From contig JAQURS010000002.1 of the NCBI GenBank assembly GCA_028715505.1, forward strand, positions 102,658 to 153,613: a stretch of DNA of 50,956 nt, given 5' to 3'. Source of the DNA: Patescibacteria group bacterium (GTDB lineage Bacteria > Patescibacteriota > Patescibacteriia > 2-12-FULL-60-25). Below, one piece after another: positions 1 to 50,956 of this stretch. The notes below the pieces were generated by a model. It saw only the letters and a program-made list of their open reading frames with translations, made no database searches and was not told the origin of the DNA. Made by a program: the position numbers and the translations under genes. Numbering within the stretch: position 1 is the first letter of the stretch; every line of letters starts with the position of its first letter.

Positions 1-945
1 GTGTCATTGCCAGTTGCTAAATTCCCAAGATATTTAAGCCCTCGCTTATTCACTTGGCCGTGGGATTATATTCGCGCCAAGAAGGCGGCGATTAATTTTT
101 TAAAGGAATGGAAGCCGGATATCGTGATCGGCGCGGGCGGATTTACCCAGGTGCCTCTCATGCGCGCGGCCAGCAAACACGGAATTCCCTGTGTCATCCA
201 TCAATTGGACTTCGATCCGTTGCTATCGAATAAGTTGGTTGCCAAACATTGCGCTTTGATCACCACGACTTTCGTTTACCACAGCCGCAAGTTGACGGTG
301 CCGATTTTTAAATTTTCGTTCGGCACGCCGGTTCCCGAGAAGGCCATCGCGACGCCGAATAGATTCGCGAGTTACAGGACTTTGGAAAAAACAACAGCCG
401 CCGAGTTTTTCGGTTTGGACGGCAACAAACCGATCGTGTTGTTCGTGGGCGGAGGCACGGGAGCCCTGGCCTTAAACGAAGTCATTGAAAAGAATTTGGA
501 TAAGTGGCTTTCAAAAACCCAAGTCATCCATATCACTGGCAAAGGCAGGGGATTGGACGCAAAAGAAAAACCGGGTTATGTAAAACGCGAATTTTTTGAT
601 GAGCAAGAATTATTCAAGGCTTACATGGCTTCCGATCTCATCGTTACGCGAGGCGGCATGGGATCGATTACCGATCTGGCCGCTCTTTCAAAGCCCTGTA
701 TTTTTGTGCCGATCACAAACCACGCCCAGGAAAATAACGTCAGGCATATGGGCGTGTCCGTCATGGTAATTAAAGAATCTCCCAAATTGTTCCATGATTT
801 GTATCGCGAGGTTCACCATTTGATGGAACGGCCGAATGAAAGAATAAAATTTGGTTTGGCGCTTAACCGGACCATCCGCACGGATGACGGCACGGAGTGG
901 GCGAATCTGATTGAAAAATTGTTGCCCGAAGAAAACGAGATATAA
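1..945 (+). CDS. murG: MurG-like N-acetylglucosaminyltransferase, 5' end cut by window
   Basis: Probable UDP-GlcNAc:undecaprenyl-PP-MurNAc-pentapeptide transferase, which makes lipid II on the inner face of the membrane. The 314 visible residues include the inter-domain stretch around GAGGFTQVPLMRAA, the glycine loop FVGGGTGALALNE near residue 148 that opens the C-terminal Rossmann domain, and the UDP-sugar-site region TRGGMGSITDLAALSKP followed by HAQENN, the usual MurG order. Full MurG is about 360 residues. The N-terminal GGTGGH loop is absent here, so the gene surely begins upstream and the GTG at base 1 is only where the window opens. It converges on the minus-strand genes that follow. 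murD lies 4 kb downstream, which supports a cell-wall role. Confidence 0.82.
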   Translation: MSLPVAKFPRYLSPRLFTWPWDYIRAKKAAINFLKEWKPDIVIGAGGFTQVPLMRAASKHGIPCVIHQLDFDPLLSNKLVAKHCALITTTFVYHSRKLTVPIFKFSFGTPVPEKAIATPNRFASYRTLEKTTAAEFFGLDGNKPIVLFVGGGTGALALNEVIEKNLDKWLSKTQVIHITGKGRGLDAKEKPGYVKREFFDEQELFKAYMASDLIVTRGGMGSITDLAALSKPCIFVPITNHAQENNVRHMGVSVMVIKESPKLFHDLYREVHHLMERPNERIKFGLALNRTIRTDDGTEWANLIEKLLPEENEI

Positions 946-980
946 AAAATCGCCCTTGAAGCCTCACTTCTTCTCGGGCG
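944..980 (-). terminator. Rho-independent terminator of the 1395-2009 gene pair
   Basis: On the minus strand CGCCC (980-976) pairs with GGGCG (955-951), with an inner GAAG/CTTC pair, and a run of six U follows (949-944). The 143-residue gene ends inside the hairpin. Confidence 0.6.
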
Positions 981-1395
981 TTGAGTAGCCAGTGCAACCG
1001 GAAACGAGTTCGACATCGACTTGCACCTTGGCATCATCGGTTCCGCGCATCTTGTTCAGGAACCGTTCCATGGCTTGACCAAGGATCTTGGCGTAACCGC
1101 GCTGAAGTGCTTGATGATCGGTCATCTGCTTGGGCATCAAGCCATCGGGCAGTCTCACGATGAAAAGCGCGGTTGGGTACGGATTGGTCGACATGCTGGC
1201 TTCGGGCGCGAAACGGAAAGTTAGCCCTTCCTTGTGGAGGCAACTCGTTCCGTGTGCGACTCCCAGGGCATCGCAGATCTTCTGCTGCCATTGACGGTTC
1301 ATTTCGAACCGAAGCATACGACCGTGGCAGAGACTGCGGAGTTCGGGTTCTTCTCCCGAAAACGGACTGATGTTGCGGCCTTCGATGTGGATCAT
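964..1395 (-). CDS. Hypothetical protein, 143 aa
   Basis: I do not recognise the family. The start at 1395 is chosen because AAGGAG lies 7 nt upstream and its ATG overlaps the TGA of the preceding membrane-protein gene (ATGA overlap), which suggests translational coupling. The same frame is open further upstream, but that stretch lies opposite the membrane-protein gene and has no start signal. The protein is soluble in appearance, with four cysteines and a beta-rich C-terminal end (VQVDVELVSGCTGYS). There is no signal peptide or transmembrane helix. It is presumably expressed together with the membrane protein encoded just upstream. Confidence 0.6.
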   Translation of the reverse strand: MIHIEGRNISPFSGEEPELRSLCHGRMLRFEMNRQWQQKICDALGVAHGTSCLHKEGLTFRFAPEASMSTNPYPTALFIVRLPDGLMPKQMTDHQALQRGYAKILGQAMERFLNKMRGTDDAKVQVDVELVSGCTGYSTPEKK

Positions 1396-2009
1396 GGGCA
1401 GCTCCTTTCCTTGTCTTGTGCAGCTCGAACGGGTTTTCGAAATGTCAGCAGGCCGACTATGGCATGCAGAATAAAACAGTTGGTCGGATAAACCAGATCG
1501 GATGGCTGTCCTCGCCAACGCAGCAAAACGACCATAAGGGTCAGGACATAGGCACTGGCCCAAATGAACCAGGGCGTAGGTCGTTCGGAACGAGGCTGAA
1601 TCGCAACCCCGACAATCGTTGGAACGAACGAGATTACGATGCAGGCCTGCATGAGCAGACTGGAAGTCATCTCTGACTTGAAGATTAAGTACAGGATGGC
1701 AACGTTTACGGCGGCCATCATGATGATTAGCTCCCAAAGCTTCGGCCAATCCAGATGTTTCCTTTTGAGGGCGACGGTTACGATGACCAGAGAAGCGGCT
1801 GTGCTTGCGATCGGCAGGATTGATTTGATCCAGTCGCCCGTCGAGAGCAAATAGAGCACGCAGTTCAACGTGGTGAGCAGAGGCCAGAGAAGCCAGCTTG
1901 CTGCCTTGGGCCGTGATGTTCCCAGGAGCATCTGTCGGTAGTAGAGCCAAAAAGCCAATATATGCATGCCGCCGCTCAATGAACCAAGCGCGATCGAGAT
2001 CGCTTTCAT
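1392..2009 (-). CDS. Multi-pass membrane protein of unknown function, 205 aa
   Basis: Hydrophobic segments cover most of the chain (about six or seven helices), starting at the extreme N terminus (ISIALGSLSGGMHILAFWLYY), with a few basic loops such as ALKRKHLDWPK. It could be a small sensor or transporter; no family is recognised. The ATG at 2009 is preceded by AAGGAGGG at 6-7 nt, one of the strong SD sites found only before a subset of genes here. It is the first gene of a two-gene unit with the 143-residue protein. Confidence 0.65.
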   Translation of the reverse strand: MKAISIALGSLSGGMHILAFWLYYRQMLLGTSRPKAASWLLWPLLTTLNCVLYLLSTGDWIKSILPIASTAASLVIVTVALKRKHLDWPKLWELIIMMAAVNVAILYLIFKSEMTSSLLMQACIVISFVPTIVGVAIQPRSERPTPWFIWASAYVLTLMVVLLRWRGQPSDLVYPTNCFILHAIVGLLTFRKPVRAAQDKERSCP

Positions 2010-2093
2010 CGCAACCCTCCTTCTTGGATTGCCAAACGTGCAGGTTGTGGCTATCCTTAGCAGTTTTTTGAAACAATGTCAATAGTTTAGATA

Positions 2094-2114
2094 TAAAAAA
2101 GCCCGCTTAGCGGG
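2094..2114 (-). terminator. Rho-independent terminator after the 91-aa gene
   Basis: On the minus strand CCCGC, loop TAA, GCGGG, then C and six U (2100-2095). The stem begins directly at the stop codon of the 91-residue gene, separating it from the 2009 gene. Confidence 0.75.
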
Positions 2115-2390
2115 TTAGAAGTTGAAGCCCTTGTGTTCCGGTGGGTGCTTGAAGCGTCCGGGGCGGCCGGTGAGCTTCTCGTGGATCGCGGCCACGGGAG
2201 CCGCTAGAAGGAAGAAGGGCAAGGCCCAAAGCGGCTCGTCGAAGTATAGGCGCGTCAGAGTCTCGTTCTGGGACGAATTGGTTGGCTTCTTGCATTTCGC
2301 ACAGCGGACTTCGTGGTCACCGCCGTTCACGTGCACCATCTGAAGATCGCGGTGTATGGCCATGCAGATGAAGGCAGAAATGAGCGGCAT
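2115..2390 (-). CDS. Small protein with CxxC motif and one membrane helix, 91 aa
   Basis: Family not recognised. The N-terminal part carries a CAKC motif (two cysteines two residues apart, with a further Cys near residue 9), which could bind zinc or be redox active. A hydrophobic stretch (PLWALPFFLLAAPVAAI) follows, then a short basic tail. The start at 2390 is supported by AAGGAGG 6 nt upstream; that SD lies between this start and the stop of the 57-residue gene at 2406, so the two are co-transcribed. The last codon abuts a hairpin terminator. Confidence 0.6.
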   Translation of the reverse strand: MPLISAFICMAIHRDLQMVHVNGGDHEVRCAKCKKPTNSSQNETLTRLYFDEPLWALPFFLLAAPVAAIHEKLTGRPGRFKHPPEHKGFNF

Positions 2391-2405
2391 GGAAACCTCC
2401 TTTGA

Positions 2406-2579
2406 TCATTTTTTCTCAGTTCGGTCGATGATTCGATCTTCAGCGGAGAGACAAAAGAAAACGGCTGCGATGCACAGGGAAAAGAGCGCTGACCAGATTT
2501 GATCAAAAAACCACCACAGAAAACCGTTCAGCAGCCAACCGAAGGCTGCGAATAAAGCACAGATATTTTTACGGGGCAT
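2406..2579 (-). CDS. Very small membrane protein, 57 aa
   Basis: This short reading frame is supported by a GAGGAGG SD 5-6 nt before its ATG and by its place 15 nt ahead of the next SD-led gene. The product starts MPRKNIC and has two hydrophobic stretches rich in Trp and Phe (around FGWLLNGFLWWFF and SLCIAAVFFCLS), then a charged tail ending in Lys-Lys. It is likely a membrane miniprotein. No homology is claimed. It belongs to the same minus-strand set as its neighbours at 2390 and 2882. Confidence 0.55.
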   Translation of the reverse strand: MPRKNICALFAAFGWLLNGFLWWFFDQIWSALFSLCIAAVFFCLSAEDRIIDRTEKK

Positions 2580-2621
2580 CGATTCCTCCTCGCGAGGATA
2601 AAATCATATTTAACTGCTTAG

Positions 2622-2648
2622 GTCAATAAAAGAACCGCCTCAGGGCGG
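2622..2648 (-). terminator. Rho-independent terminator overlapping the stop of the 80-aa gene
   Basis: On the minus strand CCGCC, loop CTGA, GGCGG, then UUCUUUUAUU. The TGA stop of the 80-residue gene lies in the loop. Confidence 0.75.
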
Positions 2649-2882
2649 CCAGGAGCAGTTGATGTGACCGTTTTTGTCCCGGCGGGCGGGGTCGAGCAAG
2701 AAAGCCAGGAAAAAGACGGTCACGGTCAAAAAGAGCATGAAGAATTCGGTGGCGGCAAAAGTCCACTCTTTAAAGTAAGAGCGGATGGGTTCAAGGCTCG
2801 AAAGCCAAGGGACGATGACCATGCAGACGATCAGAAAAAGACCGGTAAACATGAAATGTTTGGGCGACTTGGATTCTTTCAC
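2640..2882 (-). CDS. Small membrane protein, 80 aa
   Basis: Two hydrophobic helices are predicted (MFTGLFLIVCMVIVPWL, residues about 11-27, and FFMLFLTVTVFFLAFLL, residues about 47-63), flanked by charged ends. The start is a GTG at 2882 with AAGGAG 6-7 nt upstream. It has its own terminator, so it is probably monocistronic. Function unknown. It resembles its neighbours in size, membrane nature and strong SD. Confidence 0.55.
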   Translation of the reverse strand: MKESKSPKHFMFTGLFLIVCMVIVPWLSSLEPIRSYFKEWTFAATEFFMLFLTVTVFFLAFLLDPARRDKNGHINCSWPP

Positions 2883-2934
2883 TTTTGACTCCTTGTTATG
2901 GTTGAAACGGGTTGGTTGATATTGAAATGACGCA

Positions 2935-2970
2935 AATAAAATCAGCTGCCAAATAGCAGCTGATTTTATT
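2935..2970. terminator. 15-bp perfect inverted repeat abutting tRNA-Lys
   Basis: AATAAAATCAGCTGC (2935-2949) and its exact reverse complement (2956-2970) around a 6-nt loop. The right arm ends at the last base of the tRNA CCA. Its A/T-rich outer ends allow termination in both directions; it most likely ends the tRNA-Lys transcript. Confidence 0.7.
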
Positions 2971-3044
2971 GGTGCGCCCGGTGGGGATCGAACCCACGAC
3001 CATTGGCTTAAAAGGCCACTGCTCTACCACTGAGCTACAGGCGC
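2970..3044 (-). tRNA. tRNA-Lys (anticodon TTT)
   Basis: Folds as a complete cloverleaf. The acceptor stem GCGCCTG pairs with CGGGCGC (one T-G pair), the D stem is GCTC/GAGC, the anticodon loop is CTTTTAA, and the T arm is GTGGG-TTCGATC-CCCAC. CCA is encoded. Anticodon UUU reads lysine codons. Without CCA the gene spans 2973-3044. Confidence 0.95.
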
Positions 3045-3112
3045 GTTTTCTTCTTCCTTCTTTCCCCAAATTGCGCTAAGATAATAACTGGTTTTAACGA
3101 ATTAATCAAGAG

Positions 3113-4285
3113 ATGAGGATTGCCATGATCGGAGCCAAGGGGCTCCCCGGCTTGCTGCCCGTGGGCGGCGGCGTTGAGACGCATGTGGAGCACCTAGCGT
3201 CCAGTCTTGTGGCGGACGGGCACAAAGTCACTGTCTACGTGCGGCCCTACGCAAATCCGCTTAATAAAACCGAGTGGAAAGGCATAAAAATAGTCACCCT
3301 TCCATCGTGGCATCGCAAGAACTTTGACGCGATTACCCATGTCTTACTGTCGAGCTTGCACGCGCTGACCGAAAAATACGACGTAATCCATTATCACGGT
3401 ATCGGTCCATCGACGCTTTGCTGGATCCCGCGCCTTTTTAAGCGGTCGGCCAGGGTGATTGTCACTTTCCACAGTCGCGACCAGTTCCATGAGAAATGGG
3501 GACTGTTCGCTAGGGTCTACCTGGCTTTTGGCGAGTGGACGGCCGTCCATTTTCCACACGCCACCATCGCGGTTTCGCACGGCATCCAACTGCTGTGCTC
3601 GATGATGTTCAAAAGCAAGAAAACTTATTACATCCCCAACGGCGTGCATCTGCCCGAAAAGATCAGCGGCATCGGAGAATTAAAGCAATTCGATTTGCAC
3701 CATGGGCAATACTTTCTGCACTTGGCGCGTTTGGTGCCGCATAAGGCGCAGGACGACACGATCAAAGCTTTTTTGTCGCTGGATACGAACGATAAATTGG
3801 TCATAGCGGGATCGGCCTCGTTCGACAACGCGAATTATCTCGAAAAATTGAAAAAGATGGCCGGTGACGATCCTCGCATTATTTTTACGGGCCATCAGGG
3901 CGGAATTACCCTCAAGCAACTGATCGCCAACTGCAGGGCCATCGTCCATCCCTCGAGAAGCGAAGGTTTGTCGGTCGTTATCCTGGAAGCCATGTCGTAC
4001 GGACGGATGGTCATCATGAGCGACATTCCTGAAAATTTGGAATTGATAGACCACTCCGGCATCGCCGTTCCGGTGGGCGATGTCGAGGCTTTGGCTAATG
4101 CCATGCGCTGGACGATCGATAATCCGCAGCTGGCTGACGAAAGAGGGGTGCGGGCCCGGGAAATCATACGGCGATTGTACTCCTGGGAATCGGTAACCAA
4201 ACGCATCGAAAAAGTCTACAAGAATCAAGTTCCGACAGAAGAAAAATATGAAACAGTTCAACTTCAAGCGTATTCAAAAACTTAA
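3113..4285 (+). CDS. Family 4 (GT-B) glycosyltransferase, 390 aa
   Basis: Retaining GT4-type transferase, probably acting on cell-surface glycans or glycolipids at the cytoplasmic membrane. The N terminus MRIAMIGAKGLPG with VGGGVETHVEHLA is the glycine-rich acceptor-side loop. The C-terminal domain has the donor-side sequence from YFLHLARLVPHKAQDD and the E-x7-E region SRSEGLSVVILEAMSYG near residue 281, both typical of GT4. There is no signal peptide. The start is the first ATG after the tRNA; a possible -10 (TAAGAT/GATAAT) lies about 30 nt upstream and there is no clear SD. The 3' end overlaps the translin-like gene by 38 nt. The sugar and acceptor cannot be named. Confidence 0.85.
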   Translation: MRIAMIGAKGLPGLLPVGGGVETHVEHLASSLVADGHKVTVYVRPYANPLNKTEWKGIKIVTLPSWHRKNFDAITHVLLSSLHALTEKYDVIHYHGIGPSTLCWIPRLFKRSARVIVTFHSRDQFHEKWGLFARVYLAFGEWTAVHFPHATIAVSHGIQLLCSMMFKSKKTYYIPNGVHLPEKISGIGELKQFDLHHGQYFLHLARLVPHKAQDDTIKAFLSLDTNDKLVIAGSASFDNANYLEKLKKMAGDDPRIIFTGHQGGITLKQLIANCRAIVHPSRSEGLSVVILEAMSYGRMVIMSDIPENLELIDHSGIAVPVGDVEALANAMRWTIDNPQLADERGVRAREIIRRLYSWESVTKRIEKVYKNQVPTEEKYETVQLQAYSKT

Positions 4286-4814
4286 AAAGAGTTTGGAAGC
4301 GGACAGGATCGTCTTGGACTCCAAAGCGGATGAAGCCAGGCGCCAAGCGAAACTGGCGATTTTTGCTTTGCAAAGACACGAAGCCGCCAGGGCTAAGGAT
4401 TGCCTCGGCGAATCACGCAATTTAATTAGGGCTTGTTTGGGTTTAGTCAGAAGGCGGCCGCTGTTGGCCGGTGAATCCGGTTGGAAGTCGGCTTTAGAGG
4501 AATATACCGAAGCGCATCTTTTTGAAACCTATCTTCACGGTCATTTAAGCGTGCCGGCCGAAGCCGAAAACCATCCGGACGTAGTGCTTGGTGCCATGTC
4601 GGACTTAGCCGGCGAAATCGCGCGTTATTCGATACTCAGGGCGACTGAAAGGGATAGGAAGTCGATTGAAGAGGCCCATCGCACCGTTTTGAAGATAGTC
4701 GACATGTTGGCCGCTTTGGATTTGACCGGCTCGCTTCGTTCCAAGTTCGACCAAACCAAACAACACCTACGCAAAATAGAAGATATTCGGTATGACCTTT
4801 CCAAAAAAGACTAA
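4248..4814 (+). CDS. Translin-family-like protein, 188 aa
   Basis: All-helical protein whose pattern resembles translin, a nucleic-acid-binding family best known in eukaryotes and archaea. An N-terminal helix with Arg/Lys (ADEARRQAKLAIFALQRHE) is followed by a central ALEEYTEAHLFETYL block, then VVLGAMSDLAGEIARYSI, which matches the family's GLaDLtGEL-type helix, and a C-terminal helical stretch. Length fits archaeal translins. The identification rests on remembered motif order only. It lies in frame overlap with both neighbours (38 nt with the glycosyltransferase, 23 nt with murD), so it is translated from the same mRNA as cell-wall genes. A coiled-coil protein of another family is the main alternative. 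Confidence 0.55.
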   Translation: MKQFNFKRIQKLKKSLEADRIVLDSKADEARRQAKLAIFALQRHEAARAKDCLGESRNLIRACLGLVRRRPLLAGESGWKSALEEYTEAHLFETYLHGHLSVPAEAENHPDVVLGAMSDLAGEIARYSILRATERDRKSIEEAHRTVLKIVDMLAALDLTGSLRSKFDQTKQHLRKIEDIRYDLSKKD

Positions 4815-6201
4815 AATTTTGATCCTTGGTTTGGGCAGTTATCCGCAAGGAACGGGCGTTTCAGCGGCTTTGTATTTCGCCAAACGAGGCAATGAGATTG
4901 TCGTGGCCGACCAAAAAACGGCCAAAGAAGTGGCGGCCAACGTTAAACAGCTCAAGAAATTTAAGAAAGTCGCATTTCATCTGGGGGGCTGGAGAGTTGA
5001 GGACGCGGATTGGGCTGATTTGATAATTAAAAATCCAGGAGTTAGAAGGAGCAATGATGTTCTGAAGCATGCCCAAAAACTAGGCAAAAGGATTGAAAAC
5101 GATATCTCGATATTTTTGAGGGAAGCGCCGTGCCTGACGGTTGGCGTCACGGGCACGCGCGGCAAGACGACCACCACGGCTTGGATAGGCGACATGCTCA
5201 AGCGGTCGGGGATCAAAACTTTCGTGGGTGGGAACATTACTGTTTCGCCTTTGACTTTTTTGGATAAATTAAAAAAGAAGGACGTGGCCGTCATCGAGCT
5301 CTCAAGTTGGTTGCTCGAGACGACTGGGGTTAACGGACTTTCGCCGGATATCGCGGTTTGGACCAATGTCATGAACGATCATCTCAATACTTACGACGGG
5401 TTGTATGATTATGCCGAGGCCAAGGCCCAGATCATGAGACATCAAAAACCCAATGGGATATTTATCGCGAATCTGGATGACGAGTACGTAAGAAGTTACG
5501 CTGGGGAATCGGCCGCTAAGGTTTTAGGTTTTTCAAAAAATAAGAAACAGTCGTCGACCGCGTTCATCCAAGGCGGATGGCTGACGGTTTCGCATAAAGG
5601 CAAGAAACTTAAGCTTCTGCCGACAACGGATGTTGGCTTGAAAGGCGAACATAATGTCATGAATGCTTTGGCGGCTTCGATAGCCAGTCTGTCCGCGGGA
5701 GCCAAAGTATCAGCGGTTAGGGAATCGCTGGGGTTGTTTAAAGGCATGCCGTACCGGCAGGAAATCGTCGGACATAAAAACGGGGTTATTTTTGTGGACG
5801 ACACGACCTCCACGACGCCCGACGCGGCCATTGCGGCTTTGGAGGCTTTCGCCCGAGGGAAGGGGACTGTCCATTGGATTTGCGGAGGCGCCGACAAGGG
5901 TTTGGATTACGCGAAAATGATTAAAACTGCCAAAGGCAAAAAGATCACGATTCACCTTTTGGTTGGTACGGCATTTGACCGTTTGCAAAAAGCTTTTAAA
6001 TCTAAAGGATTGAAACCAATCAAGTCGACAAGCTTGAAACAAGCTTTCGATCGGGCGGTTAAGCAGGCTAAACCGGGAGACGTCGTCCTGCTTTCGCCGG
6101 CTTGCGCGAGTTTTGGCCTTTTTAAGAACGAGTTTGACCGGGGAGACCAGTTTAACCGGTTGGTCGCGGGGTTTATCAGGGCTGGAAAAATGAGGGCTTG
6201 A
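4792..6201 (+). CDS. murD: UDP-N-acetylmuramoylalanine-D-glutamate ligase, 469 aa
   Basis: Cytoplasmic ATP-dependent ligase that adds D-Glu to UDP-MurNAc-L-Ala. The N-terminal Rossmann region starts KILILGLGSYPQGTG. The Mur-ligase P-loop GVTGTRGKTTTT lies near residue 116. The central domain has WTNVMNDHLNTYDG, and the C-terminal domain has CGGADKGLDY and LSPACASFGLFKNEFDRGD, the MurD-specific ending. The usual ndsKaTN segment reads DDTTSTTPDA here, a variation worth noting but probably tolerated. It starts inside the translin-like gene with no SD. Its TGA stop lies inside the -35 box of the next promoter. Confidence 0.9.
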   Translation: MTFPKKTKILILGLGSYPQGTGVSAALYFAKRGNEIVVADQKTAKEVAANVKQLKKFKKVAFHLGGWRVEDADWADLIIKNPGVRRSNDVLKHAQKLGKRIENDISIFLREAPCLTVGVTGTRGKTTTTAWIGDMLKRSGIKTFVGGNITVSPLTFLDKLKKKDVAVIELSSWLLETTGVNGLSPDIAVWTNVMNDHLNTYDGLYDYAEAKAQIMRHQKPNGIFIANLDDEYVRSYAGESAAKVLGFSKNKKQSSTAFIQGGWLTVSHKGKKLKLLPTTDVGLKGEHNVMNALAASIASLSAGAKVSAVRESLGLFKGMPYRQEIVGHKNGVIFVDDTTSTTPDAAIAALEAFARGKGTVHWICGGADKGLDYAKMIKTAKGKKITIHLLVGTAFDRLQKAFKSKGLKPIKSTSLKQAFDRAVKQAKPGDVVLLSPACASFGLFKNEFDRGDQFNRLVAGFIRAGKMRA

Positions 6202-6226
6202 CACTTTTTCTGAAAAATCATACTCT
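6198..6226 (+). promoter_or_regulatory. Sigma70-type promoter of the AbrB-like gene
   Basis: TTGACA (6198-6203), 17-nt spacer, TACTCT (6221-6226). The start codon at 6237 is 10 nt after the -10, so the leader is only a few nucleotides. The -35 contains the murD stop codon. Confidence 0.6.
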
Positions 6227-6236
6227 TCATACTAAT

Positions 6237-6464
6237 ATGGCCAAAAGATCGGAAAAGGAAACTCCTTGTTTTGCCACTACCAGCATGGGTGAGAGGGGGC
6301 AGGTAGTTATTCCCAAAGAGATTCGCGAGCTTTTAGGGCTTAAGGTAGGTGACAGGTTCATTGTACTGGCTACCCATAAACACGGGCTTGGCTTAATCCC
6401 AATGGATCAAGCACATCAGTTTATGGCAAAGCTTAAACAGCAAATGGAGGATATAATCAACTAG
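6237..6464 (+). CDS. AbrB/SpoVT/MazE-type DNA-binding protein, 75 aa
   Basis: Small swapped-hairpin transcription factor. The core GERGQVVIPKEIRELLGLKV is the classic AbrB fold signature, followed by GDRFIVLATHKHG and a helical C-terminal tail that may oligomerise. The start at ATG 6237 is preferred over the upstream in-frame TTG (6198) because that TTG belongs to the promoter. It sits directly ahead of the MacAB-like export genes and ends 5 nt before the adaptor's start, so it could regulate that operon; this is inferred from position. It could also be the antitoxin-type half of a pair, but no toxin gene is adjacent. Confidence 0.8.
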   Translation: MAKRSEKETPCFATTSMGERGQVVIPKEIRELLGLKVGDRFIVLATHKHGLGLIPMDQAHQFMAKLKQQMEDIIN

Positions 6465-6469
6465 CTAAT

Positions 6470-8308
6470 ATGCCAGTCCCAGCCATCCTTAAGAAAAAAA
6501 GCTTATACATCATCCTTGCCATCGTTTTGGTCGGCGGTTTTTTGCTTTGGCAGCGTCAAAAAGCGGCTGGCGCGATTACTTACGAAACGGCCGACGTGAC
6601 GCAGGGGCAACTTTTACAAACTGTTGAGGTCACGGGTGACATTAAGCCGGCGGAGCGTATTGATTTGAGTTTTAAGAGCAACGGCACTTTGGCAAAAATA
6701 AACGCCAAAGTCGGAGAAAGCGTTAAGGCCGGACAGGTTTTAGCCGAGCTGGAAGATACTGACCTGAATTTCGCGTATGAAAGAGCCGGGGCCGCGGTGG
6801 CGGTTGCCCAGGCTAATTTGAACGCTAAATTAGCCGGCGAGTCCCAGCAGTCGATTCGCGTCGCGCAAGCCGGAGTTGATGAGGCTAAGGCGGCTTACGA
6901 CAAGGCGGTTTCGGATTTGGCTAATACGAAAATCCAAGTCCAAAACGACTTGCAGAACGCCTTGGTCACTTTGAATACGGCCCAGAACAATTACGATAAC
7001 GCGGCTCCAGTCTCGGACCAGACGCTCTCTAACGCGATCGAGTCGGCTTACATAGCCCTCCGTTCGGCTTTAGGTCCCTTGAACACGGCATTGACCGACG
7101 GCGACGCGGTAATTGGCGTGGACGATACGGCCACTAACCAAATGTACAAACAGTATTTAGGCGTAACCACCCAGTACGGGTTATCGAAAGCTAAAATGAG
7201 CTACGCGCCTGCCAAGGCGGCTAAACTCGACGCCGAATCAGTCGTGTCAAAATTAACCGTCAGTTCGAGCCGCGCGGATATTTCCGCCGCTTCGGATAAG
7301 GTGCAGGCGGCCATCGAAAAAGTCCAAACCTATCTTTTGGACGTGAAAGACGTTTTGGCTAATACCATTGTATCCACTTATTTCACGGCCACCGAGCTTT
7401 CCACGAAAAAAACTTTGATTGATGCGGATTACACCGGTCTATCGACCCAGAAAACTGCAGTCACTACCGCCGGACAAGCTTTGGACTCGTCCGTCCTGGC
7501 CAATAAATCGGATGTTACGAAACTGGCGGACGCCTTGAAGTCGGCCCAAGTGGCTTATGACATTGCCAAGACCAACATCGACATGAAGAATGCGGCCGCC
7601 GAATCGGCCGTGGCTATCCAGAAAGCGGCTTTGCAGTCCGCGGAAGCGACTTTGGATCTCAAGAAAGCCGGGCCGCGCGCAGTTGACGTGGCTGGCCTGC
7701 GGGCTTCGCTTTTAGACGCGCAAGTCGCGGCCGCCAAAGCCGAAAGCGATTTGAATAACGCGCGGATTATCGCTCCAGTCGATGGCACTATTTCAGAGAT
7801 CCTACCGGATAGGGGCGAGACTGTTACGGCTAACACCGCCCAAATCAGGATGGTCGGCACTTCGCAATTCGATATCGAGGCCAAGGTGCCTGAGGCTGAC
7901 ATCGCCAAAATCGAAGTCGGACAAAAGGCCAGCATTACGCTAGACGCGTACGGCGATGACGTGAAATTCAACGGCACGGTGACGGCAGAATATCCCGACC
8001 AGACTAAAGTCCAGGACGCGATTTATTATATTATCCGCGTGAACGTGGACACGGCCGGCAAAGACGTGAAACCCGGCATGACGGCCAATGTGACCGTTAC
8101 GACCGGCGAAGCTAACGATGTGCTGTACATACCCATCCGGGCGGTCAAAACGGTTAACGATAAAAAAACTGTTAGGGTTTTGGTTAACAACCAACCGCAG
8201 ACTAAAGAAATCGCACTCGGTTTGCGCGGCGACGAAGGTAAAGTCCAGGTTATCAGCGGCCTGACCGCCGGCGAGAAAGTCATCCTGAGTGAAAAACAAG
8301 GACAATAA
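6470..8308 (+). CDS. MacA/YknX-like efflux adaptor (HlyD family), 612 aa
   Basis: Membrane-fusion-type adaptor of an ABC exporter. Residues about 11-27 form an N-terminal membrane anchor (SLYIILAIVLVGGFLLW). The first biotinyl-lipoyl half follows (INAKVGESVKAGQVLAELED), then a very long Ala-rich helical region of about 300 residues, then the second lipoyl half (RIIAPVDGTISEILPDRGE) and the beta-barrel and membrane-proximal domains. Typical MacA proteins are 370-400 residues; the extra length lies in the helical hairpin. It is the first gene of adaptor-ATPase-permease-permease. In a cell without an outer membrane it would act like YknX. No SD; a TATAAT at 6452-6457 inside the abrB end could add an internal promoter. 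Confidence 0.85.
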   Translation: MPVPAILKKKSLYIILAIVLVGGFLLWQRQKAAGAITYETADVTQGQLLQTVEVTGDIKPAERIDLSFKSNGTLAKINAKVGESVKAGQVLAELEDTDLNFAYERAGAAVAVAQANLNAKLAGESQQSIRVAQAGVDEAKAAYDKAVSDLANTKIQVQNDLQNALVTLNTAQNNYDNAAPVSDQTLSNAIESAYIALRSALGPLNTALTDGDAVIGVDDTATNQMYKQYLGVTTQYGLSKAKMSYAPAKAAKLDAESVVSKLTVSSSRADISAASDKVQAAIEKVQTYLLDVKDVLANTIVSTYFTATELSTKKTLIDADYTGLSTQKTAVTTAGQALDSSVLANKSDVTKLADALKSAQVAYDIAKTNIDMKNAAAESAVAIQKAALQSAEATLDLKKAGPRAVDVAGLRASLLDAQVAAAKAESDLNNARIIAPVDGTISEILPDRGETVTANTAQIRMVGTSQFDIEAKVPEADIAKIEVGQKASITLDAYGDDVKFNGTVTAEYPDQTKVQDAIYYIIRVNVDTAGKDVKPGMTANVTVTTGEANDVLYIPIRAVKTVNDKKTVRVLVNNQPQTKEIALGLRGDEGKVQVISGLTAGEKVILSEKQGQ

Positions 8309-8309
8309 T

Positions 8310-9059
8310 ATGGCCGTCGAGCAGCACTGCAAAGTTGACGCCATCATCAAAGTTGAAAACTTGGTTAAGCAGTACGAAAATGATGGCGTAGTCACTCCCG
8401 TCTTGCACGGGATAGATTTTGAGGTTCCGAAGGGACAATTCTTGGCCATCATGGGCCCATCCGGTTCCGGCAAATCGACCTTGATGCACATCCTGGGATT
8501 TTTGGACATCCTGACTACCGGTAAATACTTGTTCGAAGGCCAGGACGTGAGCACTTTGGACGAAATCAAGTTGTCCAATTTGCGCGGCGAGAAAATTGGT
8601 TTTGTTTTTCAAGCCTTCAACCTGCTGCCCAAAGCGACCGTCCTCGAAAATGTAAAGTTGCCTTTATTGTATTCAAACGTGCCGGCCAGGGATTGGGACA
8701 AGATGGCGCTTGAAGCCATAGAATCCGTGGGACTGGGCCATCGCGTCAACAACCTTTCGAACCAGCTTTCGGGCGGCGAAAAGCAACGCGTGGCCATCGC
8801 GCGTTCGCTGATCCGCAAGCCATCCGTCATATTCGCGGACGAACCGACCGGCAACTTGGATTCCAAGTCGGGCATCCAGGTCATGGACATCCTGCAAAAA
8901 CTTAACATTGAAAAATGCGTGACCATCATTCTGGTGACTCACGAGACGTACACCGCGGAGCACGCCGAAAGGGTGATAAAGCTGCGTGACGGCGAGGTCG
9001 TTTTGGACCAAAAAGTGGAAGTGAGGCGCATGGCCAACCACGACGAAGTATTGAAGTGA
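8310..9059 (+). CDS. MacB/LolD-type ABC transporter ATPase, 249 aa
   Basis: Nucleotide-binding subunit. Walker [11 protein letters not shown]-loop [10 protein letters not shown], signature [15 protein letters not shown], Walker [17 protein letters not shown] and H-loop VTHE are all intact, with the LolD/MacB-type sequence around [20 protein letters not shown]. The ATG at 8310, 1 nt after the adaptor stop, is chosen over an in-frame GTG at 8289 that would overlap the adaptor. It powers the two permeases that follow. The N terminus has a few extra residues (VEQHCK) compared with relatives. Confidence 0.92.
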
Positions 9060-9060
9060 T

Positions 9061-10293
9061 ATGCGCATCCAGGAATTGGCGCGCAGCGCGTACGACAGCC
9101 TGCTTCGAACGCGCGGCCGGTCGGTTTTAACGATGCTTGGCATCGTCATCGGCATCGCGGCCGTGATTTTGGCGTTATCCATCGGCGAATCAGCCAAACT
9201 TTTCATCTTGGCGCAGATCTCCTCTTTCGGCTCCGACCAGCTCATGATTGATAACGGCCCAAGGGCCGACAAGACCGGAGAACTTTCTTTGGCGGTTAAG
9301 GAAACCTTGGCCATGAAGGATTACAAGCGGCTTAAAAAAGAGTCGTGGGTCAAAGCCGTAGTGGGCCAAGTCTTTCAAACCGATTTGCTGCAAGCCAACG
9401 GCCAAGCTAGAAACGTGACTGTCATCGGAACCATGCCGGACGATATCGTGATGAACGATTATAAAGTCGAAGAGGGGATGTTTTTTACCGATGATGAAGT
9501 CGGAAGCCATAGCCGGGTGGTCGCCTTGGGCCATACTCTGGCGGATAAGTACTTCGGACAAGGCAACGCGGTGGGTAACAGCGTCAAACTTGGTTCCCAG
9601 AACTACAAAGTCGTCGGCGTCATGGCGCCTTTGGGCAGCAAATTTTTTCAAAATTTGGATGAGATGGTTTACATGCCCGTCACCACGGTCATGGACAAGT
9701 ACAATAAGGAGCACTTTACTTTCATGGCCATCCAATCCTCGATTCCCTTAAAAGAAGCGCAACCTTTGACCGAGATCATAATGCGCGAATCCCATAACTT
9801 GGATAATCCGGAAGCGGACTATGCCAAAGACGATTTCCATGTGGTCACCCAAGAGGAAGCCGTTCAAATAGTCAGCCAAATTACCAGCGTGCTGGAAGTG
9901 CTTTTGGCAGCCATCGCCGCCATCTCGCTTTTGGTGGGCGGCATAGGCATCATGAACATCATGTTCGTGTCCGTTACCGAACGGGTCAAAGAGATTGGTT
10001 TGCGCAAGGCATTAGGTGCCAAACCGGACGATGTCTTGAACCAATTTTTGACTGAAGCCATTATGCTAACCATCGGAGGCGGCGCGGTCGGGATTGCCTT
10101 CGGTACGTTTTTAGCCTGGCTGGCCATCCAGATTATTTTGAGCTACCAGAGCGGATGGCAGTTCACTATTTCTTTAAACGGCGTCTTTGCTGGTTTCGTG
10201 GTTTCGACCTTGGTGGGCTTGATCTTCGGCTATATACCAGCCAAACGGGCCGCGCGTTTGAATCCGATTGACGCCTTACGGGCCAACGATTGA
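9061..10293 (+). CDS. MacB/FtsX-type ABC permease 1, 410 aa
   Basis: Permease with one N-terminal helix (SVLTMLGIVIGIAAVILALS, residues about 21-40), a large MacB-type extracytoplasmic domain (about 45-270), and three C-terminal helices containing GGIGIMNIMFVSVTERVKEIGLRKALGA, the FtsX-family hallmark; that hallmark segment is split here only by eye. It starts 1 nt after the ATPase stop without SD. The substrate is unknown; relatives export peptides, lipoproteins or drugs. It is clearly a paralogue of the next gene and probably forms a heterodimer with it. Confidence 0.9.
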   Translation: MRIQELARSAYDSLLRTRGRSVLTMLGIVIGIAAVILALSIGESAKLFILAQISSFGSDQLMIDNGPRADKTGELSLAVKETLAMKDYKRLKKESWVKAVVGQVFQTDLLQANGQARNVTVIGTMPDDIVMNDYKVEEGMFFTDDEVGSHSRVVALGHTLADKYFGQGNAVGNSVKLGSQNYKVVGVMAPLGSKFFQNLDEMVYMPVTTVMDKYNKEHFTFMAIQSSIPLKEAQPLTEIIMRESHNLDNPEADYAKDDFHVVTQEEAVQIVSQITSVLEVLLAAIAAISLLVGGIGIMNIMFVSVTERVKEIGLRKALGAKPDDVLNQFLTEAIMLTIGGGAVGIAFGTFLAWLAIQIILSYQSGWQFTISLNGVFAGFVVSTLVGLIFGYIPAKRAARLNPIDALRAND

Positions 10294-10294
10294 T

Positions 10295-11533
10295 ATGAGA
10301 CTGCAAGACACGATGGGCATGGCTTGGGGCAGCTTGGTGCGCAATAAGGGGCGCGCCGTTTTAACCATGCTTGGCATTGTCATCGGCATAGCTTCTGTTA
10401 TTTTAATGATGTCGGTCGGGCAAGCGGCCGAAAGATACATCTTGTCTCAAGTGGCTTCGTTTGGTTCGGATTTGATTTTCATCGAAAACGGGCCGGGTGA
10501 TGGCACGCAAGGATCCGGGCCTCCAACCACGGCCGTCAAGCAGACTTTGACAATGAAGGATTATAAAAAGTTAAAACTTCAATCATGGATCAGATCGGTT
10601 GATGCCGACGTGATGTCTTCGCTCTTAGTTGAGTACGGCGGGTTGAGCCGCACCAGGGGAATATCGGGAGCCACGGAAAACGGCTTATCAATCTACGACG
10701 CGCAAATCGACCGCGGTAATTTCTTCACTTCGGATGACGTTGACGGGCGCGCGAGATACGCCGTGATTGGTTCGAGCATAGCCGAAGAGTTTTTCGGCCA
10801 GGAAGATCCGTTGGGCAAATCCATAAAAGTGGATAAAAGGCCTTACCATGTTATTGGAGTTCTTAAGCCGGCCGGCACCAGGTTTTTCACGAACTTAGAC
10901 AAACAGATTTATGTCCCGGTCACGACGCTCATGCAGGATCTTAACCTCGAACATCTTCAATACATGGCCGTCAGAATCGGTAACACGCCGCCAGATGAAG
11001 CCAAGGAAAGGGTGAGAATTCTTTTGCGTGAACAGCATAACCTGGATAATCCTTCAGGTGACTTGGCTAAAGATGATTTCTTCGTGGCCGGACAGGAAGA
11101 CGCGCAACAAAGGGCGGGTATCATCGGAAACATACTTGGAATTTTATTGGTTTCGATCGCAGGCATATCCCTCATCGTCGGCGGAGTGGGAATTATGAAC
11201 ATCATGTTCGTTTCCGTCACCGAGCGGACGAGGGAAATCGGATTGCGTAAAGCCGTTGGAGCGAAACCGAGGGATATTTTGGGACAATTTTTAGCCGAAG
11301 CCATTGTCCTGTGTTTCTTTGGAGGATTAATCGGAGTTGCTTTTGGTGTCGGATTTTCGTGGTTGGGCATTAAGGCCCTTCAATCCTTCCAGGCCGGATG
11401 GTCGTACGCTCTCCCGACAAGTGGCATATTCCTTGGATTGGGCGTTTCCACGGCCATCGGTCTTATATTCGGTTATTATCCGGCCAAGAAAGCGTCTGAT
11501 CTCAATCCAATTCAAGCTTTGCAGTACGAGTAA
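10295..11533 (+). CDS. MacB/FtsX-type ABC permease 2, 412 aa
   Basis: Second permease with the same architecture as its upstream neighbour: N-terminal helix (AVLTMLGIVIGIASVILMMS), extracytoplasmic domain, and a C-terminal membrane block with GGVGIMNIMFVSVTER and EIGLRKAVGAKPRDIL. Start ATG 10295 lies 1 nt after the previous stop; longer in-frame starts would overlap permease 1. The pair looks like a tandem duplication that has diverged mainly in the extracytoplasmic part. It is the last gene of the export operon; the hrcA promoter starts about 30 nt downstream. Confidence 0.9.
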   Translation: MRLQDTMGMAWGSLVRNKGRAVLTMLGIVIGIASVILMMSVGQAAERYILSQVASFGSDLIFIENGPGDGTQGSGPPTTAVKQTLTMKDYKKLKLQSWIRSVDADVMSSLLVEYGGLSRTRGISGATENGLSIYDAQIDRGNFFTSDDVDGRARYAVIGSSIAEEFFGQEDPLGKSIKVDKRPYHVIGVLKPAGTRFFTNLDKQIYVPVTTLMQDLNLEHLQYMAVRIGNTPPDEAKERVRILLREQHNLDNPSGDLAKDDFFVAGQEDAQQRAGIIGNILGILLVSIAGISLIVGGVGIMNIMFVSVTERTREIGLRKAVGAKPRDILGQFLAEAIVLCFFGGLIGVAFGVGFSWLGIKALQSFQAGWSYALPTSGIFLGLGVSTAIGLIFGYYPAKKASDLNPIQALQYE

Positions 11534-11566
11534 TTTATTTGGCTAATCTATGCGTTATATAAGCGC

Positions 11567-11595
11567 TTGACGTTTGTTTTAGCGCTGGGTATTCT
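11567..11595 (+). promoter_or_regulatory. Heat-shock operon promoter
   Basis: TTGACG (11567-11572), 17-nt spacer, TATTCT (11590-11595). The CIRCE operator begins 1 nt later, so it covers the transcription start, as is usual for HrcA control. Confidence 0.75.
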
Positions 11596-11596
11596 A

Positions 11597-11623
11597 TTAG
11601 CACTCAAATAGTTAGAGTGCTAA
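11597..11623 (+). promoter_or_regulatory. CIRCE operator (HrcA binding site) of the hrcA-dnaJ operon
   Basis: Exact consensus TTAGCACTC, 9-nt spacer, GAGTGCTAA. It ends 2 nt before the hrcA ATG. Confidence 0.96.
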
Positions 11624-11625
11624 CT

Positions 11626-12309
11626 ATGGAAGAACATTTAAGCCAGATACTTAAGTTAGTCATAGATCAAGCCATACAAACCGGGGAACCGGTTGGTTCG
11701 CAGTCTCTGGTTGAACAATTCGACCTTAAGGTCAGTCCGGCCACGGTGCGCAATTATTTCATGGAGCTGGAAGAATCGGGTTTCATCATGCAGCCGCATA
11801 CCTCTTCGGGGCGTTTACCGACAGAGAAAGGTTACAAGTTCTATTTGCAGAACCTGATGAAACCAAAGACTTTAAGTAAAAAAGAAACCAACGAATTGGC
11901 CGAAGCCGCTAAGTTCGAAAAAGAAGACCACCACCGCGTCAAAGCTTTGGCCAAAGCCATGGCCGAACTCGCGCAAAACGCTTCGGTCGTGGGCATTGGC
12001 AGCATGGATAGCTATTACACCGGCTTGTCTAACCTCTTCGCCCAACCTGAGTTCAAAGATTGGAACCGCATTGTTTCCATCAGCGACATTTTGGACAGGA
12101 TGGATGACGTATTGGGTAAATTGCGCCACGTTCGCTTCGACGAACCGACGACTTTGATCGGAAGCGAATGCCCGTTCGGTTCCATGTGCGGCAGCGTTCT
12201 GCTCACGGGTCCGCAAGGATGCTTAATCGGCATTCTTGGTCCCATGCGCATGGATTATTCACAAGCCGTTTCATTGATGAAAAGAATGAAGCAATTAATC
12301 ACGAATTAA
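11626..12309 (+). CDS. hrcA: Heat-inducible transcription repressor HrcA, short form, 227 aa
   Basis: Repressor that binds CIRCE. The N-terminal winged helix is clear: VIDQAIQTGEPVGSQSLVEQ, then SPATVRNYFMELEESGFI and PHTSSGRLPTEKGYKFY, the family signature. The C-terminal part is much reduced: about 227 residues against about 340 in Firmicutes, retaining a short GAF-like stretch (FDEPTTLIGSECPFGSM, GILGPMRMDYSQAVSLM). The ATG at 11626 is chosen because an in-frame GTG at 11617 lies inside the CIRCE. It is autoregulated through the adjacent CIRCE, and the only other CIRCE in the window precedes clpB. Confidence 0.93.
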   Translation: MEEHLSQILKLVIDQAIQTGEPVGSQSLVEQFDLKVSPATVRNYFMELEESGFIMQPHTSSGRLPTEKGYKFYLQNLMKPKTLSKKETNELAEAAKFEKEDHHRVKALAKAMAELAQNASVVGIGSMDSYYTGLSNLFAQPEFKDWNRIVSISDILDRMDDVLGKLRHVRFDEPTTLIGSECPFGSMCGSVLLTGPQGCLIGILGPMRMDYSQAVSLMKRMKQLITN

Positions 12310-12311
12310 CT

Positions 12312-12848
12312 ATGCAGGACGAAGAAAACATCAAACGAGATCCTTTGACTCCGTCTGACTCCGCTCAGGATGACACGCACTGCGAACAGTGCAAATGCGA
12401 CGAGTATCTCAATGGTTGGAAAAGGGCACAGGCCGATTACGCCAATTTGAAAAAAGAATACGAAAAAGCGCGTTTTGAGATAGTAGCCAACGCCAACGAG
12501 CAGTTACTTTACGAGTTGCTCCCGGCCGTCGACCAATTTGAAACCGCGCTTCAACATCTTCCGGACGTCTCAAATCTACCTGATGATGAAAAAAAGAAAA
12601 TGCAGAACTGGTTTATCGGCATCAAGGCCGTCAAGCAGTTGTGGGAGCAGACTTTCAAGGACATTGGTTTAGAAAACGTGGAAACGGACGGGGAATTCGA
12701 TCCCGCCAAGCACGAAGCGGTCGGCCAGGAAGAAGATTTGGAAAAACCGGATCACAGCATCCTGCGGGTAACTCAAAACGGTTGGAAAATTAAAGGGAAA
12801 CTGCTTCGTCCGGCTAAAGTCATCGTTAACTCGATAAATAACGCGTAA
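12312..12848 (+). CDS. grpE: Nucleotide exchange factor GrpE, 178 aa
   Basis: Co-chaperone that releases ADP from DnaK. It shows the long N-terminal coiled coil (YLNGWKRAQADYANLKKEYE), the four-helix part around LLPAVDQFETALQH, and the C-terminal beta domain with FDPAKHEAVGQ and GWKIKGKLLRPAKVIV, all typical. Two cysteines in a CEQCKC context near residue 28 are unusual. Start at ATG 12312, 2 nt after the hrcA stop, no SD; a longer in-frame extension overlaps hrcA and is rejected. Second gene of the CIRCE-controlled operon. Confidence 0.93.
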   Translation: MQDEENIKRDPLTPSDSAQDDTHCEQCKCDEYLNGWKRAQADYANLKKEYEKARFEIVANANEQLLYELLPAVDQFETALQHLPDVSNLPDDEKKKMQNWFIGIKAVKQLWEQTFKDIGLENVETDGEFDPAKHEAVGQEEDLEKPDHSILRVTQNGWKIKGKLLRPAKVIVNSINNA

Positions 12849-12853
12849 AAAAT

Positions 12854-13288
12854 ATGTCTAACTTAATGAAATGGTCACCTTTCTTTGACCCATTCGATAA
12901 GATGGATGAGTTTTTCAAGGATTCGCCTTCGGTTGCCATGTCCAAACAGGGCCTGATCCCTCCGATCGACATGTACGACACTAAGGACGCGGTCGTGGTT
13001 GAAACCGTTTTGCCTGGTGCGGATCCTAAGAAGGTCAGCGTAGAAATCGAAAACGGTTTATTGACCATCAGGGGATCGAGCGAACGCAAGACCGAAGTGG
13101 ATGAGAAGGATTATTACCGCAAGGAAATTCGCGCTGGTCAGGTCTTTAGGCAGATTGCTTTGCCGGCCAGGATCGAAGAGAGCAAAGCTCAGGCGAATTT
13201 CGAAAATGGCGTGCTTAAAGTCGTCATACCAAAATCGCCGGAAGCTAATCCTAAGTCAATTAAGATTGACGTTAAGAAAGTTGAATAA
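12854..13288 (+). CDS. Hsp20/alpha-crystallin small heat-shock protein, 144 aa
   Basis: ATP-independent holdase that keeps unfolding proteins soluble. The alpha-crystallin domain covers about residues 38-130: PPIDMYDTKDAVVVETVLPG, IENGLLTIRGSSERKTE, YYRKEIRAGQVFRQIALP, and the terminal FENGVLKVVIPKS. The N-terminal arm is short and begins with a Trp/Phe-rich segment. It is inserted between grpE and dnaK, so it shares the CIRCE control. The start is 5 nt after grpE, without SD. Confidence 0.93.
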   Translation: MSNLMKWSPFFDPFDKMDEFFKDSPSVAMSKQGLIPPIDMYDTKDAVVVETVLPGADPKKVSVEIENGLLTIRGSSERKTEVDEKDYYRKEIRAGQVFRQIALPARIEESKAQANFENGVLKVVIPKSPEANPKSIKIDVKKVE

Positions 13289-13291
13289 ATT

Positions 13292-15202
13292 ATGTCCAAA
13301 ATCCTCGGAATAGACCTCGGAACGACCAACTCATGTATGGCCGTAATAGAAGGAGGCCAGCCTAAAATCATAGAAAACGCTGAAGGCGCGCGCACCACGC
13401 CCTCGGTCGTGGCCATCGCCAAGAGCGGTGAACGTTTAATCGGCCAATTGGCCAAGCGCCAAGCGGCCGTCAACCCGGAAAACACGCTTTTTTCGGTTAA
13501 GCGCCTGATCGGTCGCCGTTGGGATGATCCGGAAGTGCAGCGCGACCGTTCGCTTTTGCCGTACAAAATAGTCCAAAAAGGAGATGGCGTCCGCGTCGTC
13601 ATGGGCGGCAAGGAATTTTCGCCGGAAGAAATTTCGGCCATGGTTCTCCAAAAGCTAAAGGCTGACGCCGAAGCGCGTCTTGGCGAGAAGATCACGGAAG
13701 CCGTCATCACCGTCCCGGCTTATTTTGACGACTCACAGCGCCAAGCGACTAAAGTGGCCGGTGAAATCGCCGGTTTGAACGTGCGCCGCATCATCAACGA
13801 GCCTACGGCCGCGGCTTTGGCTTATGGTTTTGACCGCAAGAAGGATGAAAAGATCGTGGTTTACGATCTTGGCGGCGGTACTTTTGACGTGTCAGTCCTC
13901 GAAGTCGCTTATGATCAAACCACGCAACAAAACACGGTGGAGGTTAAAGCCACTAACGGCGATACGCACTTAGGCGGAGATGATTTTGACCAAGTACTGA
14001 TCAAGTGGGCGATTGACGAGTTCCGCAAACAAGAAGGCTTGGACCTTTCCAAAGATCCTATCGCTCTCCAGCGCATCAAGGACGCGGCCGAAAAAGCCAA
14101 GATTGAGCTTTCAACGGCCATGGAAACAGAATTGAACCAGCCGTTTATCGCGACCGATGCCGGAGGTGCCAAGCACTTGATGATCAAATTGACCCGCGCC
14201 AAGCTCGAAGAGTTGGTCGGTGGTTTAGTGGAGAAGACCCTGGAGCCCTGTAAAAAAGCTTTGGCTGACGCCAAGCTTTCGACGGGCGACATTAATGAAG
14301 TTATTTTGGTCGGCGGCATGACCCGCATGCCTCTCGTGATCCAAATAGTTGAAAAGTTTTTCGGCAAGAAAGCCAACATCAGCGTTAACCCAGATGAAGT
14401 GGTGGCCGTGGGCGCTTCGGTCCAAGCCGGCAATTTGCAAGGCGACATCAAGGGCGAGCTTCTGCTTTTGGACGTTTCGCCACTTTCTCTCGGCATCGAA
14501 ACCATGGGTGGAGTCATGACGCGCTTGATCGATCGCAATACGACTATCCCGACTTCCAAAACCCAGATCTTCTCGACGGCCGCCGACGGCCAAACTTCGG
14601 TTGAGATTGTCGTACTCCAAGGCGAACGCGACATGGCTGCCGATAACCGCGTGCTTGGACGTTTCTCGCTTTCGGGCATTCCGCCGGCTCCGCGCGGCAT
14701 TCCGCAAATCGAAGTTAGCTTTGATATCGACGCGAACGGCATCTTGAACGTCAAAGCCGTGGATAAAGCGACAAACAAGGCCGCCAACATCACCATCACC
14801 GCCTCGACCAACCTTTCCAAGGATGAAATCGAGCGCATGAAGAAGGATGCCGAAATGCACGCGGCCGAGGATAAAAAGCGCAAGGAACTGGTCGAAGTCC
14901 GCAACACGGCCGAGACTATGGTCTATACGACCGAAAAGATGCTTAAGGAAGCCGGCGATAAAGTTAACGCCGATGATAAGAAGGCGACTGAAGAAAAGTT
15001 GGAAGCCTTGAAGAAACTTAAGGACAGCGAGGACGTCGAGGCGATCAAGAAAGCCGCCGACGAGTTGGCGACGATCGCGCAAAAAGTCGGCGCGGCCATG
15101 TATCAGCAGCAACAGCAAGCGCAACAATCTCAAGAGCCGCCAAAGGATTCGTCCGAAAAGAAAGACGAGACGAAAGAAGGAGAGTTTGAAGAGAAGAAGT
15201 AA
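13292..15202 (+). CDS. dnaK: Chaperone DnaK (Hsp70), 636 aa
   Basis: Full-length Hsp70. The ATPase domain has [17 protein letters not shown] (residues 5-21), [14 protein letters not shown] near residue 191 and [14 protein letters not shown] near residue 338. The substrate-binding domain carries [18 protein letters not shown], and the helical lid ends in a Gln-rich then acidic/Lys tail (EEKK). Start ATG 13292, 3 nt after hsp20, no SD. It works with GrpE and DnaJ from the same transcript. Nothing is missing. Confidence 0.97.
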
Positions 15203-15226
15203 AATCCTCTTGGTTTAAGGAGGATT
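15203..15226 (+). promoter_or_regulatory. Hairpin holding an SD-like AAGGAGG between dnaK and DUF3467
   Basis: AATCCTC-TT pairs with AAGGAGGATT (one bulged base), loop GGTTT. The SD-like core is in the right arm but 15-20 nt from the next ATG, too far for a normal ribosome site. TATAAC (15226-15231) lies 9 nt before the ATG, the same spacing as other leaderless starts here. It could be a processing or attenuation hairpin or an internal promoter. Confidence 0.35.
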
Positions 15227-15240
15227 ATAACCAGAACTAT

Positions 15241-15513
15241 ATGTCGGATCTAAATATCAAAGCGCCTGATGAGATGCTTCAGGGGCGGTACGCCAACATG
15301 ATGCAGGTCAGCCATGCTAAGGAAGAGTTTGTGCTGGACTTCATGTTCGCTCATCCGCCCATGGGTGAGTTGGTCTCGCGTTTAATCGTGAGCCCTTCGC
15401 ACATGAAGCGCATCGTCCGGGCTTTGCAGGACAATATCCAAAAGTACGAAGGCCAGTATGGTGCGATCCAAGAAGCCGGAGAACCGAAGCTGTTGAACGA
15501 ACCGAATGCCTAA
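15241..15513 (+). CDS. DUF3467-type protein, 90 aa
   Basis: Small conserved protein of unknown role. The sequence resembles DUF3467: YANMMQVSHAKEEFVLDFMF, then a proline/glycine turn, RLIVSPSHMKRIVRALQDNI and a Tyr-rich end. It is soluble and alpha/beta. It sits between dnaK and dnaJ, with its last 8 nt overlapping dnaJ, so it is likely heat-shock co-expressed. Whether it works in the DnaK cycle is unknown. Confidence 0.7.
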   Translation: MSDLNIKAPDEMLQGRYANMMQVSHAKEEFVLDFMFAHPPMGELVSRLIVSPSHMKRIVRALQDNIQKYEGQYGAIQEAGEPKLLNEPNA

Positions 15514-16603
15514 AGATTATTACAAAATTCTCGGAGTAGAAAAAAATGCAAACGATGAGGAGATCAAAAAGTCCTTCAGACGTTTGGCGCACGAGCATCA
15601 CCCGGATAAAGGCGGCGATCCGCAAAAGTTTAAGGATATTAACGAGGCCTACCAGGTTTTAGGCGATAAACAGAAGCGAGCCACTTACGACCAGCTGGGA
15701 TCGGCCGCGTTTGAGCAAGCCAGCGCGGCGGGAGGTTTTAACGGGGCCAACGGCTTCGGCGGTTTTGGTTTTGGCGGGCAAGGCTTTGACGTCAACATGG
15801 AGGACTTAGGCGATTTGGGTGACATGCTGGGCGGCATGTTTGGTTTTTCATCCAGAGGCGGCCGGAGTCGAAGCAAACAAGGCCATGACATTGAGACTGA
15901 AGTTAGATTGAGCTTTTTGGAATCTATTTTTGGTGCCGATAAGGAAATCAGGATTTATAAAACGACGGCTTGCTCGGTTTGCCATGGCTCTGGTTCTGAT
16001 CCGGAAGGTAAAATCAGCTCGTGTCAGACCTGTGGCGGCCGCGGCCGCGTCCAACAGGCGCAGAGAACGATTTTTGGCGTGATGAATACGGTTGTCGCTT
16101 GCCCGGATTGCCAAGGAACTGGTCAAAGAATCGAAAAACCGTGCAAACATTGCAGCGGCACGGGTATGGAAAAGCTGGAAAGGACGCTTAAGATCAAAGT
16201 TCCGGCCGGTATGAGCGAGGGCGAGGCTTTGCATCTGCCTAGCGAAGGCGAGTTTCCTGGTCGAGGCGGTAGGGCAGGGGATTTGTACATAAGAATCAGG
16301 GTGGCGGCGCATCCGGTTTTTTCGCGAGATGACCACGAAATCCTCTCCACCGTCCTTATCCCATATTCCATCCTGGCTTTGGGCGGCACGGTTGACGTAG
16401 ATACGGTCGACGGCAAAGTTGATTTAAAGATACCGGCTGGCACTGTGGCCGGGACGACTTTTAAATTAAAAGGTAAAGGCGTGCCATATTCGAACGGCAA
16501 AAACCGCGGGGATCATTTGGTTAAGGTGATGCCGGATATACCGAATAAATTAACGCGCGAACAGAAGAAATTGCTCGAAGATTTGGGTAAATTGGGGCTG
16601 TAA
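15506..16603 (+). CDS. dnaJ: Chaperone DnaJ (Hsp40), 365 aa
   Basis: Type I DnaJ. The J domain begins DYYKILGVEKNANDEEIKKS with the HPD triad at about residues 33-35. A Gly/Phe-rich linker follows, then four CxxCxGxG zinc repeats (CSVCHGSG, CQTCGGRG, CPDCQGTG, CKHCSGTG) and the C-terminal substrate-binding domains (IKVPAGMSEGEALHLPSEGE). Complete. The start overlaps DUF3467 by 8 nt. Last gene of the CIRCE operon; the next gene has its own promoter. Confidence 0.96.
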   Translation: MPKDYYKILGVEKNANDEEIKKSFRRLAHEHHPDKGGDPQKFKDINEAYQVLGDKQKRATYDQLGSAAFEQASAAGGFNGANGFGGFGFGGQGFDVNMEDLGDLGDMLGGMFGFSSRGGRSRSKQGHDIETEVRLSFLESIFGADKEIRIYKTTACSVCHGSGSDPEGKISSCQTCGGRGRVQQAQRTIFGVMNTVVACPDCQGTGQRIEKPCKHCSGTGMEKLERTLKIKVPAGMSEGEALHLPSEGEFPGRGGRAGDLYIRIRVAAHPVFSRDDHEILSTVLIPYSILALGGTVDVDTVDGKVDLKIPAGTVAGTTFKLKGKGVPYSNGKNRGDHLVKVMPDIPNKLTREQKKLLEDLGKLGL

Positions 16604-16612
16604 AGCGGATTG

Positions 16613-16621
16613 TGGTATACT
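16613..16621 (+). promoter_or_regulatory. Extended -10 promoter, leaderless start
   Basis: TGG followed by TATACT (16616-16621), then 8 nt and the ATG at 16630. Transcription would begin within about 2 nt of the start codon. Confidence 0.55.
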
Positions 16622-16629
16622 AGACGCAT

Positions 16630-17169
16630 ATGGATCAAGTTGCGTCTTTTTTGGCGAGCATCAATTGGGCTACGCCAAGCTGGGACCTTTTTATCTTCCT
16701 GTTCTTCATTATCGGTTCCTTGCTTTACGGTTTTTCGCTTGGCCGCGACCGCATAGTTGTCATTCTCGTTTCGGTTTACATGGCTTTAGCCGTGGTCGGC
16801 AACGCCCCGATCGTCAACCAGGTTAATTTCGCGTTCAACATCAACGACAGTTACGTTTTAAGAATATCGATGTTCATCTGCCTTTTCGTTGTCTTATTCT
16901 TTTTCTTGTCACGCAGCGCCTTACTTAAAACAATTGGTGACGGGTCCGGATCAGGCCCTTGGTGGCAAGTCATCCTTTTTAGCCTATTGCAAGTCGGGTT
17001 ACTGATTAGCGTCACGTTGTCGTTTTTGCCGAAAGAGATATTAAGCAACTTTAGCCAATACACCAGGGATATCTTTTTAAGCGACATGGGTAAATCCGCT
17101 TGGCTCATCTTACCAATCGTCGTCATGGCTTTAGGACCAAGGGGAAGTAAGCCAAAGTCGGTTGAATAA
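16630..17169 (+). CDS. Multi-pass membrane protein, 179 aa
   Basis: About five hydrophobic helices (residues near 18-36, 42-60, 77-97, 111-131 and 148-166) and a short charged C terminus. One hydrophilic loop is Gly/Ser-rich (GDGSGSGPW). Family not recognised; the helix spacing is somewhat like CvpA-type proteins, but no motif supports this. It has its own promoter after dnaJ and no SD, so it belongs to the core style of gene rather than the SD-led set. Confidence 0.7.
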   Translation: MDQVASFLASINWATPSWDLFIFLFFIIGSLLYGFSLGRDRIVVILVSVYMALAVVGNAPIVNQVNFAFNINDSYVLRISMFICLFVVLFFFLSRSALLKTIGDGSGSGPWWQVILFSLLQVGLLISVTLSFLPKEILSNFSQYTRDIFLSDMGKSAWLILPIVVMALGPRGSKPKSVE

Positions 17170-17222
17170 GCTATCTATTGACTCGTTTTTTGATCCATGA
17201 TAAGTAATTAACATAAGAGATT

Positions 17223-17333
17223 ATGAATTTCCGTTCATATCCGCAGTGCGACCGCATCGCCCACGTCGATACCATGGGCATCTTGTCGTATTCACAATGC
17301 CGGGTATGCATGGAGTCTAATCTGATTGGATAA
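17223..17333 (+). CDS. Possible leader peptide, 36 aa
   Basis: Open frame starting MNFRSYPQCD, about 10 nt after the predicted transcription start, with only a weak AAGAG before it. It contains four cysteines and ends 23 nt before the terminator hairpin. It overlaps pairing segments A, B and C of the leader, so ribosomes on it would change which hairpins form. The composition shows no run of one amino acid that would point to amino-acid attenuation. It may not be translated. Confidence 0.35.
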   Translation: MNFRSYPQCDRIAHVDTMGILSYSQCRVCMESNLIG

Positions 17334-17356
17334 AACCATTGATTTGATTTCAAGCG

Positions 17357-17382
17357 GACCCGGGATTGCCCCGGGTCTTTTT
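17357..17382 (+). terminator. Intrinsic terminator directly before the MFS ribosome site
   Basis: GACCCGGG (17357-17364), loop ATTGC, CCCGGGTC (17370-17377), then TTTTT. It ends only 4 nt before the AAGGAGGAG SD of the MFS gene, so it must be read through for expression. Confidence 0.85.
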
Positions 17383-17399
17383 GTTAAGGAGGAGCTGCA

Positions 17400-18638
17400 A
17401 TGTCCCTTGAAAACTCGAGTAGCACTGGCTGGCATCCCGCGAAAATTTATACGGCCGTAAATGTTTTACGGGCGCTGGGCATGGCTTCCCATGCGACTAT
17501 ATATTCGCTCTTTTTACGTCAGATCGGCATCAGCCAAGATAGGATATCCCTACTTAACGCTTTCTTTTGGTTGGTTCTTATCCTTTCCGAATTGCCCACA
17601 GGCATGTTAGCCGATGGGCGCAGCCGTGCCTGGTCTGTCAAAGCCGGGTCGATTAGCTTAGGTTTAGGCGTCGCGAGTTACTCTTTAGCTTGGAATTTTT
17701 GGTCGGCTCTAGCTTCTGAGGTAGTGATTGGAGTCGCCTTTGCGTTCCTTTCAGGCGCCGAACAAGCCTGGTTAACCGATGCTTTAGCCGCCAGGGGTGA
17801 AGGTGAAAGCCTCAAAAATGTTTACGCGAAAACTACGGTATGGTCGGCCATCTGTTTCGTAATCGGCGGAGTGATTGGAGATTTTATCGGCACTCGGGTT
17901 GGTTTTCGCGCTAGTTGGTTAGTCGGTGGAATCTTCATCCTCCTTGGATCCTTGCTGGCCGTGCGATTGATGAACACTCAAGGCGAACCATCCCATCGTT
18001 TGACCGAGATGCAGGCTTTAAAGCAAAGCGTAAAGGCTCTGAAATACAGTCCTGGTTTACTTTGGGCGGTACTGGCCGCCATGAGCTTGGGATTCGTGAA
18101 CCCGTTTAACCATTTTTGGAACCAATTCTTTGAGCCGCGATTACAAGGTTACTCATTGAGCTGGATTTGGATTCCGCTTTATGGATCGTGCGCTCTAACT
18201 GGAATTTTGGTCCGTAAACTAAAATTCTCCAAAGGCCATGAAGCCGGTGCCATGTTGGGCATGCTTGGTCTGTCTGGATTCGGCCTGACCGTCATGGGAC
18301 ATCTCCCCGGAATTGGCATGCCCTTGGCGATCACCATCCTTCACGAAGTTGGCAGGGGAGCATATGTTCCGCTCGCGGACGTTTATGTTCAACGTCGTGT
18401 GGAAAGCGGATATCGTGCCACCTATGGTTCGCTTCATTCCTTTCTGGGCCGAATGGGGAATGTGGTAGTCCTAGCCGGAGTCTGGTTTTTTAGTCGTGGT
18501 CTGGCCGACAGTGAATTCAAAATCGTCAGCATCTGGACTGTTTGCGGCAGCCTGCTTGTGCTCACCTCATTAATTCTCTTCTTCTTTAAGCCGGAAGAAT
18601 CTTCAGAATCCGTTCTTGTCCAAACCGCTCAAAACTAA
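17400..18638 (+). CDS. Major facilitator superfamily exporter, 412 aa
   Basis: Twelve-helix MFS transporter in the cytoplasmic membrane. The loop between helices 2 and 3 reads ELPTGMLADGRSRAWS, matching MFS motif A of drug-efflux members. A long central cytoplasmic loop starts near residue 195. The start is fixed by AAGGAGGAG (17386-17394) 5 nt upstream. The substrate is unknown; small-molecule or drug efflux is the likeliest role. Its leader looks like an attenuator, so expression is probably inducible. It ends in its own terminator, making a self-contained cassette. Confidence 0.85.
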   Translation: MSLENSSSTGWHPAKIYTAVNVLRALGMASHATIYSLFLRQIGISQDRISLLNAFFWLVLILSELPTGMLADGRSRAWSVKAGSISLGLGVASYSLAWNFWSALASEVVIGVAFAFLSGAEQAWLTDALAARGEGESLKNVYAKTTVWSAICFVIGGVIGDFIGTRVGFRASWLVGGIFILLGSLLAVRLMNTQGEPSHRLTEMQALKQSVKALKYSPGLLWAVLAAMSLGFVNPFNHFWNQFFEPRLQGYSLSWIWIPLYGSCALTGILVRKLKFSKGHEAGAMLGMLGLSGFGLTVMGHLPGIGMPLAITILHEVGRGAYVPLADVYVQRRVESGYRATYGSLHSFLGRMGNVVVLAGVWFFSRGLADSEFKIVSIWTVCGSLLVLTSLILFFFKPEESSESVLVQTAQN

Positions 18639-18651
18639 TGAGCGGTTTTTT
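18622..18651 (+). terminator. Terminator of the MFS gene
   Basis: AAACCGCTCA (18622-18631) pairs perfectly with TGAGCGGTTT (18639-18648), followed by a U run. The stop codon is in the loop. Confidence 0.9.
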
Positions 18652-18667
18652 AATCAACTAGTTGAGT

Positions 18668-18690
18668 AAAAAATAGCCGCCGAGAGGCGG
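18668..18690 (-). terminator. Terminator of the 144-aa minus-strand gene
   Basis: On the minus strand CCGCC, loop TCTC, GGCGG, then CUAUUUUUU. A second small hairpin (TGAAAAC/GTTTTCA, 18703-18720) lies between it and the gene. Confidence 0.75.
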
Positions 18691-18717
18691 TTTTAGATTT
18701 GCTGAAAACAGGGGTTT

Positions 18718-19152
18718 TCAAGTTTTTTGCTTGAGCGCTGATCGTTTCAGAGCGGGTTCAAACAATTCAGGAGAGAAGTTCCAGAGCCAACGATGTAGTC
18801 GTCGCGTCCAGTGCCCCTGTGGCAAAAGATCAGGCTTAGGCTCACGGTAAGGTGTGCCTGTACGATTTGTAACTTGTGGCGGGCCCAGACGTCGGAAGTA
18901 GCGGAAAAGATTAAAGCAAGTGACATTCCCCGAAAAGATCGAAATCCATTCGATTAACGTCCCGATAGACCAAAACCCCTTAAAAAAGTCCGGCTGAGGC
19001 AGAAAGAACATGAGGTTGATGGGTATGTACAGAATCCAGAATAGCCATTCAGGTCTCGTCGAACGTCGTTTCCACATCTGGACCATTACTTGGATTGAAA
19101 ACCCAAGCAGAAACAGCTTTAGGAGATGGATTATTGTAAAGAGCACGATCAT
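18718..19152 (-). CDS. Membrane protein, 144 aa
   Basis: Family not recognised. There are two to three N-terminal hydrophobic helices (IVLFTIIHLLKLFLLGFSIQV, WLFWILYIPINLMFFLP and a weaker one near residue 65), then a basic, Pro/Trp-rich cytoplasmic-looking tail (GHWTRRLHRWLWNFSPELFE). The ATG at 19152 is chosen because AAGGAGGAG lies 6 nt upstream; a longer in-frame extension has no start signal. Its start region lies just after the terminator of the 198-residue gene, so it is an independent unit. It shares the strong SD and the hairpin terminator with the 964-2882 set. Confidence 0.6.
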   Translation of the reverse strand: MIVLFTIIHLLKLFLLGFSIQVMVQMWKRRSTRPEWLFWILYIPINLMFFLPQPDFFKGFWSIGTLIEWISIFSGNVTCFNLFRYFRRLGPPQVTNRTGTPYREPKPDLLPQGHWTRRLHRWLWNFSPELFEPALKRSALKQKT

Positions 19153-19180
19153 GACCGTCTCCTCCTTATTCTTGCGGATC

Positions 19181-19206
19181 AAAAATACCGCCAAATTGGC
19201 GGTATT
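19181..19206 (-). terminator. Terminator of the 198-aa gene
   Basis: AATACCGCCAA and TTGGCGGTATT form a near-loopless inverted repeat (19184-19206), with a U run on the minus-strand side. Confidence 0.85.
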
Positions 19207-19221
19207 GTCAATTATCTGAAG

Positions 19222-19818
19222 TTATTGCACGTTCACTATGATCTGTGTCGCGTTGAACGACTCCTTTAATCTGATGTCTTCCGACGCGACGGCCACCACA
19301 TCGTCTCCCGTTTTTATGTCTGACAGTTTGATGGTTTGTTCAGTGTAAGGAAGCGGTGGAGAGTTGCGGCTGCCGTTCTTATTCCATCTATCGAGTTGCT
19401 TGGCCTGTTCATCTTGCGAAAGGAAAGTTCTTTGAACCACGGTCGTAGAGGCGGTCAGGATCGCGAGCCTCACGTTTGAAACGTTGTCAACAAATTCATT
19501 CGTGTCCAGATTAGTCACGTTTAAGCGTACGCCGTTCGATTCAACCGCGGCTACTTTGCCGGTTACGGATGTGACGATCGCTCCTTCGGGAAGCGGTGAC
19601 ATTTGCTGGTACTTTGTCCTGGCCGCTAAATATCCGGCTTTATAACCGTTTTCGTAAGCTTGTCCGGAAAATATCTGGCCAACGATGCCGGCATTGTCGC
19701 CGGAAAGCCGCTTATTCTGGACCCAGGAATTCAAGCCGACTAGAACTAGGGCCGTGAACGCGATGGAAATACAAAGTATGACCAGTATGTAACGGCTGAG
19801 TGATGCGCGATTATTCAT
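19222..19818 (-). CDS. Membrane-anchored extracytoplasmic protein, 198 aa
   Basis: An N-terminal signal anchor (about residues 9-30, YILVILCISIAFTALVLVG) is followed by a beta-rich extracytoplasmic domain with PLPEGAIVTSVTGKVAAVES, which looks like a small barrel or OB-like module, and a second strand-rich part near the C terminus. Family not recognised. An extended -10 (TGC-TATAAT, 19849-19857 on the minus strand) lies about 30 nt upstream, giving a normal leader without SD. The gene diverges from the lipoprotein at 19991. Confidence 0.65.
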   Translation of the reverse strand: MNNRASLSRYILVILCISIAFTALVLVGLNSWVQNKRLSGDNAGIVGQIFSGQAYENGYKAGYLAARTKYQQMSPLPEGAIVTSVTGKVAAVESNGVRLNVTNLDTNEFVDNVSNVRLAILTASTTVVQRTFLSQDEQAKQLDRWNKNGSRNSPPLPYTEQTIKLSDIKTGDDVVAVASEDIRLKESFNATQIIVNVQ

Positions 19819-19848
19819 ATTTGACCATCATGGTTTTTAATTACGCAT

Positions 19849-19857
19849 ATTATAGCA
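19849..19857 (-). promoter_or_regulatory. Extended -10 promoter of the 198-aa gene
   Basis: On the minus strand TGC followed by TATAAT; transcription would start roughly 24 nt before the ATG at 19818. Confidence 0.55.
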
Positions 19858-19990
19858 ATTTTTTAGAATTTTAGAGATTCTCTTGTTGATAACCCAGCTA
19901 GTTGACAAAAACTCAAAAATGCACAATTGTACAGGAAACGCCGGGCGGACGGTCATCCGCACTTTGAAATCCGACGTTTGACGAGGGATC

Positions 19991-20347
19991 ATGTCCACCT
20001 CTTTTTATTTCGGAATACTTGCTTGTGCTTTGCTCGCGGTCGGATGCGGTTCCTCCGACAACGGAACATCGAGCGACAACTCCGGGTCTGGCAGCTCAGC
20101 CTCATCAAAGGGATCGCCGGATACGGAAGACGGCACATGCGGCTGCTCGTATGTTCCCTCGCGCAACGACGATTGCCCGCCCAATCATGGCGAGAACCCA
20201 GACCACAAGGATAAGGTGTTCTTCTTCGCCTGCAACGTCCCGCACGGCATGTCCTGTGTGGAGAATGGTCGATGTGTCCAGTGGGGCTGGTTGAGGTACG
20301 CTGATGGAGGAACCGATCTGGATACCTCTGCCTACTGTTGTCTCTGA
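19991..20347 (+). CDS. Small Cys-rich lipoprotein, 118 aa
   Basis: A signal peptide ends in a lipobox (LLAVGC, Cys at residue 19). A Ser/Gly/Asp linker (about 20-45) follows, then a compact domain with about eight cysteines (TCGCSYVPS, DDCPPNHGE, FACNVPHGMSCVENGRC, YCCL) that would be disulfide-linked outside the cell. Family not recognised. The start is supported by GAGGGAT before the ATG. A TTGACA (19902-19907) lies upstream but its -10 is weak. The linker style and codon choice match the next gene, with which it may be functionally linked. Confidence 0.6.
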   Translation: MSTSFYFGILACALLAVGCGSSDNGTSSDNSGSGSSASSKGSPDTEDGTCGCSYVPSRNDDCPPNHGENPDHKDKVFFFACNVPHGMSCVENGRCVQWGWLRYADGGTDLDTSAYCCL

Positions 20348-20362
20348 GCCATTCGTCGCTTT

Positions 20363-20397
20363 GATTCTAGGCTGGTCTCGTCTAGAGTCTTTTTTTA
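20363..20397 (+). terminator. Terminator of the small lipoprotein gene
   Basis: GATTCTAG (20363-20370) pairs with CTAGAGTC (20382-20389) with one U-G pair, followed by a seven-U run and an A/T-rich tail. Confidence 0.7.
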
Positions 20398-20470
20398 TTT
20401 TAGATTAGCCAAATTATAGTTAAATATCTTTTTTGACGAAAAACTTATGTACAGCTGGGGTTTGTCTTGA

Positions 20471-20588
20471 CTTTTTCGCTAAGTTATGCTAACTTCAACC
20501 ATTGCTCTCAAATTGATTTTGAGCAATACGGACATCGACAATTTGCATAAATATCCCGATTTAATGTCGGGAGAGAGGTAGTTGTGCC
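20471..20588 (+). promoter_or_regulatory. Promoter region and structured leader of the MopE-like gene
   Basis: TTGACT near 20468 with a TAACTT-like -10 17 nt downstream. The leader of about 90 nt holds two hairpins: ATTGCTC/GAGCAAT (20501-20527) and CCCGA/TCGGG (20555-20571). The second directly precedes the GAGAGGT ribosome site, so it may modulate access. Confidence 0.4.
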
Positions 20589-22988
20589 ATGAACCGCAAC
20601 CTGATGAAGCTGTTCGCTCTGATGCTCCTGGTCGCGGCAGCCCTCTTGGGTTGCGGCGGCTCGGACAGTAACAACATCGTGGTTCCCGAAGCTGATGCCG
20701 AGGTACCCGACAACAACCAGCCCGATACTCAGCCTGGTACCGACGCGGACGCGCAAGCGGATGCGGGTGACGAGGCTGACTCGGCCGAGACGACCAAGCC
20801 TGATGCAGACGCCGGTGTCGAAGCGGAAGCTTCGAGCGACGCGGACGCGGAGCCTGACGAAGCCGATGCGGCTTCGGAAGCCGACGGCCAAGTAGGCGAA
20901 GATGCTGATGCCGGAACTGATGCGGATGCAGAAGCTGACGCTCAGGGTGATGAACCCGATGCAGAGGTGGATGCTGACGCGGAAGTACCGGATGCAGAAG
21001 CGGGGATTGATGCTGATGCCGGACAGGATGCTGTGATCGACGTGCCGCCGCCGCAGGAAATCTGCGGGAACGGCATGGATGACGACGGCAACAACCTGAC
21101 CGACTGCGCTGACCCCGCCTGCTCAACCTACCTCGCTTGCCAACCTGAGATCTGCAACGGATCTGACGACAACGGCAATGGATTGGTCGACGAGACCTTC
21201 CAGTGCGTCAAAGGCAGTTCTGCCGCGTGTTCCTTGCCCAACAACAAACAGGGCCAGGTCACGTGCCAGTCCGACTGCACCCTCGGCGCTTGCAACGTCC
21301 CAACCGAGATCTGCGACGATAACTTCGACAATGACGGCGACGCCAAAGTCGATTGCGCTGATCCGGTCTGCTCGTCTTTCCCGGCTTGCCAGTGCGTGAA
21401 CGCGATTCCTGGTGACCCTTGCGTGAACATTGGCGAGTACAGCTGTAACAAACTGTGGCGTTGCAACTGTCTGAAGGGCTGGGATGATCCCAACGGTACA
21501 GGTTTTTGGTGCCTTCAGGCCGAGGTCTGTAACGATAATCTGGACAACGATGGCGACGGCAAGATCGACTGCAAGGATGAGGATTGCCTTGGCAATTCCG
21601 TCTGTCCTGAGATCTGCTATGACCACGTCGACAACAACGGCAATGGTCTGACGGACTGCGCGGATCCCGCGTGCAACGGAGACTTCTGGTGTACCGAGGT
21701 TTGCGACGGGATCGACAATAATGGCGCAAACGGAATCGACGAGGGCTTCGAATGCCCGCTCAACAGCGTCGATACGAATTGCGTCACAGCATGTGGCTCA
21801 AAAGGCCAGCGTGTTTGCGGAGCGGGATGCCACTGGGGCGCCTGCCAGGCGCCGAGCACAGAGTCCAACTGCAACGACGGCAAGGACGATGATTGTGACG
21901 GCTGGACCGACTGCTATGACCCGGAATGCTGGGGCGCGACTTCGTGTCCGACCCACAACTTCGGCAATTGCAGCCCCCAGACGCCGACCATGGTGCAGGA
22001 GACCTGCGGTGGCAACACCAAGGAAGTCCTGCCTGCTGGTTTCGACCGCGTTTACGCTTGCTGCGCCAACGCGGAAAATGACCAGTGGTGCTTGGGCGGT
22101 ACCTATTCGGAACTCAAGCTGGCCCACAAGACCAACGCTTGGGCTGAGGTTTCCTTGCCGGTACAGGGGACTACGGGTGTAACTCAAGGTAATATCGCTT
22201 GTCTTGGGTCTGACCAAGTCTACATAACCTACGGTTCCCTTAACGGGGTGCTCGTGCGTTGGGATGGTGGCAAGCTCGTGAGATTGGGAGAATCTGTCAT
22301 CGGCAATTCCCAACTCGGCGTCATGATGGCCTTCTCTCCGACGGACATCCGGATCGTCGCATACAGTATGCCGAATTACACCAACGCCCGGATCTTGAAA
22401 TGGAACGGGTCAGGTGTCACGGCACTGCCACTACCAGTATACGCGTCGCCCATGAGGCTGATCGTGGCTGACTTGTGGGGATCATCGGATTCCGACATGT
22501 ATCTGGTTGGCACGCTCAACCACGACAACCAAGGATTGGTCTCTGAGGGCATAATGCTGCACTTTGACGGGACTTCCTGGGCTCGCATCATGGTCCCTGC
22601 TTACGGCTTCGGATCGGTCCATGGTACGAGTTCCTGCGACGTAACTGTTGCGGGCAGCATCTTTGTTGGATCTACCCTGCAGGGCATTACTGTCAATCGC
22701 AGCGGCAATAACTGGGTCACGACTTACCATCCAGAGGTTGAGGTCGTAAGCAAGATCCTGAAGACCGAGCCGTTCAAGTATATCTTGCTTGGGTCGAGTA
22801 ATTCGCCGGATCCGTTTACCACTGCCAGACGAGGCAGCTCGAACGGCGACTACACGGCTAACTGGATCTCGCCCATGCAGGACTTCTACGACGCATACAC
22901 CCTCTACAGAATCCCTGGAACTAACGAGTACAAGCTCGGCGGTTCCGGATTGGGGGGCGGATGGATCGTCTCGAGTACCTGCCAATAA
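20589..22988 (+). CDS. MopE-like Asp/Ala-rich, Cys-rich lipoprotein, 799 aa
   Basis: Large surface lipoprotein. Residues 1-22 are a signal peptide with lipobox ALLGC. Residues about 33-155 are a low-complexity Asp/Ala/Glu stalk made of DADA-type repeats. Residues about 157-455 carry at least six repeats of the form EICxNxxDxDGNxxxDCxDPxC (Asp-rich loops like calcium sites, each with paired cysteines), as in MopE-type and related proteins of Myxococcota. From about 460 on, a Trp/Gly-rich beta region (RWDGGKLVRL, KWNGSGVTAL, HFDGTSWARI) looks like propeller blades. It is probably an adhesin or metal-binding surface protein. GC and codon choice look richer in C/G than in the neighbours, so it may have been acquired by transfer. 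Confidence 0.75.
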   Translation: MNRNLMKLFALMLLVAAALLGCGGSDSNNIVVPEADAEVPDNNQPDTQPGTDADAQADAGDEADSAETTKPDADAGVEAEASSDADAEPDEADAASEADGQVGEDADAGTDADAEADAQGDEPDAEVDADAEVPDAEAGIDADAGQDAVIDVPPPQEICGNGMDDDGNNLTDCADPACSTYLACQPEICNGSDDNGNGLVDETFQCVKGSSAACSLPNNKQGQVTCQSDCTLGACNVPTEICDDNFDNDGDAKVDCADPVCSSFPACQCVNAIPGDPCVNIGEYSCNKLWRCNCLKGWDDPNGTGFWCLQAEVCNDNLDNDGDGKIDCKDEDCLGNSVCPEICYDHVDNNGNGLTDCADPACNGDFWCTEVCDGIDNNGANGIDEGFECPLNSVDTNCVTACGSKGQRVCGAGCHWGACQAPSTESNCNDGKDDDCDGWTDCYDPECWGATSCPTHNFGNCSPQTPTMVQETCGGNTKEVLPAGFDRVYACCANAENDQWCLGGTYSELKLAHKTNAWAEVSLPVQGTTGVTQGNIACLGSDQVYITYGSLNGVLVRWDGGKLVRLGESVIGNSQLGVMMAFSPTDIRIVAYSMPNYTNARILKWNGSGVTALPLPVYASPMRLIVADLWGSSDSDMYLVGTLNHDNQGLVSEGIMLHFDGTSWARIMVPAYGFGSVHGTSSCDVTVAGSIFVGSTLQGITVNRSGNNWVTTYHPEVEVVSKILKTEPFKYILLGSSNSPDPFTTARRGSSNGDYTANWISPMQDFYDAYTLYRIPGTNEYKLGGSGLGGGWIVSSTCQ
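20688..21040 (+). repeat. Degenerate GAYGCN codon repeat (Asp-Ala stalk)
   Basis: Within the MopE-like gene. Codons for Asp and Ala alternate many times with Glu and Gly interruptions. Third positions vary, so selection seems to act on the protein rather than on recent DNA slippage. Confidence 0.7.
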
Positions 22989-23013
22989 AGATGCGCGTTC
23001 CGCGCGTCACTTA

Positions 23014-23062
23014 AGCCTTTTCCACCCTGCGCCAGCAGGTTCTCGGAAGAGGCTGTTTTTTT
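23014..23062 (+). terminator. Terminator of the MopE-like gene
   Basis: AGCCTTTTCC (23014-23023) pairs with GGAAGAGGCT (23045-23054) with one U-G pair; an inner CTGC/GCAG stem sits on top. A run of seven U follows. Confidence 0.75.
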
Positions 23063-23114
23063 ACCCTCTCTTAAGATAAGAGAGGGTGGTCGCCGTTGGC
23101 GACCGGGTGAGTTA
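23063..23114. repeat. Left flank of the DUF559 unit: two hairpins plus a 10-bp inverted end
   Basis: ACCCTCTCTTA-AGA-TAAGAGAGGGT (23063-23087), then GGTCGCC-GTT-GGCGACC (23088-23104), then GGGTGAGTTA (23105-23114). The last 10 bp are the exact reverse complement of 23496-23505 on the other side of the gene. Confidence 0.8.
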
Positions 23115-23146
23115 CTAAAATATAAGTTAAGGATATAATTAATGTG

Positions 23147-23509
23147 ATGAAATTTAAATACAATGATTCAACACGTAAACTAATTAGACGGATCTTACGT
23201 GTTAATCAAACTGAAGTTGAGAGATTGCTTTGGAATAGAATACGTAACAGACGTTTGATTGGTGCCAGGTTTATTCGCCAGTATAGTATTGGTCGTTATG
23301 TGTTAGATTTTTACTGTCCTGAAAAGAGACTAGCGATCGAGCTCGATGGTAGTCAGCATTTGGAACAAAATCAGGTAGAATACGATAAAGAAAGAACAGA
23401 ATATCTGAGAAGCTTAAATATACAAGTAATTAGATTTTGGAATAATCAAATTTTTAATGAAATGAACAATGTATTAGAAGCTATAACTAACGAGTTAACT
23501 CACCCCTAA
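23147..23509 (+). CDS. DUF559 endonuclease-like protein, 120 aa
   Basis: Member of the DUF559 branch of the PD-(D/E)XK/Vsr-like nuclease fold. The family pattern is complete: EVERLLWNRIRNRRLIGARF, then IRQYSIGRYVLDFYCPEKRL, AIELDGSQH with the catalytic-type Glu/Asp, YDKERTEYLRSLNIQVIRFW and a helical end. DNA target and role are unknown. It is A/T-rich compared with the neighbours. TATAAT (23134-23139) lies 7 nt before the ATG at 23147, predicting a leaderless mRNA. The last residues (LTHP) are encoded by the right flanking repeat. Confidence 0.88.
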   Translation: MKFKYNDSTRKLIRRILRVNQTEVERLLWNRIRNRRLIGARFIRQYSIGRYVLDFYCPEKRLAIELDGSQHLEQNQVEYDKERTEYLRSLNIQVIRFWNNQIFNEMNNVLEAITNELTHP

Positions 23510-23553
23510 CCCCTCTCTTACTTTAAGAGAGGGGAGAGAAAGGATGAGGGGTG
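23496..23553. repeat. Right flank of the DUF559 unit: inverted end and nested palindrome
   Basis: TAACTCACCC (23496-23505) matches the left flank in inverse orientation. It is followed by CCCCTCTCTTA-CTT-TAAGAGAGGGG (23510-23534), enclosed in CACCCCT (23501-23507) and AGGGGTG (23547-23553). The hairpin core CCTCTCTTA is shared with the left flank. Confidence 0.8.
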
Positions 23554-23613
23554 GGGATAACTGAATGCTAAGGGCTCAAAACGTGCTATACTATACGCAA
23601 TTCTCTTTATTAT

Positions 23614-25326
23614 ATGCAGAAAAAATATTTAGTTGGTTCCTTGATTTGTTTGGTGGGAATAGTTGGAGTATGGCAACTGGCCGCCAACGCTCAAACGTGG
23701 AGCGGACCAAAAACGAACTGTTATGATCCTTCTCAACCTGGTTGTAATGTTGATGGAGTCATCTGGAACCGTTCGAATGCTGCTATAGATACAGCTACTC
23801 CGCAACTCGGCAATTATAAAATTTCAGGGAGGGCGGAAATTGGTGATGATCTAAAGTTCCTAGGTAATGCTAAAGCAATAAGAATAGATCAGCCAGGATC
23901 GTCCATTTTAAACATCGGGAACTGGAAAGAGGCTAATAGCTACATAAATTTAAACATTCTTGGAAACCTTAGTTTGCAAAGACAAGGTAAAGTAATTGAT
24001 CCAAAAATTGCGGCACCACAATATTGTTTTACGGATGCGGTAGATAATCCGGTTGATTGTATAACTAGTTGGCCCGTTGGCGGTGGCGGAGGAGGAACGG
24101 TTACGAGTGTTGGCTCTGGCAATGGTTTGACCGGCGGTCCGATTGTTGGAGCTGGTTCGTTGTCAATTATCGCTTGCGGAAATGGAAAGGTTTTAAAAAC
24201 AGCTGGTGGTGTTTGGGCTTGCGGAGATGATATTGATACAAATAGTGGCGGAACTATTACGACGATCAATGCTGGATCAGGCTTGAGTGTAATTAATCCG
24301 AACGGACCCGCTACGACTTTATCACCGAATTATACTGTTTTTGATAGCAGGTATGTTTTAAAGTCAGGCGATACGATGTCCGGAGGTTTAAGTGTCCAGG
24401 GTGTTTTAGATGGCCAAGCTACTAGCCGTTTTGGTTTTAGCGGAGCTTACGGAGACTTTCTATTAAATGTTCAGCCAGCTGCTAACACGATATTTACTAA
24501 AGGAACAATCAGCCACACTGGCGCGATCAATTCATCGGGTAACATGACTGTTACGGGAGCTGGCTATGTTAAAGCGCCGCAATTTTGCATTGGCGTTGAT
24601 TGTATCAATTCATGGCCCGTGGCCGGAACCGGGGATGTGACTGATGTATTTGCTGGCAGTGGCATCACAGTTACGAACGGCTCTGGGCCTCAACCAAGCG
24701 TTAAAATCAGCAGCTGCGGCAGCAATGGCCAAGTAATGATGTGGGACGCACTGAATAGTGCCTGGGCTTGCGCTATGCCTGTTGAAAATGTTCAACTTTC
24801 AGGGGTTGGGTTAACGGGCGGCGGGCCACCTAATGCTTCTGGAATTGTGTCAATCGGCTTAGATTCTACTTATACTGATAACCGGTATGTCAAAAAAGCA
24901 GGCGATACCATGAGTGGCGGTTTAACGCTTTCAACAGGAAATTTATCAATGACCAGCGCGGGGGGCGCTAACTCCAATATATTCTTGCCCGTCACGAGCG
25001 GCATTGGTTTTAACGGCAGCAGATCTAATACCGGTTTTCTTCAGTTATGGAGTGATGGTATCTTCTATTGGGATTTAGGCACGACGGATAACCTAACTAT
25101 TAGAAATCATAATTTAACCGGAACAGCTCTCCAGATCAAAAGCGGCGATTTAGTCGTTCCGACCAACAAATGGGGTGATGGACAGACGACTTTGGCTGGA
25201 TGCACGTATGTCGCGCGGAATGCGGCGGGTGGCGCTACCCAATGCGCGGCCGGACAGTTTATGTCTGGTGTAAGCATGAACGGTTTGGGCACAAGCGTTG
25301 GTGGTATATATTGTTGCCCGCTGTAA
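23614..25326 (+). CDS. Secreted protein with tail-fibre-type repeats, 570 aa
   Basis: A signal peptide (residues about 1-26, ending in ANAQT) is followed by a long Gly/Ser/Thr-rich beta protein. Two copies of a phage-tail-fibre-like motif are seen: RYVLKSGDTMSGGL near residue 246 and RYVKKAGDTMSGGL near residue 424. Each is preceded by a VGSGNGLTGG- or GVGLTGGGPP-type segment. Two short segments with CI(T/N)SWPV flank glycine-rich linkers. The C terminus ends in a Cys pair. It is probably a trimeric fibre-like surface or secreted adhesin rather than a phage gene, since no phage genes surround it. An extended -10 (TGC-TATACT, 23584-23592) is upstream; no SD. Confidence 0.65.
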   Translation: MQKKYLVGSLICLVGIVGVWQLAANAQTWSGPKTNCYDPSQPGCNVDGVIWNRSNAAIDTATPQLGNYKISGRAEIGDDLKFLGNAKAIRIDQPGSSILNIGNWKEANSYINLNILGNLSLQRQGKVIDPKIAAPQYCFTDAVDNPVDCITSWPVGGGGGGTVTSVGSGNGLTGGPIVGAGSLSIIACGNGKVLKTAGGVWACGDDIDTNSGGTITTINAGSGLSVINPNGPATTLSPNYTVFDSRYVLKSGDTMSGGLSVQGVLDGQATSRFGFSGAYGDFLLNVQPAANTIFTKGTISHTGAINSSGNMTVTGAGYVKAPQFCIGVDCINSWPVAGTGDVTDVFAGSGITVTNGSGPQPSVKISSCGSNGQVMMWDALNSAWACAMPVENVQLSGVGLTGGGPPNASGIVSIGLDSTYTDNRYVKKAGDTMSGGLTLSTGNLSMTSAGGANSNIFLPVTSGIGFNGSRSNTGFLQLWSDGIFYWDLGTTDNLTIRNHNLTGTALQIKSGDLVVPTNKWGDGQTTLAGCTYVARNAAGGATQCAAGQFMSGVSMNGLGTSVGGIYCCPL

Positions 25327-25340
25327 ATAACAATCGATTA

Positions 25341-25366
25341 AAAATCCCGGCGCATGCCGGGATTTT
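25341..25366. terminator. Strong terminator between the fibre-like gene and cysS
   Basis: AAAATCCCGGC, loop GCAT, GCCGGGATTTT. It is symmetric with A and T ends, so it can work in both directions. Confidence 0.9.
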
Positions 25367-25393
25367 GCTTTTTAACTGCGCTTAATGTAGCCT
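25365..25393 (+). promoter_or_regulatory. Promoter of cysS
   Basis: TTGCTT (25365-25370), 17-nt spacer, TAGCCT (25388-25393). The ATG at 25404 is 10 nt after the -10. The -35 overlaps the tail of the terminator. Confidence 0.45.
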
Positions 25394-25403
25394 ATTTTCA
25401 GCT

Positions 25404-26828
25404 ATGCTCAAAATTTGGAATTCGCTTTCGCGCACGCGCGAGGCGTTCGGCTCGATCAATCCGAACGAGGTGCGCATGTACTCGTGCGGACCGACAGTCT
25501 ATGCCATGCCTCACATAGGCAATTACCGCGCATACGTAACTTGGGATATTTTAAGGAGAGTTCTTGAAGCTGACGGATATAGAGTCGTTCATTGCATGAA
25601 CATCACGGACGTTGGTCATTTGGTGGGCGATGGCGACGAAGGTCAGGACAAATTACAGATGTCGGCCGAGAGGGAGGGGATTACGGCCTGGGAAATAGCC
25701 AAACGTTACGAAAAAATCTTTTTGGATGACGCAAAAACCTTAAACGTCACATTGCCCGAGGCTCCGCTTCTTTGCCATGCCACGGATCATATTGATGATC
25801 AAATTAAATTGATCCAAATTCTGGATGAGAAAGGCTTTGCCTACAAGACGTCGGATGGCTTATATTTTGATACTTCAAAATTTCCGGAGTACGGAAAATT
25901 GTCCGGTCAGCCGCTCGAGGAAAAAATGGAAGGCGCGCGCGTGGAATCAAATCCAGAAAAACGCAATCCGACTGATTTCGCGCTTTGGAAGTTCAGCTAT
26001 CCTGGCGGCCGTGATTTTGATCCGGCGCAAGACGATCCCGGCAAGCGTCGTCACATGGAATGGCCAAGCCCGTGGGGTTTGGGATTCCCGGGTTGGCATA
26101 TCGAGTGCTCGGCCATGAGCCGCAAATATCTCGGCCAGCCTTTTGATATCCATACCGGCGGCGTTGACCACATTCCAGTCCATCACGAGAATGAAGTTGC
26201 CCAAAGCGTAGCTGCTTATTCGGTTCCTCTGGCTAACTTCTGGATTCATGTCGAGTTTATGACGGTTGACGGCCAAAAAATGAGCAAGTCGCTCGGTAAT
26301 ACTTACAGCCTTGAGGATTGTAGATCGAAAGGCGTTGAGCCCTTGGCTATTCGGTACTTTTATCTTGGCGCGCATTACCGTTCGAAGCTTAATTTTACCT
26401 GGGAAGCGGCCAAAGCCGCGCAAAACGCCTTAAATAACCTGCGCGAAGCCGCGCGTGAATGGGATATCCCGACGGATCAAGAGCCTGATCAGGGTTTTTA
26501 TGAGCGGTTCATGGAAGAACTAAACGATGATTTGAACACGCCGGCCGCTTTGGCTGTTGTTTGGGACATGGTCAAGTCTGATCTGGATAGCGGTAAAAAA
26601 GCCGCCACTCTCTTGAGCTTTGATAAAATCCTTTGTTTGGGGCTGGACGCGTACGTCGCAAAGCCGGTTTCTATCCCTGACCACGTCAAAGCCATAGCCC
26701 AAAGGCGCTGGGAAGCCAGATTAAGGCAGGATTGGAACGAAGCCGACCAGTTGCGGCATGAACTGGAAGGCATGGGATGGCAAATGGATGACGGTCAAGA
26801 TGGATACAAACTCAAGCCCAAAGTCTAA
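25404..26828 (+). CDS. cysS: Cysteine-tRNA ligase, 474 aa
   Basis: Class I synthetase that charges tRNA-Cys. The HIGN motif is at residues 37-40 and KMSKS at about 291-295. Zn-binding residues are in place: Cys28 in [17 protein letters not shown] near residue 233, and the HxxE-type HHENEVAQS. The helical anticodon-binding part and the small C-terminal domain are present. Length is normal. It is followed after 5 nt by a small membrane-protein gene. Confidence 0.96.
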
Positions 26829-26833
26829 TTAGT

Positions 26834-27289
26834 ATGAAATTCAAAGGATTTTATTCGGTATTTAAGGTAGTTTTACTTTGTTTTGTAATTCTATTCATTA
26901 GTTACCAGTTTGCACTTGATCCAAAACTAATCGGGTGGGTAATCATAAGCTTGGGCCTTTTATGCATGGTGATTTTAATTGCTTCGGGAACAAAACTAAA
27001 AAGCACCTGGCCCGATTTAGTTTTTGGCGCGATTGATAATGGCGTGCTCGCGGTTATGGCAATCTTTGGAGGAGAGATGGCAGGTGTAATGGGCGCAGTC
27101 ATTGGGGGCGTGGTAGGCAATGCTGTTACAGATGGTATTGCAGGGATTTTTGAAGGAATGATAGCCGAAAAGTTGCCTCAAGATTTTAACCAAAGGACTA
27201 TTTTAAGCTCAGCTATCGGAAAAATGGCCGGTTGTCTGTTAGCGGCGGGGCTGGTACTCGTAACGGCCGAGATGCTTATAAAATTTTAG
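26834..27289 (+). CDS. Small membrane protein, 151 aa
   Basis: Four hydrophobic helices (about residues 9-27, 32-52, 62-95 with many Gly, and 125-148). The central part GGEMAGVMGAVIGGVVGNAV is Gly-rich with tight packing. Family not recognised. It lies 5 nt after cysS without SD, hence co-transcribed. It converges on the CorA-like gene. Confidence 0.6.
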   Translation: MKFKGFYSVFKVVLLCFVILFISYQFALDPKLIGWVIISLGLLCMVILIASGTKLKSTWPDLVFGAIDNGVLAVMAIFGGEMAGVMGAVIGGVVGNAVTDGIAGIFEGMIAEKLPQDFNQRTILSSAIGKMAGCLLAAGLVLVTAEMLIKF

Positions 27290-27291
27290 AA

Positions 27292-28239
27292 TCATAACCA
27301 TTTTTTGTGCCTAAAGAAAGCAACCATCAAAACGGTGCAAGCCGCCATGAGTCCTAAAATTCCCCAGAAACCGTAAGCGCTATCAACCAACGGCATGCCG
27401 GCCGCCCTCATGCTAAAAAGCGTGGCAATCAGAGTAAGAGGGAATATGATGCAGGAAAAGATGGTGAGGATCTTAATAATTTCATTCATCTTGAAGTCAG
27501 CCAAGGAAGTATTCGTTTCGTGCAGAGCCTCAATCGTTTCTTTTTGTAGTTGAAGATTATCCCAAATATCTTTAGTGCTATCGACCAGTTTATCAAAATA
27601 CTCCTCAAAACGTCTGATGCCGGGGAACCTTTCTTGTGAGACTTCGATCAATTTCCTTATGACTGTCTTATGCCCTTGCATGCTTTTACGAATGTTTACG
27701 ATATTCGTTTTGACGCGTAAAAGCTCGCGTATCAGGTCTTTGCCCAAGTTCGTAAAAACTTGAGATTCAATACTGTCTACATCATTCGAGATATGCCTGA
27801 TCATTGGGAAAACGGAGGAGAGCATTGTATCAAGGATTAAATAAATCAGATGCGGAACGTCATCAGCAGTTATATTATCCTTAACTACTCCGCCTTTAGT
27901 GCGCCTAAAGTTTTCATAAAGCTCTTGCAGGGGAATTAGCTTCGAAGTATCAACAGTGACTAGTAAGTTATCCATTATAAAGAAATCCACTTCTGCTGTG
28001 CTTATTATTCTGTTTTGACGATTAAATATGGGAAACTGCAATATCATGAAAATATAGCCATCCCTCACGGCTAGCTTGGGGCTTTGGATCGGGGGCGCCG
28101 CATCTTCTAGGTCTATGTCATGAAAGTTAAAACGGCCTTTCAATGCCTTCAAGGTTTTTTGATCATTCTTGCCGACCATGACCCAAGTCATTTTATCGGT
28201 TTCTGTGTGTGTAAAAGCCCTAAGACTTTGTACGGCCAT
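27292..28239 (-). CDS. corA: CorA-like divalent-cation transporter with altered GMN motif, 315 aa
   Basis: CorA family by overall build: N-terminal cytoplasmic alpha/beta domain with PIQSPKLAVRDGYIFMILQFP, a long helical funnel (SMQGHKTVIRKLIEVSQERF, LQLQKETIEALHETNTSLAD), and two C-terminal helices with MNEIIKILTIFSCIIFPLTL and the Lys-rich end KKWL. The normal selectivity-filter motif GMN reads SMR here (codons at 27406-27414). Mg transport is therefore uncertain; it may carry other ions, be regulated differently or be inactive. An extended -10 (TGT-TATAAT) lies 11 nt upstream. The gene diverges from the 28291 gene. Confidence 0.8.
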   Translation of the reverse strand: MAVQSLRAFTHTETDKMTWVMVGKNDQKTLKALKGRFNFHDIDLEDAAPPIQSPKLAVRDGYIFMILQFPIFNRQNRIISTAEVDFFIMDNLLVTVDTSKLIPLQELYENFRRTKGGVVKDNITADDVPHLIYLILDTMLSSVFPMIRHISNDVDSIESQVFTNLGKDLIRELLRVKTNIVNIRKSMQGHKTVIRKLIEVSQERFPGIRRFEEYFDKLVDSTKDIWDNLQLQKETIEALHETNTSLADFKMNEIIKILTIFSCIIFPLTLIATLFSMRAAGMPLVDSAYGFWGILGLMAACTVLMVAFFRHKKWL

Positions 28240-28250
28240 AATTGATTATG

Positions 28251-28259
28251 ATTATAACA
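28251..28259 (-). promoter_or_regulatory. Extended -10 promoter of the CorA-like gene
   Basis: On the minus strand TGT followed by TATAAT (28256-28251). The ATG at 28239 is 11 nt downstream, so the leader is about 5 nt. Confidence 0.6.
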
Positions 28260-28272
28260 CAGAAGTGCCTTG

Positions 28273-28281
28273 TGATATAAT
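28273..28281 (+). promoter_or_regulatory. Extended -10 promoter of the 138-aa gene
   Basis: TGA followed by TATAAT (28276-28281), 9 nt before the ATG at 28291. It faces away from the CorA promoter 17 nt to its left. Confidence 0.6.
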
Positions 28282-28290
28282 GCTTAGTGC

Positions 28291-28707
28291 ATGGGTAATA
28301 TTATTAGTTACTTTGATAAACTCGAAGATCGAACGCGGGCCGCTTTAAGCAGGCACCCAATCGTTTATGCTTTGATCGGAGGAACCTCTATCGTGCTTTT
28401 TTGGAGAGGTGTTTGGATGGTGGCGGATGAGATCCCTTTTTTGACCGGGCCAATTTCGATTCTCATCAGCACAGTCGTTTTGTTGATTGTGGGGCTTTTT
28501 GTTTCTTTTTTTATTGGAGACACAATTCTCATCTCGGGTCTAAAGAGAGGCAAAAGAGTTGATGAAAAAGTTATTTCTAAACTCAAAACAGAACTTGAGT
28601 TGTTGAATATGGCTGAAAACAAGCTTAGTAATATTGAACATGACATAAAGAGCCTTAAAAGCGAAATCCGAAGCTTATCCCTAAAGAAAACTAAGGCAAG
28701 GCATTAA
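28291..28707 (+). CDS. Membrane protein with C-terminal coiled coil, 138 aa
   Basis: Two helices (residues about 24-46 with a turn, and PISILISTVVLLIVGLFVSF), then a basic loop (KRGKRVDEK) and a coiled coil to the end (LELLNMAENKLSNIEHDIKS). Family not recognised. The coiled coil would lie in the cytoplasm. It precedes another small gene and the VirB4/TraG-like ATPase on the same strand but has its own promoter. Confidence 0.65.
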   Translation: MGNIISYFDKLEDRTRAALSRHPIVYALIGGTSIVLFWRGVWMVADEIPFLTGPISILISTVVLLIVGLFVSFFIGDTILISGLKRGKRVDEKVISKLKTELELLNMAENKLSNIEHDIKSLKSEIRSLSLKKTKARH

Positions 28708-28729
28708 GTGATCAGAAACGCATGTTTTG

Positions 28730-28738
28730 TGTTATAAT
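28730..28738 (+). promoter_or_regulatory. Extended -10 promoter of the 177-aa gene
   Basis: TGT followed by TATAAT (28733-28738), 9 nt before the ATG at 28748. Confidence 0.6.
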
Positions 28739-28747
28739 TCTAATGAA

Positions 28748-29281
28748 ATGGATCTCAACGACCAGGGTAAGTTAAAAATCGAAAACAATCTCTCCAAAAC
28801 CGCCGAACAAGCCGGTGCTCTTGAAGTTTCCAGCGTCGAAGCGGATAAACAATCATTGGAAAGGACCGTCGAAACCGAGTCGGCCGTTTTAGAAGCCGGT
28901 TCTGATAAGAGTCAACCAAGTGCGGCTCCAGTCACGGCCGCTATCGTGCCAACCGAAACTCAAATCAAGGCTTTGGAAAAGGATCAGGTTACGGTTGAAG
29001 TCGAAAATATTTTGGAAAAAGGCCTAAAGGACGTTTACGGCAACCTGCCCGACAACTTGAAACCGCTTTTTAAAGCTAAGGGCGAGGAGACGGCTTTGAC
29101 CATCTCCGAGATGATCAAGAAAACGGCCGTTAAGATCGGTGAGGTCATGAAATTGATATTCAACTGGCTCAGGATCATCCCGGGATTGAATCGATTTTAC
29201 TTGGAACAGGAAGCGAAAATCAAAGCCGACCAAATCATGGTGCTGTCAGAGCAAATCTCGAACGAGAAACAATCAAAGTAA
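28748..29281 (+). CDS. Hypothetical protein, 177 aa, upstream of the TraG-like ATPase
   Basis: Residues 1-90 are hydrophilic, rich in Glu, Ala and Ser, and probably disordered. The C-terminal half is helical (ILEKGLKDVYGNLPDNLKPL, TALTISEMIKKTAVKIGEVM), ending in an amphipathic segment with LRIIPGLNRFYLEQ. Family not recognised. The start at 28748 is fixed by the promoter; an out-of-frame ATG at 28743 is ignored. It ends 1 nt before the ATPase start, so the two are co-translated and may interact. Confidence 0.65.
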   Translation: MDLNDQGKLKIENNLSKTAEQAGALEVSSVEADKQSLERTVETESAVLEAGSDKSQPSAAPVTAAIVPTETQIKALEKDQVTVEVENILEKGLKDVYGNLPDNLKPLFKAKGEETALTISEMIKKTAVKIGEVMKLIFNWLRIIPGLNRFYLEQEAKIKADQIMVLSEQISNEKQSK

Positions 29282-29282
29282 C

Positions 29283-31832
29283 ATGTTACTTTTTACTTCA
29301 TTTGCCATTCAGGCGGATTTGACCGGACAGCTGCAGTCCGGACCGATTGAAATATTTGCCCAACCTTTGATCGCCGACATTCTGGCCGCGGTGGTTTCAG
29401 TTTTTGTTTTAGTCATCGCGATCTATCTTGTTAGGAGATGGTTCCATCTTAAGATTGAACATGATTTGACGTTTGAAACCGTCGTTTTAAAAGTTAAAGT
29501 CCCAAAAGAAGTCAAACAAGAGGATGTTGAACACGTTAAAACCTTGCAGCAAATGCAAGAGTTGATTGGTTTCACTGAGACAATTTTCCATACGATTGGC
29601 AGCCTCAAAGCTCAAAAAGGGTTTGGGGCTTGGCTACGCGGCCGAAAGGATAACTTTGGCTTTGAAATGGTGGTCCAAAAAAGCTTAATCTCGTTTTACG
29701 TAACTTGTCCGCGCAAACAACGCCAGTTCATCGAATCCCAAATCCAGGCCCAATATCCCCACGCTTCGATCGAAGAAGAGGAGGATTACAATATTTTTAA
29801 ACCGGACAGCGCCATTGTGGCTTCGCACCTGACTTTTAAGCGGCCGAGCTACTTTCCGATCAAGACCTACAAAAAGATGGAAAGCGACCCCATGAACACC
29901 ATTACGAACGCGCTTTCCAAGATTGGCGACAAAGACGGGGCCGCCATCCAATTTTTGGTCAGGCCGGCTGATCCGAAGTGGCGGAGGGAGGGAATCCGCA
30001 TCGCGCGCGAAATGCAGCAAGGCCAAAAATATTCGCAAGTCAGCAAGGGATTGGGCAGCATGGTCGGCAAGGAAGCTATGGATATCATTAAAGGGCCGAA
30101 ACAAAACCAATCCAAAGAGCTTTACAAACTTTCACCCATGGAAGAGGAGATGGTGAAGGGTTTGGAAGAGAAGGCGTCGAAAGCCGGTTTGGAAGTCAAT
30201 ATTCGCGTGGTTACGGCTTCCTCTTCGGTTGAAACTTCGAGACGTTATCTGGATGATATCTTGAACGCGTTCGGACAATACAATGTCTTTGAGTTCGGCA
30301 ATACGTTTTCAGTCGCTACGCCACGACAGAATAAAATCATATCGTTTTTCATCCACCGGCATTTTGATCCGCGATATAAAATCATTTTGAACAGCGAGGA
30401 GCTGGCTTCCTTGTACCATCTGCCTTTAGCATCGACTGAGACGCCTAAAATCGACTGGCTGCTAGCGCGTAAAGCCTTGCCGCCTTCGAACATACCACGT
30501 GAAGGCATCTTGCTTGGCCTTTCGGAATACCGCGGACACACTTACGAAATCAGGATGAAGGACGGAGATAGGCGACGTCACATGTATATCATCGGCAAAT
30601 CCGGCGGCGGCAAATCGGTTTTGCAGAAGTCTTTAATCAAACAAGACATCGAAAACGGCAAGGGAGTATGCGTAATCGATCCGCACGGCGACTTGGCAGA
30701 GGAGTGCTTGGAGTTTGTGCCAAAGGAGCGAGCCGAAGACGTCATATTTTTCAATCCGGCTGATTACGAACGTCCACTCGGGCTTAACATGCTCGAATAC
30801 GATCCGAAACAACCATATCAAAAGACTTTCGCGGTCGAAGAAATGTTAAAGATATTCGACCAACTCTACGACCTCAAATCTACCGGCGGTCCGATGTTCG
30901 AACAGTACATGCGCAACGCAATGATGTTGATCATGGACGATCCAGAGTCAGGCTGCACTTTATTGGACGCGCCCAAAGTTCTTTCGGACGAACAATTCAG
31001 GAATTATAAAATCAGCAAATGCAAGACTCCGACCGTCAGGGACTTTTGGACCAAGGAGGCGCAGAAAGCGGGCGGCGAAGCATCTTTGGCCAACATGGTG
31101 CCTTACATCACTTCAAAGTTAACGCCTTTCATTGCCAATGACTTCTTGCGTCCAGTCATCTCACAGCAAAAGAGCGCCTTTAACTTCAGGCAAGTGATGG
31201 ATGAAGGCAAACTACTCTTCTGCTCCTTGAATAAAGGCAAATTAGGAGACGCGAGCGCTTATTTGGTCGGCATGATCGTCGTCGGTAAGCTTTTGATGGC
31301 CGCTTTGTCGCGCACCGACATGGATCCGTCCAAGCGCAAGGATTTCTACCTCTACATCGACGAGTTCCAGAACTTTTTAACTGATTCCATCAACGCCATC
31401 TTGTCGGAAGCCAGAAAATACGGCTTGAACCTCATCATCGCGCACCAGTTCATCGGCCAATTGACGCGTAAAGGCGGCGACACGCAAATCAGGGATGCCA
31501 TATTTGGCAATGTCGGCACCCTCATCTCTTTCAGGGTCGGCCCGGACGACGCTGAGTTCCTTGAAAAGGAATACTCGCCGGTATTTTCCAAGTTTGATTT
31601 GATGAATACGGAGGCTTTTACGGTCAATATCAAGCTTTTGATCGATAACACGGCCAGTAAGGCGTTTAACATGAAGCCGATCATGCCGCCGCCCGGGAAT
31701 AAAGAGCTGGCAAACATGATCAAAGAGCTCTCGAGATACAAATATGGCCGAAAACGTGAAATAGTTGAGATGGAAATGATGGAAAGGTACAACACGATGG
31801 AGCGGGCCATGAGAGATGAAGGGCGAGCATGA
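29283..31832 (+). CDS. VirB4/TraG/DUF87-like ATPase, 849 aa
   Basis: Membrane-anchored P-loop ATPase of the HerA/FtsK superfamily related to conjugative coupling proteins. One N-terminal helix is near residues 30-52 (ILAAVVSVFVLVIAIYLV). A long N-terminal domain of about 370 residues follows. Walker A is GKSGGGKS near residue 437, with CVIDPHGDL soon after; Walker B is YLYIDEFQNF near residue 686; the next motif is EARKYGLNLIIAHQFIGQL, typical of TraG/TraD-type proteins. It could move DNA or power a type IV-like apparatus such as pili or competence; no other such genes are in view. It starts 1 nt after the preceding gene. Confidence 0.85.
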   Translation: MLLFTSFAIQADLTGQLQSGPIEIFAQPLIADILAAVVSVFVLVIAIYLVRRWFHLKIEHDLTFETVVLKVKVPKEVKQEDVEHVKTLQQMQELIGFTETIFHTIGSLKAQKGFGAWLRGRKDNFGFEMVVQKSLISFYVTCPRKQRQFIESQIQAQYPHASIEEEEDYNIFKPDSAIVASHLTFKRPSYFPIKTYKKMESDPMNTITNALSKIGDKDGAAIQFLVRPADPKWRREGIRIAREMQQGQKYSQVSKGLGSMVGKEAMDIIKGPKQNQSKELYKLSPMEEEMVKGLEEKASKAGLEVNIRVVTASSSVETSRRYLDDILNAFGQYNVFEFGNTFSVATPRQNKIISFFIHRHFDPRYKIILNSEELASLYHLPLASTETPKIDWLLARKALPPSNIPREGILLGLSEYRGHTYEIRMKDGDRRRHMYIIGKSGGGKSVLQKSLIKQDIENGKGVCVIDPHGDLAEECLEFVPKERAEDVIFFNPADYERPLGLNMLEYDPKQPYQKTFAVEEMLKIFDQLYDLKSTGGPMFEQYMRNAMMLIMDDPESGCTLLDAPKVLSDEQFRNYKISKCKTPTVRDFWTKEAQKAGGEASLANMVPYITSKLTPFIANDFLRPVISQQKSAFNFRQVMDEGKLLFCSLNKGKLGDASAYLVGMIVVGKLLMAALSRTDMDPSKRKDFYLYIDEFQNFLTDSINAILSEARKYGLNLIIAHQFIGQLTRKGGDTQIRDAIFGNVGTLISFRVGPDDAEFLEKEYSPVFSKFDLMNTEAFTVNIKLLIDNTASKAFNMKPIMPPPGNKELANMIKELSRYKYGRKREIVEMEMMERYNTMERAMRDEGRA

Positions 31833-31935
31833 TTGATTGCTTTTATTTGACTTTTCCATTAGCTAACGTAAACTAGAAATGTCAAAATAGTCTGTGGATA
31901 TCTTTTGTGATATTTATTAGCCAACAAACAAAAAT

Positions 31936-32589
31936 ATGCCTACCTCACGCAAACAACAAGAACCTAAAGAGGCGGAGGAACAGGAAATCCAAGAGCTGCA
32001 AATGCCAACCGATATGGCTGATGAGGACGGGAAGGTGATCTTGAATTCGTTCGAAACGAAACTCACGTTGGCAAAAAAGTTAATTACAAACCTTAAAAAC
32101 GACCTCAGCAATCTGGAACGTCTTTTGGCGAGCGAGGCAGAACCCGCTGATCTCGACCAATTCGTCAGGAAGGCCATGACCGATGAAGGCGAAATCATGC
32201 ACCCGGCCAACGAGGGCAAGATCGTGGAAGGTGTTTTCGACGGCCAAAACATGATTGGTTCGGACGGCAAGCTTTACATGGTCCCGCCGAATTACGCCTC
32301 GAAGTCCAAATTGGTGGAAGGCGATATCATGAAGCTCACCATCCAACCGAACGGCAGTTTCCTTTACAAGCAAATCGGACCCATCGAAAGGCAAAGGGTC
32401 ATGGGCGTATTGACGCGCGACGAAGTGACCAGTGACTGGAAAGTAGTGGGCGACGGACGCAAATACAACATCCTGACGGCCTCCGTGACTTATTTTAAAG
32501 GCCAGACCGGCGATGATATCGTCATCCTGATACCGAAAAACGCCCCGTCCAAATGGGCGGCCGTGGAAAACATCATCAAACGGGATTAA
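31936..32589 (+). CDS. Conserved-looking hypothetical protein, 217 aa
   Basis: The N-terminal 35 residues are acidic and Gln-rich, then a coiled-coil helix (ETKLTLAKKLITNLKNDLSN), then a beta domain of about 110 residues (GKIVEGVFDGQNMIGSDGKL, EGDIMKLTIQPNGSFLY, DDIVILIPKNAPSKWAAVEN) that could be an OB-type or barrel fold. Family not recognised; no signal peptide. A possible promoter, TTGACT near 31848 with TAAACT, is upstream. The role may relate to the ATPase before it or to dnaX after it, but nothing shows this. Confidence 0.6.
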   Translation: MPTSRKQQEPKEAEEQEIQELQMPTDMADEDGKVILNSFETKLTLAKKLITNLKNDLSNLERLLASEAEPADLDQFVRKAMTDEGEIMHPANEGKIVEGVFDGQNMIGSDGKLYMVPPNYASKSKLVEGDIMKLTIQPNGSFLYKQIGPIERQRVMGVLTRDEVTSDWKVVGDGRKYNILTASVTYFKGQTGDDIVILIPKNAPSKWAAVENIIKRD

Positions 32590-32602
32590 ACCCCGTTTTT
32601 TG
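32578..32602 (+). terminator. Terminator of the 217-aa gene
   Basis: AAACGGG (32578-32584) pairs with CCCGTTT (32592-32598), followed by more U. The stop codon is in the loop. Confidence 0.8.
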
Positions 32603-32616
32603 ATGGATTTTAAGTA

Positions 32617-32645
32617 TTGCCCAAAACCTGACCGACAGGTAATCT
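32617..32645 (+). promoter_or_regulatory. Promoter of dnaX
   Basis: TTGCCC (32617-32622), 17-nt spacer, TAATCT (32640-32645). The ATG at 32655 follows 9 nt later. Confidence 0.6.
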
Positions 32646-32654
32646 TTGTGCCGT

Positions 32655-34205
32655 ATGGCGAACCTGAGCAGGGCATACAGACCGACTAAATTTTCAGAAA
32701 TTTGGGGGCAGGGGAACGTGACTGAAATTTTGCGCAAAGAAGTCGAACAGAAAAAACTGGGTCACGCTTATCTTTTTGCCGGACCGCGCGGTATCGGTAA
32801 AACCACGGCCGCCCGCATTTTCGCCAAAGCCGTTAACTGCGAATCACCCAAAGACGGCGAGCCTTGCGGCCAATGCAAAGCTTGCGAAAGGACGCTGGTC
32901 GGCAGCATCGACATCATCGAAATGGACGCCGCTTCGAATACGGGCGTCGACAACGTGCGCGAAGCTATCGTGGAGCACGTCCGCTTCGTGCCGTCTGAAC
33001 TTAAATACAAGGTCTACATCATCGACGAAGCGCACATGCTTTCGACTTCGGCCTGGAACGCGTTGCTTAAAACCATCGAAGAACCGCCAGAGCACGCTAT
33101 TTTTATTTTCGCGACCACGGAAAAGCATAAAGTCCCAGCCACCATCGTCTCCCGTTGCCAAAGGTTCGATTTTCACCGCATTTCCCAGGAAGACATAATC
33201 TCCAGGCTTAAGGATTTGGTAAGCAAGGAAAAATTCAAAGTCGATGATGAGGTTTTAGCGGCCATAGCCAATAAGGCGGAGGGTTGTTTGCGCGACGCGG
33301 AAAATCTTTTAGGGCAGTTGCTCAGCTTGGGTGAAAAACACGTTACGGCCGACGTGGCTTCTTTGGTGATTCCGGCTTCGCAACTTCCCCTGGCGGCTGA
33401 CATTTTAACCTGCGCGTCCAAACGCGACGTGGGTCTGGTTATGCAAAAGATTCAAGACCTCGAGCAGGATGGCGTGGCTTTTGCGCCTTTATTTGACGAC
33501 TTAATCGGGGCCGTAAGATCGCTCATGCTGGCCAAGGCAGTTTCCAAAGAAGCTGAAGCTTTGCGTAAAGGTGAAGCCGGATCTAAGGCTTTAGCAGGTT
33601 TGATAGATGCTTTTGACCATCAAGAACTGTTAAATATCTCCCTATTGCTCATGGAACGCCGCAAAGACGCCAAACTGGGCGTGGACTCGCGTTTTGCCAT
33701 GGAAATGGCCATGTGTGCCATAGCGGTCGGAGCAACTACTAACCAAGAGGTTAAAAAACAAGATCAAAAAGACGATAACGAGCCGCCGCCCACCAGCCCA
33801 GTCGCAAATAAAGAAATAGTTAATCCGCCAGCCAGACCATCCGCCGGTTCGACGTTACAGGTTACAAGTTTCACGTTACAAGAAGTCCGTTTATTGTGGC
33901 CAAAAGTATTGGACGCCATGGAAAGCAATAAATCGCTTTTGTTTATCTTAAAACTTTGCAAGTTAGTCGACGTCCGGGGCTCGTCACTCGTGCTTGAATT
34001 CCAATATCCCTACCACATGCAAACCATTTTGCAGAACGGAAAAAATAAAACTTTATTGGAAAACGTGATTCGCGAGATTTCGGGCAATGGTCAGATCACG
34101 ATCGACGGGATGTTGGCCACCGGCCAAGCCGACGAAAAGACGGAAATCCAAAAGGACACGGTTGGGCGTTTACTGGACGCTTTTGGCGGGCAAGTCGTAG
34201 CTTAA
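32655..34205 (+). CDS. dnaX: DNA polymerase III clamp-loader subunit tau/gamma, 516 aa
   Basis: AAA+ motor of the clamp loader. Walker A GPRGIGKTTAARIF near residue 43, zinc-module cysteines (CESPKDGEPCGQCKAC, residues about 62-77), Walker B VYIIDEAHML, and sensor 1 region FIFATTEKHKVPATIVSRC with the following QRFDF. Domain III follows to about residue 360, then a polar linker and a C-terminal alpha/beta domain. ATG 32655 is chosen over an upstream TTG because of the promoter distance. The linker (residues about 400-409) contains degenerate heptamer repeats also found in metG. Confidence 0.95.
   Translation: MANLSRAYRPTKFSEIWGQGNVTEILRKEVEQKKLGHAYLFAGPRGIGKTTAARIFAKAVNCESPKDGEPCGQCKACERTLVGSIDIIEMDAASNTGVDNVREAIVEHVRFVPSELKYKVYIIDEAHMLSTSAWNALLKTIEEPPEHAIFIFATTEKHKVPATIVSRCQRFDFHRISQEDIISRLKDLVSKEKFKVDDEVLAAIANKAEGCLRDAENLLGQLLSLGEKHVTADVASLVIPASQLPLAADILTCASKRDVGLVMQKIQDLEQDGVAFAPLFDDLIGAVRSLMLAKAVSKEAEALRKGEAGSKALAGLIDAFDHQELLNISLLLMERRKDAKLGVDSRFAMEMAMCAIAVGATTNQEVKKQDQKDDNEPPPTSPVANKEIVNPPARPSAGSTLQVTSFTLQEVRLLWPKVLDAMESNKSLLFILKLCKLVDVRGSSLVLEFQYPYHMQTILQNGKNKTLLENVIREISGNGQITIDGMLATGQADEKTEIQKDTVGRLLDAFGGQVVA
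33852..33881 (+). repeat. Heptamer tandem repeat inside dnaX
   Basis: About four degenerate units of GTTACAn (GTTACAG, GTTACAA, GTTTCAC, GTTACAA) preceded by ac. It aligns codon for codon with 46163-46192 in metG, 24 of 30 bases identical. Confidence 0.7.
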
Positions 34206-34209
34206 AAAT

Positions 34210-34238
34210 AAAACCGGTCGCTTGGCGCGAACGGTTTT
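34210..34238. terminator. Terminator between dnaX and tRNA-Gln
   Basis: AAAACCG and TCGC on the left pair with GCGA and CGGTTTT on the right around one mismatch. It serves dnaX and, on the other strand, tRNA-Gln. Confidence 0.75.
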
Positions 34239-34241
34239 ACT

Positions 34242-34315
34242 TGGTTCCGGGGCAGGGATTCGAACCCCGATAAACAGATTCAGAGTCTGTTGTCCTACCT
34301 TTAGACGACCCCGGA
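34242..34315 (-). tRNA. tRNA-Gln (anticodon CTG)
   Basis: Cloverleaf is complete: acceptor TCCGGGG/CCCCGGA with the U1-A72 pair typical of tRNA-Gln, anticodon stem ACAGA/TCTGT with loop CTCTGAA, T loop TTCGAAT, discriminator A, CCA encoded. Anticodon CUG reads CAG. The transcript would run into the terminator at 34238-34210. Confidence 0.95.
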
Positions 34316-34376
34316 ATATTGGTACTTAACGACCGTAAAGATACCTTAAACCAGCGTTAAAGTCAACTTACGCACT

Positions 34377-34748
34377 ATGTCGGAAATGAACATTACTTTT
34401 TACGAAGAGGGGCAACGAAAAGCGGTGGAAATCGCCTCTGACCAGGTTTTAATAAAAACCGTCCAAGACGCCCTGGACACGATGGCTAACCCAAAGCTCA
34501 TGAACGTTAGGAACATGATCTTGCATAAAGAGAACATTGATCCCGCCTTTTTTGATTTAAAAACCGGTTTGGCCGGAGAAATCCTCCAAAAATTCGTTAA
34601 CTACGGAATTCGTTTGGCGATCGTGGGTGATTTTACGAATATCGCGAGCGAAAGCCTCAGGGCTTTTATTTTGGAATGCAATCGCGGCAATCAAATCTTT
34701 TTCGTTGAAGACGTGGATGCCGCGCGAAAAAAGCTTTTTATTTTATGA
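34377..34748 (+). CDS. DUF4180 domain protein, 123 aa
   Basis: The sequence follows the DUF4180 pattern: AVEIASDQVLIKTVQDALDT, then NIDPAFFDLKTGLAGEILQK, FVNYGIRLAIVGDFTNIASE and CNRGNQIFFVEDVDAA. Small soluble alpha/beta protein (STAS-like in appearance) of unknown function. It overlaps the kinase gene by 4 nt (ATGA), so coupling is likely. No clear SD. Confidence 0.8.
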   Translation: MSEMNITFYEEGQRKAVEIASDQVLIKTVQDALDTMANPKLMNVRNMILHKENIDPAFFDLKTGLAGEILQKFVNYGIRLAIVGDFTNIASESLRAFILECNRGNQIFFVEDVDAARKKLFIL

Positions 34749-35284
34749 ACCCAATCCTCGGCCTCGTTGGCCCGAGCGGGTCGGGCAAATCGACCCTGAT
34801 CAAAGCCCTTGTAGCCAAACACCCCGATAAACTTGAGATCTCACGATCGTTGACCAGCCGACCAAAAAGAGGGGAAGAGGACGGGTTATTTTACGACTTT
34901 ACGACGGCGGATGACATCAAACAGCGCCAAGCCAGGGGACAACTGACACATTTTGCCGAGTATGCGGGTAATTTGTATGCGACCGACAGGCTTGATCTCG
35001 AAAAAATCCTCTCATCTAAGTTGGCGATCGCCGCGTTAGTGGAAGACGGAGTGAGGGCTTTGCGCGCTGCCGGTTACGACGTGGTTGTCATAAAAGTCAT
35101 CCCGGCGGGATATAAGGAAACGGGAGACGAGACGAGGAGGATCGCGGATCAGGTACGGGCAGACTCAGGACTGCAGGCGGATCATGAAATCGTAAACTCG
35201 TTTGACCCGGGAGGATTGGAAAACTCGCTTAACAAATTAGAGAATTTAATCTCAAATGTGATACAATCATCCCATGTCTACTAA
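34745..35284 (+). CDS. gmk: Guanylate kinase-like protein, 179 aa
   Basis: Nucleoside-monophosphate kinase. P-loop GPSGSGKST at residues 9-17 and the GMP-binding region RSLTSRPKRGEEDGLFYDF, with the Arg-Pro-x-Arg and Glu-Asp pattern of guanylate kinases. The usual YGT reads YAT, and the lid around residues 125-145 is divergent. A bona fide Gmk is probable; a related NMP kinase is possible. It is slightly shorter than usual (190-205). The start overlaps DUF4180 by 4 nt and the end overlaps the lipoprotein gene. Confidence 0.75.
   Translation: MNPILGLVGPSGSGKSTLIKALVAKHPDKLEISRSLTSRPKRGEEDGLFYDFTTADDIKQRQARGQLTHFAEYAGNLYATDRLDLEKILSSKLAIAALVEDGVRALRAAGYDVVVIKVIPAGYKETGDETRRIADQVRADSGLQADHEIVNSFDPGGLENSLNKLENLISNVIQSSHVY
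35259..35267 (+). promoter_or_regulatory. Extended -10 inside the kinase end
   Basis: TGA followed by TACAAT (35262-35267), 6 nt before the ATG at 35274. Transcription would start exactly at that ATG. Confidence 0.55.
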
Positions 35285-36023
35285 ACTTTTCCTCCCAATC
35301 TTGCTAATCCTGGTTTTAGCTGGGGCAGGGTGCTCCGCTAAAAAGCCAAACCAGGAACAATCCTCCCAAAATGCCTCGACCACGGTCGTAAACGGGGCCA
35401 AAGACGACCAGATAGCCAAAGACACGACCCTTTCCAACCCGGCAACCGTCTACTGTTTGGGACAGGGCGGAAAATTCAGCATGAAAAAAGCCTTGGACGG
35501 GGGAGAGGAAGGTTATTGTGAACTGCCGAACAACATCCAATGCGAAGAATGGGCTTTTTATAGGGGCGAGTGTCCATCGGGCGCAAAACAAAAATCAGTC
35601 ACCAGCACATCCGACACCGCCACATCGACTTCCGTGGCACCAGCGACTCCGACGACAGCCGTGATTGATGGGCAGACCGGTGAAGGCAGCCAACCATATC
35701 GAGGCATAGACATTGCCGAACCAACCACTCCAACCCAAGAAAAGAATATTGAGCTTTCAGCCGAACTTGGTGAGCCAGGGGAAGTTGTCGTCAAATGGAA
35801 AATGAACGGCATAAAAAATTCAGATGGGTTTCTTGCGATGCTTTCGGGCACCCCGAATGCGGGTGGTTATGGTAAATACAATCACGAACTAGGGAGCCCC
35901 GATTCCAGATCATTCACTTGGACTGACTTGGTGGCGGGAAGGACTTATTATTTTAGAGTTTGTACATACAGGCGCCCGGAATGCATTAAATGGAGCGACG
36001 AAGTGTCGGCCGTGGCTGAATAG
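35274..36023 (+). CDS. Lipoprotein with DUF333-like and Fn3-like parts, 249 aa
   Basis: The signal peptide has lipobox LAGAGC (Cys 20). A short Gln/Ser linker follows. Residues about 60-105 match DUF333 (YCLGQGGKF, GYCELPNNIQCEEWAFYRGEC, a pattern known from YoaF/hemolysin-like proteins). A Thr/Ser/Ala stalk follows, then a C-terminal beta domain (about 160-249) resembling fibronectin type III, ending in GRTYYFRVCTYRRPECIKWS. The last part resembles the lipoprotein at 42129. Exposed on the outer face of the membrane. It probably has its own leaderless promoter. Confidence 0.75.
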   Translation: MSTKLFLPILLILVLAGAGCSAKKPNQEQSSQNASTTVVNGAKDDQIAKDTTLSNPATVYCLGQGGKFSMKKALDGGEEGYCELPNNIQCEEWAFYRGECPSGAKQKSVTSTSDTATSTSVAPATPTTAVIDGQTGEGSQPYRGIDIAEPTTPTQEKNIELSAELGEPGEVVVKWKMNGIKNSDGFLAMLSGTPNAGGYGKYNHELGSPDSRSFTWTDLVAGRTYYFRVCTYRRPECIKWSDEVSAVAE

Positions 36024-36025
36024 AT

Positions 36026-37351
36026 ATGCCTAAGCTCCCGATCTCATACGAGGACAGCCTAATGAGGGCTGATTTGGGAGCCACGGAACGCGTCAGTCCG
36101 CCGGATCTGCACGAAGCCCATAAAGCCGTTTTGAATTTGCATAAATCCGGAGTGCAGGGTTGGTTGAATATCTTGGACGACCAAGGTTACTTAAAATCAA
36201 TCGAAGAGGCTGCCAAAAAATTCTCGAAATTTAAGAATTGCCTGGTATTGGGTATCGGAGGATCGGATTTGGGAGCTAGAGCGATTTATTCGGCCATAAA
36301 ACCTGAGAAAACCAAACTTTGGTTTTCGGGCGATACGACGGACCCTGAAGAAGTCTTAAAAGTTTTAGACGCCATACCTTGGGATAAAACCTGCGTTAAC
36401 GTAATCAGTAAATCAGGCAAAACCTTGGAGACCATGGCCGCTTTCTTTGAAGCAAGACAGAGGCTCGAGAAAAAAGTCGGGGCCAAGAAAGTGGCGGAAC
36501 GAATTATTTGCACGACTGATCCGGAAGACGGTGACTTGCGCGAACTCGCCATTAAGAAAGGTTACAGTATTTTAGAAATCCCAAAGAATATTGGCGGACG
36601 TTTTTCGGTCCTTACGGCGGTTGGACTATTCCCGTTGGCTTTAGCCGGTATCAACGTTCGCAATCTTTTGAAAGGTGCCGTCATGATGCGCAACGATTGG
36701 ATGGAGGAGCACGGGGCCGCCCATTTCATCGATCGGTTTGCGGCTTGGCAAGTGGCGCACGAAACAAGAAAGAAACGCAACATCCACGTTCTATTCGCTT
36801 ACTCCGGATGTCTTTATTCGTTTTCCAATTGGTGGCGTCAGCTTTGGGCTGAGTCGCTGGGCAAGGCGACCCGCAGGAACGGACAAAAGAATTTTTACGG
36901 GCCAACTCCCGTCGTGTCAGTCGGGCCGACGGACCAGCATTCGCAATTGCAACTTTACCAGGAAGGTCCCGACGACAAAATTTACACGTTTTTGACGGTG
37001 CAGGCCCATGACGCGAAGCTTAAAGTCCCGTCCAACGCCAAATCATTCGTTCCGATGGCCGAAACGGCTGGTAAGAAATTCAAGGATCTTTTGGCTGCCG
37101 AAGCCAATGGAACGTTCGAGGCCTTGGCGGACGCCAAGCGGCCAATTGGCAGAATTGTTCTAGAGAAGGTTGATGAAGTATCACTCGGAGCGCTGATAAT
37201 CTTTTATGAACTAGCAACAGCCATGGCGGGTGAGCTGTATGAGATTAATGCTTTCGACCAACCCGGGGTCGAAGCCGGCAAAGTCAGGACGCGACGTCTC
37301 TTGACCCTTCAACAGGGGTTCAGGGTCACCCCGAGCGAGCCGAGGGGTTGA
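36026..37351 (+). CDS. pgi: Glucose-6-phosphate isomerase, 441 aa
   Basis: Interconverts glucose-6-P and fructose-6-P. Family segments are clear: CLVLGIGGSDLGARAIYSAI, SKSGKTLETMAAF, NIGGRFSVLTAVGLFPLALA, a glutamine/His region DQHSQLQLYQEG and the C-terminal ALIIFYELATAMAGELYEIN with FDQPGVEAGK. The length is that of the compact bacterial form. It starts 2 nt after the lipoprotein stop with no SD. Its TGA stop lies in a TTGACA. Confidence 0.93.
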   Translation: MPKLPISYEDSLMRADLGATERVSPPDLHEAHKAVLNLHKSGVQGWLNILDDQGYLKSIEEAAKKFSKFKNCLVLGIGGSDLGARAIYSAIKPEKTKLWFSGDTTDPEEVLKVLDAIPWDKTCVNVISKSGKTLETMAAFFEARQRLEKKVGAKKVAERIICTTDPEDGDLRELAIKKGYSILEIPKNIGGRFSVLTAVGLFPLALAGINVRNLLKGAVMMRNDWMEEHGAAHFIDRFAAWQVAHETRKKRNIHVLFAYSGCLYSFSNWWRQLWAESLGKATRRNGQKNFYGPTPVVSVGPTDQHSQLQLYQEGPDDKIYTFLTVQAHDAKLKVPSNAKSFVPMAETAGKKFKDLLAAEANGTFEALADAKRPIGRIVLEKVDEVSLGALIIFYELATAMAGELYEINAFDQPGVEAGKVRTRRLLTLQQGFRVTPSEPRG

Positions 37352-37383
37352 CAGAAAATTAAGATGCTTTAAAAAGCGGTCGG

Positions 37384-37392
37384 TGCTATAAT
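37384..37392 (+). promoter_or_regulatory. Extended -10 promoter of the YtxH-like gene
   Basis: TGC followed by TATAAT (37387-37392); leader of about 19 nt, A/T-rich, no SD. Confidence 0.55.
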
Positions 37393-37417
37393 CAAAATAA
37401 GATTAATTTTATAAAAT

Positions 37418-37753
37418 ATGCCTAAAAAACATCCCAAAAACGGCCTTCTAGCGGCCGGATTGGTGGCCGGAGCCGCTCTTGGCGTGGCCACTGCTTATTA
37501 TCTGAATACCCCCAAGGGTAAGAAGATGCTGCATGAAGCGGAAAAGAAAGCCGTCGATATGCAGAAGAAGTTGATGAAGGAAATTCAAAAGACCAAGAAT
37601 CTGACCAAGGAACGTTACGAGGAGATTGTTGAAAAACTTTTGGCCTACTACGCCAAGACCAAGGACATCAATGCCAAAGAGATGCCGGAAATCAAGGATT
37701 ACCTGATGGACAAGTGGAAGATCATTCAAAAGGAATACAAATCAGTCAAATAA
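37418..37753 (+). CDS. YtxH-like membrane-anchored protein, 111 aa
   Basis: An N-terminal Gly/Ala helix (LLAAGLVAGAALGVATAYYL, residues about 10-29) is followed by TPKGKKMLHEAEKKAVDMQK and a Lys/Glu-rich helical tail, the layout of YtxH/general stress proteins. It is probably a membrane-anchored stress or structural protein. It converges on clpB and shares a bidirectional terminator with it. Confidence 0.75.
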   Translation: MPKKHPKNGLLAAGLVAGAALGVATAYYLNTPKGKKMLHEAEKKAVDMQKKLMKEIQKTKNLTKERYEEIVEKLLAYYAKTKDINAKEMPEIKDYLMDKWKIIQKEYKSVK

Positions 37754-37755
37754 CA

Positions 37756-37782
37756 AAATCCCCCGAGTTCATCGGGGGATTT
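37756..37782. terminator. Bidirectional terminator between YtxH-like gene and clpB
   Basis: AAATCCCCCGA, loop GTTCA, TCGGGGGATTT. Symmetric with A and T ends. Confidence 0.92.
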
Positions 37783-37785
37783 ATT

Positions 37786-40449
37786 TTACTTGTGGGCTGC
37801 CACCGGAACGGCTTTTTTGGTAGTGATCTTGCCCATTCTCGCGCTGATTTCAACTTTGTCGCCTTCTTTTATCTCGCTCTCGATAAGTTTGAATGACAGT
37901 TCGTCAAGAATCAAATCTTGGATGGCGCGCTTGAGCGGACGGGCGCCGTAAGCCGGGTCGTAGCCTTTTTCGACCAACAAATCCTTGGCCGCGTCGCTGA
38001 ATTCGATGGTGATCTTCTTTTCCTGCAACCTGGCGATTACTTCCTTTAATTGCAGCTCAACAATACTCCTTAAATCAGCCTTGGAAAGGGCGTGGAAGAC
38101 AATAGCTTCGTCTATGCGGTTCAGGAATTCTGGCCTGAATGTCTCACGAAGCATTTCCATCACTCTTTCTTTGATCTTTTCTTCGTCATTCTTCTTTTCG
38201 TCAGAATCTGATTTAAAACCGATTTCATTACTCTTCACGCCGTAATCCAGAATCATGTCAGATCCGATGTTTGAAGTCATGATAATGATCGTGTTCTTAA
38301 AACTGACCATGCGCCCTTTACCATCCGTCATGCGGCCGTCGTCCAATACCTGGAGCAGGGTATTGAAGACCTCAGGATGGGCTTTCTCGATTTCATCCAA
38401 GAGCACGACCGAATAAGGCTGGCGCCTGATCCTGTCAGTCAATTGTCCGCCTTCGTCATAACCGATATAGCCCGGCGGGGAACCGATCATGCGGGAGACT
38501 GAGTGGCGTTCGCCGTATTCGCTCATGTCCAAGCGGATGATAGCTTCCTCATTGTCGAACATGGAGGCGGCAAGAGCCTTGGCAAGTTCGGTTTTACCGA
38601 CTCCTGTCGGCCCTAGGAACAGGAATGACCCAATTGGCCTCTTAGGCTCGGAAAGGCCGGCCCTGGAGCGCCTAATGGCGTTTGAGACGGCATGAACGGC
38701 CTCTTCTTGCCCAACAACCCTCTGGGCCAACTCTTCTTCGAGATGAATTAATTTCTTAGCCTCGCTCTCAAGCATTCTTGTCATTGGGATATGCGTCCAT
38801 CGACTGACCACGTTAGCCACGTCTTCCTCGGTCACCGCGTCCCTAAGCAATCCGCGCTTACCCTGCATGTTCTTGAGCTTGGTTTCCAATCCTTTCAGTT
38901 CCTTATCTTTATCCGGGATGGTCCCGTAACGGATCTCGGAAACTTTTTCCAAATCACCGTGGCGTTCCGCGATTTCAGCCTGGCTCTTCAACTTTTCGAT
39001 CTGCTGCTTAACGGCTCGGCTGGCGGTCAAAATCTCTTTTTCAGCCTTCCACGAAAGCTCCAGTTCGTCGGATTTTTCCCTGACTTCCGCCAAATGCTTT
39101 TCCATCTCCTTCAAGCGAGTTTTTGATTCCTGGTCTTCTTCCTTAACCAAAGTCCTTTTTTCAATCTCGAGTTTTACCATTTCGCGCTTTAAACGATCCA
39201 AGTCCTCGGGCATGGAACCGATCTGCATGCAGAGACCTGAAGCCGCTTCATCGATCAAATCAACGGCTTTATCCGGCAAGAAGCGATCGGAAATGTAACG
39301 GACCGAAAGTTTAACGGCCGCGATCAAAGCCACGTCAGTAATTCGCACGCCATGATGCAGCTCATACTTATCTTTAATGCCGCGGAGGATGGCCACCGCG
39401 TCGTCTTCAGTCGGTTCTTCCACCATAATCGGCTGGAAGCGCCTTTCCAAAGCAGCATCTTTCTCGATGTATTTCCTATATTCTTTGATGGTCGTCGCGC
39501 CGATGGCCCGGAGTTCGCCCCTGGCAAGAGCGGGTTTAAGCAAGTTGGAAGCGTCCATGGAACCGCCTTCGCCGGTCGCGCCCGCGCCAACCAAAGTATG
39601 AAGCTCATCGATGAAGAGGATAACTTTGCCGTGGCTTTCCTGCACTTCTTTAATCAAAGCCTTAAGCCTGTCTTCAAATTCTCCGCGGAACTTCGTACCG
39701 GCCACGAGGGATCCGAGATCAAGCGAAACCACATCCTTGTCTTTCAAAGTCTCAGGCACGTCGCCCGACACGATGCGTTGCGCCAAACCTTCCACGATGG
39801 CCGTCTTGCCGACGCCCGCTTCGCCGATGAGCACGGGATTATTCTTGGTGCGCCTGGTCAGGACTTGCATAATGCGCCTGATCTCTTCGTCACGACCTAT
39901 GACGGGATCAAGCTTGTCTTGCCTAGCCAGTTCAGTCAGGTTACGCGAGTATTTGCTCAATGCCTGATATTTGTTTTCCGGTTCAGGAGAATCGACCATG
40001 GCGCTGCCGCGGACTTCTTTTAAAGCATTTAAGATCGAATCCACGATCACGCCGTGGCGGTTAAGAACGGCCCCAACCTCGGTAGGGGAATCAGCCAGTC
40101 CAAGCAAAAGGTGTTCCGTTGAAATGTATTCATCCTTAAAAAACTGGGCGACTTTTTCGGCTTGCACTAAAACCCTGGCCATATCCTGGCTAAAGAAGAT
40201 CTGCCCGACGCCGCCCACGCTGGTCGAAACCTTGGGCATCTGTTTGAGCAGGAACTCCAATTCGTCTTGAAGTTTGACGGCGTCCACTTGGAGTTTCTTC
40301 AAAAGGGAAGGCACAACGCTGCCGTCTTGGGAAAGGAGAGCTAAGCAAAGGTGGACCGGTTCGAGGGTCTGCTGACCGTTCTCTAGCGCCATTTGATGGG
40401 CTAGTTGGATGGCCTCTTGGCTTTTTGTCGTAAAATTTTGGGGCATCAT
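37786..40449 (-). CDS. clpB: Disaggregase ClpB, 887 aa
   Basis: Hsp100 unfoldase that works with DnaK on aggregates. The N domain has two Clp repeats ([35 protein letters not shown]). AAA1 has Walker A GEAGVGKT near residue 207 and [18 protein letters not shown] long coiled-coil middle domain (about residues 410-540) distinguishes ClpB from ClpA/C. AAA2 has [15 protein letters not shown] near 612 and [14 protein letters not shown]. The ATG at 40449 (or 40446) is chosen because it directly follows the CIRCE; the longer open frame upstream is promoter DNA. HrcA control is expected. Confidence 0.94.
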
Positions 40450-40454
40450 ATTGT

Positions 40455-40481
40455 TTAGCACTCTAAGTCGACGAGTGCTAA
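40455..40481 (-). promoter_or_regulatory. CIRCE operator of clpB
   Basis: Exact TTAGCACTC, 9-nt spacer, GAGTGCTAA, 5 nt before the ATG. The same site type precedes hrcA. Confidence 0.96.
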
Positions 40482-40484
40482 TTA

Positions 40485-40513
40485 TTTGTACCACAGAGTT
40501 AAAGGCAAGACAA
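40485..40513 (-). promoter_or_regulatory. Promoter of clpB
   Basis: On the minus strand TTGTCT (40513-40508), 17-nt spacer, TACAAA (40490-40485), directly followed by CIRCE. Confidence 0.65.
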
Positions 40514-40530
40514 TAGTCGGTATCTTGGGT

Positions 40531-40559
40531 TTGTTTAGCCAAAGAAAGTCAGCTATCAT
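40531..40559 (+). promoter_or_regulatory. Promoter of the DUF422-like gene
   Basis: TTGTTT (40531-40536), 17-nt spacer, TATCAT (40554-40559), 10 nt before the ATG at 40570. Confidence 0.5.
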
Positions 40560-40569
40560 CTACAAAGTT

Positions 40570-41382
40570 ATGAATCAACAACGAGTTGAACGCCTGGGCA
40601 AAGCATCCCTTATGATCCTCGGCCTTTTCATTCTTTGGGCCTTAATCGGCGTCATATTTTGGCCCATCAAAGTCACGTCTTTCTGGGGCATAGGATTGGG
40701 AGTAGTGGCGGCCGTCTTTTACGTGATTTGCCTCTATCTGCCACAGGTGGGGATAAAAAAGACGGTTCAAGCCTGCCTATCCATCTTTGCCGTGATCATA
40801 GGAGCTGCCCTCCTTAACGTAATACGTGGATGGCCGTACGGATTTGTCACTTATCACGATATTTTGGGCTGGAAGATCTTCAGCCTAGCCTGGCCAGTGC
40901 CGGTGTTCTGGTTTTTCCTGAACGCGACCGTCCTACTGCTGATGAGACCCCAAAAAATGGCCAACGACCCTAAAATCCTTTTTGCTTGGGCTTTTGACAC
41001 GGCTTTCGCGGTGATGATTCTAAGCTTGGTCGTGGAACCGATTATGGCCGCCTCAACCGCCGAAGCTTGGTCCATGCAAGGCAGCTTTCTCGGCGTACCG
41101 CTAAATTGCTTTATCGGATGGTTCGTTAGCTCGTTCGTGGCGTCCGCGGCCGCCATCCTGATTGCTAAACTTTGGCAGATTCCAGACCGTCCAAAACATT
41201 ATTCAATTTTCGTTATTCTAGGCGCCTTGGCGCTGCTTGGATTGATGACCGCAAAAAGCCTCGGCCTGGTGCCGGTGATGGGCTTGTCGATAATTATTTT
41301 GGTTTATTTGGGAACTTGGGCCGGATTGATCTTTTACAGGAGAAGTAAAGCGCCCAAACCGGAAATTATTGCGTCGTCGTAG
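40570..41382 (+). CDS. DUF422/CruF-like membrane protein (carotenoid-type), 270 aa
   Basis: About seven or eight helices. The segments PYGFVTYHDILGWKIFSLAW, DTAFAVMILSLVVEP and FLGVPLNCFIGWFVSS resemble the carotenoid biosynthesis family (DUF422, which includes CruF, a carotenoid 1',2'-hydratase). No other carotenoid gene is seen in the window, so pathway membership is open; it may act on another isoprenoid. ATG 40570 is chosen from the promoter distance rather than the earlier frame start inside the clpB control region. The end overlaps the minus-strand gene by 17 nt. Confidence 0.6.
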   Translation: MNQQRVERLGKASLMILGLFILWALIGVIFWPIKVTSFWGIGLGVVAAVFYVICLYLPQVGIKKTVQACLSIFAVIIGAALLNVIRGWPYGFVTYHDILGWKIFSLAWPVPVFWFFLNATVLLLMRPQKMANDPKILFAWAFDTAFAVMILSLVVEPIMAASTAEAWSMQGSFLGVPLNCFIGWFVSSFVASAAAILIAKLWQIPDRPKHYSIFVILGALALLGLMTAKSLGLVPVMGLSIIILVYLGTWAGLIFYRRSKAPKPEIIASS

Positions 41383-42127
41383 CCGTTTCGCCCGGTTTCC
41401 TTGGTTCGAGCAGAGGCATCATCGGACGCTCGATAAGGAATAAGGCGTTAAAATCTTTGTAATTGGTCGTCATGGTACCCTCCTTGTTTTCGGTGACCAT
41501 GTAAACGATTTGCTTTTGGTCGTTCAAGCAAAATTGGATCGAATAAGACTTGTCTTCCTGCTTGTACTGGGTCGAATAATTTTTGCAATGTTTCGAGCCG
41601 TCCGATTTGACGGCGATGGCCGCGTTGTCTTCGATGCCAAAAGAAGCGAGCGTGTTGTCGGAAACCAACATCGACGTAAAAAACGTTTGGCCAAAACTTT
41701 TCGCGAAAGCGTTATTACTCATTTCCCATTTTTGGGCGCCCATGCGCACGTAAACCGTCCCGCCAATGATAATCAACTCGGAAATCTGCTTGTCCGGTTC
41801 GGTTAAAATGGCGTGCAACCTAAGCGGCTTAACGTATTCGATTTCTCCCGTCAGTGTCCCTTGGGCGATCGGCTGCGAGATCGATGCCCTGAAACTCTTG
41901 GCTGCCCTAAAGTTCCTGACCGCTTCTTCCAGCGTTTGCCTGTTTAAAACATTGGGATCGACATTGGCCACAGTCTGCTCGGGGGGCAGATACGGCATAT
42001 TTTGATTTTGTATCAATGACTTAGCTTTTTCATCCAAAGACCGTGAACGCATGTAATTCCAACCCCAAAAACCGAGAGCTACGATGATTGGTCCGGCTAT
42101 AAGCCAGACTAAATATTTACGCATCAT
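41366..42127 (-). CDS. Membrane-anchored extracytoplasmic protein, 253 aa
   Basis: An N-terminal anchor (residues about 4-22, YLVWLIAGPIIVALGFWGW) is followed by a beta-rich domain with EAVRNFRAAKSFRASISQPI, GTLTGEIEYVKPLRLHAILT, ELIIIGGTVYVRMGAQKWEM and a Cys pair. The pattern of repeated amphipathic strands resembles LolA/LppX-type lipid-carrier folds, but no motif proves it. The Met-Met start (42127 or 42124) overlaps the region of the upstream stop. It follows the Fn3-like lipoprotein gene by 1 nt, so the two form an operon. Confidence 0.6.
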   Translation of the reverse strand: MMRKYLVWLIAGPIIVALGFWGWNYMRSRSLDEKAKSLIQNQNMPYLPPEQTVANVDPNVLNRQTLEEAVRNFRAAKSFRASISQPIAQGTLTGEIEYVKPLRLHAILTEPDKQISELIIIGGTVYVRMGAQKWEMSNNAFAKSFGQTFFTSMLVSDNTLASFGIEDNAAIAVKSDGSKHCKNYSTQYKQEDKSYSIQFCLNDQKQIVYMVTENKEGTMTTNYKDFNALFLIERPMMPLLEPRKPGETATTTQ

Positions 42128-42128
42128 A

Positions 42129-42875
42129 TTATTTGTTGACTGAAGCCACGTTTCCGCAAACCGCCGATTGGTCGGGTTTAAGTTTGCAAACACGGTAATA
42201 AGTCTTGCCAGCTTTGGTGTCGCGGTCAGTGAATGTCCTGAAATCAATATCGTTGATGGCATGAAACCAAAAAACTTTGGGAAAATACACGTTCGGATCT
42301 GTCTGCGATTTAACCAACACGTAAGACTGGAAAGGGTCGAAGGCCTTGGACCAGTTGAGTTGTGCGCCGTAAACGCCTAGCGAGGCGGTTAACTTCATTT
42401 CGGATGATGAAAAGGTGACTGGGACTTGCGGTTGAGTTTTAGGAGCGGCCGCTGGCTTGGGAGTAGTCGATTTAGTGGCGGTTCTTGGCGAAACAGTCGT
42501 CTTGGTTGGAGCTATCGCGACGACCGGGGTTGAAGTGGCTGGAACGAGTTTTTCAATCTTAATCGCCATGGTCGAAGTCACGATCCCGTTGCCGGTCCAA
42601 ACCGGAAATTCGTTTAGCCCGTCTTTAAGATCCAAAACCGTTTGAAATTTTCCGTCTTTTACGTCGTAGATTGATTGCCCAATCCAGACTTGCGTCATAT
42701 TTGAAGATCCGACCAGCCGGATTTGTGAGTCGGTTGTCGTGGAAGACAGGGCGGGCTCGCTGATGCTAATGGTCGGCATGGGTGGTATTGGTTTAACGCC
42801 GACTTGCGTGGATTTTGAGCAACCCGCGCCCACAAACGAGAGAACAGCTAACATCAAAAGCGCTTTTATCTGCAT
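42129..42875 (-). CDS. Lipoprotein with Ig-like and Fn3-like domains, 248 aa
   Basis: Signal peptide with lipobox FVGAGC (Cys 19). Residues about 35-110 are beta-rich (ISEPALSSTTTDSQIRLVGS, DLKDGLNEFPVWTG), like a cadherin- or Ig-type module. A Pro/Thr/Lys/Ala stalk follows (about 115-155), then a C-terminal domain ending GKTYYRVCKLKPDQSAVCG that resembles that of the 35274 lipoprotein. ATG 42875 is chosen because an extended -10 (TGC-TATAAT) sits 9 nt upstream. Surface exposed; function unknown. Confidence 0.65.
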   Translation of the reverse strand: MQIKALLMLAVLSFVGAGCSKSTQVGVKPIPPMPTISISEPALSSTTTDSQIRLVGSSNMTQVWIGQSIYDVKDGKFQTVLDLKDGLNEFPVWTGNGIVTSTMAIKIEKLVPATSTPVVAIAPTKTTVSPRTATKSTTPKPAAAPKTQPQVPVTFSSSEMKLTASLGVYGAQLNWSKAFDPFQSYVLVKSQTDPNVYFPKVFWFHAINDIDFRTFTDRDTKAGKTYYRVCKLKPDQSAVCGNVASVNK

Positions 42876-42884
42876 ACTGGCCTC

Positions 42885-42893
42885 ATTATAGCA
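42885..42893 (-). promoter_or_regulatory. Extended -10 promoter of the 248-aa lipoprotein
   Basis: On the minus strand TGC then TATAAT (42890-42885), 9 nt before the ATG at 42875. Confidence 0.6.
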
Positions 42894-42923
42894 AAAAAGC
42901 CGACTCCGTGGCACTATATGCGC

Positions 42924-43592
42924 ATGTCAGGAAAATTATTTATCGTAGCCACTCCCATAGGCAATTTGAAGGATCTGACCTTACGCGCCAAAGAAACGCT
43001 TGAGGCCGTTGATTTTATCGCTTGCGAAGACACCAGAGTCACTTCAAAACTCATGGCTTCCATCGGAGCTAAAAAGACTTTGATCGCGCTCCATCAACAC
43101 TCATCCAGCGAAGCCGTGATTCATAGGTTGCTTAAAGGCGAAAACGCGGCTTACGTTTCCGATGCAGGCACGCCAGGCGTGAATGATCCGGGCGGCAAAC
43201 TCGTGGCCGACGCTTTGGAAAAGGGGATTGCGGTGATTCCGATCCCTGGTGCTTCGGCTTTAACGGCCGCCATCTCTGTATGCGGTTTCCCGATGGAGAA
43301 TTTTACTTACCTTGGTTTCGCGCCCCACAAAAAAGGCCGTCAGACATTCTTTAAAGAGATTGCCGAGCGCTCCGAAGCTGTTGTCTTTTTCGAATCAACC
43401 CATCGTCTGCTTAAAGCTCTGGAAGCTCTGAGCTCGACGCTGGATAAACGGCTGACGTTCGTCGGACGTGAGTTAACCAAGATGCACGAAACGCTTTACC
43501 GAGGAACGGCTCAGGAAGTTTTAGAGCAAGTGAAGGCGACAAGCGACAAAGGCGAAGCGGTGATAATCATCGCGCCGAAGAATTTCAAATAA
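42924..43592 (+). CDS. rsmI: 16S rRNA 2'-O-ribose C1402 methyltransferase, 222 aa
   Basis: SAM-dependent tetrapyrrole-methylase-fold enzyme that modifies the decoding centre. LFIVATPIGNLKDLTLRAKE, then FIACEDTRVTSKLM, YVSDAGTPGVNDPGGKLVAD, IPGASALTAAISVCGFPME and FLGFAPHKKGRQTFF-type segments are all diagnostic (the last reads YLGFAPHKKG). An upstream in-frame ATG exists at 42918; 42924 (MSGKLF) fits homologues better. A weak -10 (CACTAT, 42912-42917) is close, again predicting almost no leader. Confidence 0.93.
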   Translation: MSGKLFIVATPIGNLKDLTLRAKETLEAVDFIACEDTRVTSKLMASIGAKKTLIALHQHSSSEAVIHRLLKGENAAYVSDAGTPGVNDPGGKLVADALEKGIAVIPIPGASALTAAISVCGFPMENFTYLGFAPHKKGRQTFFKEIAERSEAVVFFESTHRLLKALEALSSTLDKRLTFVGRELTKMHETLYRGTAQEVLEQVKATSDKGEAVIIIAPKNFK

Positions 43593-43596
43593 TAAT

Positions 43597-43986
43597 ATGC
43601 GTTCAGTTGTTATCTGTGGTTCGAAAAAATTTCGTGAACAAATCCACCAGTTCTGCGTCGCCTTGGAAGAACTAGGAGTTCTGATATTCGAACCAAACTT
43701 CAAAGAACCTTTGCCCGAGTATTACAAAGCCGAAACGCAGAATATCACTAACATAATTTTTAAAGGACTGACGCTGGAACATTTTGATTTCATTCGTAAA
43801 GCCGACGTCTGTTTCGTTTACAATCACGAGAACTATGCTGGCACGAGTGTGACCATGGAAATGGCTTATGCTCACGCGCTATCCAAACCGATCGTCGCTT
43901 TGACGCCCACCACCGGCGAACCGTGTCGCGATTCAATGATAGACAAAGTCGCAAGTACGCCGGAAGAATTGGTTAAATTCCTCTAA
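43597..43986 (+). CDS. Nucleoside 2-deoxyribosyltransferase-like protein, 129 aa
   Basis: Small Rossmann-like protein: SVVICGSKKFREQIHQFCVA, LIFEPNFKEPLPEYY, then KADVCFVYNHENYAGTSVTM-EMAYAHALSKPIVAL. The Gly-Thr-Ser-x-Glu-x-x-Tyr-A pattern is that of the deoxyribosyltransferase-like superfamily, in which a Glu is the nucleophile. Substrate uncertain. It lies 4 nt after rsmI and 1 nt before the HD gene, so a three-gene unit is likely. Confidence 0.65.
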   Translation: MRSVVICGSKKFREQIHQFCVALEELGVLIFEPNFKEPLPEYYKAETQNITNIIFKGLTLEHFDFIRKADVCFVYNHENYAGTSVTMEMAYAHALSKPIVALTPTTGEPCRDSMIDKVASTPEELVKFL

Positions 43987-43987
43987 T

Positions 43988-44944
43988 ATGTTCGTCCAGG
44001 ACCGGATCTACGGAGATTTTGAGATAGAATCGCCGGTTTTGGTTGAGCTGATAAATTCACCCGCCGTCCAACGCCTGAAAGGCATTAACCAATTAGGCGT
44101 TCCGCAGGAATTTTATCCTTTCAAAAGCTTTAGCCGATTTGAACATTCACTGGGCGTCATGTTAATTCTGAAAAAACTTGGAGCAACAGAGGAGGAGCAA
44201 ATCGCGGGTTTATTGCATGACGCGTCGCATACCGCTTTTTCTCACGTCATTGATTGGGTAGTTAAAGAAATTGGAGGAGACGAAAGTTATCAAGACGACA
44301 ATCATCTGACCATCCTCCGCAAAACCGAGTTGCCTGGAATTTTGGAAAAGTACGGTTACAAACTCGAAAACATTACCGATTACCATCGTTTTGGTTTGCT
44401 TGAAAGATCAATTCCGGATCTTTGCGCTGATCGAGTGGATTATTCTTTGCGCGAGTTTTCTCCGGAAGTCGCTAAAACCTGCCTAGAAAAAATAATTGTC
44501 AAAGATGGATTTATAGTTTTTTCCGACGTACCGATTGGGAAACTTTTCGCCATCAATTTTCTAGAGAGGCAGAAATTAAACTGGGGCGGTTTAATCGCGG
44601 TTAATAGTTACTATTATTTTGCTAAAGCTTTGAGACGAGCTCTTGACCTTGGTTGCATAAAATTCGAAGATTTTTCCAAAGATGATCAATACGTCTTGGA
44701 TTTGCTCAAAGACTGCCAGGATCCGGAATTCTTGAAGTTATTCTCAGCCTTAAAATCCATGGCATGGGACAAGTTTCCAAAATCAGACAGGCGAATGGAG
44801 AAAAAAATTCGTTACGTCGACCCGCTCTGTAACACTGAGGATGGACTGAAGCATCTAAGCGAGCTTGATCAAGATTTCAAGCAGACACTCGAACAAGACT
44901 TGGCCGAACAAAAGAAAGGAGTTCCGCTGGTGATTTTGGAGTAG
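43988..44944 (+). CDS. HD-domain phosphohydrolase, 318 aa
   Basis: Metal-dependent phosphohydrolase. The HD pattern is complete: SRFEHSLGVML (first His), AGLLHDASHTAFSHVIDWVV (the HD pair and a further His), and DLCADRVDYSLREF (downstream Asp). The N-terminal NSPAVQRLKGINQLG is typical of the dNTPase/SamHD1-like branch. A role in nucleotide pool control is a fair guess given the deoxyribosyltransferase-like neighbour. Starts 1 nt after the preceding stop without SD. Confidence 0.85.
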   Translation: MFVQDRIYGDFEIESPVLVELINSPAVQRLKGINQLGVPQEFYPFKSFSRFEHSLGVMLILKKLGATEEEQIAGLLHDASHTAFSHVIDWVVKEIGGDESYQDDNHLTILRKTELPGILEKYGYKLENITDYHRFGLLERSIPDLCADRVDYSLREFSPEVAKTCLEKIIVKDGFIVFSDVPIGKLFAINFLERQKLNWGGLIAVNSYYYFAKALRRALDLGCIKFEDFSKDDQYVLDLLKDCQDPEFLKLFSALKSMAWDKFPKSDRRMEKKIRYVDPLCNTEDGLKHLSELDQDFKQTLEQDLAEQKKGVPLVILE

Positions 44945-44970
44945 ACAATCACCTTAATTTGCCGTAATCT
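44942..44970 (+). promoter_or_regulatory. Promoter of metG
   Basis: TAGACA (44942-44947), 17-nt spacer, TAATCT (44965-44970), 7 nt before the ATG at 44978. The -35 includes the stop codon of the HD gene. Confidence 0.6.
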
Positions 44971-44977
44971 AAGCCCC

Positions 44978-46600
44978 ATGACCAACAAGTTCTACGTCAC
45001 CACGCCCATATATTACGTGAATGACAAACCGCATATCGGCTCGACTTACACGACCGTCGCGGCGGATGCTTTGGCGCGCGCCAACCGTTTGCGCGGCGTG
45101 CCGACCATGTTTTTGACGGGCACGGACGAGAACAGCCAAAAGAACCTGGAAGCCGCGCAAAAGGCCGGTGCCGCGGACTTACAGGCTTATCTGGACCAGA
45201 TGGCCGCTATTTGGCAAAACACTTGGAAGGAACTTGGCATCAGCTTTGACGATTTCATCCGTACGACCGAAGAGCGGCACCGGAAAGCAGTAGACCGCTT
45301 TTGGCGCGCGGTGGCCAAGACGGGGGACATCTACAAAAGCGCCTACGAACGGATGTATTGCGTGGGCTGCGAGGAATTCAAAACCCAGTTTGAAATCAAG
45401 GACGGACATTGTCCCTTGCATCCAAACAAGGAGCTTCAACTCGTCAAAGAAGAAAATTATTTCTTCCGCGCTTCGGCTTATAAAGACGAACTTCTTAAGC
45501 TCTATCACAATCATCCCGAGTTCGTGCAGCCGGTTGGCCGCATGAACGAGGTCAGGAGCTACGTTAAAGAAGCTTTTGAGGATTTTTCGATTTCTCGCGA
45601 GGCGAAAAAACTTTCCTGCGGCATTCCGGTGCCGGACGACGACTCGCAACGCATTTACGTTTGGTTCGACGCGCTCATCAATTACATGTCGGCCGTGGGT
45701 TACGGTCGAGCTGAGCTCGACGGAACGGATGATAAACTTTTCAAAAAATGGTGGCCGGCCAACCTTCATCTTGTCGGCAAGGACATCATTAAATTCCATT
45801 GCGCGCTTTGGCCAACCATGATCATGAGCGCGGCCAAATCAGATCCGCTTTTGCAAAACGAGGACGGTACGCCTAAATTGCCGGAAAAGATTTTCGCGCA
45901 CGGATTCTTTACTATCGACGGCCAAAAAATCAGCAAATCGCTGGGCAATGCCATCGATCCGCTTGATCTGATTAAGGAATATCCTTTCGACGCGATTCGC
46001 TATTTCCTGTTGCGCGAAATTCCGTTCGGTGAAGACGGCGACTTTTCCAAAACCCGTTTAGCAGAACGCTACAATACTGATCTTGGCAACACGTTTGGCA
46101 ACCTCGTGAACCGGGCAATCTCGATGAGCAGGAAGTATTTTGATGGCAAAGTCCCCGATTGTGCGTTACACGATACACGTTTCGCGTTACACGATTCGTC
46201 CTGGGGCGGCGCGGAGGGGATTGAGACGCTTTGGCAGGCCGTTGACCAATACATCGATTCCGCGAGGCTTGATCTTGCTCTTGAGACGATCTGGAATGGC
46301 GAGAACTGTTCGCTTATTAGTGCCAACAAATACGTCGAAGAGACTAAGCCTTTTAAGTTGGCAAAAGACGACCTAAGCAAGGCCGGCATCGTCCTCTACA
46401 CACTCCTCGAAGCCTGTCGCCATTACGCCTGGATGGTTGAGCCGATAATGCCAAACATTGCCGAAGAAATCATCCGCCAGCTTGGTCAGGATCCTAAGAC
46501 CGAACGCAAGAAGGGGATTAAAGTCCTCAAAACCTGGGGCGGCCTGCAACCCGGATCAGAATTACCCGAACCGAAGATATTGTTTCCGAAATCGGTCTAG
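44978..46600 (+). CDS. metG: Methionine-tRNA ligase, 540 aa
   Basis: Class I synthetase. HIGS-type motif PHIGSTYTTVAADALAR (His 19), FLTGTDENSQKN, zinc knuckle with YCVGCEEF and CPLHPN, VWFDALINYMSAVGYG and KISKS at about residues 317-321. The anticodon-binding helical domain follows. The C-terminal tRNA-binding (Trbp111-like) domain is absent, as in many short MetG. Between the catalytic core and the anticodon domain (residues about 396-407) lies an unusual insert with a direct repeat (ALHDTRFALHD) encoded by heptamer repeats, also found in dnaX. Confidence 0.96.
   Translation: MTNKFYVTTPIYYVNDKPHIGSTYTTVAADALARANRLRGVPTMFLTGTDENSQKNLEAAQKAGAADLQAYLDQMAAIWQNTWKELGISFDDFIRTTEERHRKAVDRFWRAVAKTGDIYKSAYERMYCVGCEEFKTQFEIKDGHCPLHPNKELQLVKEENYFFRASAYKDELLKLYHNHPEFVQPVGRMNEVRSYVKEAFEDFSISREAKKLSCGIPVPDDDSQRIYVWFDALINYMSAVGYGRAELDGTDDKLFKKWWPANLHLVGKDIIKFHCALWPTMIMSAAKSDPLLQNEDGTPKLPEKIFAHGFFTIDGQKISKSLGNAIDPLDLIKEYPFDAIRYFLLREIPFGEDGDFSKTRLAERYNTDLGNTFGNLVNRAISMSRKYFDGKVPDCALHDTRFALHDSSWGGAEGIETLWQAVDQYIDSARLDLALETIWNGENCSLISANKYVEETKPFKLAKDDLSKAGIVLYTLLEACRHYAWMVEPIMPNIAEEIIRQLGQDPKTERKKGIKVLKTWGGLQPGSELPEPKILFPKSV
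46163..46195 (+). repeat. Heptamer tandem repeat inside metG
   Basis: Units GTTACAC, GATACAC, GTTTCGC, GTTACAC. The 12-mer GCGTTACACGAT occurs at 46163-46174 and 46184-46195, 21 bases apart, so the frame is kept. Confidence 0.75.
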
Positions 46601-46601
46601 T

Positions 46602-47183
46602 ATGACCAATTTCATTCTCCACGGTGGTGGTTCAAAACAATGGAACGAAAAAGAACGTCTGGAGAATTATCAAAATATAACAAGAATCTTGACTAGTGGA
46701 TTTAAAACTACGGTTAAGGTTTTGTTGGTTTATTATGCTCGCATGCCAGAATTTTGGGATGAAAAGCTCTCCGAAGATAAAATTAATTTTTCAAAACAGG
46801 TAATTGGAATTGAAAGCGAACTCGTCGTAGCTGATACCGATCCAAATGCTTTCGAAAAACAAGTTAATGATAGCGACATTATCTTCGTACGAGGAGGTGA
46901 TACTAAACTTCTAATGAAAGTAATGAGTAGGCTGTCTAACTTTAAAGATCTAATCAAGAACAAAAAATATTTTGGATCTTCGGCAGGCGCCTACGCTATT
47001 TCGGAGTATTACTACAGTAACGACAGACATCAAATAGAGGAGGGCCTGGGTGTTTTGCCTGTAAAATGCTTCGCACATTGGGATGGCTCTCAAATAAAAG
47101 AACTGGAGTTGTTGAAAAATTACAAAGAAGACCTGCCGATAGAGACGCTAAAAGAAGGTGAATATAAAGTTTTTGAGATTTGA
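46602..47183 (+). CDS. Peptidase E-like (S51) protein, 193 aa
   Basis: Class I glutamine amidotransferase-like fold. FILHGGGSKQWNEKER at the N terminus, IIFVRGGDTKLLMKVM, and the nucleophile elbow YFGSSAGAYAISEYY (Ser in SAGA) match the S51 peptidase/cyanophycinase branch; C-terminal LPVKCFAHWDG carries a His. Substrate unknown. The ATG at 46602 is 1 nt after the metG stop; the longer frame would overlap metG. The gene is more A/T-rich than metG. Confidence 0.8.
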   Translation: MTNFILHGGGSKQWNEKERLENYQNITRILTSGFKTTVKVLLVYYARMPEFWDEKLSEDKINFSKQVIGIESELVVADTDPNAFEKQVNDSDIIFVRGGDTKLLMKVMSRLSNFKDLIKNKKYFGSSAGAYAISEYYYSNDRHQIEEGLGVLPVKCFAHWDGSQIKELELLKNYKEDLPIETLKEGEYKVFEI

Positions 47184-47220
47184 AGTTTTTTGGATATTGG
47201 TTATTTGAATTTGGTAATTA

Positions 47221-47229
47221 TGCTAGAAT
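47221..47229 (+). promoter_or_regulatory. Extended -10 promoter of the cvpA-like gene
   Basis: TGC followed by TAGAAT (47224-47229), 9 nt before the ATG at 47239. Confidence 0.55.
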
Positions 47230-47238
47230 AGCATCAAT

Positions 47239-47715
47239 ATGCTCCTCTTTAACATAATTTTAGTCCTGGCCTTGATTGCCTTTATTGGCTCTGGGCTTAA
47301 GGACGGTTTTATTTACGCTTTGGGGCGCATCGTGGGCGCCGTAATCGGTTTCCTGATCGCGAAATACTTTTACGTCCAACTGGCGCTCGTCTTTTCACCG
47401 TTCATGCCGGCCGGGTGGGCCAAAGTGATCGCCTTTTTGCTGCTCTTTGTCCTGGTCACGCGCGTCATGGGCTGGATCTTTAAAGCCATCGACAAGACCT
47501 TCAACTTCATCGCCATCATTCCTTTCATGAAGTCGATTAACCACGTCCTAGGCGCGTTTTTGGGGTTCCTGGAAGGCATCCTGATCATCGGCGGCCTGAT
47601 CTGGATCATCAAGACCTTTAACCTGATCCCGTCTGTCATGGTTTATATCAACGGTTCTTCGATTGCGACGTGGATCTTCGCCTCGTTTACAAAAATACTC
47701 TGGCTGCTCTTATAA
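47239..47715 (+). CDS. cvpA: CvpA family membrane protein, 158 aa
   Basis: Colicin V production-type membrane protein with four helices: NIILVLALIAFIGSGLKDGF, then GRIVGAVIGFLIAKYFY, KVIAFLLLFVLVTRVMGWIF and NHVLGAFLGFLEGILIIGGL. The G-x-x-x-G pattern and the linking KAIDKTFNFI helix fit CvpA. The molecular role is unknown even in model organisms, with suggested links to the envelope. It is followed by the palindromic heptamer element that ends exactly at the tatD start. Confidence 0.85.
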   Translation: MLLFNIILVLALIAFIGSGLKDGFIYALGRIVGAVIGFLIAKYFYVQLALVFSPFMPAGWAKVIAFLLLFVLVTRVMGWIFKAIDKTFNFIAIIPFMKSINHVLGAFLGFLEGILIIGGLIWIIKTFNLIPSVMVYINGSSIATWIFASFTKILWLLL

Positions 47716-47796
47716 CTAGAAAGTGGAAACTAGAAACTGGAAAGAGCAACTTAGTACTGCTTGACTCTTTCTAGTTTCCAGTTTTTAGTTTCCAGT
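47715..47796. repeat. Palindromic heptamer-repeat element between cvpA and tatD
   Basis: Two 32-nt arms (47715-47746 and 47765-47796), 26 of 32 positions complementary, around an 18-nt loop. The left arm is a tandem of CTAGAAA, GTGGAAA, CTAGAAA, CTGGAAA; the right arm mirrors it. The element fills the whole space from the cvpA stop to the tatD ATG. Confidence 0.8.
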
Positions 47797-48666
47797 ATGT
47801 TAGTCGACACCCATAGCCATCTTCACTTCAAGAAATACGACGAAGACAGGGAAGCTGTGCACGCCCGCATGGCTGAATTTGGCGTAAAGACGATTACCAT
47901 TGGCACGGCCATGAATACCAGCCGCGACGGCGTGACTTACGCGGACCAACATCCTGATACTTGGGCGGCGGTCGGTTATCATCCCGACCACGTGACAAGT
48001 GATTTTGAAGATGAGGACGAAGTCGGCGCGTCAAAAGAAACTTACGACATAGCGGAACTGGAAAAGATCGCCAAATCATCAAAACGCGTGTTGGCGATCG
48101 GTGAAGTTGGACTGGATTATCATTATTTTTCGCAAGAAGGATCAATGAAGCCGGGTTTAACGATTGAAAAAGCTAAGCAAGAGCAACTCCGTGTTTTATA
48201 CGAACAAACTTTTTTAGCTACTAAGCTGGATAAGACTCTGATTGTCCATTCGAGAGACGCGGCAGATGATATGCTGCGAGCGATCAGCGATTTTCGCCGT
48301 GAGCATATCGATCTCCGCATCGTGATCCATGGTTTTTCGGAAACCTGGAAAGTCGCACAGGCTTACCTGGATTTAGGTTGCTATTTAGGTATCGGAGGGA
48401 TCGTGACGTTTAAGCCGCGTAAAGGTACGGCGCCCGAAGATACTTTGGAAGAAATAACCAAAAAGATGCCGATTAATCGTTTGCTTTTGGAAACCGACGC
48501 GCCCTGGCTCGCGCCCGTGCCTGTCCGCGGCACACGCAACGAACCGGCTTACGTCCGACACGTCGCGGAACATATCGCCAAGGCGAGGGGAATGGGCTAC
48601 GAAGAAATTTGCGAGATAACAACCGAGAACGCGGAGCGGGCTTTTGATTGCGACTTTGGTGTTTGA
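47797..48666 (+). CDS. tatD: TatD family metal-dependent DNase, 289 aa
   Basis: TIM-barrel hydrolase (amidohydrolase type) with 3'-5' DNase activity in known members. Metal ligands are in family order: VDTHSHLHF at the N terminus, AIGEVGLDYHYF, LIVHSRDAADDML, IVIHGFSETW and LLLETDAPWLAPVP. Normal length. ATG 47797 directly follows the palindromic element; the longer frame upstream is the repeat. Its TGA stop overlaps the -35 (TTGACC) of the next gene. Confidence 0.93.
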   Translation: MLVDTHSHLHFKKYDEDREAVHARMAEFGVKTITIGTAMNTSRDGVTYADQHPDTWAAVGYHPDHVTSDFEDEDEVGASKETYDIAELEKIAKSSKRVLAIGEVGLDYHYFSQEGSMKPGLTIEKAKQEQLRVLYEQTFLATKLDKTLIVHSRDAADDMLRAISDFRREHIDLRIVIHGFSETWKVAQAYLDLGCYLGIGGIVTFKPRKGTAPEDTLEEITKKMPINRLLLETDAPWLAPVPVRGTRNEPAYVRHVAEHIAKARGMGYEEICEITTENAERAFDCDFGV

Positions 48667-48691
48667 CCTTTGGGGCCGAATTTGTCTAAAT
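48663..48691 (+). promoter_or_regulatory. Promoter of the 123-aa gene
   Basis: TTGACC (48663-48668), 17-nt spacer, CTAAAT (48686-48691). The leader of about 20 nt carries a strong SD. Confidence 0.45.
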
Positions 48692-48717
48692 AGTCGCAAA
48701 CCAAAAAGGAGGAGCCG

Positions 48718-49089
48718 ATGCGACCAGCCCTTTGGATCATGATTTTCGCCCTGCACATTCTCTCGTGCCACGCACAAACCACCGTCAAGCCGCCCGAAAA
48801 GCCGATCGTGACCTCGATTCGGCTGACCTCGCTGCTCTTCAACCCGTTTACCATCATCGCGGTCGAGCAACCGCAAGGACGCGTCTACTGCGCCGACGCG
48901 GAGGCTCAAAAATCCTTCCGCGACCTGAGCGACCTCACGGAAATTATCTATAATCAGCACATGCTCAGCTGGAGCGATTACACCGGCATCTCGATAATCG
49001 AATGCGCCTGCCCGGGTTTTACCTCCGAATTCGAGGTAAAGCGCCGCTCGGACGACGCGATCGTCGTCTACTGCCGCAAATCTTCCTGA
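48718..49089 (+). CDS. Secreted or lipid-anchored Cys-containing protein, 123 aa
   Basis: A hydrophobic N terminus with a lipobox-like HILSC (Cys 17) is followed by a Pro/Lys linker and a beta-rich domain with four more cysteines (RVYCADAEAQ, IIECACPGF, VVYCRKSS). Family not recognised. The start is fixed by AAGGAGGAG (48706-48714) 3-4 nt upstream. It has its own promoter and a hairpin terminator, so it is another self-contained SD-led cassette, inserted between tatD and the ATP synthase operon. Confidence 0.6.
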   Translation: MRPALWIMIFALHILSCHAQTTVKPPEKPIVTSIRLTSLLFNPFTIIAVEQPQGRVYCADAEAQKSFRDLSDLTEIIYNQHMLSWSDYTGISIIECACPGFTSEFEVKRRSDDAIVVYCRKSS

Positions 49090-49108
49090 CCGTTCTGACG
49101 GTCTTTTT
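49088..49108 (+). terminator. Terminator of the 123-aa gene
   Basis: GACCGT (49088-49093), loop TCTG, ACGGTC (49098-49103), then five U. The stop codon overlaps the left arm. Confidence 0.8.
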
Positions 49109-49147
49109 CTTTTTCCAAAAATCGCTAAATTTGAAATTTCCAGACCA

Positions 49148-49176
49148 TTGACACCCTCTCTAATCACGTCTATACT
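49148..49176 (+). promoter_or_regulatory. ATP synthase operon promoter
   Basis: TTGACA (49148-49153), 17-nt spacer, TATACT (49171-49176). It is the closest match to the sigma70 consensus in the window. Leader of about 12 nt, no SD. Confidence 0.8.
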
Positions 49177-49194
49177 TTTGGCGTCTTTAAAAAC

Positions 49195-49527
49195 ATGTCA
49201 ACCGAGCAGAATGGGCCTCAAAATGAGCCAAAAAAGCCTGTGGACAACGGGCTATCTTTAGCTCAAGCCTTCAATCTGGCCTGGCAGTTCGGATACACCA
49301 TGGCCATTCCACTCGTAGTCCTGGCTATTGGAGGCCGATTGTTGGACAAATATCTGAACACTTCGCCTTTGTTCATCCTGATCGGCATTTTCGTCTCCAT
49401 CATAATCTCCTCGATCCTGGTTGGCATGAAGGCCGTCAAAATCATCCAAGGACTGAGCGATAAGAACGAACCAGACACTTCGACGAAGTCTCAGGATGAC
49501 AAAAGAGACAATAATTCCGAAAAATAA
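49195..49527 (+). CDS. atpI: AtpI/AtpZ-like F0 assembly protein, 110 aa
   Basis: Two membrane helices (FGYTMAIPLVVLAIGGRLL, and PLFILIGIFVSIIISSILVG) joined by DKYLNTS, after a polar N terminus and before a charged tail. Sequence and position fit the ATPase gene1/AtpI family, thought to help c-ring assembly or ion loading. First gene of the ATP synthase operon, 2 nt before atpB. Confidence 0.85.
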   Translation: MSTEQNGPQNEPKKPVDNGLSLAQAFNLAWQFGYTMAIPLVVLAIGGRLLDKYLNTSPLFILIGIFVSIIISSILVGMKAVKIIQGLSDKNEPDTSTKSQDDKRDNNSEK

Positions 49528-49529
49528 CC

Positions 49530-50384
49530 ATGTTAGAGATCTCCATCGGACCTGAAGTCCTCACGAATATCGCAGGCATGCCGATCACCAACACCCTTTT
49601 GGTGACGGCCGTGATTTTCGTTTTGGTGGTCGCGATTGCCATCTCCGTCAAACGGAACGTGAACGTGGATAAGCCGGCTAAAGGCTTGGCGGGCATAGTG
49701 GAAGCGGGGATGGAAATGTTTTTGGATTTCATCGACTCGATTACCAACGACCATTACAAATCAATCCGGATCTTCCCGATCGTGGCCACGATTTTCTTCG
49801 TGGTGCTTTGTTCTAACTTGGTCGAACTCGTGCCCGGGCTAGGATCAATCGGACTTTGGGAAACGCACGGCGGCGAAAAGGTTTTGATTCCGTTCATCCG
49901 CTCCATGTCCGCCGATTTGAACTTCACCTTTGTCGTGGCCATCTTTGCCATGACCTCGGTGCAAGTCATGGGCATGAGATATTTGAAGATCGGTCCGTAT
50001 CTCGGTAAATTTTTCGTGGCGCCCTGGAAAAAACCTTACTTCATCGGATCATTCGTGGGCATTTTGGAATTCATGTCCGAATTTTCCAAGACGCTTTCGT
50101 TCGGCTTCCGTCTTTTCGGCAACATTTTCGCCGGCGAAGTTCTCTTGGCCGTCATGGGCTTCCTTTCGCCGTTCCTGGCGCCCTTGCCGTTCCTCTTCCT
50201 TGAACTCTTCGTGGGTTTTGTCCAAGCCTTGGTGTTTTCGACGCTCACCATCGTTTTCTTGAGCATGGCCACCACGGCCCACGACCACGAAGAGGAACAC
50301 GCCAAGCGCGCCGATTACTCCAAAGCCACTTTCGGCGGCAAGCCGGGAGGCGTGGTAAAAATGAGCCACGAACCGCAATCGTAG
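49530..50384 (+). CDS. atpB: ATP synthase subunit a, 284 aa
   Basis: Membrane half-channel subunit of F0. The essential Arg is in LSFGFRLFGNIFAGEVLL near residue 193. Other family signals: FFVVLCSNLVELVPGLGSIG, FVVAIFAMTSVQVMGMRY, and the C-terminal FVGFVQALVFSTLTIVFLSM with a His/Glu-rich tail. The N terminus starts with a short beta-type segment. Complete. Co-transcribed with atpI and atpE. Confidence 0.95.
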   Translation: MLEISIGPEVLTNIAGMPITNTLLVTAVIFVLVVAIAISVKRNVNVDKPAKGLAGIVEAGMEMFLDFIDSITNDHYKSIRIFPIVATIFFVVLCSNLVELVPGLGSIGLWETHGGEKVLIPFIRSMSADLNFTFVVAIFAMTSVQVMGMRYLKIGPYLGKFFVAPWKKPYFIGSFVGILEFMSEFSKTLSFGFRLFGNIFAGEVLLAVMGFLSPFLAPLPFLFLELFVGFVQALVFSTLTIVFLSMATTAHDHEEEHAKRADYSKATFGGKPGGVVKMSHEPQS

Positions 50385-50393
50385 GAGCATGCG

Positions 50394-50471
50394 ATGGCTT
50401 ATCGTTTCGACGATGAGTCACTCATTCCCTTACGCAGAGTCGACGACATAAAACAAAAAATCACGTCGTAG
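50394..50471 (+). CDS. Possible 25-aa protein between atpB and atpE
   Basis: A short frame starting MAYRFDDESLIPLRRV, ending KITS. A TAGGAG that overlaps the atpB stop lies 6 nt before its ATG, one of the few SD-like sites in this operon. The product is charged with no membrane part. The 116-nt gap between atpB and atpE is larger than other gaps in the operon, which leaves room for a gene. It may equally be a ribosome-loading or spacing region. Confidence 0.3.
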   Translation: MAYRFDDESLIPLRRVDDIKQKITS

Positions 50472-50500
50472 CGGCCAAGCGTTAATCATTCATTTATCTT

Positions 50501-50758
50501 ATGGCAACCGAAGCAGCCAACCTCGTGGCGTCCAACCTGGACTCGGTCAAGCTCGTAGCCATGGCTTTGGCCATCGCCGTGGGCGGTATGTTCCCGGCCT
50601 TTGGCATCGGCAAAGTCGGCGCGAAGGCCATGGAATCCATCGGGCGCAATCCCGAAGCGGCTTCCAAGGTCATGACGGCCATGCTTATCGCGGCAGCCTT
50701 TATCGAGGCTATCGCCATTTACGCCTTGGTGGTCGCCCTGATCATCAAGTTCGTCTAA
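50501..50758 (+). CDS. atpE: ATP synthase subunit c, 85 aa
   Basis: Two-helix proteolipid of the rotor ring. Helix 1 is Gly/Ala-rich ([20 protein letters not shown]), followed by the polar loop [13 protein letters not shown] and helix 2 with the ion-binding Glu at about residue 69 ([14 protein letters not shown]). The residue after Glu is Ala rather than the Ser/Thr of Na-type rings, suggesting protons. The ATG has no SD. Confidence 0.95.
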
Positions 50759-50832
50759 GGTAAGCTTCACATTCAGTTGCCGGAAGTCTCGACAGAGGTT
50801 TCCGGACACGGACTGCGAAGTTCGAAACCAAT

Positions 50833-50956
50833 ATGTCTGAAATGCTCACCAAATTAGGAATCGACGGCCGGCTGTTCATCGCCCAGCTCGTCAATTTTCT
50901 GGTCCTCTTCATCGTGCTCCGCGCTTTTGCCTGGAAGCCTTTGTTAATGGCCCTGG
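50833..50956 (+). CDS. atpF: ATP synthase subunit b, 3' end cut by window
   Basis: The first 41 codons are present: MSEMLTKLGIDGRLFIAQ, then a membrane helix (LVNFLVLFIVLRAFAWK) and PLL, the normal start of F0 subunit b (peripheral stalk). The rest lies beyond the window edge. Downstream genes should be atpH, A, G, D and C. Confidence 0.9.
   Translation, partial: MSEMLTKLGIDGRLFIAQLVNFLVLFIVLRAFAWKPLLMAL

Follow-up and report, generated by a model that had tools for sequence, protein, structure and literature searches.

The leader of an exporter-like MFS transporter gene in a member of the Patescibacteria is very probably a cis-acting transcription attenuator that senses the position of a ribosome on a near-leaderless upstream ORF (uORF); in this reading the ribosome sensor, the inducer, drug export and the transcription start are inferred from sequence. 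That the leader is a real, conserved attenuator of this mechanism class is well supported. Sequence comparison establishes the conservation of its parts, the mutual exclusivity of its pairings, their covariation, the open uORF and the association with MFS genes. The role of the ribosome as sensor is strongly suggested by in-silico masking, without data from cells. The most likely inducers are translation-inhibiting antibiotics; no compound has been shown to induce.

Patescibacteria (CPR) are mostly uncultured and genome-reduced, and to our knowledge very little is known of their gene regulation. As related pump genes in dozens of relatives are preceded by a leader of this design, these bacteria may sense blocked translation and answer with an exporter. 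A conserved attenuator would provide a concrete regulatory circuit that can be tested with reporters; it suggests that Patescibacteria meet translation inhibitors or a similar stress, and it names the exporter that responds.

Elements of the leader in the window

The window, i.e. the whole stretch of 50,956 nt that was analysed, carries the leader at positions 17170-17400, between a membrane-protein gene (16630-17169) and the MFS gene. The former lies directly 5' of the leader on the same strand and encodes a small hydrophobic protein of 179 aa without Pfam or NCBIfam match. The elements are as follows.

17178-17206, + strand: likely promoter, TTGACT (17178-17183), N17, TAAGTA (17201-17206); weak alone, supported by relatives
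17218-17252, + strand: segment A, predicted 5' arm of the anti-antiterminator, covering the uORF start and first codons (MFE fold)
17223-17333, + strand: uORF of 36 codons, peptide MNFRSYPQCDRIAHVDTMGILSYSQCRVCMESNLIG, with its stop about 25 nt 5' of the terminator stem (ORF list)
17253-17283, + strand: predicted apex hairpin P1 within the A:C stem, a possible pause hairpin (MFE fold)
17295-17322, + strand: segment C and helper H, 5' arm of the antiterminator, including CCGGGT at 17300-17305 (folding, covariation)
17341-17368, + strand: helper H' and segment D, 3' arm of the antiterminator; D doubles as the 5' arm of the terminator (folding, covariation)
17356-17382, + strand: intrinsic terminator D:E, stem 17356-17378 and U-run to 17382; 9 pairs, 7 of them G-C, -17.6 kcal/mol
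17386-17392, + strand: Shine-Dalgarno (SD) sequence of the MFS gene, AAGGAGG, read from the sequence, with the ATG at 17400
17400-18638, + strand: regulated gene, exporter-like MFS transporter of 412 aa (Pfam MFS_1, E=2e-17)

The sequence bears out every position given in the initial annotation, among them those of CCGGGT and of its complement ACCCGG in segment D (17358-17363), and also the 36-codon frame and the terminator, including the claim that an intrinsic terminator directly precedes the SD of the MFS gene, which begins 3 nt beyond the end of the U-run. Alternative pairings are possible between A and C (17218-17252 with 17284-17323), between C and D (17295-17322 with 17341-17368) and between D and E. 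A pairing termed A:B, proposed as a hairpin of its own, does exist but is not separate: it makes up the apex of a single long A:C stem.

Taken by itself, the window departs only partly from chance. The 190-nt leader has a more stable fold than its dinucleotide shuffles (z -2.45; 2/200), but neither the C:D pairing alone (p = 0.23) nor the apex hairpin (p 0.39) exceeds shuffles significantly; the C:D complementarity that had been claimed is present at the positions given and covaries in relatives, without standing out in this single sequence. The promoter, likewise part of the initial annotation, is weak here and was not picked up by a consensus scan of the window; near-consensus promoters in the same position in relatives make it credible. 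The predicted transcription start near 17213 would leave a 5'UTR of about 9 nt without a Shine-Dalgarno sequence. The decisive evidence is the comparison with relatives.

The MFS protein is an ordinary member of MFS_1; drug export is likely, inferred from its similarities rather than shown. A PDB profile search returned NorA as the sole match (6e-11), and there is weak similarity to the tetracycline exporters Tet(40) and TetA(P) and to HP1165. Its closest named relatives are from Uhrbacteria or Patescibacteria MAGs, with identities of 71, 60 and 58%, and many at 31-43%, which places the genome of the window in the Candidatus Uhrbacteria group. Beyond the gene, two minus-strand ORFs convergent with it (18718-19194 and 19222-19818) encode proteins (158 and 198 aa) that match no Pfam family, and a lipoprotein-like protein of 799 aa (20589-22988) contains a long Asp/Ala-rich stretch with repeated motifs such as ICGNGMDDDGNNLTDC and CNGSDDNGNGLVDE.

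Distribution and covariation of the leader in relatives

MFS homologues were gathered from related genomes and 53 leaders were annotated. The annotation of uORFs used a length bonus, and in most loci the uORF was unchanged when this bonus was left out; uORF starts were set by hand at seven loci, as were two whole loci, L030 and L037. The leaders share one order: a TTGACA-type promoter, the uORF ATG, the apex hairpin, the C arm, the uORF stop, the D arm, E with the U-run, and the MFS start. TTGACA is matched at five or more of six positions in 45/53. Candidatus Uhrbacteria are ultra-small, uncultured Patescibacteria; nearly every Uhrbacteria MFS homologue is preceded by the leader, typically with arms C = TTCCCGGGT, D = ACCCGGGAA and E = CCGGGT, and in the same class the leader also precedes homologues from 14 or more families. 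Some distant members of this class, beyond the 53 annotated, also carry the architecture, and in other classes of the phylum it is present before some MFS homologues and absent before others.

A strict detector was positive for 41 of the 53 real leaders versus 1 of 318 dinucleotide-shuffled regions, and for none of the 42 MFS genes of a control set outside the group (L068-L110, more distant MFS homologues, almost all of other phyla). In the home genome, of which the available sequence stretches cover 1.03 of 1.07 Mb, it retrieved a single ORF out of 857, the MFS locus of the window; only 15 of 970 genes there have a terminator of -11 kcal/mol or lower within 40 nt upstream. A covariance model of the leader gave one strong match per genome, each 5' of an MFS gene, and those genomes listed without a match have no close MFS homologue. 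Weak matches of this model (E>0.001) were discarded as chance, since they fall within coding sequence or opposite a true match on the other strand; scanning the home genome for a consensus leader pattern, which proved too strict, found nothing. Upstream neighbour genes vary among relatives while the leader stays, which therefore travels with the MFS gene. The viral contigs searched held no MFS relative, and a plasmid search gave only partial, distant matches, so that there is no sign of mobility.

Covariation was measured on an unguided MAFFT alignment of 35 leaders. Unprompted, RNAalifold chose the antiterminator helper stem together with the terminator, with compensatory changes in 13/15 pairs. 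Over the 18 pairs of the antiterminator (C:D plus helper), 90.7% of cells are paired and double changes occur in 14 pairs, amounting to 104 cells; none of 500 shuffles reaches this level, and sliding by 1-3 columns reduces pairing to 22-62%. The terminator D:E is paired in 100% of cells, also with compensatory changes. The outcome that would have spoken against the initial annotation, a lack of compensatory changes in homologous leaders, can be set aside, since they are abundant in both structures. In some leaders the pairing persists although the sequence itself has been exchanged, e.g. TTTGCCGAGTTT / GACTCGGCAA in L066 and CTTGTTATAATGC / GCGTTATGACAAG in L022. Tested leader by leader, C:D is better than shuffles at p<0.05 in 34/53 (Fisher 348 on 106 df), A:C in 24/53 (Fisher 322) and the apex hairpin in 26/48; these p-values are not independent because the leaders share kinship. 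As fixed alignment columns A:C covaries only weakly (58% paired versus 36-48% when slid), probably because its register shifts. Pairing, covariation and the folds of the window agree that terminator and antiterminator are mutually exclusive, as is required of an attenuator.

Several subgroups show additional features. In one Uhrbacteria subgroup (L035, L038, L039, L042, L044, L046, L047 and L067), an extra 75-150 nt lie between the terminator and the MFS SD, often capable of forming a hairpin (GTGCTCGAA...TTCGAGCAC in L044), and possibly constituting a translational layer; this stretch is absent from the window. In leaders from other families or classes (L159, L225, L226, L227, L237, L030 and L029), the terminator 5' arm and loop carry a motif near CGCCTCGGCTAGATA, versus CGGGAA in Uhrbacteria, and such sharing may mean that the leaders descend from one ancestor. 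L057, L063 and L064 have a motif near CCTTAACAAC in the stretch from the terminator to the MFS SD, and L029 and L030 a similar one; each variant of this motif has at most 3 exact copies in the home genome.

The uORF and the nature of the signal

The uORF measures 26-46 codons and is open over at least 26 codons in 53/53 leaders, versus 3/53 and 27/53 for the other two frames from the same start. It begins where segment A begins, and thus meets another expectation for an attenuator, that of a uORF overlapping the anti-antiterminator and kept open. From the -10 box to the uORF ATG the commonest spacing is exactly 8 nt (17/53 leaders), and 31/53 fall within 5-10 nt, which predicts transcription to start at the ATG or 1-3 nt before; for the window and two close relatives a 5'UTR of about 9 nt is predicted. 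No SD-like 5-mer precedes the uORF in any of the 53 leaders, versus 43/53 with an SD-like sequence after the terminator. Both the transcription start and uORF translation remain inferences from sequence alone. The peptide is not conserved: changes are spread 38/43/50 over the codon positions, and seven independent pairs differ by 65 nonsynonymous versus 25 synonymous changes. With an unconserved peptide in an always-open frame, what is kept appears to be the run of the ribosome over A, the apex hairpin and C to a stop about 25 nt before D, not the product.

Under the proposed mechanism, the absence of a ribosome would let the nascent A pair with C, leaving D for E, and transcription would stop before the MFS gene. 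In normal translation, a ribosome at the uORF stop would cover C and H, D:E would form, and the gene would again be off. A ribosome held on the first 4-13 codons or so would cover A and leave C free for D; no terminator would form and the exporter would be transcribed.

Folding with an in-silico ribosome follows this scheme at the level of the family. Averaged over 48 leaders, the terminator probability is 0.92 without a ribosome, drops to 0.49 when codon 8 occupies the P site and is back at 0.95-0.98 at codons 21-26; masking thus destabilises the terminator at codons ~4-13 and not at the uORF end. When the 5' end is masked, C is sequestered less (median 0.28, against 0.70 unmasked), and when the 5' part is shuffled, masking changes the terminator probability little (0.70 to 0.67). 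In the window, nascent RNA ending at 17354 is predicted to fold into the long A:C stem (MFE -39.6 kcal/mol), the terminator forming afterwards; the antiterminator C:D becomes the MFE structure when the 5' end is masked, and D:E returns when the stop region is masked. Unlike the family mean, however, the codon scan of the window at equilibrium is irregular: the terminator probability dips at codons 1-3 and again at 18-19 but does not drop over codons 4-16. Many relatives hold P(term)>0.9 at equilibrium despite early masking, so the switch would need co-transcriptional kinetics. The earlier suggestion that ribosome position decides the fold is supported by modelling for the family and only partly for the window; ribosome sensing in cells is unproven.

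A trp/his-type attenuator would employ the identical A:C, C:D and D:E logic, with ribosomes stalled by uncharged tRNA on control codons within segment A and a nutrient transporter turned on as a result, and codons 2-11 of the uORF are indeed enriched in Asn, His, Lys, Gln and Tyr. Yet no residue occurs within codons 2-12 of all leaders (Asn in 48/53, often at codon 2; Lys in 36, Tyr and His in 34 each), no single-codon runs were seen in the 53 leaders, leaving the control-codon criterion unmet, and the MFS protein resembles exporters rather than amino-acid permeases; we regard such starvation control as improbable. We give the same low credence to drug-specific arrest of the erm/mef type, in which the uORF peptide would bind a particular antibiotic in the exit tunnel. 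This is how the closest described attenuator of an MFS exporter, mef(E)/mel, works (PMC4335068), but arrest would demand a conserved peptide, which the excess of nonsynonymous differences denies, and no MRLR-like motif was seen among the listed uORF peptides. It is still less plausible that the uORF is incidental to a small-molecule riboswitch or protein-binding leader: riboswitches likewise use terminator/antiterminator switches, but the 35-leader alignment holds no conserved unpaired pocket, no Rfam model matches, and the uORF is invariably open and starts at the start of A. That D:E is merely the ordinary terminator of the upstream gene, which ends on the same strand at 17169, the MFS gene having its own promoter, can practically be dismissed, since promoter and uORF intervene, upstream genes change while the leader stays, C:D covaries, and in the window, with only about 17 nt from U-run to ATG, no promoter fits between U-run and SD. 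A separate promoter after the terminator, the second outcome that would have counted against the initial annotation, is thereby set aside as well.

Since the peptide is unconserved and no codon is repeated, the ribosome-position attenuator probably reads a general slowing of initiation or early elongation rather than a single amino acid or an arrest peptide. A wider proposal, which we advance tentatively and hold to fall a little short of an even chance, is that Patescibacteria have, across the phylum, a sensor of blocked translation that does not depend on the peptide: the leaderless uORF would load 70S ribosomes at the 5' end, and a halt within the first dozen codons, caused by any drug, would turn on a dedicated exporter. 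This would be an ancient response to antibiotic stress, inherited vertically, in bacteria whose regulation is very reduced.

Comparison with known attenuators

In trp-type attenuators of E. coli, pairings 1:2, 2:3 and 3:4 are mutually exclusive and a ribosome that has reached the stop codon of the leader enforces termination; the Patescibacteria leader differs in having no control-codon run and in not preceding a biosynthetic operon. Leaderless attenuator uORFs that respond to amino acids have been described in S. meliloti trpL (PMC7298713) and in the Streptomyces leu and ilv leaders (PMC8079986), and a title cited in PMC13236596 points to mycobacterial polycysteine uORFs as a further such type. 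As far as these sources allow comparison, all share with the present leader an ORF start at or near the transcript 5' end, but they lack its exporter-like gene, and it lacks their amino-acid signature.

As the initial annotation had supposed, no known class accommodates the leader, in that no Rfam covariance model matches it at gathering score, and our literature search, which left out most subscription journals, found no paper on such attenuation in Patescibacteria/CPR.

Two antibiotic-responsive systems come closer. In the vmlR leader of Bacillus subtilis, which controls an ABC-F protein acting as a resistance factor, the uORF is 3 codons long and has an SD; there is also an SD-sequestering hairpin, and a NusG-dependent pause has been demonstrated. 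A ribosome that stalls close to the start of this uORF uncovers the antiterminator, and early-stage translation inhibitors induce (PMC9226507). Our leader likewise combines uORF, anti-antiterminator, antiterminator and intrinsic terminator, with a proposed exposure of the antiterminator by early stalling, but its uORF is longer (26-46 codons) and lacks an SD, and the gene it precedes encodes an MFS transporter. The 53 leaders do not qualify as vmlR-type, for which a minimal uORF with its SD and the TTNTTT pause motif of NusG are expected; over all of them TTNTTT is not clearly enriched before C (16 versus 11.6 expected). In one subgroup (L042, L043, L045, L047, L049, L051, L058 and L067), a TTTTTGTTT-like run just 5' of C matches this motif.

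The mef(E)/mel leader of Streptococcus pneumoniae, found on Gram-positive mobile elements, encodes the 8-codon, SD-led peptide MTASMRLR and depends on macrolide-dependent stalling (PMC4335068). It attenuates transcription of an MFS exporter through a leader peptide and an intrinsic terminator, as is proposed here, but the Patescibacteria leader has no conserved peptide, lies on the chromosome and occurs widely within a single phylum. In many known antibiotic attenuators, ribosome position and nascent peptide are mixed as the sensed variable; an SD-less, peptide-independent uORF would separate the two. The best reading is that the leader works like vmlR or mef(E)/mel and is a member of neither.
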